A DNA stretch of 47,207 bases from Thermoplasmatota archaeon (GTDB lineage Archaea; Thermoplasmatota; Thermoplasmata; Thermoplasmatales; Thermoplasmataceae), in assembly GCA_023379435.1 (NCBI GenBank), contig JAMCUH010000056.1, forward strand, positions 1 to 47,207, given 5' to 3'. Shown here in pieces: positions 1 through 47,207 of this stretch (position 1 is the first letter of the stretch; each line of letters opens with the position of its first letter). Both the position numbers and the translations under genes were made by a program. The notes below the pieces were generated by a model. That model was given only the letters and a program-made list of their open reading frames with translations, did no database searches and was not told the origin of the DNA.

Positions 1-131
1 TGTAAAAAATCATTGAAAATAAAAACAAAATGTATTATTCACCCAGTGAAAACTTACAGGAAAGTAAAAATCTCAACCACAGCAAAAATAATCACGCTCA
101 ATATGCTAAACACTCAATATTTTGTAAGATA

Positions 132-204
132 AGCCGCTGGAGGGATTTGAACCCCCGACCTGCTGATTACGAATCAGCTGCTCTACCTGCTGAGCTACGG
201 CGGC
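132..204 (-). tRNA. tRNA-Thr (anticodon CGU)
   Basis: On the minus strand the sequence folds into a complete 73-nt cloverleaf: 7-bp acceptor stem, 4-bp D stem with GG in the D loop, 5-bp anticodon stem around loop TTCGTAA, 5-nt variable loop, and a T arm with TTCAAAT. The anticodon is CGT, reading threonine ACG. The discriminator base is U, as in many archaeal tRNA-Thr. No intron or encoded CCA is present. The acceptor stem has one mismatch, C6 against A67; the other six pairs are Watson-Crick. A TATA-like box lies 24 nt upstream, so the gene probably has its own promoter. Identity is clear; the mismatch is the only oddity. Confidence 0.96.
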
Positions 205-224
205 AGTTTGGCACCTCATTTCAA

Positions 225-233
225 TGTATACTA
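225..233 (-). promoter_or_regulatory. TATA box for tRNA-Thr
   Basis: TAGTATACA on the minus strand is centred about 24 nt upstream of the first base of the tRNA, the normal archaeal box A distance. Assigned by position and composition only. Confidence 0.55.
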
Positions 234-300
234 AAAATGTGTTGTAATCTGAGGAGAAGTTTTCCTGAAGATAGGGAAAAATAGGACTGCATTGACACAT

Positions 301-1461
301 TTAGTCATTTTTCATGGGTATATAGAGTGCAATGCCGGAAGGTACTTTAGGAAAGAAAAATGTTGACTTTTGCGGGAAAAGTTTCCTCTCAGATATGCAC
401 TTCTGAAATAATTCCTTATCCCAGACAGGCATTAAAATACAGGCATCAGCCTCTTTTTTATCCACAGTTTCAATCGCCTCGGCTGATTTATCTGTGTATT
501 TTGTGTACTTTTCCATATCTTCACCATTAAGGTCCTTCAATTCATCCAGAATAAATCTGTTAACAATGTTTGGCGGAATATTGTCCATGATGTCATCGCC
601 AAGATATTCCCTTTTCAGTGAAAGCCTGTAATATGTGTGGTTCATGTAAAGAGTTATGTCCTTATCTGATAATCTCTTTTCCTCTTCCACAGTGAAATGA
701 TGCTTCAGATCATTTAGAAAGCTTTCCTTTGATTTTATTTTACCAATGATCCTGTGTATCCCGGAAATCATGAGACTTTCCTGATCAATGGGGGTGATGT
801 ATGCCATGGCGTAATGCCAGTTGAGATCCGATGGTACCTCTGAGGCGATCTCCCTGAGCGCAGCCAGACGATGGTGGCCATCAGCAACAATGCTGTTCTC
901 TTTTTCCATCAATACTCTCAGCTTTTCAATAAAATCCCTGTCAATGCACAGAAATATTTCATTTAAGACACCTTCCGGTTCAGTGAAGCTCAGGACCGGA
1001 CTCATGGATTCAGTCTGTCCCTGCAATATTGAACGGAGATGAGAATTTCCAGTGACAAGAAAGATTGGTTCTGGGATGCATCCTATGTGTTTCATGAGTT
1101 TGTACCTGCCTGTCCTTGGCCCGGAAAAAGTCTTCTCGTGAGGTATAACTGAACCGTCATCGGGGAATATTTTCACAAGAGCCATGATGCCGTACCTTTC
1201 CATATTCCTGCCTGAAGACTCGAATTTCTGTTTCAGTAATATGATTGCCTCATTTTCACGTATGAGTGTGCCATTTGCAATCCAGCGATCAAGAGTGGCT
1301 TTCGCATCTTCCAGATTCTTTGGGAGAGTTATGTGCGTTATATTACATGGGAACTCATGCAAAAATTTCCTGTATTCGTCGTTGATTGTATCAAAGGGTG
1401 GGGAATAAAAATGTTCGCATCCGGATCTGAACATCCATGGATTGAATTCCCTAATTATCAA
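301..1461 (-). CDS. DUF1015 family protein (ParB-like ADGHHR motif)
   Basis: A 386-residue protein of the DUF1015 family, a soluble family of unknown function in bacteria and archaea. The hallmark VADGHHRLAA lies near residues 192-201; it resembles the catalytic motif of the ParB/SerK superfamily, so nucleotide binding or kinase-like chemistry is conceivable but not shown. Length fits the family (about 400). The chosen start is TTG, preceded by GGTGAT at SD distance and 3 nt from the stop of the endonuclease IV gene, so translation is probably coupled. It is the last gene of the trmB-nfo-DUF1015 operon. No membrane segment or signal peptide is seen. Family call is firm, function unknown. Confidence 0.85.
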   Translation of the reverse strand: MIIREFNPWMFRSGCEHFYSPPFDTINDEYRKFLHEFPCNITHITLPKNLEDAKATLDRWIANGTLIRENEAIILLKQKFESSGRNMERYGIMALVKIFPDDGSVIPHEKTFSGPRTGRYKLMKHIGCIPEPIFLVTGNSHLRSILQGQTESMSPVLSFTEPEGVLNEIFLCIDRDFIEKLRVLMEKENSIVADGHHRLAALREIASEVPSDLNWHYAMAYITPIDQESLMISGIHRIIGKIKSKESFLNDLKHHFTVEEEKRLSDKDITLYMNHTYYRLSLKREYLGDDIMDNIPPNIVNRFILDELKDLNGEDMEKYTKYTDKSAEAIETVDKKEADACILMPVWDKELFQKCISERKLFPQKSTFFFPKVPSGIALYIPMKND

Positions 1462-1464
1462 GAT

Positions 1465-2325
1465 TCAATCACCGTTAAAGCACTTTTGAAGGTTAGCAAT
1501 ATCCTCGCCGTAACCGGCTTCTCCCTTTGGTGTCTCAAGGACGAATGGTTTTTCCCTTAACCTGGGATCATTTATGAAATTTGAAATTCCCTCAAGACCT
1601 AACATACCTGAACCAATCTGTTCATGCCTGTCCAGGTGACTTCCAAGCCCTTTCTTTGAATCATTCAGATGAAATCCCAGCAATTTATCCAGTCCAATGA
1701 TGGAATTAAAGGAATCCATGGCCTCATGGTATCCTTCAGGTGTTTTTATATCGTAGCCTGCAGCAAACACATGGCAAGTGTCAAAACAAATCCCCACTTT
1801 TTCCTTGATTTCTATCATGTCAATCATTGAAGCTAGATGTTCAAATTTATGACCCACGGTGTTTCCCTGCCCCGCACCAGTCTCCAGTAGCACCTTAACA
1901 TGATGATCAGCGCCGAGTGTTCTGTTTATGGATTCTGCAACCATTTCTATGCCCTTTTTCTCTCCCATGTCTCCTGGGGAACCCGGATGAAGAACAAGAT
2001 AGTCTATTCCAAGAATATCTGCTCTTGAAAGCTCTTCCCTCAGGGCTGCTTCTACCTTGGATCTCAATGACATATCAGTTGATGCAGTATTGAGAAGATA
2101 TGAGGCATGCACCATGATCCTCACAAGGTTGAACTCTGACACATATTTCTTGAAGCCCGAAACCTCATTCTCATCAAGAGGTCTGGCCTTCCACTGCATC
2201 TGGTTCTTGGAAAATATCTGCATCGTTCGGAAGGAAAATGCATTTGCCCGTTCCGGTGATTTTGATATTCCTCCCGCCGTGGAAATATGGCCACCCAGCA
2301 ATCTTCTATCAGTAATCCTTTCCAT
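1465..2325 (-). CDS. nfo: Endonuclease IV (AP endonuclease)
   Basis: A 286-residue apurinic/apyrimidinic endonuclease of the EndoIV/Nfo TIM-barrel family, which cleaves 5' to abasic sites in base-excision repair using three metal ions. The typical N-terminal GGHISTAGGISKSPERA, the FSKNQMQWK stretch, VHASYLLN, the LHPGSPGD stretch, LLETGAGQG, CFDTCHVFAAGYD and HLNDSKKGLGSHLDRHEQIG, which supply the His/Glu/Asp metal ligands, are all present. Length is normal. The ATG start lies 8 nt after the trmB-like stop, with GGAG about 12 nt upstream inside trmB. It sits between a transcription regulator and DUF1015 in one operon. Nothing is missing or truncated. Confidence 0.95.
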   Translation of the reverse strand: MERITDRRLLGGHISTAGGISKSPERANAFSFRTMQIFSKNQMQWKARPLDENEVSGFKKYVSEFNLVRIMVHASYLLNTASTDMSLRSKVEAALREELSRADILGIDYLVLHPGSPGDMGEKKGIEMVAESINRTLGADHHVKVLLETGAGQGNTVGHKFEHLASMIDMIEIKEKVGICFDTCHVFAAGYDIKTPEGYHEAMDSFNSIIGLDKLLGFHLNDSKKGLGSHLDRHEQIGSGMLGLEGISNFINDPRLREKPFVLETPKGEAGYGEDIANLQKCFNGD

Positions 2326-2333
2326 GGAAAAAC

Positions 2334-3053
2334 TTACTCCTTCTGCTCGACAAGACCTTCCATTATCATATGGATAAACTGGTATACATGAATTGCCAGT
2401 GCTGGATTGTCCGTATAACCGCAGGCTTCCAGTTCCGGAGATGCTAGCATGGCCCTTGTCTTGTCACTCACCACATCTGTAGCAATGAGACCCTCCCTCC
2501 TGAATATCCTAACGCCCGGAGGTGCCTTTCTTCCTGCCGGTATAACGAAAACAACATCCACCCCCCTCTTGACAGCATTATCAATCGCCTTTGCCAGTTC
2601 AGTTCTGATCTCCCTGGCGAGAGGGGTTGAAACATAAATCTCTGACTCCGACAGGTTAAACATCTCCGTAAGCTTGTTCATTACTGATTCTCTTCCCTCA
2701 ATGGTGTAAACAAGCTGAGGCTCACCTCTGGAGGGGAGCATTTCCTGCAACTTTCTCAGCTCAAGAAACAGCTCATCAAGCTTTGCCTCAAGCGACGACC
2801 TGATCTTTGTGAGATCATCAGGCTTAAACATCCTTGGTCTCCCCTCAGTATATTTAGCAAGACCCTTTTCCACAAGAGATTCCATAACCTTGTATGCCGA
2901 CGTTCTTGGTATGTTGGCCGTATCAGCAACGACATCCGCATTTGCAACTCCATGGTATACCAAAGAAGCAAATCCCTGGGCCTCATAAACAGAAAGACCA
3001 AGAATCTTCAACTTTTCAGCGATCTGCTGAAGGCGTTCAGATAATCCCTCCAT
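2334..3053 (-). CDS. TrmB-family transcriptional regulator
   Basis: A 239-residue regulator with an N-terminal winged helix (residues about 5-75; GLSVYEAQGFASLVYHG then IPRTSAYKVMESLVEKGL as recognition helix) of the TrmB type, a short coiled coil (about 80-105) and a C-terminal phospholipase-D-like fold domain (about 110-235) as in TrmB-like proteins. TrmB proteins are sugar- or metabolite-responsive repressors/activators; this one's ligand is unknown. I chose ATG 3053 because a TATA box lies 24 nt upstream, implying a leaderless mRNA; an ATG at 3062 would put the TATA too close. It heads the nfo-DUF1015 operon. Repeats in the divergent spacer may be its own sites. Confidence 0.85.
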   Translation of the reverse strand: MEGLSERLQQIAEKLKILGLSVYEAQGFASLVYHGVANADVVADTANIPRTSAYKVMESLVEKGLAKYTEGRPRMFKPDDLTKIRSSLEAKLDELFLELRKLQEMLPSRGEPQLVYTIEGRESVMNKLTEMFNLSESEIYVSTPLAREIRTELAKAIDNAVKRGVDVVFVIPAGRKAPPGVRIFRREGLIATDVVSDKTRAMLASPELEACGYTDNPALAIHVYQFIHMIMEGLVEQKE

Positions 3054-3072
3054 GTGTCTCAATTATACATGA

Positions 3073-3080
3073 CCTTATAT
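3073..3080 (-). promoter_or_regulatory. TATA box for the trmB-like gene
   Basis: CATATAAGG read on the minus strand is centred about 24 nt before ATG 3053, fitting a leaderless transcript. It supports the shorter start. Confidence 0.5.
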
Positions 3081-3092
3081 GGATTTTCCTAT

Positions 3093-3146
3093 AGTCAATT
3101 TTACTGACTTAATATTATGTAATTATATGGATTATTAATTAAGTCA
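3093..3146. repeat. TGACTTAAT inverted-repeat cluster
   Basis: TGACTTAAT at 3105-3113 is the exact inverse of ATTAAGTCA at 3138-3146. A further half-site AGTCA at 3093-3097 forms a second dyad with TGACT at 3105-3109. The cluster lies just upstream of the trmB-like TATA box, in the spacer to the divergent thioesterase. Operator function is inferred. Confidence 0.45.
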
Positions 3147-3215
3147 TAAAACCATGTCCGTAATACGAAGAATGCGATGACGTTTTAATACAGTGGTGGA
3201 ATCCTTCCCTCAGGA

Positions 3216-3632
3216 GTGAACGGAAAGATGGAGATGAACGAGGCTACCGCGAGGCTTGTTATGGATCTTGATGGTTTTCTTAAGCATTTTCCAGTCAAAA
3301 TAGAAGAAGTTGGGCCCGGATACTGCGACCTTTCCATTGAACTGGTGGACATTGTCATGAGGCCGGGCGGGATCATGAACGGGGGTGCAATAATGTCCCT
3401 CTGCGATCTTGCTGGTGGAATAAGCGCAATGTCTCTTCAGGATGTGAGGAACGCATTCACTGTTGATCTAAACACACAGTTCATTGAGATGATCAATAAC
3501 GGTCCTGTAAAATTTCACGGAGAGGTTATTCGTGCGGGAAAATCAACGGCTTTTATCGATATAGATGTAAGAGACAGTAAGGGAAAACTCTGCTCAAGGT
3601 CAACAGGCATATGGAAGATCATAAGGGAGTGA
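3216..3632 (+). CDS. PaaI-family hotdog thioesterase
   Basis: A 138-residue single-domain hotdog thioesterase. The active-site helix region GGIMNGGAIMSLCDLAGGISA (about 49-69) carries the conserved G-G-x-x-x-x-x-C/L-D pattern; the strand FHGEVIRAGKSTAFIDIDVRD and a C-terminal STGIWKI match the PaaI/4HBT fold. Substrates in this family are acyl- or aryl-CoA thioesters; the specific one cannot be told. The start taken is GTG 3216; ATG 3228 is possible. A weak TTTTAATA lies about 29 nt upstream. It is followed 4 nt later by coaBC, so the two are probably co-transcribed, linking a CoA-thioester hydrolase to CoA biosynthesis. Confidence 0.82.
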   Translation: MNGKMEMNEATARLVMDLDGFLKHFPVKIEEVGPGYCDLSIELVDIVMRPGGIMNGGAIMSLCDLAGGISAMSLQDVRNAFTVDLNTQFIEMINNGPVKFHGEVIRAGKSTAFIDIDVRDSKGKLCSRSTGIWKIIRE

Positions 3633-3636
3633 AAAG

Positions 3637-4848
3637 GTGTGCAGATTATGCAGTGAACAGAACTGGCCCCCACTAACTGAAAAACTTGTGATCCTCGCAA
3701 CATCCGGCAGCATATCCATCTATCGTGTTCCAGACATCATAAGGGAGATCAGAAGAAAAGGTGGTGATGTGAAGGTTGGCATGAGTGAGTCCTCAGCGGA
3801 AATGATAAGTCCGGAGCTCATAAAGTGGGCATCGTCAAATGCCCCCGTTACCAAAATTACAGGATTTATTGAGCACATATCATTGTTCACTGAGCCCAGG
3901 GACAAGATCCTTCTCATATGCCCTCTTACATATGATACTGCAGGAAAAATGGCCAGCGGAATATCAGATAACATACCATCCCTGTTCTTCTCATTTGCTT
4001 TCGGCCATGGAGTACCTGTTCTTGCTGCTCCTGCCATGCATCTGGATATGTACAGGAACAAATTCATGCAGGAAAACATCAAGAGACTTATGGATTCCGG
4101 GGTGGAATTCATTGAACCGGAAGAGGACCCTGAAAAGGCAAAATTATCAGAAAAGGAGAATATTGTGGATCATGTAATAAGATCTTTTTATCACAGTACC
4201 ATGGGAGGGAAAAGGGTTCTCATCATATCTGGTAGAACGGAGGATAGAATTGACCCGGCAAGAACAGTCTCGAACAGATCATCCGGTTTCACTGGTTACT
4301 GGCTTGCAAGAAATTCATTCAGGCTGGGTTCTTCCGATGTAACTTTTGTGGGAAACTCCCCCTATCCAATGCCGGAGTATGTGCGTTCCGATTTCTGTGT
4401 TGAAACTGCTTCATTCTACAGTAAGGTGGAGGCAATCCTTAGGAAGGAGAAGTTCGATCTCATAATTATTCCAGCTGCCATATCCGATTTTTCCATATCA
4501 TTCAGTGAGAAAAAACTTGATTCAGACAGGGAGCATGAAATTCATCTCAGACCCAGAAAGAAGCTCCTTGATATCATAAGGAAAAACAGCAGTGCAAAAC
4601 TTGTTGCATTCAGACTCAGTGAGTCTCCGGATGATGCCATGAGGCACTTCAGTGAATCGGTTCCGGATATGATAGTACACAACAGCATCCTGGAAGAACC
4701 GTTTGGTAATGGCGGGGCAAAATATTCAGTGATTTCTGGTGAGAAAATTACAGAAATATCAGGTGCGAGCAAGGAGGAGGTAACTTTCAGACTGTTGCTG
4801 CATATAATGGGCAGCCTTTTTGCTCTAGGTAAAACAAACAAACAGTGA
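3637..4848 (+). CDS. coaBC: Bifunctional PPC decarboxylase / phosphopantothenate-cysteine ligase (CoaBC)
   Basis: A 403-residue fusion making 4'-phosphopantetheine in CoA biosynthesis. The N-terminal flavoprotein (about 14-180) has VILATSGSISIYR and EHISL with the catalytic His80. The archaeal PAMHLDMYRNKF and KAKLSEKE segments replace the bacterial Cys flap. The C-terminal CoaB domain (about 190-400) shows RTEDRIDPARTVSNRSSGF, PAAISDF, and Lys residues near 295. Oddly, the PASANT motif reads PLTYDT (96-101), placing Asp100 where the catalytic Asn is expected. The GTG start is preceded by GGGAGTGA. A short N-terminal extension with CxxC (MCRLC) is not typical. The ligase assignment is firm; decarboxylase competence is uncertain. 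Confidence 0.87.
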   Translation: MCRLCSEQNWPPLTEKLVILATSGSISIYRVPDIIREIRRKGGDVKVGMSESSAEMISPELIKWASSNAPVTKITGFIEHISLFTEPRDKILLICPLTYDTAGKMASGISDNIPSLFFSFAFGHGVPVLAAPAMHLDMYRNKFMQENIKRLMDSGVEFIEPEEDPEKAKLSEKENIVDHVIRSFYHSTMGGKRVLIISGRTEDRIDPARTVSNRSSGFTGYWLARNSFRLGSSDVTFVGNSPYPMPEYVRSDFCVETASFYSKVEAILRKEKFDLIIIPAAISDFSISFSEKKLDSDREHEIHLRPRKKLLDIIRKNSSAKLVAFRLSESPDDAMRHFSESVPDMIVHNSILEEPFGNGGAKYSVISGEKITEISGASKEEVTFRLLLHIMGSLFALGKTNKQ

Positions 4849-4851
4849 AAC

Positions 4852-6060
4852 TCACATAAGGTGTCTCAGCAGAAAGGATGATACATCCTCTACTGAATCA
4901 TCCTTCTTCAGGTTTGAAAAACACACCGGACAGGCAGTGATGATACTTTCTGTGCCAGTGGCCTTTAGCTGTCTGAACCTTTCATCTGAAACGTTTTTTG
5001 AAATGTCCGGAAACAGGAGCTCGGCCGGCCCCCCACAGCACATAACCCTTTTACCGGATCTTTCAGGAAGTTCCATTTTTGAAACATTTCCGATCATTCT
5101 CTTGAGATCGAAGTCCTTCACATCCCTGAGCACAAAATGGCATGGCTCATGGAATGTTACTCTCTCACCCGTCTTCCTGAACTCTAGATTTTGAAGATAT
5201 TCAGCGTAATATCTGACATCGAAATCGAAGCCCTTAACATACCTGGGATACTGGTTTTTTAGAAGATCATAGGTGTGCGGGTCTATTGTTATGATCTCCG
5301 TTACATTCCTTCTTCTGAATATATCCGTAACTCTTTCAGCGTAAATGGAGAATTCATTAATGTAACCAAGATCGTAAATGAATGTTCCTGGATATGGTTC
5401 CTCCTCACCTAGGTACTGAAATGAAATCCCGGCCTTCCTGAGGAGAGTGTAAATGCTTCTCAGGTATAAATTCACGTTCTTCTCCATTGGCGCATTCTTC
5501 ATGAATGCGGTGATTCCCGCAATGTCTGGATGTTTTCTTATAAAACGTGAAGCAGATACAAATGCTTCTTCTCCAAGGATTTTCCCTGCCCTGCCTAGCG
5601 CAAAGCTGTATGGCATTAGCTGATACATGTTGCCGGTGTAGAGAAGAGTGGTGCTGTTTTTGCTGAAGGATAATCCGGAAGACCATCGGGCACATTCCCT
5701 TCTGAGACCCAGCGGGTTCATCTTTTCCATGGTCACAGAAACGATCATTGCTGCGAGATCCTTTTCCTGTGGTAATGCGAGATCGGTCTCCGCTATTATC
5801 TCTCTGGCCAGATGGCTGACCTTCCCGGCATTAACACCTGCAGGACAAACCTGGAGGCAGGCAAAGCAGTCAAGGCACGAGTAAAATGGGTCCGATACCC
5901 TGAGACTTCTCTTTCCGGTACGGATTTCATTCACAAGAGAGAGACCGAGGTCAACCCTTCCCCTTGCACCATGGGAGGCGACAAATCCTGCTGAGGGCAG
6001 AGTGGGACATACACTTTCGCAGAAACCGCAATTGATGCACTTGCTCACCTCATCCTCCAT
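4852..6060 (-). CDS. GlcF-like iron-sulfur subunit of 2-hydroxy-acid oxidase
   Basis: An Fe-S oxidoreductase with two 4Fe-4S ferredoxin motifs near the N terminus (CINCGFCESVCP and CLDCFACLQVCPAG) and a C-terminal CCG domain with PCH, CCGG and ACPVC. The first CCG repeat has lost its cysteines (for example YTGNMY and DPHTYD), so only one cysteine-rich cluster site remains. It probably passes electrons from the adjacent GlcD-like FAD protein to the membrane quinone pool. I chose ATG 6060; the frame also opens at TTG 6117, which overlaps glcD, and GTG 6048 follows GGAGG. About 402 residues, usual for GlcF. Substrate could be glycolate, D-lactate or another 2-hydroxy acid. Confidence 0.84.
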   Translation of the reverse strand: MEDEVSKCINCGFCESVCPTLPSAGFVASHGARGRVDLGLSLVNEIRTGKRSLRVSDPFYSCLDCFACLQVCPAGVNAGKVSHLAREIIAETDLALPQEKDLAAMIVSVTMEKMNPLGLRRECARWSSGLSFSKNSTTLLYTGNMYQLMPYSFALGRAGKILGEEAFVSASRFIRKHPDIAGITAFMKNAPMEKNVNLYLRSIYTLLRKAGISFQYLGEEEPYPGTFIYDLGYINEFSIYAERVTDIFRRRNVTEIITIDPHTYDLLKNQYPRYVKGFDFDVRYYAEYLQNLEFRKTGERVTFHEPCHFVLRDVKDFDLKRMIGNVSKMELPERSGKRVMCCGGPAELLFPDISKNVSDERFRQLKATGTESIITACPVCFSNLKKDDSVEDVSSFLLRHLM

Positions 6061-6073
6061 ATCCGCTACAGGA

Positions 6074-7465
6074 TCAGTCAAATATCTTCCCCCTGTTGAG
6101 AAGGCCCTTCGGATCAAATACCTCTTTAATTCTTTTCATAATATCAAGTGTGTATTCCGAATTGTGGAATTTCATCTCCTCTCTGAGGAGTTCCTTCTTT
6201 TCCACGCCTATTCCGTGCTCCGCTGAAACTGAACCGTTGTGCCTGATGGCCACCATTCCCAGGTCAAGCTGCAGTTTTTCTACCTTCTTTCTGTTTTCCT
6301 CGGAACCCGGACTGGCAAATATATTTCCATGTATGTTCCCGTCCCCTATATGCCCGAACAGTATGGCCTTTATTCCGCTCCTGTCTATGATATCTCTCAT
6401 CTCACGCATTGCAGATGAGAGTTCCGAAAGAGGCACAACAATATCAGCTATGACAATATACTGATCCCTGCTTTCCCTGAGCAGCAGCGAGGAGGAGTAG
6501 AGGCCTTTTCTCGCCTCATACATTTTTTCCATTTCTGCCCTATCAGTTGTGATGGAAATTGAAACTGGATTGAATCTTTTTATTACACTGCTCGTTTCTT
6601 CCATGAGCCGGGAGATGGATTCGTGTGTTGATGCCATGTCCACCATGAGAAGATAATTGCTCTCTTTAGGGTAATCGATCCCCTTGGCAATCTTTACAGA
6701 CTCCAAGGATCCTTTATCAAGAAATTCTGCAATATACGGTATGAAACCACTGGATTTCAGGTGCATGATCGATCTGCCAACGTTTTCTATGTCTGTGAAA
6801 TAGGCCATAATACGGCCCAATTCTTCCGGCATCGGCCTGATCTTCAGTATGGCCTTTGTTATTATGGCAAGTGTCCCTTCACTTCCAACCATGAGTGCAG
6901 TGAAATCGTACCCCTTTGTCCTCTTGAGTGTTTTCCCACCGAACTGCTGTATCTCTCCTGTTGGAAGAACAACCTCCATGCCAAGAACCCACTCCTTTGT
7001 GGCACCATAGAGAGATGCCCTTAATCCCCCAGCGTTGGTATTTATGGAGCCTCCAACAGTTGCAGCCATGGAGCTTGCCGGGTCCGGAGGATAGAAAAAT
7101 CCTTTTTTTCTGAGTTCACTGTTGAGATCGTCAAGCCTCACACCAGCCTCAGCGATAACAAAACTGTCATCTGTTTTTATTTCCAGTATCCTGTTCATCG
7201 CTGACATGGAAATGACGATGCCACCCCTGAGTGGAACGGATGATCCTGTAAGTGACGAACCTCCAGATCTCACCGTGACAGGAATGTTATTCTCACAACA
7301 CAACCTCATGAGTTTGGAAATCTCCATTGCGTTCCTGGGGATCACGACTGCTAACGGTATGTCGGAAGAGAAGAATGAAGCATCCCTCGTGTACGGAATC
7401 ATATCCTCCTTTCTTGTCAGCACTCTGTTTCCAAATATATCTCTCAATTCATCTTCCACATTCAT
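6074..7465 (-). CDS. GlcD-like FAD-linked oxidase
   Basis: A 463-residue flavoprotein of the FAD_binding_4/FAD-oxidase_C (VAO/GlcD) family. The FAD domain contains TVRSGGSSLTGSSVP and the ATVGGSINTNAGG stretch (about 60-150). The C-terminal cap carries GHIGDGNIHGNI and SAEHGIGVEKKELL, the metal/substrate site of D-lactate and glycolate dehydrogenases. It oxidises a 2-hydroxy acid and should pair with the GlcF-like protein encoded 13 nt downstream. Its ATG overlaps the stop of the MFS gene in ATGA, so the three genes are one operon. Length and motifs are intact; whether the substrate is D-lactate, glycolate or 2-hydroxyglutarate is not resolvable from sequence. Confidence 0.87.
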   Translation of the reverse strand: MNVEDELRDIFGNRVLTRKEDMIPYTRDASFFSSDIPLAVVIPRNAMEISKLMRLCCENNIPVTVRSGGSSLTGSSVPLRGGIVISMSAMNRILEIKTDDSFVIAEAGVRLDDLNSELRKKGFFYPPDPASSMAATVGGSINTNAGGLRASLYGATKEWVLGMEVVLPTGEIQQFGGKTLKRTKGYDFTALMVGSEGTLAIITKAILKIRPMPEELGRIMAYFTDIENVGRSIMHLKSSGFIPYIAEFLDKGSLESVKIAKGIDYPKESNYLLMVDMASTHESISRLMEETSSVIKRFNPVSISITTDRAEMEKMYEARKGLYSSSLLLRESRDQYIVIADIVVPLSELSSAMREMRDIIDRSGIKAILFGHIGDGNIHGNIFASPGSEENRKKVEKLQLDLGMVAIRHNGSVSAEHGIGVEKKELLREEMKFHNSEYTLDIMKRIKEVFDPKGLLNRGKIFD

Positions 7466-8703
7466 TCATACCCCTCCGGAAGCCTCAGATTGGCATGTGA
7501 GATGTAAATATTAACGATTATACCTGCAAGTGCAACAGCGGCCATTATTATGAAGACAGCATCCCAGTGGGACCTCAATAGTGATGAGACAAGAGGGCCA
7601 ATTGCATCTGCTGAATTTGATATGAGTCCCATTCCGAATGCTCCGGCACCTATGATGGCAGAAGGAAATATATTGCCTGGAAGTGCCCAGTAATTGGGAG
7701 GGAACATCATGAGAAAGCCGTTGATCACGGCAGCAACAACGATGGCATAGTATGATACAGAGGCTGTGAGTATCATCAGAAGAGCCCCGATACCCATAAG
7801 CGCGTCGGCGGCAGTCATGATCTGCAATCTTCCCCTAAGCACCTCCCTGTTAGATTCAGTGTTCCTGGATCTTCTGTCACCGAGATATGCACCGATGAAA
7901 GCTGCAATGAAACCAGAAAATCCCCACACTATAATGACATAATCTGTTTCTATATGCGAGTATCCCAGATACAGGGAATAGGAGGGAAGAAATCCGCCCA
8001 TACTGAAGAGTGTCCATGTGACCGGTATCTGGCTTATGCCCATAAGCCATGTAAGCGGGTTCCTCCATGCACTTGGATGCTTTTCTGACCTCTCCTTTTT
8101 CAGCATTTCAATCTGTGTGGACGAATTCCTGGCGAAAATGAAGTAAACAACAGCTCCTGCAATCATTACTATCCCGGTGATGTAATAATCCTCCTGCCAG
8201 GAAAGCTTGCTCAAAACGCCTGAAAGTATTCCGCCAGCAGCACTGCCAAGCATGATGGCCCCCAGAGTAAATGCCAGGGATCTGGCCCTTTCGGATGGCC
8301 TGAACCATCCCTCCAGCTGCAGCGAGAAGATGGCAAGCATCATGATCATAAGTCCCTGGAAAAATCTCAAAGCGACAAGGAGAAACAGGTTGTATGAAAC
8401 TGGAATTAGAAATTGCGGTACAATGAGGAAGATCTGTGCAACAAGAACCCCGGTTCTCATTCTCGTGTCAAATATACCTCCATGACCAAGGAAAAAGGCT
8501 ATGAACAGACCAATGGAGAAGGAATCCACCCCAAGCACAGTGACACTTGAACTGTTCAATCCGAAAGTCTCTGCGATGGATTTTGAGAGAATTCCAAATG
8601 AGGATAGGGAGATGAAGCTTGTTGTCATTAATAACCCACACACAGCGGCCATGACCCATCTGTATGATGATTTCTGCTCCTCTGTTAATTGTGGTGAAGC
8701 CAT
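7462..8703 (-). CDS. MFS transporter, probable 2-hydroxy-acid/carboxylate carrier
   Basis: A 413-residue major-facilitator protein with about 12 hydrophobic segments. The central loop and second-half motif GAYLGDRRSRNTESNREVLRGR match the MFS layout. Start ATG 8703 is preferred over the longer frame beginning at 8859. It gives MASPQLTEEQKSSYRWVM just before TM1, and a TATAG box lies about 23 nt upstream, consistent with a leaderless mRNA. It is translationally coupled to the glcD- and glcF-like genes, suggesting import of the acid they oxidise. It somewhat resembles oxalate/formate-antiporter-type carriers, but I cannot assign a subfamily. A 17-bp dyad overlaps its promoter. Confidence 0.82.
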   Translation of the reverse strand: MASPQLTEEQKSSYRWVMAAVCGLLMTTSFISLSSFGILSKSIAETFGLNSSSVTVLGVDSFSIGLFIAFFLGHGGIFDTRMRTGVLVAQIFLIVPQFLIPVSYNLFLLVALRFFQGLMIMMLAIFSLQLEGWFRPSERARSLAFTLGAIMLGSAAGGILSGVLSKLSWQEDYYITGIVMIAGAVVYFIFARNSSTQIEMLKKERSEKHPSAWRNPLTWLMGISQIPVTWTLFSMGGFLPSYSLYLGYSHIETDYVIIVWGFSGFIAAFIGAYLGDRRSRNTESNREVLRGRLQIMTAADALMGIGALLMILTASVSYYAIVVAAVINGFLMMFPPNYWALPGNIFPSAIIGAGAFGMGLISNSADAIGPLVSSLLRSHWDAVFIIMAAVALAGIIVNIYISHANLRLPEGYE

Positions 8704-8714
8704 TTTTTGAGATA

Positions 8715-8731
8715 TTGTTATCCTATAACAA
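8715..8731. promoter_or_regulatory. TATA box and 17-bp palindrome of the MFS-glcD-glcF operon
   Basis: TTGTTAT and ATAACAA form a perfect inverted repeat around CCT. On the minus strand it contains the TTATAG box about 23 nt upstream of ATG 8703. Its overlap with box A suggests a repressor site; the regulator is unknown. Confidence 0.55.
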
Positions 8732-8798
8732 CACTTCCAGTCTGTGATTGTGAAAAATAAACTATTGCAAATAATGTTGATGGAATATGGTGAGCAGG

Positions 8799-8816
8799 TC
8801 ATGAAATCATTCATGA
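8799..8816. repeat. 18-bp dyad in the divergent promoter region
   Basis: TCATGAA and TTCATGA are perfect inverse arms separated by ATCA, lying between the two divergent promoters about 80 nt upstream of nurA. Possible regulator site, unproven. Confidence 0.35.
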
Positions 8817-8871
8817 TAAAATTTTCAAAGGATGGTAAAAGACAACCATAGTAATGCACATACCGTAAGGA

Positions 8872-8879
8872 TTTTTATC
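8872..8879 (+). promoter_or_regulatory. TATA box for the nurA operon
   Basis: TTTTTATC is centred about 23-24 nt upstream of the TTG start of nurA. This points to a leaderless mRNA for the nurA-herA-mre11-rad50 operon. Confidence 0.5.
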
Positions 8880-8898
8880 CTCAGGGAATTCATGAACG

Positions 8899-9897
8899 TT
8901 GCCAGATAACACATTCGAGGAGTATTTAACATATCTTACAGAAAATGCAGAAGTTATAAGATCAATGCTTTACATTCCCAAAGATGCAGCCATAAGAAAG
9001 ATCCTCGAATCTGAATTTGATCATCATTACCATCCTCTTCCGGAGGTTAAGGAATGTGAAAGTAAGATTGCTGCAACAGACAGCAGTGAGTACATGAAGG
9101 AACTTTATAGCGGAAAGAAACTTTTCATATACCGGGCATTCACAAAATATTCAGGAGAAATTGTTTCCAGATCATATACCGGCATCCATTCCGTGGACAG
9201 ATATGATGTGAACAGATTCAACGTCATGATGATGGAGGACCTTGAGCATCTTTCCATTATCGATTTTTTATCAGAAAGGAAATGTGACTTCATACTGGTT
9301 GATGGTTCATTGACGGGAAGAATAAATCATCCAACCAGATCCTTGAGGGCAGAAGGCATGGAAAACTTTCCGAACATTTATCATGAGCATATGAAACAGA
9401 TGCTCAGTCTTTCCATTCGTAATAGAATACCCCTTGTATTTGTAGCAAAAAGCTCCGAGTCTACCCTGTTCACAAGATACCTGCTGGAACAGCTTGGCCA
9501 TTCTGAAATGGTAGTCAACGTTACTGATCATCTCCTCATCAGGTCACTTGCAACTTTTCCGGGCTATTCATCTCCTGTGAGGGGACAGTATGTTACATCG
9601 GATGAGGAGCCTGTAAGTATTGAGACACTTCACATCCTTCCACATATGAGTGATACGCCCATGAAGGTGGATATTTTTGGTGATGGAAATGAATACACAA
9701 GAAGTGAGATTTTAAATGCTCTTGTATGGGGATATTCCGGTTTGAAGGTGCACAACATATGGCTTTCCGATGTGGATTATTCTGTCAAGTTCAGGAAAAG
9801 TGAAATGGCATCAACTTATCTGAAGGAATTTGAAAAGATCTCGGGACAGCCATTCTATGAGACGAGGGGAGAGAGACGTGAAAGACTCAGGATCTGA
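8899..9897 (+). CDS. nurA: NurA 5'-3' nuclease
   Basis: A 332-residue NurA-domain protein, the RNase-H-like nuclease that works with the HerA helicase to resect double-strand breaks into 3' tails. The family signature is seen as IDFLSERKCDFILVDGSLTGR (about 114-134, catalytic Asp in LVDGSL), then PLVFVAKSSESTLFTR, and a C-terminal DVDYSVKFRK, consistent with the second acidic site. The start is TTG; the nearby ATG at 8892 is out of frame and closes after five codons. It is the first gene of nurA-herA-mre11-rad50, and its end overlaps the HerA start by 20 nt. The N-terminal 45 residues are less conserved, so a later start cannot be excluded. Confidence 0.88.
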   Translation: MPDNTFEEYLTYLTENAEVIRSMLYIPKDAAIRKILESEFDHHYHPLPEVKECESKIAATDSSEYMKELYSGKKLFIYRAFTKYSGEIVSRSYTGIHSVDRYDVNRFNVMMMEDLEHLSIIDFLSERKCDFILVDGSLTGRINHPTRSLRAEGMENFPNIYHEHMKQMLSLSIRNRIPLVFVAKSSESTLFTRYLLEQLGHSEMVVNVTDHLLIRSLATFPGYSSPVRGQYVTSDEEPVSIETLHILPHMSDTPMKVDIFGDGNEYTRSEILNALVWGYSGLKVHNIWLSDVDYSVKFRKSEMASTYLKEFEKISGQPFYETRGERRERLRI

Positions 9898-11419
9898 AAT
9901 AGGCTACATTGTGGGAGAGAACACATCCGATTATCTCACATTTGTTGCACCATCTGACATTCCACTTAAGAAATGGGATTTCGTCTCCGTTTTTATTGAA
10001 GAAAAGGAATTCCTCGGCAGAATAGAAAAGGTGCTATCAAGGTCAGAACTTCTCAACGAGGATCTTGGATATGAGAGCACAAGAAAGTATGTGTCCAGGG
10101 GAATGTTTGATGAACTGCTTCTCTGTCGTGCCAGACTCCTGGGATCGCTTGTCAACAACGAGATTGTCACTCCAAGGAATATAATAAAACCAGGTACTGT
10201 TGTTTACAGGACATCAGAAACATCTCTTAAGGAATTTTTTGGTTTTCCTGAGGATAGGGCTCTTCTCATCGGAAACCTGATTGATCATGATGATGTTCCT
10301 GTATCTATTGATGTAAGCGGACTGAGAAGGCATCTGGCCATTCTGGCGCAAACAGGAGCTGGAAAAAGCAACGTTGCAGCTGTGATCATGGAGGAGTTGC
10401 TTGAGAAGGGGGCATCAATTATAGTTCTTGATCCCCATGCTGACTACGTTCTCATGAGGAAAAAAAGCAACGGGAGTTTTATGCCGGGCTCCATCAGGAT
10501 ATTCAGGACTCCACTGAGCACAGGCCGATACGATAAAGAGAATAAAGGATTCGTTGATCATTTCACCATTAACTTTGCAGACCTTGATCTTGACTCCCTA
10601 TGCGACATAATGGACATAAGGGAGGAGTGGACAAACCTGAGGAAAATTGTGGAGGGGATAATGAAAATACCCGGAGCGATGCGGGACCTTGCGTCTTTCA
10701 TGAAAGCAACAGAGCAGATACCACAGGATGAAAGATCAAGGATATCAGGAAGACTTGCCTTTCTTAATAAAATCAGGGAGATATTCTCATCCACTTCCAC
10801 CACCACTGATGAGTATTATTCCCCTGGTCAGCTCTCCATACTCGATCTTTCCGGCATGGATCAGTTCCTTTCAAACTATTTTTCATACAGGGTTTTGCAG
10901 GATATCTTCGAGAAAAAAAGGCAGGGATATGCTGGCGCACCATTATTCATATTTGTTGAGGAGGCTCACAATTTCGTTCCCCCTGGAAGCAAGTGGCATA
11001 TATCATCTCTCATCAGAAAAATAGCATCTGAAGGAAGGAAATTTGGCATGTTTCTCATTGTTATAACACAGAGGCCCGGGAAAATTGATCAGGATGTACT
11101 GAGTCAGTGCAATTCTGAGATCATCATGAAAATAACAAATCCCCTGGATCAGAAGGCGGTCCTTGAAGCGGGGGAAAGCATAAGTGAGACCGTGATCCAT
11201 GATCTTCCATCACTGAATGTGGGAGAAGCCATTCTGACCGGCGAATTTGTTAAATTTCCAATGGGGGTGAAGGTTAGAAGAAGAAGTACTCTTGAAGGGG
11301 GAGGTGACATTGATATCGTTTCTGCGCTCAGGGAGTCAAGGGAACTCAGGGATAAGAGGTTTGACACATCCGCTAACATGAAGCATGTGAGGAATCTCAT
11401 GGGTGATGACAGTGGTTAG
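9878..11419 (+). CDS. herA: HerA bipolar DNA helicase/translocase
   Basis: A 513-residue HerA/FtsK-superfamily hexameric ATPase that pumps DNA for NurA. An N-terminal HAS beta-barrel (about 1-100) precedes the RecA-like core with Walker A AQTGAGKSNVAA (about 157-168), Walker B LFIFVEEAHNFVPP (about 355-368), and ITQRPGKIDQDVLSQCNS, as in HerA sensor and arginine-finger regions. The start is taken as GTG 9878 rather than the upstream ATG 9830, because GAGGGGAGAG precedes it and the next residues, EIGYIVG, match the HAS barrel start. It overlaps nurA by 20 nt and mre11 by 17 nt, implying coupled translation of the complex. All motifs are intact. Confidence 0.93.
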   Translation: MKDSGSEIGYIVGENTSDYLTFVAPSDIPLKKWDFVSVFIEEKEFLGRIEKVLSRSELLNEDLGYESTRKYVSRGMFDELLLCRARLLGSLVNNEIVTPRNIIKPGTVVYRTSETSLKEFFGFPEDRALLIGNLIDHDDVPVSIDVSGLRRHLAILAQTGAGKSNVAAVIMEELLEKGASIIVLDPHADYVLMRKKSNGSFMPGSIRIFRTPLSTGRYDKENKGFVDHFTINFADLDLDSLCDIMDIREEWTNLRKIVEGIMKIPGAMRDLASFMKATEQIPQDERSRISGRLAFLNKIREIFSSTSTTTDEYYSPGQLSILDLSGMDQFLSNYFSYRVLQDIFEKKRQGYAGAPLFIFVEEAHNFVPPGSKWHISSLIRKIASEGRKFGMFLIVITQRPGKIDQDVLSQCNSEIIMKITNPLDQKAVLEAGESISETVIHDLPSLNVGEAILTGEFVKFPMGVKVRRRSTLEGGGDIDIVSALRESRELRDKRFDTSANMKHVRNLMGDDSG

Positions 11420-12581
11420 GTTCATGCATGTTTCCGACACACATCTTGGAGCCAAGGAATACTCCATGGATGTGAGAGAACTGGATGTGTATGAAGCTTT
11501 CAGCGAAACTCTTGATATTGCCATTGATGAAAGGGTTGATTTCATAGCACATTCCGGTGATCTCTTTGATGTCTGGTCTCCAAGCAACAGATCCCTTACA
11601 GAATTCAAGAACTTTGCAAGAAAGATAAATGAGAAAAACATACCATTTTTCGTTATCCTAGGTGATCACGACAGGCCAAAGAGGGTTGATTACCCTGCAG
11701 CAAAAATCTTTGATTTTCTTGGTGTGCATCTTCTTGGAACAGAAGAATTTCAGCACCTTTCGCGATCATACGGTGGTGAGGAGATCATGATCGGCGGGAT
11801 ATCAAACATCAAAGGCCTCAGAAGGGAAAATCTTCCTGTGGAGTACAAAAAGGCTGATCTTGAAGCGTCAAACCACAAGAACTCAATCCTGCTCTCCCAT
11901 CAGGCGGTATTTCCATACTTTTACCCTCAGGAAGCCTGCGAAATCGATAAGTCACAGCTGCCGTCCAGTTTCTCCTATCTTGCATTCGGTCATGTGCATG
12001 ACAGTTTCCTGACTCGTGAAGGGAGAACCTTCGCATATGCAGGTTCAACTGAGATAGCAAGTTCCAGTGAGATCAGAAATTACCTGAGGGAAGGTAAGGG
12101 TGTGAACATTGTCGATGTTACGAGGGGTGAAGTGGATATCAAGAGAATCAGATTAAAATCCACAAGGCCTCAGTTCAATATTCAGGATGCAACACCTGAT
12201 GACTACCTTGAAAAGATAGACCTCCTGAGGCATGTGGAAAGAACAAATGAAAAGAAGCCTCTAGTATCCATCACAATAACTGGTGAATGCAATCCTTCCG
12301 ATATAATATCAAACCTCAGGAAAATTGACGATTTCCATATTCGTTTCCCGCCATCTATACGGACAGGGACAGAAGCGTCAAAGGAGGAGGTGAAGAACAG
12401 GATGGAAAACAGCATTATCCAGTATCTTGAAAGGTACTTCGGTGATCATGGCATGGCAGAGCTGGCAGATTCAGTGATGAAAACAATAAGATCTGAGGAA
12501 CAGGGAGCCGCGTTCAGCCTGATCCTGAAAAAACTTGGCATAGAATTTCTGGAGGAAAACAATGATCATAGATTACCTTGA
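11403..12581 (+). CDS. mre11: Mre11 DNA double-strand-break nuclease
   Basis: A 392-residue Mre11 nuclease of the calcineurin-like phosphoesterase fold. Phosphodiesterase motifs are all visible: MHVSDTHLG, HSGDLFDVW, ILGDHDRP (GDHD in place of the usual GNHD), LSHQAVFP and FGHVHD. The C-terminal part (about 280-392) holds the capping and Rad50-binding regions. It acts with Rad50 in end processing before NurA-HerA resection. The start may be GTG 11403, ATG 11406 or GTG 11412, all inside the HerA end. Its tail overlaps rad50 by 20 nt. The N-to-D change in motif III is conservative but sits at a metal ligand. Confidence 0.94.
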   Translation: MMTVVRFMHVSDTHLGAKEYSMDVRELDVYEAFSETLDIAIDERVDFIAHSGDLFDVWSPSNRSLTEFKNFARKINEKNIPFFVILGDHDRPKRVDYPAAKIFDFLGVHLLGTEEFQHLSRSYGGEEIMIGGISNIKGLRRENLPVEYKKADLEASNHKNSILLSHQAVFPYFYPQEACEIDKSQLPSSFSYLAFGHVHDSFLTREGRTFAYAGSTEIASSSEIRNYLREGKGVNIVDVTRGEVDIKRIRLKSTRPQFNIQDATPDDYLEKIDLLRHVERTNEKKPLVSITITGECNPSDIISNLRKIDDFHIRFPPSIRTGTEASKEEVKNRMENSIIQYLERYFGDHGMAELADSVMKTIRSEEQGAAFSLILKKLGIEFLEENNDHRLP

Positions 12582-15255
12582 ACTGAAAAATTTCCTGTCT
12601 CACAGTGATTCGAGGATTGAATTCTCGCCGGGAATAAACGTTATTGTGGGGCCAAACGGTGCCGGGAAATCAAGTCTAATGGACGGGATAAGGTTCGCTC
12701 TCCATGGCATAACGGATCGCGGTGATCTTTCTGATCTTGTCATGCATGGGAAGAACGATCTCAGTGCAAGGCTCGGATTCAGACTCAATGATAGAACGTA
12801 CGAAATATTCCGATCTGTGACCGTTATGAAGGGCGGAAATACAAAAAGTGAGGCTGAAATCAGGACAAACGGAATGACTGAAGCCACAGGAACAAAATCG
12901 GTGAACTCATTCGTTCAGAAGATCATGGGGATAAACAGCGACACGTTTTACAGTTCAATCTTTGTGAGGCAGGGCGAGATCGATCAGCTCGTATCCCAGA
13001 GGCCTGCTGACAGAAAAAAGTTATTCAGCAGCATAATAGGCATTGATGAGCTTGAGCGTATTAGTTTTCTCATAAAGGAAATGCACAGTGCCATAAAGGG
13101 CAGCCAGGAAAAGTACTTCGTTGATCCTGAAACACTGGAATCTAAGATCACTGAATACTCTTCCATGGAAGAGGAGAAGAATGAAAAAACTGAATCAATA
13201 AAAATCTACGTGAAGAGAAGGGATGAACTTTCCCTGCAGTTAAAAAACGCCCAGAAGGAAAAGGACGATCTGAATCAAAAGTTCTTCGAATACAAGAGCA
13301 GCAGGAATTCGCTGGATCAGAAAAAGAAAGAATCTGATGCTTTAAAGGAAGAAATTGAAAAACTTCAGAGACAGGAGGGATCATTTTTTGAAATAAGGGA
13401 AAGATATGAAAGACTGGCACAGGATCCTTTATATACCAACAGGGATGTTATAAGGCAGATCTCAATGGATCTGAAGATTCTGGAAGAAAAAAAAGAATCG
13501 ATGAAGAATCTTGCGAAAAGAGCTCACAAGGCAAAGGAGCTCAAAGAGGAAGTTGAACAGTTGCTTCCTTTTCATAAGGAATTTGTTGCCTTGACTGAGG
13601 AAAAGGTAAGGCTTGAGGAATACCTGGCAGCGAGGAAAAAATTTTCAGAAGATTACAGGGCCCAGCTCAGGACACTTGAAAGGGAAATGAGTATCCTGGA
13701 GAAAATAAAAACCGAAAGAGAAAATCTTCAAAGATCTCTTCCTTCAGACATCGTAAGCATTGAAGTTACCAAGTTACAGAATATCACTGATGAACTTAAT
13801 GGGGAAATACAGGAAATGAAGAGAGAGATAGGAGTGAACCAGGGTGCTATTCCGGCCCTTGAATCAAGGCTGAAAGAAATAGTGGAAAAGGAAACAATGC
13901 TGAAAGGCAGGAATTCCTGCCCAATATGTGGCACACCCCTAACACCTGAACATCTTTCAGAAGTCCTTCATGACTATGATTTGGAGATATCAAAATATGA
14001 GAATGAAAAGAAAAGGTGCATAGGCCGGGCTTCAGAACTTCAGATGAAAATGAAGGTTGTTTCAGAAAAACTGAGCATACTGAATTCACAGAACGTGAAA
14101 CGATACTTCAAACTTGCATCGGAAATACTGGAAAAAGAGCCGCTTATTCAGGAACTTCGTAACACTGTTGAGAAACAGCGTTTCCTTTACGATGAATATG
14201 AGAAGTATGAAAAGTTACATCAGGATCTTCAGGGAAAAATCCAATCCCTTGGTGAAAAGGACGATGAATACAGATCGAGGAAATTCATGTACGAGGAATA
14301 CGAGAAGCAGGATCTTGAAAATGAACTGAAAAAAATGGATTCCACCATTGAGGAACTGGAAAGCGCATGCAGGAAATCTATGGATGAGCTGAAAATGGAT
14401 GAGAAGACCATAAAAGATGCCCCTGCAAGAATTGCTGAGATTTTGAAGAATCTGAAGGAGCTTGAGCCAAGGATGGAAAAAATTGCGGAAGTTGAAAAGG
14501 ATATAAGTACTGTCAGGGCGAAAATAGCCATGTTGGATTCTGAAGTTGAATCATTGAAGAATAAGGTTGAGGCCCTCAAGGACATACCTGATAAAATAGA
14601 CGCTTTTCAGAAAGAACTGGAAGAACTCCAGGAACGGGAAAGGGAGAATTCGTCAGAACTTCAGAAAGCAGAACTTATGGTTGAAACCGTCCAGAATAGC
14701 ATGGTTAAGCTGCGATCAGAGATAGATCTTTTGAATGAAAGGCAGGATAGACATAAGAAAATAGAAAATGCGCTGAAAAAACTCTGGAACATCAAGAGAT
14801 CCTTTGACAAGGACGGAATACAGAGTTATATAAGGAGAGAATCCTCGGAGGCCATAACAGAAAAAACAAGGAGACTTGCATCTGAATTTGGTCTTGACAT
14901 TGACGATGTTAGAATAAGCGAAGATTTTGATGTCGATGTCTCAGTTGAAGGGAATGTAAGGAGCCTTTCTTCCCTGAGCGGAGGGGAGAAAACCGCTCTC
15001 GCAATAGCTCTCAGGCTGGCTGTGGCCGATTACATACTCAGCAGGATAAGTCTCTTTGTCCTCGACGAACCTACAACCTTTCTGGATGAAGACAGGAGAG
15101 GGCAGTTGAAAAACATTCTGCAGAATTCCCTGAGAGATATCTCCATAGTACCTCAACTCATCGTAATCACACACCATCAGGAACTTACAAAGGCAGCGGA
15201 CACAATTTTCTCCATAAGGAAGAGCCATGGGGTATCTATCATTGAGGCTTCGTGA
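12562..15255 (+). CDS. rad50: Rad50 ATPase
   Basis: An 897-residue SMC-like ATPase, partner of Mre11. Walker A GPNGAGKSS lies at about residues 30-38 and the Q-loop VRQGEIDQL at about 134-142. Two long coiled-coil arms (about 180-440 and 470-740) flank the zinc hook C453-P-I-C456. The C-terminal lobe has signature LSGGEKTALAIALRLA and Walker B LFVLDEPTTFLD. Length and order are those of archaeal Rad50. It ends the nurA-herA-mre11-rad50 operon; about 280 nt without a recognisable gene follow. The coiled coils are rich in Glu and Lys, as expected. Nothing is missing. Confidence 0.97.
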   Translation: MIIDYLELKNFLSHSDSRIEFSPGINVIVGPNGAGKSSLMDGIRFALHGITDRGDLSDLVMHGKNDLSARLGFRLNDRTYEIFRSVTVMKGGNTKSEAEIRTNGMTEATGTKSVNSFVQKIMGINSDTFYSSIFVRQGEIDQLVSQRPADRKKLFSSIIGIDELERISFLIKEMHSAIKGSQEKYFVDPETLESKITEYSSMEEEKNEKTESIKIYVKRRDELSLQLKNAQKEKDDLNQKFFEYKSSRNSLDQKKKESDALKEEIEKLQRQEGSFFEIRERYERLAQDPLYTNRDVIRQISMDLKILEEKKESMKNLAKRAHKAKELKEEVEQLLPFHKEFVALTEEKVRLEEYLAARKKFSEDYRAQLRTLEREMSILEKIKTERENLQRSLPSDIVSIEVTKLQNITDELNGEIQEMKREIGVNQGAIPALESRLKEIVEKETMLKGRNSCPICGTPLTPEHLSEVLHDYDLEISKYENEKKRCIGRASELQMKMKVVSEKLSILNSQNVKRYFKLASEILEKEPLIQELRNTVEKQRFLYDEYEKYEKLHQDLQGKIQSLGEKDDEYRSRKFMYEEYEKQDLENELKKMDSTIEELESACRKSMDELKMDEKTIKDAPARIAEILKNLKELEPRMEKIAEVEKDISTVRAKIAMLDSEVESLKNKVEALKDIPDKIDAFQKELEELQERERENSSELQKAELMVETVQNSMVKLRSEIDLLNERQDRHKKIENALKKLWNIKRSFDKDGIQSYIRRESSEAITEKTRRLASEFGLDIDDVRISEDFDVDVSVEGNVRSLSSLSGGEKTALAIALRLAVADYILSRISLFVLDEPTTFLDEDRRGQLKNILQNSLRDISIVPQLIVITHHQELTKAADTIFSIRKSHGVSIIEAS

Positions 15256-15539
15256 TCAGGCAATACATATTCCAAGGGCTCGCAGCTTTTGCCCTGGTTC
15301 CGTATGATACAGAAATGAAATAATCAGTTAATTTGCCACCACTCTGGGTGTCGCTCCTATGATGAACATGGAGACATAACCTGTTGGGTCATGGAAAGAA
15401 CTCCCGCCTATACTGTACCCTTAATCATAACAGAAATAACATGGAAACCATAGAAACTTAATTCAACTCCAAACTGAAGGTAAATGCAAAACTAATAATA
15501 CGTAAACGTTATGAAAAGCGACCTTAAGAGTGATCCCAC

Positions 15540-16205
15540 TTGGAATCAAAAATAAGCATAATCATACCGACAATGAACGAGGAGAAAACAATTGCCTCTG
15601 TAATTAACGGTCTCACTGCTCTTGGAAACAGGGAAGTGATTGTTGTTGATACTGATTCCAGGGATAAGACAAGGGAAATAAGCAAATCTCTTGGTGCGAC
15701 TGTTGTAGAAGAGCCCAGAAGGGGTTATGGGAGAGCCTATAAAACCGGTCTTGAAAAGGTATCTGGGGATATCATAGTATGCCTTGATGGTGACGGGACC
15801 TACCCAACTGATATCATACAGCCATTCATTGATATCTTGCAGAAAGAAAATCTCGATTTCATTTCATGCGATAGGATGACTCTCAGGAACGAGCATAATT
15901 ACACAACTCTACATTTTATAGGAAACAGTGTTCTGAACATAACTCTCAGGGTGTTGTTTCACTTAACTGTTAGGGATTCCCAGAGCGGGATGTGGATATT
16001 TCGTTCCACTCTAATAGATAAAATGAAGATCATAAGTGACGGCATGGCCTTTTCAGAAGAGATAAAAATAGAAGCTGCGAAGCATGGGACATTCATAGAG
16101 ATACCCATCCGTTATGGGATAAGAATAACAAAACCAAAGCTTAATACTTGGAGAGACGGTATTTCCAATCTTCTGCACCTGTTCAAGAAAAGGATCAATT
16201 CCTAG
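15540..16205 (+). CDS. GT2 glycosyltransferase (dolichyl-phosphate sugar synthase-like)
   Basis: A 221-residue family-2 glycosyltransferase with the DPM1-like layout: SIIIPTMNEEKTIASVI at the N terminus, EVIVVDTDSRD, GYGRAYKTGL and the metal-binding CLDGDGTYP (DxD). No C-terminal membrane helices are present, so it is a soluble or peripheral polyprenyl-phosphate mannosyl/glucosyltransferase candidate, feeding N-glycosylation or glycolipid synthesis. The start is TTG 15540 with GAGTGAT just upstream. The nearby ATG 15511 is in another frame that soon stops, and the next in-frame ATG would cut into the nucleotide-binding motif. It sits upstream of sepF in the same direction, but sepF has its own TATA box. 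Confidence 0.83.
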   Translation: MESKISIIIPTMNEEKTIASVINGLTALGNREVIVVDTDSRDKTREISKSLGATVVEEPRRGYGRAYKTGLEKVSGDIIVCLDGDGTYPTDIIQPFIDILQKENLDFISCDRMTLRNEHNYTTLHFIGNSVLNITLRVLFHLTVRDSQSGMWIFRSTLIDKMKIISDGMAFSEEIKIEAAKHGTFIEIPIRYGIRITKPKLNTWRDGISNLLHLFKKRINS

Positions 16206-16243
16206 TTATATTGCATTGTTATCATGTCAGACAAAATGGAAAC

Positions 16244-16254
16244 ATTTATATTTT
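16244..16254 (+). promoter_or_regulatory. TATA box for sepF
   Basis: TTTATATTTTA lies about 24 nt before the ATG of sepF, implying a leaderless transcript. One of the clearest box A elements in the window. Confidence 0.6.
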
Positions 16255-16272
16255 AGTAATTGATGAATAATT

Positions 16273-16656
16273 ATGCCCGCTTTACTAAAGAAGAAAGACA
16301 ATCAGAAGTATTCCCAAAAACCAAGGGAACCAAGAAGATTCATTGATCTTTATAATGTTAAGATCAGCAGTGACATTTCATTAAGAAGCAGTGTGAAGGT
16401 TGCTGAGATATACAGATATGAGGACCTTCTGCCGATTTCTGATCTTGTTCTTGAGGGAAATATCGTAATTATGGATCTCAACAGAGTCAGCAACGACGAA
16501 GCCCTTATGAAAAGAATAACGGATGAGATTGTCGCCATAAGCAAGGATCATGGTGGTGATGCAGCTGCACTGAGCAGGGAAATGATCATAATAACTCCAA
16601 GGGGAGTAGCAGTGGACAGGAGAAAGATAAGGGGCGCTTATCTTTCCGCTGTTTGA
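16273..16656 (+). CDS. sepF: Archaeal SepF cell-division protein (DUF552)
   Basis: A 127-residue SepF homologue, the membrane anchor of FtsZ in many archaea. The N terminus (MPALLKKK) could form the short lipid-binding amphipathic segment, followed by a basic linker. The SepF core covers about 44-127: VKVAEIYRYEDLLPISDLVLEG, NIVIMDLNRVSND and the C-terminal ITPRGVAVDRRKIRGAYLS. Length fits archaeal SepF. It stands next to a GT2 gene upstream and ends 5 nt before the convergent end of the MFS gene. Identity rests on the core motif pattern, which is distinctive. Confidence 0.88.
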   Translation: MPALLKKKDNQKYSQKPREPRRFIDLYNVKISSDISLRSSVKVAEIYRYEDLLPISDLVLEGNIVIMDLNRVSNDEALMKRITDEIVAISKDHGGDAAALSREMIIITPRGVAVDRRKIRGAYLSAV

Positions 16657-16661
16657 TCCTG

Positions 16662-17936
16662 TCAATCTGTATTCCGCATAACTTTTATTATTAAGGCTGA
16701 TCCTGCAACAACAAGCAGGAGGGCAATGACAAAATCCACACCATAACCATAAATCTCCGCGATTACACCAGATGAAACTCCTCCAATTATCTGCCCCAAA
16801 CCGTTAAGGGAGTTGTAGTATCCAATGGCTTTTCCCTTGGTATGTTCCTCAGCAATCCTGGATATATATGAAACCTCACTTATGCCGATGAATCCCCACA
16901 GACCACCCATGACGCCGTAAAACGCAAGAGCAAAGTAAAGGAAATTCAGGTGAATGAACATTATGAAAGGTACAACAGACATTGCAGAGAAGAGACCTAC
17001 CCTTGTGGAAAGAGCACCGGCAAGTACTCTTTTGATCCCAAACTTCTGAACGACCCTGCCGGTGAATCTGTATGCTATGGTGCCAAAGAAGGAGTTCAGA
17101 AGGTACATCACAAAAACAGTGAATGATGTCCCGTGCAGCTTCTCTATTATATATACTGGGAATGGGACGAAATAGAGCTGAAATGCAGTCATGAGGAGGC
17201 AGGTGCAGAAAAGATATGCCCACATGTCTGTTTTCAGTTTTCCAGCTCCCTTTCCTATTCCCACGAAGTGTATGATCGTTGAGGGAAAGAACCTGATCCT
17301 CTCCACTATCCTCACAGAATGTATTCTTTCAAGGTTCTTCCTGCTCAGCACCTTTCCCGGCTCTGGAACAAAGAGAAATGTGAACAGCGCAGCTATTAGG
17401 TAGACGAAAGAGGCAAGCTCATACAGGAACACAAGAAATTTACCGCTGCTTCCCACGAACTCCAGGAGAATGGTGCCAACAAAAAGACCTATGAGTGTGC
17501 CAAGGGATGCAATGAGATTGAATCTGCTCATAACACCGGGCCATTTGCTTTTCTCCACGTTTTCCATTATAATTAATGTTGAAACCGGAACACTTGCCAT
17601 GGCAAGTATCTGGAAGGTTATCTGTATGAAGAGGTATACAGTGAGATTAACTGCAAGCGATATTGGTATAAGGGCTGCGAATGAACCAACGAAGCCAATC
17701 AGTATGAATATCTTTCTCTTTTTAATGGAGTCTGAAACATTTCCCCATGCTATTAGTGCCGGAATTGACGCAAGTGATACTATGGATGTGGTAATTCCAA
17801 CATAGAAGACGCTGAGTCCAAGATATACCACGACAAAGAGTGGAATAAGGGGGGAAATAATACCACCGGCCAGATTGGAAAATAAGTAACCGATAAACCA
17901 TCGGTTCTTTTCACCTTCAGTTACACCACCTTCCAA
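16662..17936 (-). CDS. MFS transporter
   Basis: A 424-residue major-facilitator permease with about 12 transmembrane helices. The loop 2-3 motif appears as GNVSDSIKKRKIFILIG, and the second half has FTGRVVQKFGIKRVLAG. Substrate is unknown; multidrug or metabolite efflux is common for this class. The start is TTG 17936 with GAGGGGA about 6 nt upstream; no in-frame ATG occurs nearby and an upstream ATG stops at once. A second MFS gene lies 336 nt upstream on the same strand; the two are only distantly alike in sequence. It ends 5 nt from convergent sepF. Confidence 0.8.
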   Translation of the reverse strand: MEGGVTEGEKNRWFIGYLFSNLAGGIISPLIPLFVVVYLGLSVFYVGITTSIVSLASIPALIAWGNVSDSIKKRKIFILIGFVGSFAALIPISLAVNLTVYLFIQITFQILAMASVPVSTLIIMENVEKSKWPGVMSRFNLIASLGTLIGLFVGTILLEFVGSSGKFLVFLYELASFVYLIAALFTFLFVPEPGKVLSRKNLERIHSVRIVERIRFFPSTIIHFVGIGKGAGKLKTDMWAYLFCTCLLMTAFQLYFVPFPVYIIEKLHGTSFTVFVMYLLNSFFGTIAYRFTGRVVQKFGIKRVLAGALSTRVGLFSAMSVVPFIMFIHLNFLYFALAFYGVMGGLWGFIGISEVSYISRIAEEHTKGKAIGYYNSLNGLGQIIGGVSSGVIAEIYGYGVDFVIALLLVVAGSALIIKVMRNTD

Positions 17937-18272
17937 TATATCCCCTCACCAAACCGGTTTCATGGGTACCGTCAGACAGCTAAAAAACTTGTGTAGAAAC
18001 AGATATCACTCATTGAGGCCCGACTTTGAAATATGAGCTGAACCTAATCTGCCCATGTCTTCAGAATGCATGGGCGGAATGCTTCCACTTATTTATTCTA
18101 ACATAACAAACGAAAAGGGTAACGTTATTTTGTATAACGCTGACAGATGGGATTTTCATCAGGTACGGGTAATGGCATCAGGTAAAGTAGACGCATAACG
18201 GTGAAGAAGATCTTCAGACGTGATAAAATACTGGTGATTCATGATTGTCTATTCATTACATATCATATGCAC
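17937..18272. other. 336-bp noncoding spacer with dyads
   Basis: No gene is supported between the two minus-strand MFS genes. GCCCATG (18051-18057) pairs with CATGGGC (18069-18075) across 11 nt, and CGTTAT (18123-18128) pairs with ATAACG (18134-18139) across 5 nt. Neither is followed by a T tract, so an ordinary terminator is unlikely. The promoter of the downstream MFS gene should lie here, but I see no convincing TATA box at the right distance. Confidence 0.4.
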
Positions 18273-19508
18273 TCAGGTTGTTTCTATTTTCTTTGATTTA
18301 TTGATTCCAAAGAAGATAAATATGAAGAATGCAAACAACATAAGGACAAGGAAAGTCACAGCAACCAGGAGAGTGGAGTGGGTCGATATTACGGATCCGA
18401 TTATTGATCCAGCTGCCACAGAACCAATGAGCTGCCCGCCATGCTGGAACATGTTAAATGTTGCAAAGTTCGCGCCATAATTTTCCTTTGAAGAATTGCG
18501 TGAAACCATTACAGGAAAAGCGATCTCGTAGATAGAATACCCAGTGAAGAATACAGCTCCTGTGAAAACAATGTCTGAAAACCCCATTATATTGTATGAG
18601 AGAATGAAAACGAGAGGGACACTTACCGTCATGATTATCAGACAAAAAATTGCAAGCATCTGTGAATGCCCCCTGTCAGCGTAACCGGAAAGTGCCACCG
18701 CTATTATTCCCCCGACCAGAACCGGATAGAAAATCATAAGAATATAATTTGACGAGGGTATGAAGTCCTGGTGATACAAAGGCAGAAAATAGAAGAAACT
18801 CATCATAAGCATGGATACAATGAGACCCGTTGTTCCCAGGATCAAGCTTTTACCGGTGATGCCAATCCCGGATCGCTGCAGTTTCATTCTTATTTCTTTC
18901 AAACGTGAGATCCCGATGATTACGGTCAAACCGAGAACGGCAGATATTAAAAAGATATATCTGGTTCCAATATAGACCGATATTGCCGGACCTATTACAA
19001 CACCAAGTAGAAATGAAAGACCCACAGGTATTCCGAGAATTGCCATGGCCTGGTTCCTCTTCTCATCTGGCACAGATGCCTGCACCATTGCAGTTCCAAC
19101 GGATGATATTGCTCCGGCCCCTGATATGAGCCTCCCCACCAACAGCATCGTTATGTCTGTGGTGAAAAAACATATAATGTTCCCTACAACGAAGAAAGAC
19201 ATACCTATTAAGAGCGTTCTCTTTCGTCCCAGATGATCTGAAAGGATTCCGAATGGGATCTGGAACACTGCCATGCTGAGACCGTATGCACCGAACGAAA
19301 GGCCAACAAGAAACCCTGAGGATGTGAACTGGAAACCGAATGTTGTGAAGACAGGAAGCAGCATGAATATTCCGAAAAGTCTGAGGCTCTCTGCGATGGA
19401 AATTGTCAGAACGGTGTTCCTTGAATCCCTTGAGAATCCCCTGAGCATGAAAGGGAAAATTCTCAGGTCAGATAAATTATTTGTCAATACCTGTAAAGGA
19501 AATTCCAT
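18273..19508 (-). CDS. MFS transporter
   Basis: A 411-residue major-facilitator permease with about 12 helices. The classic loop 2-3 motif GILSDHLGRKRTLLIG is well kept, with LVGRLISGAGAISSVGTAMV in TM4, typical of drug/H+ antiporters of the DHA1 type. Substrate is unknown. I keep ATG 19508 as start: a TATAT box on the minus strand lies about 26 nt upstream, giving a leaderless mRNA. ATG 19448 would give a more usual short N terminus and remains possible. The gene is divergent from the exosome superoperon. Confidence 0.82.
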   Translation of the reverse strand: MEFPLQVLTNNLSDLRIFPFMLRGFSRDSRNTVLTISIAESLRLFGIFMLLPVFTTFGFQFTSSGFLVGLSFGAYGLSMAVFQIPFGILSDHLGRKRTLLIGMSFFVVGNIICFFTTDITMLLVGRLISGAGAISSVGTAMVQASVPDEKRNQAMAILGIPVGLSFLLGVVIGPAISVYIGTRYIFLISAVLGLTVIIGISRLKEIRMKLQRSGIGITGKSLILGTTGLIVSMLMMSFFYFLPLYHQDFIPSSNYILMIFYPVLVGGIIAVALSGYADRGHSQMLAIFCLIIMTVSVPLVFILSYNIMGFSDIVFTGAVFFTGYSIYEIAFPVMVSRNSSKENYGANFATFNMFQHGGQLIGSVAAGSIIGSVISTHSTLLVAVTFLVLMLFAFFIFIFFGINKSKKIETT

Positions 19509-19529
19509 TATTTTTCTGCTTTTCAGAAC

Positions 19530-19537
19530 AATATATG
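19530..19537 (-). promoter_or_regulatory. TATA box for the DHA1-like MFS gene
   Basis: ACATATAT on the minus strand is about 26 nt upstream of ATG 19508 and supports that longer start. Confidence 0.45.
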
Positions 19538-19550
19538 TGAAGTTAGGGAA

Positions 19551-19560
19551 AGAATATATT
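19551..19560 (+). promoter_or_regulatory. TATA box for the exosome superoperon
   Basis: AGAATATATT lies about 39 nt before the rrp4 ATG. Transcription would begin near 19580, leaving a short leader with a GGTGA ribosome-binding site 4 nt before ATG 19595. Thus this operon is probably leadered, unlike many in the window. Confidence 0.5.
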
Positions 19561-19594
19561 AGAAGAGTTCGATGTCCCTAGGAATGGTGAACAA

Positions 19595-20281
19595 ATGAGA
19601 AAGGCAAGAAAGATAATGTTGCCGGGGGACCCTCTGCCTGAGGGATCTCTCAAACCCAGGTCAGGATATTACAAGACAGAAGAAGGATACAGGTCAAGCT
19701 ATTTTGGTGTCCTCCAGGAAGGAGAAGAGACCATGGACGTTGTTCCGTTCTCTGGACCATACATACCAAGGAGGGGTGACAAGATCATCGGGAAGGTCAT
19801 TGAGATAGAACCATCCATGTGGGTTCTTGATATAAACTCCCCATACACCACGCTTCTCCATGTCAATGATGTACCATGGAGAGCCAGCTCCGGAGATCTC
19901 AAGAGGGTTCTCAATGTTGGAGAATATGTGTACGCAAAGGTAATGTCTGTAAACGAGATCAAGGAAAGCTGGATAACACTTAAGGACGCGGGTCTCAGAA
20001 AACTGGAAGGTGGAGAGATTGTTTCTGTTCCAGCCTCAAAGGTTCCAAGGATCATAGGAAGAGAAGGATCCATGGTGAAGATGGTTAGGGATTCAACCTT
20101 CACAAAGATCATAGTGGGTCTGAATGGGCTTATATGGCTAGACGGAATTCCGGAAAACGTGATAGTTGCAATGGAAGCACTGAGAATAATAGAAGAAGAG
20201 GCTCATCTTGAGGGCCTCACAGACAGGATTTCAAAATATCTTGAAAGCAGGAAAGGTGATATAGTTGGGAACAGCCAGTGA
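19595..20281 (+). CDS. rrp4: Exosome RNA-binding subunit Rrp4
   Basis: A 228-residue cap subunit of the archaeal RNA exosome. An N-terminal domain begins MLPGDPLPEG; the S1 domain (about 55-130) contains GDKIIGKVIEIEPSMWVLDIN; the KH domain (about 140-215) has VPRIIGREGSMVKMVRDST with the GxxG loop. It binds RNA and feeds it to the Rrp41-Rrp42 ring. First gene of a ten-gene operon; its last codons overlap the rrp41 start by 17 nt. In many archaea psmA and the SBDS homologue precede it; here a divergent MFS gene does. Length and domains are normal. Confidence 0.96.
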   Translation: MRKARKIMLPGDPLPEGSLKPRSGYYKTEEGYRSSYFGVLQEGEETMDVVPFSGPYIPRRGDKIIGKVIEIEPSMWVLDINSPYTTLLHVNDVPWRASSGDLKRVLNVGEYVYAKVMSVNEIKESWITLKDAGLRKLEGGEIVSVPASKVPRIIGREGSMVKMVRDSTFTKIIVGLNGLIWLDGIPENVIVAMEALRIIEEEAHLEGLTDRISKYLESRKGDIVGNSQ

Positions 20282-21005
20282 TATTAAGCTTATTGGGGAT
20301 GATGGTCTCAGATTGGATGGAAGAGGACTTGATGAGCTGAGACCCATAAAGATGGAGATAAATGTTCTGAACAGGGCAGACGGTTCATCCTACATAGAAT
20401 GGGGAGGCAACAAGATAATGGTTGCCGTATATGGTCCCAGGGAAGCATATCCAAAGCACAACCAGGATATTAACAAAGCATTCGTGAGAGCGCGTTACAA
20501 CATGGCCGCATTCTCCGTGGATGAGAGAAAAAGACCCGGCCCGGACAGACGTTCACAGGAGATATCGAAGGTTCTATCGGAAGCGCTGGAATCCGCCATC
20601 ATGACTGAATTGTTTCCAAGGACGCAGATCGATGTTTTCATAGAGGTTCTTCAGGCGGACGCGGGCACAAGGATTGCAGGTCTCACTGCGTCATCAATAG
20701 CAGTTGCTGCAGCTGGAATCCCCATGAGGGATCTTGTTGTGGGGTGCACAGCAGGAAAGGCTGGCGGAAAGGTTGTTCTTGATCTGTCCAAGGATGAGGA
20801 TAACTTTGGAGAGGCTGATCTTCCCATTGCTGTTCTTGCAAGATCAAAGAAGATCGTTCTCATGCAGATGGATGGCGACATGACCCTGGAGGAAATAGAT
20901 CAGGCTCACTCCATGATATTCAGTGCAACGGACAGGATATACCAGATACAGAGAGAGGCTTTGGAATCCAAGTATACTGTTGACGCTTCGCAGTGGGGTG
21001 AGTGA
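20265..21005 (+). CDS. rrp41: Exosome catalytic subunit Rrp41
   Basis: A 246-residue RNase PH-like phosphorolytic 3'-5' exonuclease, the catalytic ring subunit. Recognisable parts are LRLDGRGLDELRPI, the basic phosphate/RNA region RKRPGPDRRSQEISK, FIEVLQADAGTRIAGLTA and EADLPIAVLARSKK with the catalytic Asp region. The start is TTG 20265, preceded by AGGTGAT at SD spacing, inside the end of rrp4. The stop is immediately followed by the rrp42 ATG. Degrades and tails RNA as a heterohexamer with Rrp42 under the Rrp4 cap. No key residue appears lost. Confidence 0.96.
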   Translation: MGTASDIKLIGDDGLRLDGRGLDELRPIKMEINVLNRADGSSYIEWGGNKIMVAVYGPREAYPKHNQDINKAFVRARYNMAAFSVDERKRPGPDRRSQEISKVLSEALESAIMTELFPRTQIDVFIEVLQADAGTRIAGLTASSIAVAAAGIPMRDLVVGCTAGKAGGKVVLDLSKDEDNFGEADLPIAVLARSKKIVLMQMDGDMTLEEIDQAHSMIFSATDRIYQIQREALESKYTVDASQWGE

Positions 21006-21791
21006 ATGCCAAGGGATGAGGTCGGAATACTCTCGGAAATCAAGAAGAATTACATCATCAGGAAACTTGAAGAAGGAAAGAGAGGCGACGGCAGATCGGT
21101 TGATTCGTTCAGGGAGCCCATAATTCAGACAAACTATGTTCCACGGGCAGCCGGATCTGCCATGGTTTCACTAGGAAAGACAAGGGTTCTTGCCGGGATT
21201 AAGATTGAACTGGGAGAACCGTTTCCGGATACTCCCAACCAGGGGGTTCTCACAACAAACGTGGAGATGCTTCCAATGGCTTTTCCAACGTTCGAGGCGG
21301 GTCCACCAAGCGAGATAAGCATTGAGCTTGCACGGGTTGTTGACAGGGGTATCAGGGAGGGAAAGACAATGGACCTCCAGAAGCTTGTCGTGGAACCGGG
21401 CAAGAAGGTATGGATCGTTTTCATTGATATTGATGTACTTGATTATGATGGAAACCTGATAGATGCATGCACCCTTGCCGCTGTTTCAGCTTTGAGAACA
21501 TCAGTTGTCCCAGGATCAACTGCAGAATTGAAGGACTTCGCTCTTCCTGTTGATAATATCCCGGTATCCGTGACCATGGTGAAGATCGGTGACAAGATGG
21601 TCGTTGACCCCAACCTTGAGGAGGAGCAGATATCATCCGGCAGGATCACTGTAACAACGACACAGGATGGCCATGTGAGGGCCATGCAGAAGGGAAACAT
21701 AGGCTACTTCACATGGGACGAGATCAGTAGCGCCATAACGACATCCCAGAGATTGGGAAAAGAGATAAGGGAGAAATACCTTAAGGTCTGA
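21006..21791 (+). CDS. rrp42: Exosome subunit Rrp42
   Basis: A 261-residue RNase PH-like ring subunit that structures the active site for Rrp41 but is itself non-catalytic. Typical stretches are [14 protein letters not shown] near the N terminus, [60 protein letters not shown] and [12 protein letters not shown]. The ATG abuts the stop of rrp41, so the pair is translationally coupled. Two nucleotides separate its stop from rpl37ae. Length is as expected for archaeal Rrp42. Confidence 0.96.
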
Positions 21792-21793
21792 CT

Positions 21794-22051
21794 ATGTCAA
21801 GAAGAACTGTTAAGGTTGGAGCTTCCGGAAGATTCGGTCCCAGATACGGTGTGAAGCTTAGGAAAGCCTGGAACGAAATATCAAGGCAGAAGACCAGCTT
21901 CTACGTGTGTCAGGTCTGCCATCAGAGAAAGGTAAGGAGGATATCCTCCGGCATTTGGGAATGCAGGCACTGCCACAACAAGTTTGCTGGAGGAAGTTAC
22001 ACGCCGGAATACACCGGTACGGTACTGGAGGGTGCGAGAGATGGCGTATAG
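21794..22051 (+). CDS. rpl37ae: Ribosomal protein eL43 (L37Ae)
   Basis: An 85-residue zinc-ribbon protein of the large ribosomal subunit. The basic N terminus [23 protein letters not shown] is followed by the zinc site [22 protein letters not shown] (CxxC...CxxC) and GGSYTPE. Length and sequence pattern are diagnostic. It lies 2 nt after rrp42 and overlaps rpoP by 11 nt. Confidence 0.96.
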
Positions 22052-22175
22052 ATGCATAAGGTGCAAGAGACCTCTTGAGAAATCTGTGGGGACCGCAGAG
22101 GTTGAGTGCGAGTGCGGTTCCAGGGTCTTCGTCAAGGAAAGACCAAATATTGAAAAGGAAATAATTTCCAACTGA
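22041..22175 (+). CDS. rpoP: RNA polymerase subunit P (Rpo12)
   Basis: A 44-residue protein matching the small zinc-binding RNA polymerase subunit Rpo12/RpoP, which helps assemble the Rpo3-Rpo10-Rpo11 platform. It begins [11 protein letters not shown] (C5, C8) and has a second knuckle at [10 protein letters not shown] (C23, C25), ending in a basic KERPNIEKE tail. Homologues normally have CPxCG with two residues between cysteines; here only one residue lies between them. Position between eL43 and pus10 fits the usual archaeal order and supports the call. ATG 22041 is chosen; the frame opens further upstream only inside rpl37ae. GAG-rich sequence precedes it. Confidence 0.85.
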
Positions 22176-22179
22176 AAAT

Positions 22180-23319
22180 ATGGAAGATGTTTCAGGCTGG
22201 AATCCTCGCAACCTTTGTGATCACTGCCTCGGGAGGATATTCGCCAGAGTTTCCACAGGTCTGACAAACCAGCAGAGGGGCCAGATTGCAAGGGCAGTAT
22301 TATCCAGTTTTTCTGAAGGCGGAAGAGCAGACGGAAAATGCATACTATGCAGGGATCTTTTTGATGATATGGAAAGATATGCTGAAGCATGTTTCCAGAG
22401 GATGAATGGATACCAGTTCTCAACCTTCCTTGTGGGTTCAACCGTCCATTCGAATATTCTGGAGAATGAGAAGGTTCTCCAGGAGAGATATGGTGACCGC
22501 GGAGAGAGCTTAAAGAAAGAGTTTGACAGGGAACTGGGTAAAATTCTATCTTCCATGACCGGAAAGGAATTCAGCAATGATCCTGATCTGTATATTCATG
22601 TCGATCTGAGATATGACTCCATCTCCATAAAGGCAAGAAGCATATACATCTACGGCACATACCGGAAGCTGGTGAGGGGTATTCCTCAGACAAGGTGGAT
22701 CCATGGGTCTGGAGAAACTGTGGAATCCATAATAGGTGAGCCATTGAAGGTAATCAGCGATTCCATAGATTACAGATTGCACGGTGCAGGAAGGGAAGAC
22801 GTTGATGTGAGAATGCTTGGCAACGGCAGGGAGTTCGTTATTGAAGGTGTGGAACCAAAGGTTAGGAATTTTGATCTCTCCACATTGAGAAGGGAAATCA
22901 ACGAATCGGGAAAAGTTTTTGTCACGAATCTTTCATTCACAGGAAAGGATACCGTGGAGAGAATAAAGAAGGAAAGATACAGCAAGATTTATGATATAAC
23001 TGCAGAGGGTTCAGTCAGGATCGATTCTGAAAAGATCAGATCCATTCTTTCTGCAATGGATAAAAAAGTTATTTATCAGAGAACTCCATTAAGGGTGTCC
23101 AGAACGAGATCTGATCTCGTCAGGGAGAGAATGGTCTCATCACCTGAAATCCTTTGGGTTAGAGGGCAACGGTTCAGGTTCAGGATAACGGCCGAAGCAG
23201 GTCTTTATCTGAAGGAGTTCGTATCAGGCGACAATGGCAGAACAGAGCCGAGCGTATCCTCCCTGTACGGCGACAGGTTTCATGTGATCAGAATGGACGT
23301 GGCAAGAATACTGAGGTGA
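22180..23319 (+). CDS. pus10: tRNA pseudouridine synthase Pus10
   Basis: A 379-residue archaeal Pus10, which makes pseudouridine 54 (and 55) in the tRNA T loop. The N-terminal zinc/THUMP-containing part has LCDHCLGRIFARVS and CILCRDLF (two CxxC). The catalytic domain has GREDVDVRMLGNGREFVIEG with the catalytic Asp, then PKVRNFDLSTLRREINESGKV. The C-terminal part has YQRTPLRVSRTRSDLVRER and GLYLKEFVSGDNGRTEPSVS. Length fits archaeal Pus10. It is 4 nt after rpoP and 6 nt before rpl21e in the superoperon. No defect seen. Confidence 0.94.
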   Translation: MEDVSGWNPRNLCDHCLGRIFARVSTGLTNQQRGQIARAVLSSFSEGGRADGKCILCRDLFDDMERYAEACFQRMNGYQFSTFLVGSTVHSNILENEKVLQERYGDRGESLKKEFDRELGKILSSMTGKEFSNDPDLYIHVDLRYDSISIKARSIYIYGTYRKLVRGIPQTRWIHGSGETVESIIGEPLKVISDSIDYRLHGAGREDVDVRMLGNGREFVIEGVEPKVRNFDLSTLRREINESGKVFVTNLSFTGKDTVERIKKERYSKIYDITAEGSVRIDSEKIRSILSAMDKKVIYQRTPLRVSRTRSDLVRERMVSSPEILWVRGQRFRFRITAEAGLYLKEFVSGDNGRTEPSVSSLYGDRFHVIRMDVARILR

Positions 23320-23325
23320 GAAAGA

Positions 23326-23631
23326 ATGGCAAAGATGTCCCATGGACCCAGATCGGGTTCCAGGATGAAGATGAGGAAGAGAGTTAAGGACCGTGGTTTT
23401 CCAAAAGTTAACGATATGGTGAAGGAGTTTGAAATAGGTGATTATGCGGCCATTGATATAAATCCCTCAGTGCATGATGGAATGCCTTTCCACAACTTCC
23501 AGGGGTATACAGGTATCGTGGAAAGAAGGCAGGGAAGCTGCTACGTGATAGCCATCAAGGTGGGATCAGTTAATAAAAAGATCATTGCATCTCCAGTACA
23601 CCTTAAGAAGATTTCAATAGCAAGTAATTAA
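23326..23631 (+). CDS. rpl21e: Ribosomal protein eL21 (L21e)
   Basis: A 101-residue large-subunit ribosomal protein. The N terminus [21 protein letters not shown] and the SH3-like core [31 protein letters not shown] and [14 protein letters not shown] are diagnostic. It follows pus10 with GTGAGAAAG just upstream of the ATG and precedes rpoF, the usual archaeal order. Confidence 0.97.
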
Positions 23632-23650
23632 TTAACTATATTGATTTTAA

Positions 23651-23962
23651 ATGAACAAGAAGCCTATAACCATTGCCGAGTCGCTGGAAATCCTGTCCGG
23701 ACAGGAACTTCCCACGGAAAGGCAGAAGGAAACCCTGGTATACATAGAGAAGTTCCACTCCATCAATGCCAAGGATGCAAAGAAGGCTTTAAAGGAAATT
23801 TCAAAGATTGCAGATGTGCCGGAAGAGATGGTTGTAAAGATCGTTGACATTCTCCCGAGAACGAAGGAGGAACTCATTTCCATTGCGGGTACATATAACG
23901 CCAGCATAAGTGAGGATCAATTAACGCAGATACTTGATTACATAGCCGGGCTCGTGGACTGA
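23651..23962 (+). CDS. rpoF: RNA polymerase subunit F (Rpo4)
   Basis: A 103-residue Rpo4 (RpoF/Rpb4-like) protein that forms the polymerase stalk with Rpo7. It has the expected all-helical pattern: N-terminal PITIAESLEIL, QKETLVYIEKFHSINAKDAKK, and the HRDC-like C terminus VVKIVDILPRTKEELISI with DQLTQILDYI. Downstream of rpl21e and upstream of DUF655, a conserved archaeal order that supports the assignment. Confidence 0.93.
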   Translation: MNKKPITIAESLEILSGQELPTERQKETLVYIEKFHSINAKDAKKALKEISKIADVPEEMVVKIVDILPRTKEELISIAGTYNASISEDQLTQILDYIAGLVD

Positions 23963-23976
23963 GGGGTCGATGAGCC

Positions 23977-24525
23977 ATGGAGGAGTACGCAATAGTTCTT
24001 GATTACCTTCCACAGGGGAGGCCGGACGACAAGAGTTATCACAAAACCCCCCTACTGATCGCCATTGGTGACGAGGAATTCAAACTGCTGGAACTGATTC
24101 CCAAGCAGAATGCGGTTATAACCATAGGTGAACGACTTTACATAGGAAAGAACATGGAAATGCGTTCCAAGATTATATCCGTGAAGAGGAGAATATCCTA
24201 TAAGGACCTTACCAACACTGCAATGTCCGAACTCCCTTACGTGCTGGAAAACATAGTGAACGGCAGGGAGAACTTTTACGTTGATTTCTTCAACAGGGCT
24301 GAGTCCATAAATACAAGGATGCACTCTCTTGAGCTTCTTCCCGGCCTCGGCAACAAGACCATGTGGAATATAATAGAGGAAAGGAAGAAAAGGAAGTTTG
24401 AGTCATTCAAAGATCTCACCGACAGGATAAAGACTCTCCATAATCCGCAGAAAATGATCGCCCAGAGGATCATTCAGGAGCTTCAGGAAAGGCATGAAAA
24501 GTACAAACTTTTCGTCGCCAAGTAG
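23977..24525 (+). CDS. DUF655 putative nucleic-acid-binding protein
   Basis: A 182-residue DUF655 protein, an archaeal family with an OB-like N-terminal part (MEEYAIVLDYLPQGRP and ITIGERLYIGKN) and a C-terminal helix-hairpin-helix region (LELLPGLGNKTMWNIIEERK, about 112-131). RNA binding is suggested by the fold and by the constant neighbours rpl21e-rpoF upstream and ksgA downstream. Molecular role is unknown. The ATG is preceded by GAGGGG, and its end overlaps ksgA by 32 nt. Confidence 0.88.
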   Translation: MEEYAIVLDYLPQGRPDDKSYHKTPLLIAIGDEEFKLLELIPKQNAVITIGERLYIGKNMEMRSKIISVKRRISYKDLTNTAMSELPYVLENIVNGRENFYVDFFNRAESINTRMHSLELLPGLGNKTMWNIIEERKKRKFESFKDLTDRIKTLHNPQKMIAQRIIQELQERHEKYKLFVAK

Positions 24526-25255
24526 ATCTTTACCGGTCCCGAGAAGGTACGGGCAGGTTTATCTCTCCAACAGAGACATAGCAAGAATGGAAGCCAGACT
24601 CATCGATCCTTCCGTTCACAAAACTGTGCTGGAGATCGGTCCGGGCCACGGTGAGCTGACGTATTATCTTCTGAAAAGCGGTTTACTTGTGACCTGCGTG
24701 GAGTCCGATCACAGAAACGTTGATTCCCTGGAGCTGAAATTCCGCAGTTATATTGAATCAGGATCGCTAAATGTGAAGAAAGGCAGCATACTGGATATCC
24801 ATGAAGGAAGTTATGATGCAATCATCGGAAATATCCCATACCACATAACATCTGAAATAGTATTCCATCTTTCAAAGTTCACTTTCAGGATCGCGATCCT
24901 AATGGTGCAGAAGGAGGTGGCAGCCAGGATGATTGCCAAACCGGGCTCAAAGGAATATTCACGGTTATCGGTTAACTGCCAGCTAAAGTATAAATGCTCC
25001 ATTATCAGATATGTTAGCAGAAGGAATTTTTCACCAGTTCCGGATGTGGATTCTGCCATTGTGATGCTGAATCCGTTGATGCCGGAAATGGATAAGCCTC
25101 ACAATCTTGAACATGTAATAAACAGGGCATTCTCTATGAGAAGAAAGAAAATATCCACAATTTTTGGAAAGGATCTCCCTGAGTACGGAGATAAGAGACC
25201 TCAGGATCTCTCTCCTGGGGACTTTTTAGAGCTCTCAAGATTACTTCTGGCCTGA
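24494..25255 (+). CDS. ksgA: 16S rRNA dimethyladenosine transferase (KsgA/RsmA)
   Basis: A 253-residue SAM-dependent methyltransferase that dimethylates two adjacent adenosines near the 3' end of 16S rRNA. It has the N-terminal RRYGQVYLSNRDIARM, SAM motif VLEIGPGHGELT, acidic VESDH, the catalytic NIPYHITSEIVF and the C-terminal FSPVPDVDSAIV. Start ATG 24494 is inside the end of DUF655; the next in-frame ATG would remove the substrate-facing N terminus. Last gene of the superoperon; its 3' end overlaps the convergent SPFH gene by 15 nt. Length and motifs are normal. Confidence 0.95.
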   Translation: MKSTNFSSPSRSLPVPRRYGQVYLSNRDIARMEARLIDPSVHKTVLEIGPGHGELTYYLLKSGLLVTCVESDHRNVDSLELKFRSYIESGSLNVKKGSILDIHEGSYDAIIGNIPYHITSEIVFHLSKFTFRIAILMVQKEVAARMIAKPGSKEYSRLSVNCQLKYKCSIIRYVSRRNFSPVPDVDSAIVMLNPLMPEMDKPHNLEHVINRAFSMRRKKISTIFGKDLPEYGDKRPQDLSPGDFLELSRLLLA

Positions 25256-26071
25256 GTCAGGCGATGATGGCGAAAGCATGCCTGTCTTGTTTGCAGCGGA
25301 TCCAAGACCCAGGATCTGGAACGGGTTTGTTACACCGGCAGGCATGACATTCATGGGTATCATGATGAGAGTGCCCTTTCCTTCAAGACCTATTTCATAG
25401 AGGATATTCATCCATCTCAGCTGGAAAGCTATTGGATCGCTTGTATACTGCGCAGCTGCCTCCACCATTTTCTGTGCGGCCTCAACTTCCGCAAGTGCAA
25501 GTGTGACCCTTGATCTTCTCTCCCTTTCTGCGGAAGCCTGTCTTGACATGGCCTCCTGAAGTGACTGCGGAACAAGGACATCCCTGATCTCCACGGATGA
25601 AACTTTTACTCCCCAGTGCTCAGTCTTCTCATCAATTATTTCCCTTGCTGACTCTCCAAGTTTCTCCCTTTCGGAAAGAACCTCATCGAAATTGTACTTT
25701 CCAACAACCTCTCTTATGGTTGTCTGTGCGGAAAGATTCGTTCCAACGCTATAATTTTCAATATTCAGGACAGCTTTCTTAGGATCTATGATCTGAAAAT
25801 ACATAACGGCATCCAGATTCACTGGAACATTGTCCTTGGTGAATGATGCTTCTGTTTTGAAAGCTATGGCCTGTATCCTTGTGGATATCTTCTGGATCTT
25901 GCTTATGAGCGGATAAACGAAAATAATACCTGGACCCCTTATACCGCCAAATCTTCCCAGTGTCAGAACGATAGCCCTCTCCCACTCCTTCATTATGTGT
26001 AGACCGGAAAGGAATATAATAATCACAACTAGTAACACAAATATCAAAATACCTAGATCTACCGCATTCAT
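25241..26071 (-). CDS. SPFH/stomatin-like (Band 7) membrane protein
   Basis: A 276-residue prohibitin/stomatin-family protein. One N-terminal transmembrane helix (about 6-26) is followed by an SPFH domain (EWERAIVLTLGRFGGIRGPG to about 190) and a coiled, Ala/Glu-rich segment with QEAMSRQASAERERRSR, then a flexible tail. Such proteins form membrane rings that scaffold or regulate proteases and channels. Archaeal stomatins usually sit beside an NfeD gene; none is found here. A TATA-like AATAAATATT lies 25 nt upstream of ATG 26071, so the mRNA is probably leaderless. Function beyond the family is unknown. Confidence 0.9.
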   Translation of the reverse strand: MNAVDLGILIFVLLVVIIIFLSGLHIMKEWERAIVLTLGRFGGIRGPGIIFVYPLISKIQKISTRIQAIAFKTEASFTKDNVPVNLDAVMYFQIIDPKKAVLNIENYSVGTNLSAQTTIREVVGKYNFDEVLSEREKLGESAREIIDEKTEHWGVKVSSVEIRDVLVPQSLQEAMSRQASAERERRSRVTLALAEVEAAQKMVEAAAQYTSDPIAFQLRWMNILYEIGLEGKGTLIMIPMNVMPAGVTNPFQILGLGSAANKTGMLSPSSPDSGQK

Positions 26072-26090
26072 TATTCAATCATTCAAAATC

Positions 26091-26100
26091 AATATTTATT
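26091..26100 (-). promoter_or_regulatory. TATA box for the SPFH gene
   Basis: AATAAATATT on the minus strand is centred 25 nt upstream of ATG 26071. It shares the spacer with the divergent SLC13-like gene. Confidence 0.5.
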
Positions 26101-26198
26101 ACTTTCTATTTTTAATTTTATCAGCAGAAAAAATTCATTTCGTGTGTCCGAAAAAGCTTCAATTTATCATTTCATGGCATAGGGAAATCTCCGAAAAA

Positions 26199-26206
26199 AT
26201 TTATAC
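26199..26206 (+). promoter_or_regulatory. TATA box for the SLC13-like gene
   Basis: AATTTATAC is centred about 24 nt before ATG 26227, predicting a leaderless mRNA. Confidence 0.55.
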
Positions 26207-26226
26207 GCACTGCGCTTTGACCACAA

Positions 26227-27906
26227 ATGGATCAGACCCTCATTGTGCTGATCATTTTCATCATAACTACGGCAATTCTCATATCAAACAGGATCAGGTA
26301 TGACATAGTGGGCATCGCAACCGTCCTCGTACTGATAGCCCTTGGCATCGTTACGCCATCATCTGCTCTACTGTCCATAGGGTCCCTTCCGGTAATTGTC
26401 CTTGCCACACTGATGATCATAAGCAGATCCATATCGAGTTCGGGGATAATAGACAAGTTCGGTGAACTCCTAACAAGGAGGATAAAGAATGAATATGTCA
26501 TGCTTGCAGTTCTATTTGCAATAATCGGTCTCGTTTCTGGATTCATGAGCGACGTTGCACTTACTCTCATGATGGTGCCACTTAGCTATTTCATTGCAGA
26601 TAGAATGAAAAAATCTCCTTCAAAATATCTCATGCCATTTGCCTTTATGGCGGTACTTGGTGGTAGGTATACAGTTGCCAGTACATCATCAAATGTTATC
26701 CTCTATGATCTCTGGTACACAAAATACCACACCTACCTTCCATTCTTTCAGTTTGCCATGCCGGGTATCATAATTATGCTTGTAGGTGTACCGCTGGCAC
26801 TTATCATTTCAAGATTTCTTCCAAACAGAAAGCAGCAGATAACAAATCCGGAAGAATTCAAAACCGGAGAATACCTCACAGAGGTTTCCGTAGAGGCTGA
26901 AAGCGAGATTATTGGCAAGACCGTCAATGAATTCGAGAAGGCATACCAGGTCAGGGTTGTTGGGATATACCCGGGAAGGATCAGTCGTGGCACACGTATA
27001 ATCAGGAAAGACAATGTGCTCATTGTGAGATTAAGGCCTGAAGTTATAACGGTGCTGTCAGGCATTAAGGGGCTGAGAATGGCTCCTGCAGAACCGAATG
27101 TGCAGGGAAAAACAATCACTGAAGTATTTGTTACACCTGAATCAAGGGTTGTCAATTCAACACTTAGTGATCTGCATTTTTCAACAAGATACAACGTTGC
27201 AGTTCTCGGTATTTCCGCCTACGGAAAGAGGATATTTGGAAGATTGAGGACAATCAGGGTAGAGGTAGGTGACGTTCTCATGCTCGGGGGGGATGACAAG
27301 GATATTGCAGAATTTATGTCACAGGAAAACCTTGCGCCTCTCACCAAGAGGGAATTACGCGTTTATGATTGGAGGAGGGGCGTGCTTGGTTTGATATCAC
27401 TTTCACTCGCGGTATTACTGGCATCTTTTGGCATAAACCTGGCATTTTCCTTTGCCATTGGCCTTTTCATAATGATTCTTACAAGGGCAACAAGTTACAA
27501 ATTAATGTACAGGTACGTGGAATGGCCCATAGTGATATTCGTAGGAACATATCTTGTATTCGGAAGTGCCATCATTTCATCCGGCCTTTCAGGAATGATC
27601 GGTGATCTGATTTTAGGTTCGGGTGTTATATTATTCCTCATGACACTTCTCCTTTCCAATACAATAGGAAATATTGGGTCTGCGGTCATAATGGGTCCCA
27701 TAGCACTTGCCTTCCCCGATCCACTGAAAGCCATCGTCGTTGTTGCAATGGCTGCCTCCTGTACATTCCTCACACCTTTCAGCAACCAGTCAAATCTTAT
27801 TGTACAGTCTCCGGGAAATTATAAAACAAAGGATTTCTCCATATTTGGCTTTGCTGTGGTGATCATGGTCTTCATATTTACCATGATATATTATGGTGCG
27901 CTTTAG
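26227..27906 (+). CDS. SLC13/DASS-type transporter with two RCK_C domains
   Basis: A 559-residue ion-transporter-superfamily permease. The N-terminal membrane half (about 1-200) has GLVSGFMSDVALTLMMVP and GGRYTVASTSSNVIL; the C-terminal half (about 385-559) has LLSNTIGNIGSAVIMGP and SCTFLTPFSNQSNLIV, the inverted-repeat substrate-binding hairpins. Between them (about 215-375) lie two TrkA-C/RCK_C-like domains (TVNEFEKAYQVRVVGIYPGRIS, then DLHFSTRYNVAVLGISAYGKR), which bind small ligands and gate transport. Candidate substrates are dicarboxylates, sulfate or other anions. Single gene with its own promoter, followed by an SDR gene with another. Confidence 0.86.
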   Translation: MDQTLIVLIIFIITTAILISNRIRYDIVGIATVLVLIALGIVTPSSALLSIGSLPVIVLATLMIISRSISSSGIIDKFGELLTRRIKNEYVMLAVLFAIIGLVSGFMSDVALTLMMVPLSYFIADRMKKSPSKYLMPFAFMAVLGGRYTVASTSSNVILYDLWYTKYHTYLPFFQFAMPGIIIMLVGVPLALIISRFLPNRKQQITNPEEFKTGEYLTEVSVEAESEIIGKTVNEFEKAYQVRVVGIYPGRISRGTRIIRKDNVLIVRLRPEVITVLSGIKGLRMAPAEPNVQGKTITEVFVTPESRVVNSTLSDLHFSTRYNVAVLGISAYGKRIFGRLRTIRVEVGDVLMLGGDDKDIAEFMSQENLAPLTKRELRVYDWRRGVLGLISLSLAVLLASFGINLAFSFAIGLFIMILTRATSYKLMYRYVEWPIVIFVGTYLVFGSAIISSGLSGMIGDLILGSGVILFLMTLLLSNTIGNIGSAVIMGPIALAFPDPLKAIVVVAMAASCTFLTPFSNQSNLIVQSPGNYKTKDFSIFGFAVVIMVFIFTMIYYGAL

Positions 27907-27911
27907 CATCC

Positions 27912-27922
27912 TTTTTAATATA
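27912..27922 (+). promoter_or_regulatory. TATA box for the SDR gene
   Basis: TTTTTAATATA, directly after the SLC13-like stop, is about 22 nt upstream of ATG 27939. Confidence 0.5.
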
Positions 27923-27938
27923 TTGGTGATTATGGGCA

Positions 27939-28688
27939 ATGAAAGGTCTTTCAGCTAAAACCGCCCTCATCAGCGGAGCATCAAGAGGCATCGGGAGACA
28001 GACGGCTATCAGATTGTCCGAATACGGCTGTTCTGTAATCTTGCACTATTCCAGAAGCGCGGAAAAAGCTGAAGAGACTGCCAGGATTGCAAAGAAAAAT
28101 GGTGCTGAGGCTTTCACAATACAGGGGGATCTCAATGATCCTAAAACGCCGGAAAGGATTGCATCAGAGATCTCAAATCTTGGGATTAAACTGAGATTCA
28201 TTGTCAACAATGCAGGTATGTATGATGGCTCTTCTTTTCATGACACGACGGATGAAAAATGGCTTGAGGCAATGAGGGTTGATCTTATATCTCCGTCGAA
28301 CATTTTGAGGCTCCTTGCCCCGGAAATAAGAAAAGCAGGTGGAGGAGCAATTGTGAACGTTTCTTCAATTCTGGGCCATAGACCTGATACTTATGGTTAT
28401 CCATATCAGGCAGCCAAGGCCGCGCTCATTCATATCACCAGAGGCCTTGCGATTGAACTTGCACCTGACATAAGAGTCAATGCAGTTTCCCCTGGATTCA
28501 TAATGACAGATATGAACCGAGACGGCTGGAATGACAGTGAATTCAAGAGCCAGGTTGAGTCATTAACACCGCTGAAAAGATGGGGTAAGCCGGAGGATAT
28601 ATCGGAAGTGATATGCTTTCTCCTCTCTGACCTTTCATCATTTATTACAGGTCAGAACATTTGTGTGGACGGAGGAAAAAGCCTGTAG
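27939..28688 (+). CDS. Short-chain dehydrogenase/reductase
   Basis: A 249-residue classical SDR. The Rossmann motif SGASRGIGR (about 12-20), NNAG (90-93), catalytic Ser143 and the Y156-x3-K160 pair are all present, with SPGFIMTDM after the active site and ITGQNICVDGG at the C terminus. HYSRS after beta-2 suggests NADP preference. The overall form resembles FabG-type 3-oxoacyl reductases and glucose dehydrogenases; the substrate cannot be named. It has its own TATA box and lies 93 nt upstream of a separately controlled MetE-like gene. Confidence 0.9.
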   Translation: MKGLSAKTALISGASRGIGRQTAIRLSEYGCSVILHYSRSAEKAEETARIAKKNGAEAFTIQGDLNDPKTPERIASEISNLGIKLRFIVNNAGMYDGSSFHDTTDEKWLEAMRVDLISPSNILRLLAPEIRKAGGGAIVNVSSILGHRPDTYGYPYQAAKAALIHITRGLAIELAPDIRVNAVSPGFIMTDMNRDGWNDSEFKSQVESLTPLKRWGKPEDISEVICFLLSDLSSFITGQNICVDGGKSL

Positions 28689-28734
28689 GAATTTCCTTAT
28701 TTTCCAAATAAAACTGAGGAAATTACTAATCATA

Positions 28735-28755
28735 ATATTTTAGGACCTAAAATAT
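28735..28755. promoter_or_regulatory. 21-bp perfect palindrome over the MetE-like promoter
   Basis: ATATTTTAGG and CCTAAAATAT are exact inverse arms around a single A. The right arm contains the TATA box (AAAATATA) about 28 nt before ATG 28782, so a dimer bound here would block TBP. Strong candidate operator; the binding protein is not identified. Confidence 0.65.
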
Positions 28756-28781
28756 AACTACGAACAGCGATAGTCTACTGA

Positions 28782-29936
28782 ATGGCATACAAAACAACAA
28801 TGACTGGAAGCTTTTTCCGGCCTAAGGATATTGAAGAGGCCCTTATGAAAAGTGAGACCGGTGAGTTAGGCCATGAGTATCATTCGAGGGTTCTTGAAGC
28901 GGAGAGGAAGGCCGTTCGAGACCAGCTGCACCCGGATTCCTCAAAGTATGGGCTGAACTGGGTAAGCAATGCTGAGCAGGGCAAGTCAGGTTACACAACG
29001 TACATTCCAAATAGATTCGATGGCTTTTCCAGGACTGAGAGGGTTCTTAACCAGTTCTCTCCAGAATTCTTCAATGAACTGGTAGAGGCCAATCCCCATA
29101 TGGCCAGCTCCCTCATGGAAGCATCTATTCTGAAACTGAACAAAATAGAGAGCCCTTTGATCTACAAGGGGGAGAAACTCGCAAGGGAGGAAGCCAGTGA
29201 TGCAGCTCTCATAAAGAAAGAGGAGGGGGCAGAAAGAATTTTCATACCTTCTCCCTCACCTGGTGTTATAACGGTCTTCTACCCTCCAGGAAAGGTTTAC
29301 AAGGATCATCTTGACTATCTTTATTCCTTATCGAAGGAGATTTCGAAGGAATACAGAGCCATTCTTTCTGTCGATGGTGTTGACCTGCAGATAGATGCCC
29401 CGGATCTTGCAATGGCAAAAAGCCTAGGGGTAATGTGGGGCATGGACTTCTTCGACGTTCTGGATGACCACGTCAAGGCAATAAACGATGCAATTAAGGG
29501 CCTTGATCCCAGGAGGATAAGGGTGCACTATTGTTACGGGAACTATTCATCCTCTCATATGACAGATCCTGAATATGAAAGGGTGCTGGAATCCATTGTC
29601 AATCTGAAGGTATCCACCCTGGTGGGGGAAATGGCCAATGCCAGACATGCCGGTGATCCACTTATTCTTGGAAGGTACACAAGGGAGCATGGATGGCCGG
29701 GGTCCCTTACCTTTGCGGTTGGTGTGATAGATGTGAAAAGCCCGTTCGTGGAAACCCCGGAAACCGTGGCGCTAAAGCTGAAAAATGTTGCAGATATTGA
29801 TGAGATTGGACCGGAAAGGGTTATGGGCGGAACGGATTGCGGTTTTCAGACCTTTCTGGGTTTTGAGAATGTACCGTATACAATAGCATTGAAAAAGCTC
29901 AAATCCCTTGCAGAGGGAGCCAGATTGGAAGTGTAA
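28782..29936 (+). CDS. MetE-like methyltransferase (UROD/MetE superfamily)
   Basis: A 384-residue single-domain homologue of the C-terminal catalytic half of cobalamin-independent methionine synthase. The zinc ligands of that family can be placed: H249 and C251 in RVHYCYGNY, E283 in GEMANARHAG and C353 in GGTDCGFQTF. The N-terminal TTMTGSFFRP matches the G-S-x-x-R-P start. Such short proteins include core-MetE, which takes methyl from a corrinoid donor, and alkyl-transfer lyases of the epoxyalkane:coenzyme-M type. Methionine synthesis is the most likely role here, but not proven. Single gene with a leaderless promoter under a 21-bp palindrome. No folate-binding N-terminal half exists. Confidence 0.82.
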   Translation: MAYKTTMTGSFFRPKDIEEALMKSETGELGHEYHSRVLEAERKAVRDQLHPDSSKYGLNWVSNAEQGKSGYTTYIPNRFDGFSRTERVLNQFSPEFFNELVEANPHMASSLMEASILKLNKIESPLIYKGEKLAREEASDAALIKKEEGAERIFIPSPSPGVITVFYPPGKVYKDHLDYLYSLSKEISKEYRAILSVDGVDLQIDAPDLAMAKSLGVMWGMDFFDVLDDHVKAINDAIKGLDPRRIRVHYCYGNYSSSHMTDPEYERVLESIVNLKVSTLVGEMANARHAGDPLILGRYTREHGWPGSLTFAVGVIDVKSPFVETPETVALKLKNVADIDEIGPERVMGGTDCGFQTFLGFENVPYTIALKKLKSLAEGARLEV

Positions 29937-30314
29937 ATTCCTCTTAAAACCTTTATCGTTTATATCTGTAACGTTACACTCTTGTCATGTATTTTCATAA
30001 CATTTGGATTTAAAAGTTCGAGGTTTTCATAAATCCTTGCAATGGAATGTTAAATTACCCATTCTCATGTATCATAAGATTCCTGAACTGCTTATATCAA
30101 TCATGCACACTGGCCGATGTCACTTATAATTTCCCGATCATTTAAATCCCATTGACAGGCATGTATGTTATGTAACATGATAATCGTGATTTTCTTTTTT
30201 CCTGTGTACGCAATAGATCCGTTCATATGGTCATGACGAACATGATAAATATATTCAGAATAAATCGTGACCATACATACAAAGCTTATTTAAGTTGATA
30301 TACAATCTTCCATC
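29937..30314. other. 378-bp noncoding region with several dyads
   Basis: No gene is supported. It holds a 12-bp perfect palindrome TGTAACGTTACA (29967-29978), ATGTTA-TG-TAACAT (30165-30178) and an inverted pair TATGGTCA (30226-30233)/TGACCATA (30268-30275). The promoter of the following small membrane-protein gene is at its right end. The left dyads lie far from any promoter I can see; no clear C/D or H/ACA sRNA boxes were found. Confidence 0.45.
30285..30294 (+). promoter_or_regulatory. TATA box for the small membrane protein gene
   Basis: CTTATTTAAG is centred 25 nt upstream of GTG 30315 and 10 nt after the TGACCATA arm of an inverted repeat. Confidence 0.45.
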
Positions 30315-30677
30315 GTGGCAAAGAAACTCAGCGCTTCGGTTGCAAGACTCCTCATAGCAATTGCCATAATCTTGCAAATACTGTACATTGTGACCAGCCT
30401 TCTTTCACTCATAACCGTTAAGGTTCATTTCAATAGTCCAGGTGAATTTTTATACGGAATACTTTCAAAACTTGCCATTTTCATTGTTATACTTATTTCG
30501 CTCTTCTTTCTTCTTATTGATTACAGAATTCTTAAGACGACTGAAAGAAGTCTTTCAAAGGCACGTGACTATTCACTTGTGTTCGGCGCAGTGGAGATTG
30601 TCCTTGGCTTGGTGTTTCTGCCGACGCTTGTATCAGGTGTTTTTTTGCTTCTTGCATGGCTTTCCCTTGAACTTTGA
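30315..30677 (+). CDS. Small hydrophobic membrane protein, unrecognised
   Basis: A 120-residue protein I do not recognise. It has three clear hydrophobic segments: about 9-35, 48-70 and 86-117. A basic N terminus (MAKKLSASVARLL) precedes the first and a charged loop RILKTTERSLSKARDYS lies between the second and third. By the positive-inside rule the N terminus and this loop face the cytoplasm. The start is GTG, with a TATA box 25 nt upstream and hence probably leaderless. It lies 114 nt upstream of tes, which has its own promoter, so a functional link is only positional. A real gene is likely, given codon structure and a placed promoter. Confidence 0.65.
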   Translation: MAKKLSASVARLLIAIAIILQILYIVTSLLSLITVKVHFNSPGEFLYGILSKLAIFIVILISLFFLLIDYRILKTTERSLSKARDYSLVFGAVEIVLGLVFLPTLVSGVFLLLAWLSLEL

Positions 30678-30742
30678 TATATTGCAAATAATGGTAAAGC
30701 TGCTGTGTTTCAATCATTTTAGCAAAAATTATAACAAAAACA

Positions 30743-30750
30743 TTTTAATA
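30743..30750 (+). promoter_or_regulatory. TATA box for tes
   Basis: TTTTAATA would start transcription near 30773. The short leader carries AAGGTGA (30777-30783), a strong anti-SD match 8 nt before ATG 30792, so tes is translated from a leadered mRNA. Confidence 0.5.
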
Positions 30751-30791
30751 GATAATAAATTACACAGAAAAGAGATAAGGTGAATTAGAAA

Positions 30792-32612
30792 ATGATTGTA
30801 ACCGAGAATGAGAACAGATATCCAGAGGTAAGATTTTCCACTGACTTTGAAATAAGCAAGAATGCACCGTTTAAGACTGTCGATGAGTTTGTTTCGGCCA
30901 TGGGACATCTTGTTAACCAGGATATGATGGTTCTGAGGGTTACCGAGAGTCTGTGCCCACTTTGTGCTGACGAGGAAAAATTTGACCAGATGAGGATTCC
31001 TGCCATCGTTTATGAGCAGGGCGGAGAGGTAAGACTCATAAAAGAATGCCAGGAGCATGGTGTTACAAAGGAAAAGTACTGGGAAGATTACGATATGTAC
31101 CAGGAGGCTAAGAAATGGGCAGATAAGGGTGTAAGGATCCTTAACCCCAATGTGGCACTCCTTGAGGAGAAGATCATTTGTCCCACGCATTGTGGACTGT
31201 GTGTAAAGCACAAATCACACACTGGCCTTGGAAACATTGTTGTCACGAACAGATGTGATCTCTCATGCTGGTACTGTTTCTTCTATGCAAAGGAGAATGA
31301 GCCCATATATGAGCCAAGTCAGGATCAGATAAGGATGATGCTCAGGAGAATGAGAAACGAGAAGCCTGTTGGTGCCAATGCTGTCCAGATAACCGGTGGA
31401 GAACCCACAATAAGGGACGACATTCTCGATGTTGTTAAGATAGCAAGGGAGGAGGGCTATGAACATGTTCAGCTTAACACAAACAGTGTTAGGGCTGCAT
31501 TCGATCCCGATTTCCCGAGAAAGGTCAGGGAGGCTGGTTCAAATGTCATATACACAAGCTTCGACGGTCCTACACCAAGGTCAAACCCGAAGAACTTCTG
31601 GGAGATTCCGGCTGCACTTGAGAATTACAAGAAGGCTCCTCTTGGTGTCGTTCTTGTTCCTACCGTTATTGGAGGAATAAATGATCAGTACCTTGGCGAC
31701 ATTATAAGATTTGGTCTCTCCAATATTGACGTTGTAAGGGCAGTTAATTTCCAGCCAGTGAGCCTGGTTGGGAGGATGCCTGACAGGATGAGAGAAAGGC
31801 AGAGGGTTACAATTCCAGGATGCATAAAGAAGATAGAACAGCAGACCGATGGGCTCATAGGAAGGGAGGATTTCTTCACTGTCCCTTCAACAACAAAGGT
31901 CTCTAACTTTGTTGAGGCACTTAAGGGAAGGGACACCTACAAACTTTCCATACATTTCGCCTGCGGAATGGGAACCTACATATTCAAGGATGATGAGAAG
32001 GTTATTCCCGTCACAAGATTCGTTGACGTTAGGGGCATGTTTGAATATATTGGTGAACTGGGAGACGAGATAAAGGGATCAAGCTTCAAGAGAATGAAGA
32101 AGGTTGAATCCGTATCGAAGCTGCTTCTGAAACTCAAGAGATTCGTTGACTATGAGAAGGCACCGAAGGATTTCAAGCTGAAGGACATGGTCTACAATGC
32201 ATTCACTGAGGGTGACTACCACGGTCTCAAAGCCTTCCACTACAAATCCATGTTCATAGGGTTCATGCACTTCATGGATCCATATACATACGACGTAGAC
32301 AGAGTGGAGAGATGCGATATTCATTACGCAATGCCTGACGGAAGGGTTGTTCCATTCTGTGCCTTCAACGTTATACCGGAACTCTACAGGGATGCTACAC
32401 AGAGGAAATATTCCATTCCAGCAAAACTTTACGAAGAGAAAACCGGAAAGATCCTGAAGCGCGAGAAATATTTCAGGGACTACACGATGGAAGAGAAGAA
32501 GAGAATAATCAAGTTCTATCAGGACAGCATAGGAAGGCAGCTTAGAGAGGATGAAATAGGCCTTAACCTTGATGAGCCTATACCTGTGATATCTTCCACG
32601 AGACCTGAGTGA
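30792..32612 (+). CDS. tes: Tetraether lipid synthase (radical SAM, Tes)
   Basis: A 606-residue radical SAM protein matching the archaeal tetraether synthase (Tes/GDGT-MAS) family of Methanocaldococcus MJ0619. This enzyme joins the phytanyl chains of two archaeol-type lipids to make membrane-spanning GDGT. Visible cysteine sites are a rubredoxin-like N-terminal CPLC (55-58) with C86; the CPTHCGLC cluster (130-137); the radical SAM triad C155-x3-C159-x2-C162 in RCDLSCWYCFF; and C-terminal cysteines in FACGMG, ERCDIHY and VPFCAFN. GGEP follows in VQITGGEPTIRDD. Length fits the family. It is followed 18 nt later by archease. GDGT membranes fit an acidophilic archaeon. Confidence 0.9.
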   Translation: MIVTENENRYPEVRFSTDFEISKNAPFKTVDEFVSAMGHLVNQDMMVLRVTESLCPLCADEEKFDQMRIPAIVYEQGGEVRLIKECQEHGVTKEKYWEDYDMYQEAKKWADKGVRILNPNVALLEEKIICPTHCGLCVKHKSHTGLGNIVVTNRCDLSCWYCFFYAKENEPIYEPSQDQIRMMLRRMRNEKPVGANAVQITGGEPTIRDDILDVVKIAREEGYEHVQLNTNSVRAAFDPDFPRKVREAGSNVIYTSFDGPTPRSNPKNFWEIPAALENYKKAPLGVVLVPTVIGGINDQYLGDIIRFGLSNIDVVRAVNFQPVSLVGRMPDRMRERQRVTIPGCIKKIEQQTDGLIGREDFFTVPSTTKVSNFVEALKGRDTYKLSIHFACGMGTYIFKDDEKVIPVTRFVDVRGMFEYIGELGDEIKGSSFKRMKKVESVSKLLLKLKRFVDYEKAPKDFKLKDMVYNAFTEGDYHGLKAFHYKSMFIGFMHFMDPYTYDVDRVERCDIHYAMPDGRVVPFCAFNVIPELYRDATQRKYSIPAKLYEEKTGKILKREKYFRDYTMEEKKRIIKFYQDSIGRQLREDEIGLNLDEPIPVISSTRPE

Positions 32613-32630
32613 AAAAATATAATATATAAA

Positions 32631-33035
32631 TTGAATTATAAATTTTTAGAACACACTGCAGATCTTTCCATCAGAGTTTTTGGAAATGATCTCAGTGAAA
32701 TAATATGCAACAGTGTTTTTGCAACTGCTGATTTAATATATCCTGTTAAGAGGCTGTCAAAGAATGCACGGACAGGGAGAAATTATTCATTCGTCTCCAG
32801 GGAAGAGATGCTCGTAAAGATACTTACAGATGTAATAAACGAGTTCGAATTGAATCTGACGCTTTATTTTTGCTGTGATTCTCTAGAAATAAAGGAGAAA
32901 TCTGCTTTTATTTCCATGTCTGGACATGCGTTTACCCGAATGCCGTCTGTTAGGAATGTCCTAAAGTCTGCCACATACCATGATTTGTCCATGAACGCTG
33001 TAAATGGACATGTCGATTTAACATTCGATCTTTGA
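32631..33035 (+). CDS. Archease
   Basis: A 134-residue archease, a small metal-binding protein that activates the RtcB tRNA ligase and some methyltransferases. The N terminus YKFLEHTADLSIRVFG contains the His-Thr-Ala-Asp metal site; the C-terminal strand VDLTFDL and a central acidic region fit the family. The start is TTG at the position where the conserved fold begins; there is no SD and a TATA-like stretch is too close. It follows tes by 18 nt, so it may be co-transcribed. rtcB is not in the window. Confidence 0.88.
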   Translation: MNYKFLEHTADLSIRVFGNDLSEIICNSVFATADLIYPVKRLSKNARTGRNYSFVSREEMLVKILTDVINEFELNLTLYFCCDSLEIKEKSAFISMSGHAFTRMPSVRNVLKSATYHDLSMNAVNGHVDLTFDL

Positions 33036-33073
33036 GATCATGATGGTTTTCATTTTGCCCTTATGTCATAAAT

Positions 33074-33508
33074 TCATGTTATGGAAAGTATAACCTGAAC
33101 CATTGCAGGGAAGAAGGTATCATCGTATGAAACGTTTCTTTCCTCGAGCTGGAATTCATTCAATGAGACAGTGTTTCCGAATTCTTCCAGAAACCGGGTA
33201 ATATCTTCAGGGCTGCTATATGCCAAAAGGAAATTCCTATCACCCTTTCTTATTCCTACAGTTTCATAGGCCTCCTTTATCTGATCACTGCCAGAAAGAA
33301 GAAGCATAATCAGTGTTCCAGTGTCCTTGAATCTTGTTGACTTCATGATCATCTGCGAGATGTGGTGCAATATCCGGAGATGCTCCTTGGTCTTGAGAGA
33401 ATCCTTCCTCAGGAAAATGAATATCTCACCAGGTGAGGCTCTGAAACCAAGAATGTCTCTGGACCAGGAAGCATTGCACTCAACAAGATTAAGCGGGTGT
33501 TCTTCCAT
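33074..33508 (-). CDS. cgi121: KEOPS complex subunit Cgi121
   Basis: A 144-residue protein best matching Cgi121/TPRKB, which binds the tRNA CCA end and the Bud32 kinase in the KEOPS complex that makes t6A37. The pattern [16 protein letters not shown], then [20 protein letters not shown] with [25 protein letters not shown] and the C-terminal LNEFQLEE, parallels archaeal homologues such as MJ0187. The N-terminal 20 residues are divergent. Its ATG lies 20 nt inside the end of lonB, so translation is probably coupled to that protease gene. Other KEOPS genes are absent from the window. The match is by pattern, not identity. Confidence 0.75.
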
Positions 33509-35441
33509 TTATTCCTGTCAAACTTCCGGGCCCCTTGTGCCTGAAAATATCCGCAAGCCTTCCGATGAACTTCTGCTTTTCCGGCGACATGGTAAGGGCG
33601 TTGTCCAAAACCTCCATTATGTCGCTCACGGGTATGACCTGGATCTTGTCCTTGTGATTCTGGTCGAGAACAATGTCACCAAAGTTGGAAATTGGAACGA
33701 TGACTTTTTTCAGTCCTGCATCTATGGCTGCCTCCACCTTTGCCGTTACTCCGCCTACCGGCAGAACTGCTCCCCTGACGGAAAGGGAACCTGTCATGGC
33801 AACACTCTGGTCCACTGGGATATCCTCTATGGCGGAAACAACGGCAGTAGCTATGGAGATGCTGGCTGAGTCCCCCTCCACACCTTCGTAAGTACCAACG
33901 AACTGTATGTGTATATCCATGTCTGAAATATCCTTGTCACTTATTTTCTTGAATACGGCTGAAACGTTCTGAACCGCTTCCTTTGCTATGTCACCAAGCT
34001 TGCCTGTGGCGAAAACCCCGCCATTTCCTTTGTGCTGTGCAGGAGTAACTTCCGCAACTATGGGCATGACAATTCCTGTGTAATCGGCCATTCCAGAATC
34101 GGCACCCATGACAGCAAGACCGTTAACAATGCCTATCCTCTCACCCTCTGTGAGAAACGTCTGATATGTTTTCTTTATCTCAATTGCCCTGTCGGCGACC
34201 TGCTGTTCCAGAGGCTTGCTTAGATTCTTTGCCTCCAGAACCTCCGCAGATGTGACAATATCCTTCTTATTTGTTATCGCAACGTCCCCCGCTACCCTTA
34301 TGAGTCCACCAAGCTCTCTTAACCGCAGGGTTAGCTTTCCTCTCCTGCCTGACCTCTTCTGGGCCTCCTTCATGATCTCAACGATCGCGCTCTTATCAAA
34401 ATGGGGTATCTTCTTATCCTTTGCAACTTCCTGCGCAATGAACTGCACAATCTTTCTCCTGTTCTCCTCAGTATCATCCATGTTGTTATTTACGTATACC
34501 TCATAGCCGTATCCCCTTATTCTCGATCTGAGTGCAGGATGTATGCCCTGAACTGCATCAAGGTTTCCTGCTGCAACCAGAATAAAGTCACACGGTACTG
34601 GCTCAGTCTGAACCATCGCCCCGGCACTCCTCTCGCTCTGCCCTGATATGGGAAACTTTTTCTCCTGCATGGCCGTGAGAAGAGCCTGCTGACTTTCAGG
34701 CCTAAGAAGGTTCATCTCGTCTATGAACAGAACACCTTTGTGTGCCTTATGTATATTGCCGGCTTCAACCCTGTCATGAGCTGGTGTCTCAAGCCCTCCG
34801 GACTGGAATGGGTCATGCCTGACATCACCCAGCAAAGCACCACTGTGGGCACCGGTTGAATCAATAAAAGGCGGCTTGTCAGATGGCTCATGGGAAACAA
34901 GTATCTTGGGAATAAGCGCCTTTTCGTTCCTGAATGCGGGGTTAAATGCAAGAACCATGTAAAGGATTGCGGCTGCCATAAGCGCAACAAATATCAGGAC
35001 AATATCCCGTGTTAATATACTGAATATTAAACCTATGATAAAGACAGAAAGTATGAGAAACGTCACACCCCTGGTGCGGTCCTTCTTTTCCCTCTCAGCC
35101 TTCATCTGATACTGTCTCAGGAGTTCCTTTGCCTTTCCTGCCGGGAATGTCTTGACCTTGGGGCGGTTGCTATCTTCAGGATTTGGAAAAACTACTATGT
35201 CCTCAAGATCTTCCTTTTTCAGAAAATCCGTCATTGACTGAGCAAGCATGGATTTTCCCGTTCCGGGATCACCTATGAGAAGAACGTGCCTCTTCTGAAG
35301 GGCGGCTTTTTTAACCACCTGGGCAGCCTCATCCTGTCCAATAACCTGATCGAACAGAATTTTGGGTATGGTAACATCCTTCGTGGAATTGATGTTTAGG
35401 CTTTCTACCCAATGATCAATATCCTCCAGTTCTTCCGTCAC
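33489..35441 (-). CDS. lonB: Membrane-bound ATP-dependent protease LonB
   Basis: A 650-residue archaeal-type LonB, the membrane-anchored AAA+ Ser-Lys protease. Walker A GDPGTGKS (about 57-64) is followed by an inserted pair of membrane helices (about 126-170). Then come Walker [12 protein letters not shown], sensor and arginine regions ([20 protein letters not shown]), and the protease domain with catalytic Ser in EGDSASIS (about 523) and Lys in VTAKVEAAI (about 566). Start GTG 35441 has a TATA box 24 nt upstream and is leaderless. It is the first gene of a lonB-cgi121 pair and divergent from aroC. Intact. Confidence 0.95.
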
Positions 35442-35460
35442 TTCAATTCACTATGAGATA

Positions 35461-35469
35461 ATTAAATTT
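35461..35469 (-). promoter_or_regulatory. TATA box for lonB
   Basis: AAATTTAAT on the minus strand is centred about 24 nt upstream of GTG 35441, implying a leaderless start. Confidence 0.5.
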
Positions 35470-35554
35470 GGCAATTAATACTTTGCCTATTCGTGAACAT
35501 TTTTTCTGCAATAATAGGATCTGCCATGAAACAATAAACGGTCGTTGTGTCATA

Positions 35555-35563
35555 TTTTTATAC
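35555..35563 (+). promoter_or_regulatory. TATA box for aroC
   Basis: TTTTTATAC is centred 25 nt upstream of GTG 35584. The ATG two bases earlier is followed at once by TGA, so GTG must be the start. Confidence 0.55.
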
Positions 35564-35583
35564 GGAGTTAGCCATCGGGATAT

Positions 35584-36666
35584 GTGACCTTCTCCATAGG
35601 TAACAGGATCAGGCTTAGTGTTCTAGGAAGTTCGCATGGACAGTCCGTGGATGCCGTGCTTGAAGGCCTGCCGCACGGGCTCGAGATAGATCTCGAGAAC
35701 ATGAGGAGATGGCTTGATTATAGAAAGCCGGGACAGAGTGAACTTACCACACAAAGGCAGGAGAGCGATGATTTTCAGATCTTATCCGGAATCTTCAATG
35801 GAAGGACCGACGGTTCACCGATCTTAATAAGCATTCCCAACAAAGATACCATATCAAAACACTACGACGATATCAGGCACCTTCCAAGACCGGGTCATGC
35901 TGATCTGACCATGTTCTACAAATACGGAGAATCAAGGAACTTCCCCGGGGGTGGCTTTTTCTCAGGGAGGATGACAGCACCCATAGTTGCAGCTGGTGCC
36001 ATATGCATGCAAATACTTGACTCCATGGGAATGAATGTTGTCTCCTGGCACAGCTCTATTGGACCTGTATCCATAGAGGAAAATGCGCATGATGACGATC
36101 CGCATTACTGCTATCGCTTCAAAACAAGGATACCGGACGATGAGAAGGACAGACAGGCAGATTCTCTGATCAGAGAGATGCTGCATACAGGCAACAGCAT
36201 CGGAGGTGCCATATCCACCAAGGTATCCGGAATGCCTCCAGGTGTTGGAGAACCTTTCTTTGATTCTGTTGAGTCATCAATCGCTCACATGGCATTTTCA
36301 ATACCTGGCCTGAAGGGAATAGAATTCGGAAGCGGTTTCAGATTTGCGGAGATGACAGGTTTCGAGGCAATGGACGAGTTCTACCTGAAGGATGGAGAGA
36401 TCAGGACAAGAAGCAACCATAATGGAGGGATCCTCGGCGGAATATCAACCGGCATGCCTGTCACTTTCAGGGTGGTTATGAAACCAACTTCATCGGTCAG
36501 AAAGGAAATTCCCACGGTGGACATTGACACAATGACAGAGACGACACTGAAAATTCAGGGAAGGCATGATCCATGTATATCCATAAGGGCGGTGCCCGTG
36601 GTGCAAACTTCAACTGCCATAGTAATGTGCGATCTTCTCTCGATGGCAGGAATGTTGAGGATATGA
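35584..36666 (+). CDS. aroC: Chorismate synthase
   Basis: A 360-residue chorismate synthase, the FMN-dependent last step of the shikimate pathway. The N terminus LSVLGSSHGQSVDAVLEGLP corresponds to the GESHG signature with Ser in place of Glu. Next are the phosphate-binding LDYRKPGQSELTTQRQESD, GRTDGSPI, and RPGHADLTMFYKYG with the active-site His. Further on are FPGGGFFSGRMTAPIVAAGA, the SNHNGGILGGISTGMP stretch, and the C-terminal GRHDPCISIRAVPVVQ. Length is normal. It stands alone, not in an aro cluster, with a leaderless GTG start. It ends 1 nt from convergent DUF2070. The E-to-S change is unusual but no catalytic His is lost. Confidence 0.94.
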   Translation: MTFSIGNRIRLSVLGSSHGQSVDAVLEGLPHGLEIDLENMRRWLDYRKPGQSELTTQRQESDDFQILSGIFNGRTDGSPILISIPNKDTISKHYDDIRHLPRPGHADLTMFYKYGESRNFPGGGFFSGRMTAPIVAAGAICMQILDSMGMNVVSWHSSIGPVSIEENAHDDDPHYCYRFKTRIPDDEKDRQADSLIREMLHTGNSIGGAISTKVSGMPPGVGEPFFDSVESSIAHMAFSIPGLKGIEFGSGFRFAEMTGFEAMDEFYLKDGEIRTRSNHNGGILGGISTGMPVTFRVVMKPTSSVRKEIPTVDIDTMTETTLKIQGRHDPCISIRAVPVVQTSTAIVMCDLLSMAGMLRI

Positions 36667-36667
36667 A

Positions 36668-38401
36668 TCAAAATATTTTCACAGAGTAGAATATGATATC
36701 TGAAATGGATATGGACAGGAAAAGGCACAGGAATACAGTTAATACAATGCCATACTTCGCCCTCCTCACAGTTTTCGATACCTTGTTAAGCAGGTTCTGG
36801 AAGGATGACTCGTCACCCATACTTACCTTCACAGCAGAGGACCCAAATCCCATACTGCATGGGGAAACATCCTGTGATGCTTCGCTGACCGCTTTTTTCA
36901 TTAATTCAACAATCTCCTGAACGTTGTCCTTTTCACCGAGGGGGTTCATATCAAGTGTCCCGGCATTCACAAAATGATTGTCCGTTGTGAAGAATTCTAC
37001 CTCATCAACGTCCTTTATGGATGATCTGGCTGCGTTGATAACACTGTCAAGGATATTGTTTGAATCTGTGAGAATAAGTGCCTGTTTCTTCTGGCTGGTT
37101 TCAATAACAATGCACTGTATTCCCATTGGGCCAAGGGCTGATGAATTTCCCTCCACACGTGAATATCCTATCCTGGCTTCATCTTTTGGTACCATTCTAA
37201 AAAATTCCCTCTTTGCCGTTGAAACAATGCTTCCAAGGTTTTCCAATGGTTTTGCTCCATAGCTGAAGTGGGTCTGCGCATCTAAGACAGCAAAATCAGC
37301 CGCGCCCATTTTCTTCATTTCGGATATCATTTTCATCCCCTCGGATAGGGAAACATCGTCAAATTTTTCCCTTTCCGGTATCATCACGCCTATGCCGTAG
37401 TCGCCAAATCTGATGATGCCAAGTGTATGCTTTCCTGCCCTGAGCTTGCGGAATCTTGTTATTGTGGAAACATAATTAGAGTGCCGCATTGATTCTCTTA
37501 CAGCATGTGAAATTCGCTCAATATCCTCTTCCCTGACGCTATTGTTGCTGTTGGTAGTTGTGGTGTGGAACACCATGAGATCGGATCCAATATCATCCAG
37601 CAGGCTCTGAAGCTTGTAGGGAAGGTTACTTGTTCCAACTGATCCGAACGGTCCGGGATGCACGTACGGGAAAACCAGCACCACCTTCCTTTTTCCATTT
37701 ATGTCCTTAATGTCAATGGTCTGGACAATGGTCTCTTTCTCCTTGTTATATATGGATTTAAGGAATGAATAGGCATCATGCTCACTTCTGGATCCCGTGT
37801 TAAGGAGAAAGTTCATCACGGAAATTGGGCTCTGACCGAATTCCGTTGTGATGCTGTTTATATTCACAAAAGCGAAGAAATAACCACCCAGCAGAAAGAT
37901 CATGGAGGTGCCGACGAAAAGGAGAATTGGTTCTAAGGGAGAATGCGTCAAAATAAGTCCTGGAAAAAGTGCAAGTGTATAAATGAGGGATGGGACGAAA
38001 ATTCTACGTATTGATTCCGAAATGTAGAGAAAGAAAATCATGGAACGCAGCATTGCAGCGACAGAGAAGCTCAATACAATGTCGAAAAAGATGTTGAGAT
38101 ACCCTGGGAAGGCGGCCTTCAGAATTATGAAATATACATTGCATATGAAAAATGAGAGGAAATCAAGAAAATTGATCCTTCTTCTTGGAAAGGTTTTGGT
38201 CATTAACTTGAACATGGAGTAATCGATGGCAAAGGTGATAAGCAGGGGAAGAACGAATAAAAATGACAGGTATGACAGATTTTTCAAAATTATATAATCC
38301 AGGACAAGAAGAACTACAGATGGTATTATGTATGTTCTTAGCTTCGGAGCTCTTTTCAAAAACCTCGAAAGATCAGCGAATGTGAAGGATGATGATTGCA
38401 A
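36668..38401 (-). CDS. DUF2070 family membrane protein
   Basis: A 577-residue archaeal DUF2070 protein of unknown function. About seven N-terminal membrane helices (roughly 20-195) precede a cytosolic domain (about 215-555) with the family motif FPYVHPGPFGSVGTSNLPYKL. This resembles a metal- or phosphate-binding enzyme site, with FHTTTTNSNN and LDAQTHFSYGA also supplying His/Asp/Asn. A last hydrophobic helix (about 555-572) ends the protein. The start is TTG 38401; an upstream ATG closes at once, and a TATA box about 29 nt upstream fits a leaderless mRNA. It is downstream of the NAD-kinase-like gene by 39 nt but has its own promoter. Confidence 0.85.
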   Translation of the reverse strand: MQSSSFTFADLSRFLKRAPKLRTYIIPSVVLLVLDYIILKNLSYLSFLFVLPLLITFAIDYSMFKLMTKTFPRRRINFLDFLSFFICNVYFIILKAAFPGYLNIFFDIVLSFSVAAMLRSMIFFLYISESIRRIFVPSLIYTLALFPGLILTHSPLEPILLFVGTSMIFLLGGYFFAFVNINSITTEFGQSPISVMNFLLNTGSRSEHDAYSFLKSIYNKEKETIVQTIDIKDINGKRKVVLVFPYVHPGPFGSVGTSNLPYKLQSLLDDIGSDLMVFHTTTTNSNNSVREEDIERISHAVRESMRHSNYVSTITRFRKLRAGKHTLGIIRFGDYGIGVMIPEREKFDDVSLSEGMKMISEMKKMGAADFAVLDAQTHFSYGAKPLENLGSIVSTAKREFFRMVPKDEARIGYSRVEGNSSALGPMGIQCIVIETSQKKQALILTDSNNILDSVINAARSSIKDVDEVEFFTTDNHFVNAGTLDMNPLGEKDNVQEIVELMKKAVSEASQDVSPCSMGFGSSAVKVSMGDESSFQNLLNKVSKTVRRAKYGIVLTVFLCLFLSISISDIIFYSVKIF

Positions 38402-38426
38402 CCGTCACATGAATGTCTAAATTATC

Positions 38427-38434
38427 TATAAATG
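38427..38434 (-). promoter_or_regulatory. TATA box for the DUF2070 gene
   Basis: ATTTATAG on the minus strand, in the 39-nt gap after the NAD-kinase-like stop, is about 29 nt upstream of TTG 38401. Confidence 0.45.
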
Positions 38435-38440
38435 TAACAC

Positions 38441-39505
38441 CTACCCATGCAGCACAGGTACAACTTTGAACCTCCCGTATCCATAGAGAATCTTCAAATA
38501 CGCAATGGAAGGGAATCCGTACTGTATTACAACATGAGCAAGATGAGATAGTTTCTCCATGGATGAGATTACCAGCAGATCCTGATCACTTATGCTGGAA
38601 AGTGTTTTCTCGCTCAGCTGCCTGTTTCCTCTTCCGATGAGAATCCCCTGGCCGCCAATTGGTGTAAGAATCAGTTTGCACCTGTGTCTCGCCGTGTAAT
38701 CCTCCAGCACCTCCAGGGAAGCATTGGAAACAATCAGCTTGCCACCGCTGATAATATCCACCCCGTATACTGGCGTGGATATGTCCATCAGGCTCGTAAC
38801 CATCTTGCATGTTGAGCCCGGGCCGATGAGGTAACTCAGCGATGGATCCATCCTTTCCTGGAGATATTCAATCGCCCCTGAAATGGATGGGTCACTATAC
38901 TCCCTCTTCGACTCAAGTATTACGTCTTCGGATGCTGGGACAAGCAATCTTCCTTTAACCCTTATGTTCTGCACCCCGTTTAGCAGAGATGGTTCATCGG
39001 CATCCACAACATCCTCCATTGATGCCCCAATACTGCCCTCAACGAAAAGCTGGAGTGTTCTTAACGCCCTCTGAGGCGATATCGCAAAGACTGCACTGTG
39101 CATCTTTACACCGGTTGGAATTCCAAGAACAGGAATGTTCCCGTCTATAACAGATGATATGTCGGCAGCTGTTCCGTCTCCGCCAAAAAATATGATAATA
39201 TCCACTGAAAGCGAGGATACTATTCTGATGAAATTCAGCGTGTCTTCTCTGTAAGTGATTTCTGCGTCATGATACACGGTGCTGAACTCACTAATCCCTG
39301 CCTCCCTGAGTTCACGCCCACCCATGAAGTTCTCCGAGGATATGATATCAAGATCCATGCCCCTGAGGGCAGATAGGAAATCTATTGCTGTTCTTACTGT
39401 TGTAGACTCCAGGGGATCATATTTCTCTATACTGTCCGATCCAGGCATGTTAATTTTGATTCCGTATCCGGATTTCGGATTGACAAGAACAGCCACAGTT
39501 TTCAT
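38441..39505 (-). CDS. ATP-NAD kinase-like protein (COG3199)
   Basis: A 354-residue protein of the archaeal COG3199 branch of the NAD/diacylglycerol kinase superfamily. VAVLVNPKSGYG opens the fold and IIFFGGDGTAADISSVI (about 103-119) is the GGDGT nucleotide-binding motif, with VLGIPTGVKMHSAVF next. The C-terminal part (LIGPGSTCKMVTSL, TPIGGQGILIGRGNRQLS) is typical of this group and not of canonical NadK. Members may phosphorylate NAD or another small molecule; the substrate here is unknown. The ATG is 3 nt after the stop of the M50-like gene, so it is the last gene of alaS-M50-kinase. Confidence 0.86.
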   Translation of the reverse strand: MKTVAVLVNPKSGYGIKINMPGSDSIEKYDPLESTTVRTAIDFLSALRGMDLDIISSENFMGGRELREAGISEFSTVYHDAEITYREDTLNFIRIVSSLSVDIIIFFGGDGTAADISSVIDGNIPVLGIPTGVKMHSAVFAISPQRALRTLQLFVEGSIGASMEDVVDADEPSLLNGVQNIRVKGRLLVPASEDVILESKREYSDPSISGAIEYLQERMDPSLSYLIGPGSTCKMVTSLMDISTPVYGVDIISGGKLIVSNASLEVLEDYTARHRCKLILTPIGGQGILIGRGNRQLSEKTLSSISDQDLLVISSMEKLSHLAHVVIQYGFPSIAYLKILYGYGRFKVVPVLHG

Positions 39506-39508
39506 GCT

Positions 39509-41233
39509 TTAATTATCACCAACGCTGACATAGGCCACAGCCGCAGTGTAAGAACTGTCCACAAGTGCAATTATCCATTTTGATGTTGGGTCGTGTGGTA
39601 TAAGAGTAATGGAAAATGTCTGGCCAGGGTTAATCGCAAAGGGCGTAGTGAATCCCCAGTAACCGTTTTCATTGAATGTTATATTTCCAAAAATGATGGA
39701 GTAGCTGAAATTTAGAGGTGCATAGGAGAGAAGATGAAAATCCTGCTTTCCGCTGGGTGGAACAAAATAGGTGAATTTTAATGTTGCAGACTGATTGGCA
39801 GCCAGGTTCATGGTCAGCGGGATGTGACTGTCGAATGACATTTCGGTCGCAAGATTCACAACCGTAATTGTCAGTGGAACAGAGCATTTGCTTATTCCGG
39901 AATATACATCAAGCGTGTAATTATAAGAACCTGCGACCTCTCTTGAAGGCAGAGGTATGGATACCATGTAGCTTTGGGACTGCCTTGGTGAAACACTACC
40001 ACCTGGCCCAAGAACAGATAGGGGGACAGACGGAGAAATGGTGAACGAAGGTGTGACCGGCGTTGTTCCCATGTTGAGCAAGGTCACATTGAAGTATGCG
40101 TAACCTGATGTTCCATTGACTACCAGTGAGTTCTGATCTGAAGCATGCACCTGTATGTCACTGGGAATGATGTGATATGGCGTTGGCACGATACTTACAA
40201 GAAAAATGAAAAGAACTATGCCCGTAAGAATCCTGGCACCGTTGGAAAGCCTGGATGTTGTGAGCATCGGTTCTGGGCCCTTAATTCCAACGAATAAAAC
40301 AAAGATCAGAATTATAAGCCAGCTCGGGTAATATATGGATATGCCGAAAAACGCCACTACAGCCCCGTAGGATATATATTTGGAAAAATTACCGGCCAGT
40401 GCCTTGGAGATAAGGCCACCGTCAAGAAACCCCATGGGAAATGCATTCAGAGCATTAATGACTATGCCAATCCATCCCGCATACTGTATCAGATTCAATG
40501 TTACAGAGACGGATGTAATTTTGCTGAAGAGAAGAGAATATGTGAGGGGGAGGCTAACGCTCCTGAAGGAAGAATTAACGGGAGCAACCAGAGTGCTCCC
40601 GCCCAGATGCAGTTGGGATCCTATAACTATGACCATCAGGGATGAAACAAATCCAGCAATAAGGGGAAAAATGCCGGCCTGGAACATTGATCTTCTTGAC
40701 GGATATGGTTCATCCTGGCTTCCTATGGACCCAAGAATTCCCATCCCCAACGGAAGTGGATCGGGAATAAGGATTGGAAGACTGTAATTCATACCGTTGA
40801 GCCTGTGTGCCATATATCTTCCAAACTCCCTGCTGAGTATGATGAAGCCTATGGGGATCATAAAGAAAAGGAAGACGTCAGAGAAAACAACTACCGGTGG
40901 AACACCTGCTGAATATGACACCTCATATGAGTAGCCTGTATAGAGAACGGAACCGATGGTTATTGCCACAAGTATGTATTTAATATGGGAAGAATAAGGG
41001 GATTTCTCGCCTTTCTTCATTATGTATATCCTGTTACTGTTGGCAGGACCGGTGAATGCAATGTAGCCGAGCCGGGATATCCTCTTTATCAGAATTGAGA
41101 AATCCTCCTCATCATAAGTGGAAAAATCCGGTACATCGATAATTATCTTTTCCCCTTCGCGGTCGACGACGTCGTACCTGTAAACGGATGATACTATTGC
41201 CAGAACACGATCCTGCTCGTCAGGTTTGTGCAT
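39509..41233 (-). CDS. M50/site-2-protease-like membrane protein with RExxR motif
   Basis: A 574-residue membrane protein of the M50 site-2-protease family. A cytosolic N-terminal domain (1-82) is followed by about seven hydrophobic segments (84-350). In TM2 the zinc motif HExxH is replaced by R135-E-F-G-R139, in the otherwise normal context ILSREFGRYMAHR. The second motif, NALNAFPMGFLDGG (260-273), keeps N260 and D271. The PLPLGMGILGSIG loop and FPLIAG also match the family. A C-terminal extracytoplasmic part (about 360-574) is beta-rich and Ser/Thr-rich, like CARDB/Ig-type repeats. With both zinc His lost it is probably a pseudoprotease. It lies 10 nt after alaS. Confidence 0.85.
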   Translation of the reverse strand: MHKPDEQDRVLAIVSSVYRYDVVDREGEKIIIDVPDFSTYDEEDFSILIKRISRLGYIAFTGPANSNRIYIMKKGEKSPYSSHIKYILVAITIGSVLYTGYSYEVSYSAGVPPVVVFSDVFLFFMIPIGFIILSREFGRYMAHRLNGMNYSLPILIPDPLPLGMGILGSIGSQDEPYPSRRSMFQAGIFPLIAGFVSSLMVIVIGSQLHLGGSTLVAPVNSSFRSVSLPLTYSLLFSKITSVSVTLNLIQYAGWIGIVINALNAFPMGFLDGGLISKALAGNFSKYISYGAVVAFFGISIYYPSWLIILIFVLFVGIKGPEPMLTTSRLSNGARILTGIVLFIFLVSIVPTPYHIIPSDIQVHASDQNSLVVNGTSGYAYFNVTLLNMGTTPVTPSFTISPSVPLSVLGPGGSVSPRQSQSYMVSIPLPSREVAGSYNYTLDVYSGISKCSVPLTITVVNLATEMSFDSHIPLTMNLAANQSATLKFTYFVPPSGKQDFHLLSYAPLNFSYSIIFGNITFNENGYWGFTTPFAINPGQTFSITLIPHDPTSKWIIALVDSSYTAAVAYVSVGDN

Positions 41234-41243
41234 TTAGTATATA

Positions 41244-43907
41244 TCATAACAAATATTTTCTTATTAAGCTTTCATCAAGTATTCCAGAAAATCTTGAGGA
41301 ACTGAATCTCTCACCCAGCCTGGCATCATGGGGAACGTTGTTATTCAGAAGGGATTTCAGGATATCATCAGACCTGGGCGAACCCTTTGACACCACATAC
41401 ATGAGGCCTGCCTTCTCATTCAGGATAACGGAAAAGAGAGTGCCAGTCGAAGCAAGACTTCCTATGAGAAGCTTCAAATCATCATCGTCTCCCTGGAAAT
41501 CCACCATCAAGGCATCGCCATTTTTACCTTTAATTCTCCTTGACGCTGACATAATCTGCCTTATCCGCTGTTTTCTGACGTCCTCAACCTTCTTTCTCGT
41601 TTCAAGCAATTCCTTCTGCATTGCCTCTACCTTTTCAGGTACGGAAATTGCATCTGCCCTTGTGATCCTTGTGAGTTTGTCCATTGCAGCCTGCATTCCA
41701 GACACGTACCTAAGGAGGGCAGGCCCGGCAACAAATGTTATCCTCTGCACGTTCTCCTGGATGGTATCGCAGGAAAGTATCTTTATCATCCCTATGGGCC
41801 CAGTGGAAGAGAGATGCGTTCCGCCACAACCCTCAGCATCAATTCCATCTATTTCAACAACCCTCAGCCTTCCATTCACAGGAACACCACCCTGGAAAAG
41901 CCTGAACCCGAATTTATCCAGCGCATGATTCCACTCCATGAATCTTGCTGTGATTCGCCTGTTTTCCTGTATAATCTCAAGGCACCTTTCCTCCACCTTC
42001 CTAATCTCATTGTAATCAAGCCTTCCGAAGTGTGATATATCTATCCTGGATGAATCAATTCCTTTCTGGACGCCTATCTGCCATACGTGGTCTCCAAGAA
42101 CCTCCCTGAGAACTGCAAGAATGAGATGTGTGGCAGAATGATGGATCATAAGCTGCCATCTTCTGGCATAATCTATATGACCCTGAACCCTCCACTTCTC
42201 TTCAAGCCTTCCGTCAACATGATGGACTATGGTATCCCTGATCTTTTCCACATAGGTCACAGGAAATATCATGCCACCTCTCTGCAGTGTCCCGAGATCA
42301 CATGGCTGTCCACCGCCCTCAGGATAAAAGGCAGTCTGGTTCAACACAACTTTACCGTCCCTGCTGTACATCACTATTCCTGTAAAATCCCTTATCTTTG
42401 TATCGTCATAATAGAGTGGCCTGGTATGTATTTCTGGTATGTTCTCCCTTGAAGAGCGTTTAATGGTTGTAGAGTGCATGGCAGATATCCTGCTCCGAAA
42501 ATCTTCAGCAACGTCAATCCTTATGCCTGTAAGATCTTCATTTATTCTTGCTGCAGTATCAGGATCTATGCCGTTGGAATCGTAGAGCATCAGAAGGTCC
42601 TTCTGATTAAGTTTTCCCTTACGTTCTATGAGCCTGCCAATGATTCTTCTTCCCCTTTCATTGATCTCCTGATATTTTTTCAGTTCATCGCCAATGATTC
42701 TGTTTATGAATTCTCTATCAGTGTTGGGAAGTATACTTGAAAACTCCTTTGCCTCCATGTCAAGAATATCGAATATAATGTGCTCACCGTTTAATGCCTT
42801 CAAGCTCTTGATTATCCTCCTGATGAGAAATCTCAGCACATATCCAACCTTGACGTTTGAAGGGAGCACTTTTTCATTCAGAAGAAGGAGAACAGTCTTG
42901 ACATGATCCACCACTATGGAAATATTCCTGTATGTTTCCAGCGATTTCCATATTTCAGACTGATCTGATTCACCATCAGTTGACAGGGAAACAACAGCAG
43001 AGTTAAGTGCAGACTGCCCGTAATCCTGGTGCTCTGATGATATAATGCTGTTCAGTGATCTTATTCTATCTGACGGCTCCTTGAGCCCGAGCCTTGTATA
43101 AATGAAATTTATCGGCCTCTCGAAAACGGTATCGTAAATGGTTGGCGTTCCGGTTGTTAACCAGGCAAGTCTTTCAAGCCCGTATCCGGTGTCAATGATT
43201 GTTCTGTCCATCCTTGAATAGCGAAGGCCGTCAATTTCGAATTCTCCCTCAGGGTCCTCCTTCATGTCCATGAAGACAAGGGTTGCGACTTCAAGTCCCC
43301 TGACAAGAACCTCAACAGCATTTCCACCGTTTCCTCCACCTGACCAGGGTTTTTCCTTGAATGTTATTATATCACCATTAACGCCCAGGGATTCCGTTAG
43401 AAAACTGTAACAGTATGATAATGTCTCATCCTTCCAGTATACGTAATGACCCGGTTTGTTGAACGCATCATGGCACATCATTTCAAAGCTCGTAAGATGC
43501 CTGCCTGTCATACCCACAAGGTCAACATCCAGCATCCTGATGCATGGCTGTGACATCACCAGGGGGTTTTGTGGGGGTTCTGCATATCCACCGGTAACAT
43601 GTGGCTGGAAGTCATATATGGATGCATTAACAAGCAGAACGTCTTCTCGCCACCTGGGTACTACCGGATAGGCATTCACAAACCCGTGGCTCCCCCTGAA
43701 ATAATCTATGAAGCTCTCCCTCATCTCGTCCACGGTTTTACGCTTAAGATCTGAAGAGCCTATGAATGAATAGGGATCACATGGGGGGTCGCCACATGTC
43801 CTTCTTTCCGGGTCCCTCGTCCAGTATGAAGAGCCGCATTTTTCACATATTTTCCTCTCAAAACTATTGACAGAAAAAAAATCTTTCATGCCAGCAGTCT
43901 CCTTCAT
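41244..43907 (-). CDS. alaS: Alanyl-tRNA synthetase
   Basis: An 887-residue archaeal-type AlaRS. It has the archaeal N-terminal zinc-like segment KICEKCGSSYWTRDPERRTC and the class II core with RWREDVLLVNASIYDFQP and YGLERLAWLTTG. The editing domain carries HHSATHL (HxxxH) and EGCGGTHL (CxxxH), and a C-terminal coiled and DHHA1-like part follows (GTLFSVILNEKAGLMYVVSKG). All catalytic and editing residues look intact. The start is ATG 43907 or, with a GAAGGAG ahead of it, ATG 43889. It is followed by the M50-like and kinase-like genes at 10 and 3 nt. Confidence 0.96.
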   Translation of the reverse strand: MKETAGMKDFFSVNSFERKICEKCGSSYWTRDPERRTCGDPPCDPYSFIGSSDLKRKTVDEMRESFIDYFRGSHGFVNAYPVVPRWREDVLLVNASIYDFQPHVTGGYAEPPQNPLVMSQPCIRMLDVDLVGMTGRHLTSFEMMCHDAFNKPGHYVYWKDETLSYCYSFLTESLGVNGDIITFKEKPWSGGGNGGNAVEVLVRGLEVATLVFMDMKEDPEGEFEIDGLRYSRMDRTIIDTGYGLERLAWLTTGTPTIYDTVFERPINFIYTRLGLKEPSDRIRSLNSIISSEHQDYGQSALNSAVVSLSTDGESDQSEIWKSLETYRNISIVVDHVKTVLLLLNEKVLPSNVKVGYVLRFLIRRIIKSLKALNGEHIIFDILDMEAKEFSSILPNTDREFINRIIGDELKKYQEINERGRRIIGRLIERKGKLNQKDLLMLYDSNGIDPDTAARINEDLTGIRIDVAEDFRSRISAMHSTTIKRSSRENIPEIHTRPLYYDDTKIRDFTGIVMYSRDGKVVLNQTAFYPEGGGQPCDLGTLQRGGMIFPVTYVEKIRDTIVHHVDGRLEEKWRVQGHIDYARRWQLMIHHSATHLILAVLREVLGDHVWQIGVQKGIDSSRIDISHFGRLDYNEIRKVEERCLEIIQENRRITARFMEWNHALDKFGFRLFQGGVPVNGRLRVVEIDGIDAEGCGGTHLSSTGPIGMIKILSCDTIQENVQRITFVAGPALLRYVSGMQAAMDKLTRITRADAISVPEKVEAMQKELLETRKKVEDVRKQRIRQIMSASRRIKGKNGDALMVDFQGDDDDLKLLIGSLASTGTLFSVILNEKAGLMYVVSKGSPRSDDILKSLLNNNVPHDARLGERFSSSRFSGILDESLIRKYLL

Positions 43908-44082
43908 CTATGATTACCTCATCCCCTATGAAGTGCCAAGTAAAAAAGAATTGCCTGTCTGCAACCGGGATTGATTGCCGCAATGCATACTGAGAAAGTT
44001 CGGGGCAGTTCCGTAATGCCAGGGTAACAGTCTGGATTCTGATGCATTCCATGATGCTGAAAGTAAAGCTTTTTTGCTCACT

Positions 44083-44733
44083 TCATACCTTTCTCCTTTT
44101 CAGATCCAGAAGATAGTTGGATCTGTGCAGCGGATTCAAATCAAATTTTCTGACAAGGTCAAAATTCAGAATGTTGTTTACTGAATCCCTTATCTTAATC
44201 TGCTCACTCCCTCCGGAAATCAGGGATCTTGCCTTGAGTACCAGGAGCGCGTACTTTGCCTCAGGGAATGCTTCCCCATTGATGTTAAAAATCCTTACCT
44301 GATCAGGCTGGGATATATCCTGATATATGAGATCAGCGGAATCAACGAGAAACCTGTACCTTTCGGGAAAACCTGCATCCTCAAGTATTGGTATGATGTT
44401 CTTCCTCTTTTCTGAAAGGCGAACCAGCTTAACGAAGGGGTCATACGACATTTCGACCGCATAAACGTATCCTCCAGGAACCAGATCAGATACATAGCTC
44501 ACAGTTGTCCCCGAGGATGCGCCCAGATAGAGGACGGAAGAATCTTCAGTAAGGTGCAGCTTTAACCCCTTGAGCAGGGCAAAACCGAGCTTGCTTCTCT
44601 CAGTGACCCATTCCCTCAGATGAGCGTGATCCTTCCTTGTGATCTTTTCACCGAATACTGGTTCTGGATAATCGGTAACAGTGAAAATGCCACTCTGGGA
44701 AAAGACGAGTCTGTGATTCCCTGGCCCCTGCAT
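44083..44733 (-). CDS. flpA: Fibrillarin-like rRNA/tRNA 2'-O-methyltransferase
   Basis: A 216-residue archaeal fibrillarin, the methyltransferase of C/D-box RNPs. It has REWVTERSKLGFALLKGL, SAM motif VLYLGASSGTTVSYVSDLV, YAVEMSYDPF, IPILEDAGFPERYRFL, DLIYQDISQPDQ and LLVLKARSL with the catalytic Lys. Length is close to the family norm (about 225). The start has a TTTATAAC box 24 nt upstream, so it is leaderless. Its usual partner nop5 is not adjacent. The region 43908-44082 between it and alaS contains no gene I can support. Confidence 0.94.
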   Translation of the reverse strand: MQGPGNHRLVFSQSGIFTVTDYPEPVFGEKITRKDHAHLREWVTERSKLGFALLKGLKLHLTEDSSVLYLGASSGTTVSYVSDLVPGGYVYAVEMSYDPFVKLVRLSEKRKNIIPILEDAGFPERYRFLVDSADLIYQDISQPDQVRIFNINGEAFPEAKYALLVLKARSLISGGSEQIKIRDSVNNILNFDLVRKFDLNPLHRSNYLLDLKRRKV

Positions 44734-44753
44734 GGGCGAGTATTTCTCAGGAG

Positions 44754-44761
44754 TTATAAAT
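44754..44761 (-). promoter_or_regulatory. TATA box for flpA
   Basis: ATTTATAA on the minus strand is about 24 nt upstream of ATG 44733. Confidence 0.55.
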
Positions 44762-44795
44762 CCTAGCCACCCATACTGACAAAGCGAAGAGAGGA

Positions 44796-44805
44796 AAATA
44801 AATTA
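44796..44805 (+). promoter_or_regulatory. TATA box for the sulfurtransferase-thiolase pair
   Basis: AAATAAATTAA is about 28 nt upstream of ATG 44829, fitting a leaderless start. Confidence 0.4.
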
Positions 44806-44828
44806 ATGCAGAGTTCCATTTATCCACT

Positions 44829-45680
44829 ATGGAAGATTCGGTGAACTATCCCCTCGTATCTCCAAAGAGATTCATCAAAGAATTCCTTTACGATAAACTT
44901 ACTGTAATTGTTGACTGCCGCTGGGACCTTCTTGATAAGAAAAAAGGCTATAGAGAATACTTAAAGGCCCATATTCCCGGTGCCATTTATGCAGACATGG
45001 AGAATGATCTTTCCGATATGAGCAGGGATAGGGCAGGGAGGCATCCAATGCCCGGTCCTGAGAAATTCAAGAGATTCGCAGAGAATTTAGGTGTGACAGA
45101 AGACACAAGGGTCGTAGCTTACGATATTGATGGCAGTGGAGCTTCAAGGTTGTGGTTTCTTATGTATTTTTACGGCCATAAGAATTCTTACATCCTGGAT
45201 GGCGGATTAAATGCATATCTAAGGGAGGGGGGTACCCTAACGGATGAGATCCCCAGGCTCGAAAGGAAAGGCAGATTCAATCCTGTGGAAAGCATTGATA
45301 TCATAGTCAGGAGAGATGACATAAAGCAGAAGAGGCATAACGTTGTTGACGCAAGGGAGCCACACAGATACCGTGGCGAGAGCGAAATGATTGACAGAAT
45401 TGCCGGTCACATACCTGGGGCAAAAAATCTTCCATACACTCTTTTTATTAAGGACGGAAAGTTCAAAAGTGCGCAGGAGGTTAAAGATATTCTCTCAGGT
45501 GTTGGTAAGGATCCAGTATTTTACTGCGGATCTGGTGTTACTGCATGCGTTCCATTTGTCGCCTCCATGATTGCAGGAGTGAAGGCAAGAATATACCCTG
45601 GCAGCTGGAGTGAGTGGATCTCCTACGAGGATACAGACGTAGAGACAGGGAATGTATCCAGCAGTGGAAAAGAATTGTGA
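44829..45680 (+). CDS. Rhodanese-type sulfurtransferase
   Basis: A 283-residue protein with two rhodanese domains (about 10-135 and 150-275). The first, non-catalytic domain has VDCRWDLLDKKKGYREYLKAHIPGAI. The second has the active loop YCGSGVTACVP with catalytic Cys233, the CGSGVTA form usual in 3-mercaptopyruvate sulfurtransferases. It moves sulfane sulfur to thiols or cyanide. Length is that of the SseA/TST family. The thiolase gene follows after 6 nt, so they are probably co-transcribed, although no shared pathway is evident. Donor (thiosulfate or 3-mercaptopyruvate) is uncertain. Confidence 0.91.
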   Translation: MEDSVNYPLVSPKRFIKEFLYDKLTVIVDCRWDLLDKKKGYREYLKAHIPGAIYADMENDLSDMSRDRAGRHPMPGPEKFKRFAENLGVTEDTRVVAYDIDGSGASRLWFLMYFYGHKNSYILDGGLNAYLREGGTLTDEIPRLERKGRFNPVESIDIIVRRDDIKQKRHNVVDAREPHRYRGESEMIDRIAGHIPGAKNLPYTLFIKDGKFKSAQEVKDILSGVGKDPVFYCGSGVTACVPFVASMIAGVKARIYPGSWSEWISYEDTDVETGNVSSSGKEL

Positions 45681-45686
45681 GCGCAC

Positions 45687-46853
45687 ATGGCAGCTGATGA
45701 GGTTTATATAGTCGATGCAATAAGGACACCACTGGGAAAGAGAAATGGAGCACTTTCCACCATACATCCTGTGACGATGCTTTCCCAGATCCTTTCAGAG
45801 CTGGTAATAAGAAACTCTATTGATCATGAGAGGATAGACGACACAATAATAGGATGCGTAACTCAGACAGGAGAACAGGGAAGCAACATAGCAAGAAACG
45901 CCTTGCTTTCCGCCGGCTTCCCGGAATCTGTTACAGGAGTTACAGTTGACAGGCAATGTGGTTCAAGTCTCCAGGCTGTTGAGTTTGGAAGCTACGCTGT
46001 TGCCTCGGGCATGATGGATCTTGTCATTGCAGGAGGTGTTGAATCAATGTCCCGTGTTCCCATGGGTTCAAACATGTCAGACGAATCATGGCCCGCAGAC
46101 TCGAAAATAATGAAAAAATATTTTCTTGGAAACCGTTCGTGGTTTAACCAGGCCATGGGTGCAAGTATGATTGCACATGAATTTTCCATCACAAGGGAAG
46201 AGATGGACCATCTCGGATTCGAAAGTCATATGAGGGCTGCAAAAAATGAAAATAATTTTCAGAGAGAGATCATTCCTGTATACGCGGAAAAAGGAGATTC
46301 TCTCATAAAGATATCAAGAGACGAGGGAATAAGAAAGGATACAACATTGGAGAAAATGTCTGCACTAAAACCCGCATTTCAGGGAATTGATCTGATCACC
46401 GCGGGTAATTCAAGCCAGATATCTGATGGTGCATCAGGCGTCCTTTTGACTTCTGAGAAAGCAGTTGAAGAGCATTCGTTGAAACCAAGGGCAAGAATTG
46501 TTTCACTGTCACATGCTGGTGTTGATCCAGTTACTATGCTTAAGGGCCCGATCCCCGTGACAGAGAAGCTTCTTAACAAATCTGGCCTGAAGTTAGAAGA
46601 TATAGACATTTTCGAAATTAATGAGGCTTTTTCCTCTGTTGTTCTTGCCTGGGAGAAACACTTTCATGTTGATCATTCAAAAGTTAATGTTTCCGGAGGT
46701 GCAATTGCACTTGGTCACCCTCTTGGAGCAACCGGAACAAGGATAATCTCCACTGCCATTAATAACCTTGAGATGAAATCACTGAATAGCTGCCTCATAG
46801 CCATATGCGAGGGTGGCGGAATGGCAAACGGTGCCATAATTGAGAGAGTTTGA
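45687..46853 (+). CDS. Thiolase (acetyl-CoA C-acyltransferase)
   Basis: A 388-residue thiolase-superfamily enzyme. The N terminus VDAIRTPLGKRNGALS, nucleophile Cys91 in VDRQCGSSLQA, IAGGVESMSRVPMGSN, NEAFSSVVLAW, His344 in GGAIALGHPLGATGTR and Cys374 in CEGGGMANG are all present, so it should be active. The form resembles bacterial-type degradative or acetoacetyl-CoA thiolases more than the archaeal mevalonate-pathway thiolase that pairs with a DUF35 protein; no such partner is adjacent. It lies 6 nt after the sulfurtransferase gene. Chain-length preference is unknown. Confidence 0.92.
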   Translation: MAADEVYIVDAIRTPLGKRNGALSTIHPVTMLSQILSELVIRNSIDHERIDDTIIGCVTQTGEQGSNIARNALLSAGFPESVTGVTVDRQCGSSLQAVEFGSYAVASGMMDLVIAGGVESMSRVPMGSNMSDESWPADSKIMKKYFLGNRSWFNQAMGASMIAHEFSITREEMDHLGFESHMRAAKNENNFQREIIPVYAEKGDSLIKISRDEGIRKDTTLEKMSALKPAFQGIDLITAGNSSQISDGASGVLLTSEKAVEEHSLKPRARIVSLSHAGVDPVTMLKGPIPVTEKLLNKSGLKLEDIDIFEINEAFSSVVLAWEKHFHVDHSKVNVSGGAIALGHPLGATGTRIISTAINNLEMKSLNSCLIAICEGGGMANGAIIERV

Positions 46854-46867
46854 TCCCTGGCGAAATC

Positions 46868-46879
46868 ATATTGCAATAT
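46868..46879. repeat. 12-bp palindrome after the thiolase gene
   Basis: ATATTGCAATAT is a perfect palindrome 15 nt beyond the thiolase stop. Meaning unknown; it may be chance in A/T-rich sequence. Confidence 0.3.
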
Positions 46880-47051
46880 TATGTTGGTTAAAATACATAG
46901 TACCAAGTAAACTGCTAACACTAAATAACTCCTTATATCAATAGTATCCTAAACTCCCGAAGTCCGACCGCGATTAATTGCTGATTTATCCATAACCCAT
47001 TGGCTCATTACGATTTTTAAAAACGCCCCATTCTTATCAGGTTGTGTAGAC

Positions 47052-47071
47052 ATAACATTTATTCATGTTAT
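47052..47071. repeat. Inverted repeat upstream of transposase
   Basis: ATAACAT and ATGTTAT are exact inverse arms separated by 6 nt, just before the partial transposase gene. It may be part of the element's left end or its promoter; the terminal inverted repeat cannot be fixed without the right end. Confidence 0.4.
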
Positions 47072-47085
47072 AGCCATGTTACTGA

Positions 47086-47207
47086 ATGAGTGACCTCTTT
47101 GATACAGCTCTTAGAGAGAAATATAAGCAATATTTCACCAATGATCCACTTGCATTCATGAAGGATGCAATTGACTGGAGTGCATTTCCTCCACTTTTGA
47201 GGGATCT
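47086..47207 (+). CDS. Partial IS transposase (probable IS5/IS1182 type)
   Basis: An open frame from ATG 47086 runs off the window after 40 codons. MSDLFDTALREKYKQYF followed by FMKDAIDWSAFPPLLRD resembles the N terminus of IS5/IS1182-type DDE transposases, where an I-D-W-x-x-F/I-x-P-L-L segment precedes a GGRP motif. The catalytic part is outside the window. The preceding 232 nt hold no other gene; a 20-nt dyad lies 15 nt before the start. Family call is tentative. Confidence 0.5.
   Translation, partial: MSDLFDTALREKYKQYFTNDPLAFMKDAIDWSAFPPLLRD

Follow-up and report, generated by a model that had tools for sequence, protein, structure and literature searches.

A selectively maintained site-2 protease homologue with a charge-swapped metal site, encoded next to alaS in a family of Thermoplasmatales archaea

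The activity of SpoIVFB and other site-2 proteases (S2Ps) is held under the control of inhibitory membrane partner proteins, and to our knowledge none of the inhibitory partners of SpoIVFB-type S2Ps is a dead S2P paralogue. Dead intramembrane proteases have been well studied in rhomboids, and for S2Ps a limited search of the literature gave only EGY3 of plants. EGY3 is a chloroplast S2P pseudoprotease without HExxH, described as occurring in plants only and as the sole pseudoenzyme of the protease family (PMC9355673), and it stabilizes other proteins while being conserved beside the active paralogues EGY1 and EGY2 (PMC10978774; PMC9355673). The iRhoms are reported to be dead intramembrane proteases that are under selection and regulate intramembrane-protease signalling (PMC3149277).

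Here we describe an S2P homologue encoded on a 47,207-nt stretch of DNA from a Thermoplasmatota archaeon (the whole analysed stretch, below called the window), which resembles EGY3 in being conserved without HExxH beside active paralogues. It differs from EGY3 in having a fixed Arg/Lys pair in place of His, in carrying an Ig-like ectodomain and in sitting at the original locus of what was probably a gene duplication in archaea; as its clade is nested among active Thermoplasmatales copies, an origin independent of EGY3 is likely. With the active EGY-type S2Ps of Thermoplasmatales it shares a homologous core and, with their long forms, also the architecture and the alaS neighbour, but those proteins have intact HExxH and LDGGH motifs and their short form lacks the ectodomain. 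The first-pass annotation had proposed an inactive S2P analogous to the iRhoms; the first half of that proposal is upheld by the findings below, whereas EGY3 is the closer parallel, since iRhoms are eukaryotic proteins of the rhomboid serine-protease fold and the present protein, an M50 homologue and not a rhomboid, resembles them in mode only. No earlier report of an archaeal S2P pseudoprotease was found in a search of the open-access literature.

The open reading frame, its strand, length and codons were as first annotated, with RExxR in place of HExxH (Table 1). Its product matched PF02163 at E=3.5e-6 and 26.9 bits, with the Pfam cut-off at 27.2, and the other long copies of the window's taxonomic family scored 25–27 bits; with scores barely below the cut-off, this long S2P homologue is likely to be overlooked by routine annotation. 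Homology to M50/site-2 proteases over the membrane core was seen both with PF02163 and with a core profile, the latter reaching E ≤ 1e-3 with every one of the 24 S2Ps from the order, the 23 from the class and the 39 from the outgroup. As to the metal site, R135-E136-x-x-R139 stands where an active M50 protease has HExxH, and the Asp of LDG, the third ligand, is kept as D271. The second motif of the protein is NAFPMGFLDGGL, the codons from N263 to L274 being AAT GCA TTT CCC ATG GGG TTT CTT GAC GGT GGC CTT, and the loss of a third His, that of LDGGH at position 274, had been overlooked in the first-pass annotation. R135 and R139 aligned exactly with both His residues of the intact short paralogues (50 sequences) and with those of order- and class-level homologues. 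A true HExxH elsewhere in the 574-residue protein, which would have refuted the first-pass annotation, was not present in the alignment.

Table 1. Features of the S2P homologue and its neighbours in the window.
Feature	Position	Strand	Basis
Apparently inactive S2P homologue CDS, 574 aa	39509..41233	-	ORF reading and Pfam PF02163
R135 (AGG), at first zinc His position	40829..40831	-	Codon read; R 72/74, K 2/74 orthologues
E136 (GAG), catalytic-position Glu kept	40826..40828	-	74/74 orthologues
R139 (AGA), at second zinc His position	40817..40819	-	Codon read; K 43/74, R 31/74
D271 of LDGG, metal-ligand position kept	40421..40423	-	74/74 orthologues
L274, at His position of LDGGH	40412..40414	-	L/I/Y/V/M/S/F in long clade; H in 50/50 short copies
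N-terminal alpha/beta domain, residues 1–80, probably cytosolic	40994..41233	-	AlphaFold2; N-terminal profile, which many active homologues match
S2P-type membrane core, residues 81–351	40181..40993	-	AlphaFold2 helices; core profile
C-terminal ectodomain, residues 352–574, two Ig-like beta domains, N-x-S/T-rich	39512..40180	-	AlphaFold2, Foldseek, sequons
alaS, upstream, 10-nt gap, ancestral neighbour	41244..43907	-	TIGR03683, 962 bits; adjacency across family and order
NAD-kinase/DAGK-like gene, downstream, divergent, GGDGT motif	38441..39505	-	Adjoins the S2P homologue in 27/36 loci of the family
DUF2070 membrane protein, next downstream	36668..38401	-	Profile match and neighbourhood comparison

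The family was covered by 77 genomes from 19 genera, with Thermoplasma sp., E-plasma and Thermogymnomonas acidicola as named members in an independent collection, and the long copy was present in 76 of them, the one genome lacking it (G020) being 79% complete. A degenerate DNA pattern for RExxK, tried as a search across the phylum, was rejected as far too unspecific. All 74 long copies that were full-length with a readable motif had [R/K]-E-x-x-[R/K], none had His at position 274, and E136 and D271 were invariant throughout, in agreement with the annotated retention of the Glu and the LDGG region. The 50 intact short copies all had H, E, H, D and H at positions 135, 136, 139, 271 and 274. In one genome (L055/L129) the motif stretch reads as N (X) and its state is unreadable. 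In Thermogymnomonas acidicola JCM 13583 (L034/L128) the long gene is split into frames of 364 and 108 residues and the short copy is apparently broken too; with that assembly rated about 50% complete, assembly errors are likely behind the split. Two genomes, G027 (L015, L099) and G218 (L233, L264), each carry the long gene twice, with RExxK and open frames.

The substitution pattern was that of a maintained protein. At position 135 the tree required at least 31 codon changes and a single residue change, from R to K; at position 139 there were four residue changes, all of them switches between R and K; and at position 274 there were nine changes, with seven residues sampled. Only 16 of the 574 positions were invariant, E136 and D271 being the only charged ones among them. 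Pairwise dN/dS of close orthologues was mostly 0.04–0.2 for the whole long protein and about 0.01–0.18 for its membrane core, usually below the ectodomain value, with 0.016–0.042 for the short copies. Judged by these patterns, the former zinc site of the long copy is under conservation rather than decay. The source genome is a draft only 68.7% complete, which could raise the suspicion of a sequencing error, a pseudogene or a misread frame, but this explanation is refuted by the same change in 74/74 orthologues, the low dN/dS and the open frames; a genome of the same genus, too, has R/K at both positions, so the Arg codons flagged as possible errors in the first-pass annotation are genuine.

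An S2P that has lost its catalytic motif while the protein as such is conserved has the features of a pseudoprotease, and the loss of three His residues in every full-length orthologue, the low dN/dS and the HExxH paralogue in the same genomes together strongly support that the long copy is an inactive S2P maintained by selection. That it should still be an active protease, with its metal differently arranged or with a mechanism not based on zinc, would accord with its retained site Glu and Asp, NxxP...LDGG region and fold; we consider this very improbable, as all three site-near His residues are absent from every full-length orthologue, with cationic or uncharged residues instead, and as a copy with the full HExxH persists alongside in the same genomes. 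The short copy is about 365 residues long, has HExxH and LDGGH, lacks the C-terminal domain and lies away from the alaS locus. All 35 genomes of the family that were at least 90% complete had at least two matching places, among which one long and one short copy were listed. The search for an active paralogue that the first-pass annotation had suggested did not detect the short EGY-type copy in the window's own 68.7% complete draft genome, from which no loss is claimed, and found it in a genome of the same genus (L088). The window's genome encodes two other M50 proteins, one of PDZ type with HELMH (L001) and one of 195 residues with HEFAH (L002). Behind the short active S2P (L088:744-1772 and L089:257-1351) come a NurA-like gene and, after it, an apparent HerA-type ATPase, as judged by eye.

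In the other families of the order (f2–f6) there is normally one copy, which is long (about 550–590 residues) and has HExxH and LDGGH, and HExxH was also present in 23/23 class-level copies read. The active copy adjoins alaS in 22 of 24 order loci from f3–f6, one exception (L072) being at a contig end, and in the window's family (f1) it is the long, inactive copy that adjoins alaS, at 35 of the 36 loci, with the one remaining locus again sitting at a contig end; no alaS was seen within the 1–1.5 kb flanks of short copies. By this adjacency, the inactive gene is the positional orthologue of the active protease. The annotated coupling to alaS was thus confirmed as an ancient adjacency, while that to the NAD-kinase-like gene is frequent and not universal; being inherited from active ancestors, the alaS coupling is uninformative about any new function of the inactive copy. 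A fibrillarin-like gene, recognized by eye at 44083–44733, lies upstream of alaS and is found near alaS in most related loci. A C-terminal profile of the inactive clade was matched at E ≤ 1e-3 by 12 of the 24 active copies from the order, the best match reaching 1e-12, and by none of the short copies, which indicates that the ectodomain is ancestral and was lost by the short copy.

In a tree built with the active-site columns excluded, the inactive long copies formed one monophyletic group and the short copies another (SH-aLRT 100 for each), both placed inside Thermoplasmatales. The free tree search separated the two clades of the family, and joining them gave lnL +12.5 with p-AU 0.75. Horizontal gain of the short copy is disfavoured, as the short clade lies within Thermoplasmatales and a single clade together with the long copies is preferred. 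The same two points favour a duplication, which on the stem of the family is the simplest reading of the tree, not a proven one, with long branches leaving some doubt.

An AlphaFold2 model of the long protein, based on 37 sequences, had a mean pLDDT of 85.5. It begins with an N-terminal alpha/beta domain, continues into a membrane core of helices, with R135 and R139 within the second long helix and D271 opening a later one, and ends in two beta domains. The beta part matched Ig-like proteins in Foldseek, so that the beta-rich extracytoplasmic C-terminal domain of the first-pass annotation takes shape as two Ig-like domains over about 220 residues. Foldseek with the whole model gave mainly Ig-like proteins and no S2P structures, and identity as an S2P fold is consequently based on sequence homology; a PDB sequence search with the family profile likewise gave no S2P, with weak Ig-like and chance matches only. 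The model of an active homologue, poor at its C-terminus, was uninformative. Residues 352–574 contained 10.1 N-x-S/T sequons against a shuffled expectation of 4.6, with no excess elsewhere in the protein, as would suit a domain that lies outside the cytoplasm and may be glycosylated.

With regard to what the conserved charges may do, R/K135 and R/K139 would replace the two positive charges of Zn2+, which the long copy should no longer be able to bind, and would find their partners within the membrane in E136 and D271, so that the charge cluster would stabilize the S2P fold without metal. The same R/K-E-R/K-D cluster might alternatively have become an intramembrane centre with a function of its own, for instance in relaying protons or ions or in a reaction that needs no metal, and be no fossil at all: the sole invariant charged residues are the Glu and Asp of the old catalytic site, and both His positions have kept fixed basic residues through heavy codon turnover. 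We regard this as improbable, since a buried salt-bridge network accounts for the same constraint and profile searches gave no transport or hydrolase signature.

The reading that we favour, with a probability of roughly 55%, is that a long S2P was duplicated and its labour divided, the short copy serving catalysis and the alaS-side copy acting as an ectodomain-bearing, non-catalytic receptor or adaptor. The single long S2P of Thermoplasmatales would have duplicated before the family diversified. The sequences show that the alaS-side copy lost both zinc His residues and that of LDGGH while keeping its two Ig-like domains, probably extracytoplasmic, and that the second copy, elsewhere in the genome, kept HExxH and LDGGH and lacks the C-terminal domain. 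Less certainly, the Ig-like ectodomain and the S2P groove might bind membrane clients, and the long copy might present these to the active short paralogue or withhold them, with sensing and cutting, formerly in one chain, now divided between two. The long copy is probably a non-catalytic receptor or adaptor; the membrane receptor or chaperone role of iRhom type suggested at first is plausible for it.

The divergence of long and short copies covaried beyond that of alaS (partial r 0.62–0.66, 0/500 permutations); with a single alaS fragment as the divergence proxy and a non-zero NAD-kinase-like control of 0.40, this covariation is a weak sign of a functional link. The long clade evolves at roughly double the rate of the short clade. 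Two roles with no relation to each other might also lie behind the partition into long and short copies. In that case the inactive long copy would act separately from the short S2P, for instance by stabilizing other proteins of the membrane or the cell surface through its Ig-like ectodomain, much as EGY3 non-proteolytically stabilizes other chloroplast proteins (PMC10978774; PMC9355673), and its metal-site residues would only hold the fold. A large and sequon-rich ectodomain and a core dN/dS pattern compatible with any structural function would suit such a role, which we hold to be less likely than the favoured one; the co-occurrence with the active paralogue in all near-complete genomes and the rate covariation hint at a link and are compatible with independence as well. 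Going beyond the favoured division of labour, one may tentatively envisage an obligate two-gene S2P, made of a catalytic short subunit and a dead ectodomain partner in which a fixed Arg/Lys-Glu-Arg/Lys-Asp tetrad electrostatically replaces zinc; such a two-gene split S2P, if true, would be the first case of an S2P pseudoprotease outside plants.

What appears new here is an archaeal S2P pseudoprotease, of a kind known from EGY3, in which the charges of the metal site have been swapped and labour is probably divided between paralogues. The whole family may be seen as a natural experiment, in which one ancestor gave two genes, one with the active site and one with the ectodomain, and with the cultured genera Thermoplasma and Thermogymnomonas among its members, the long copy is open to experiment.
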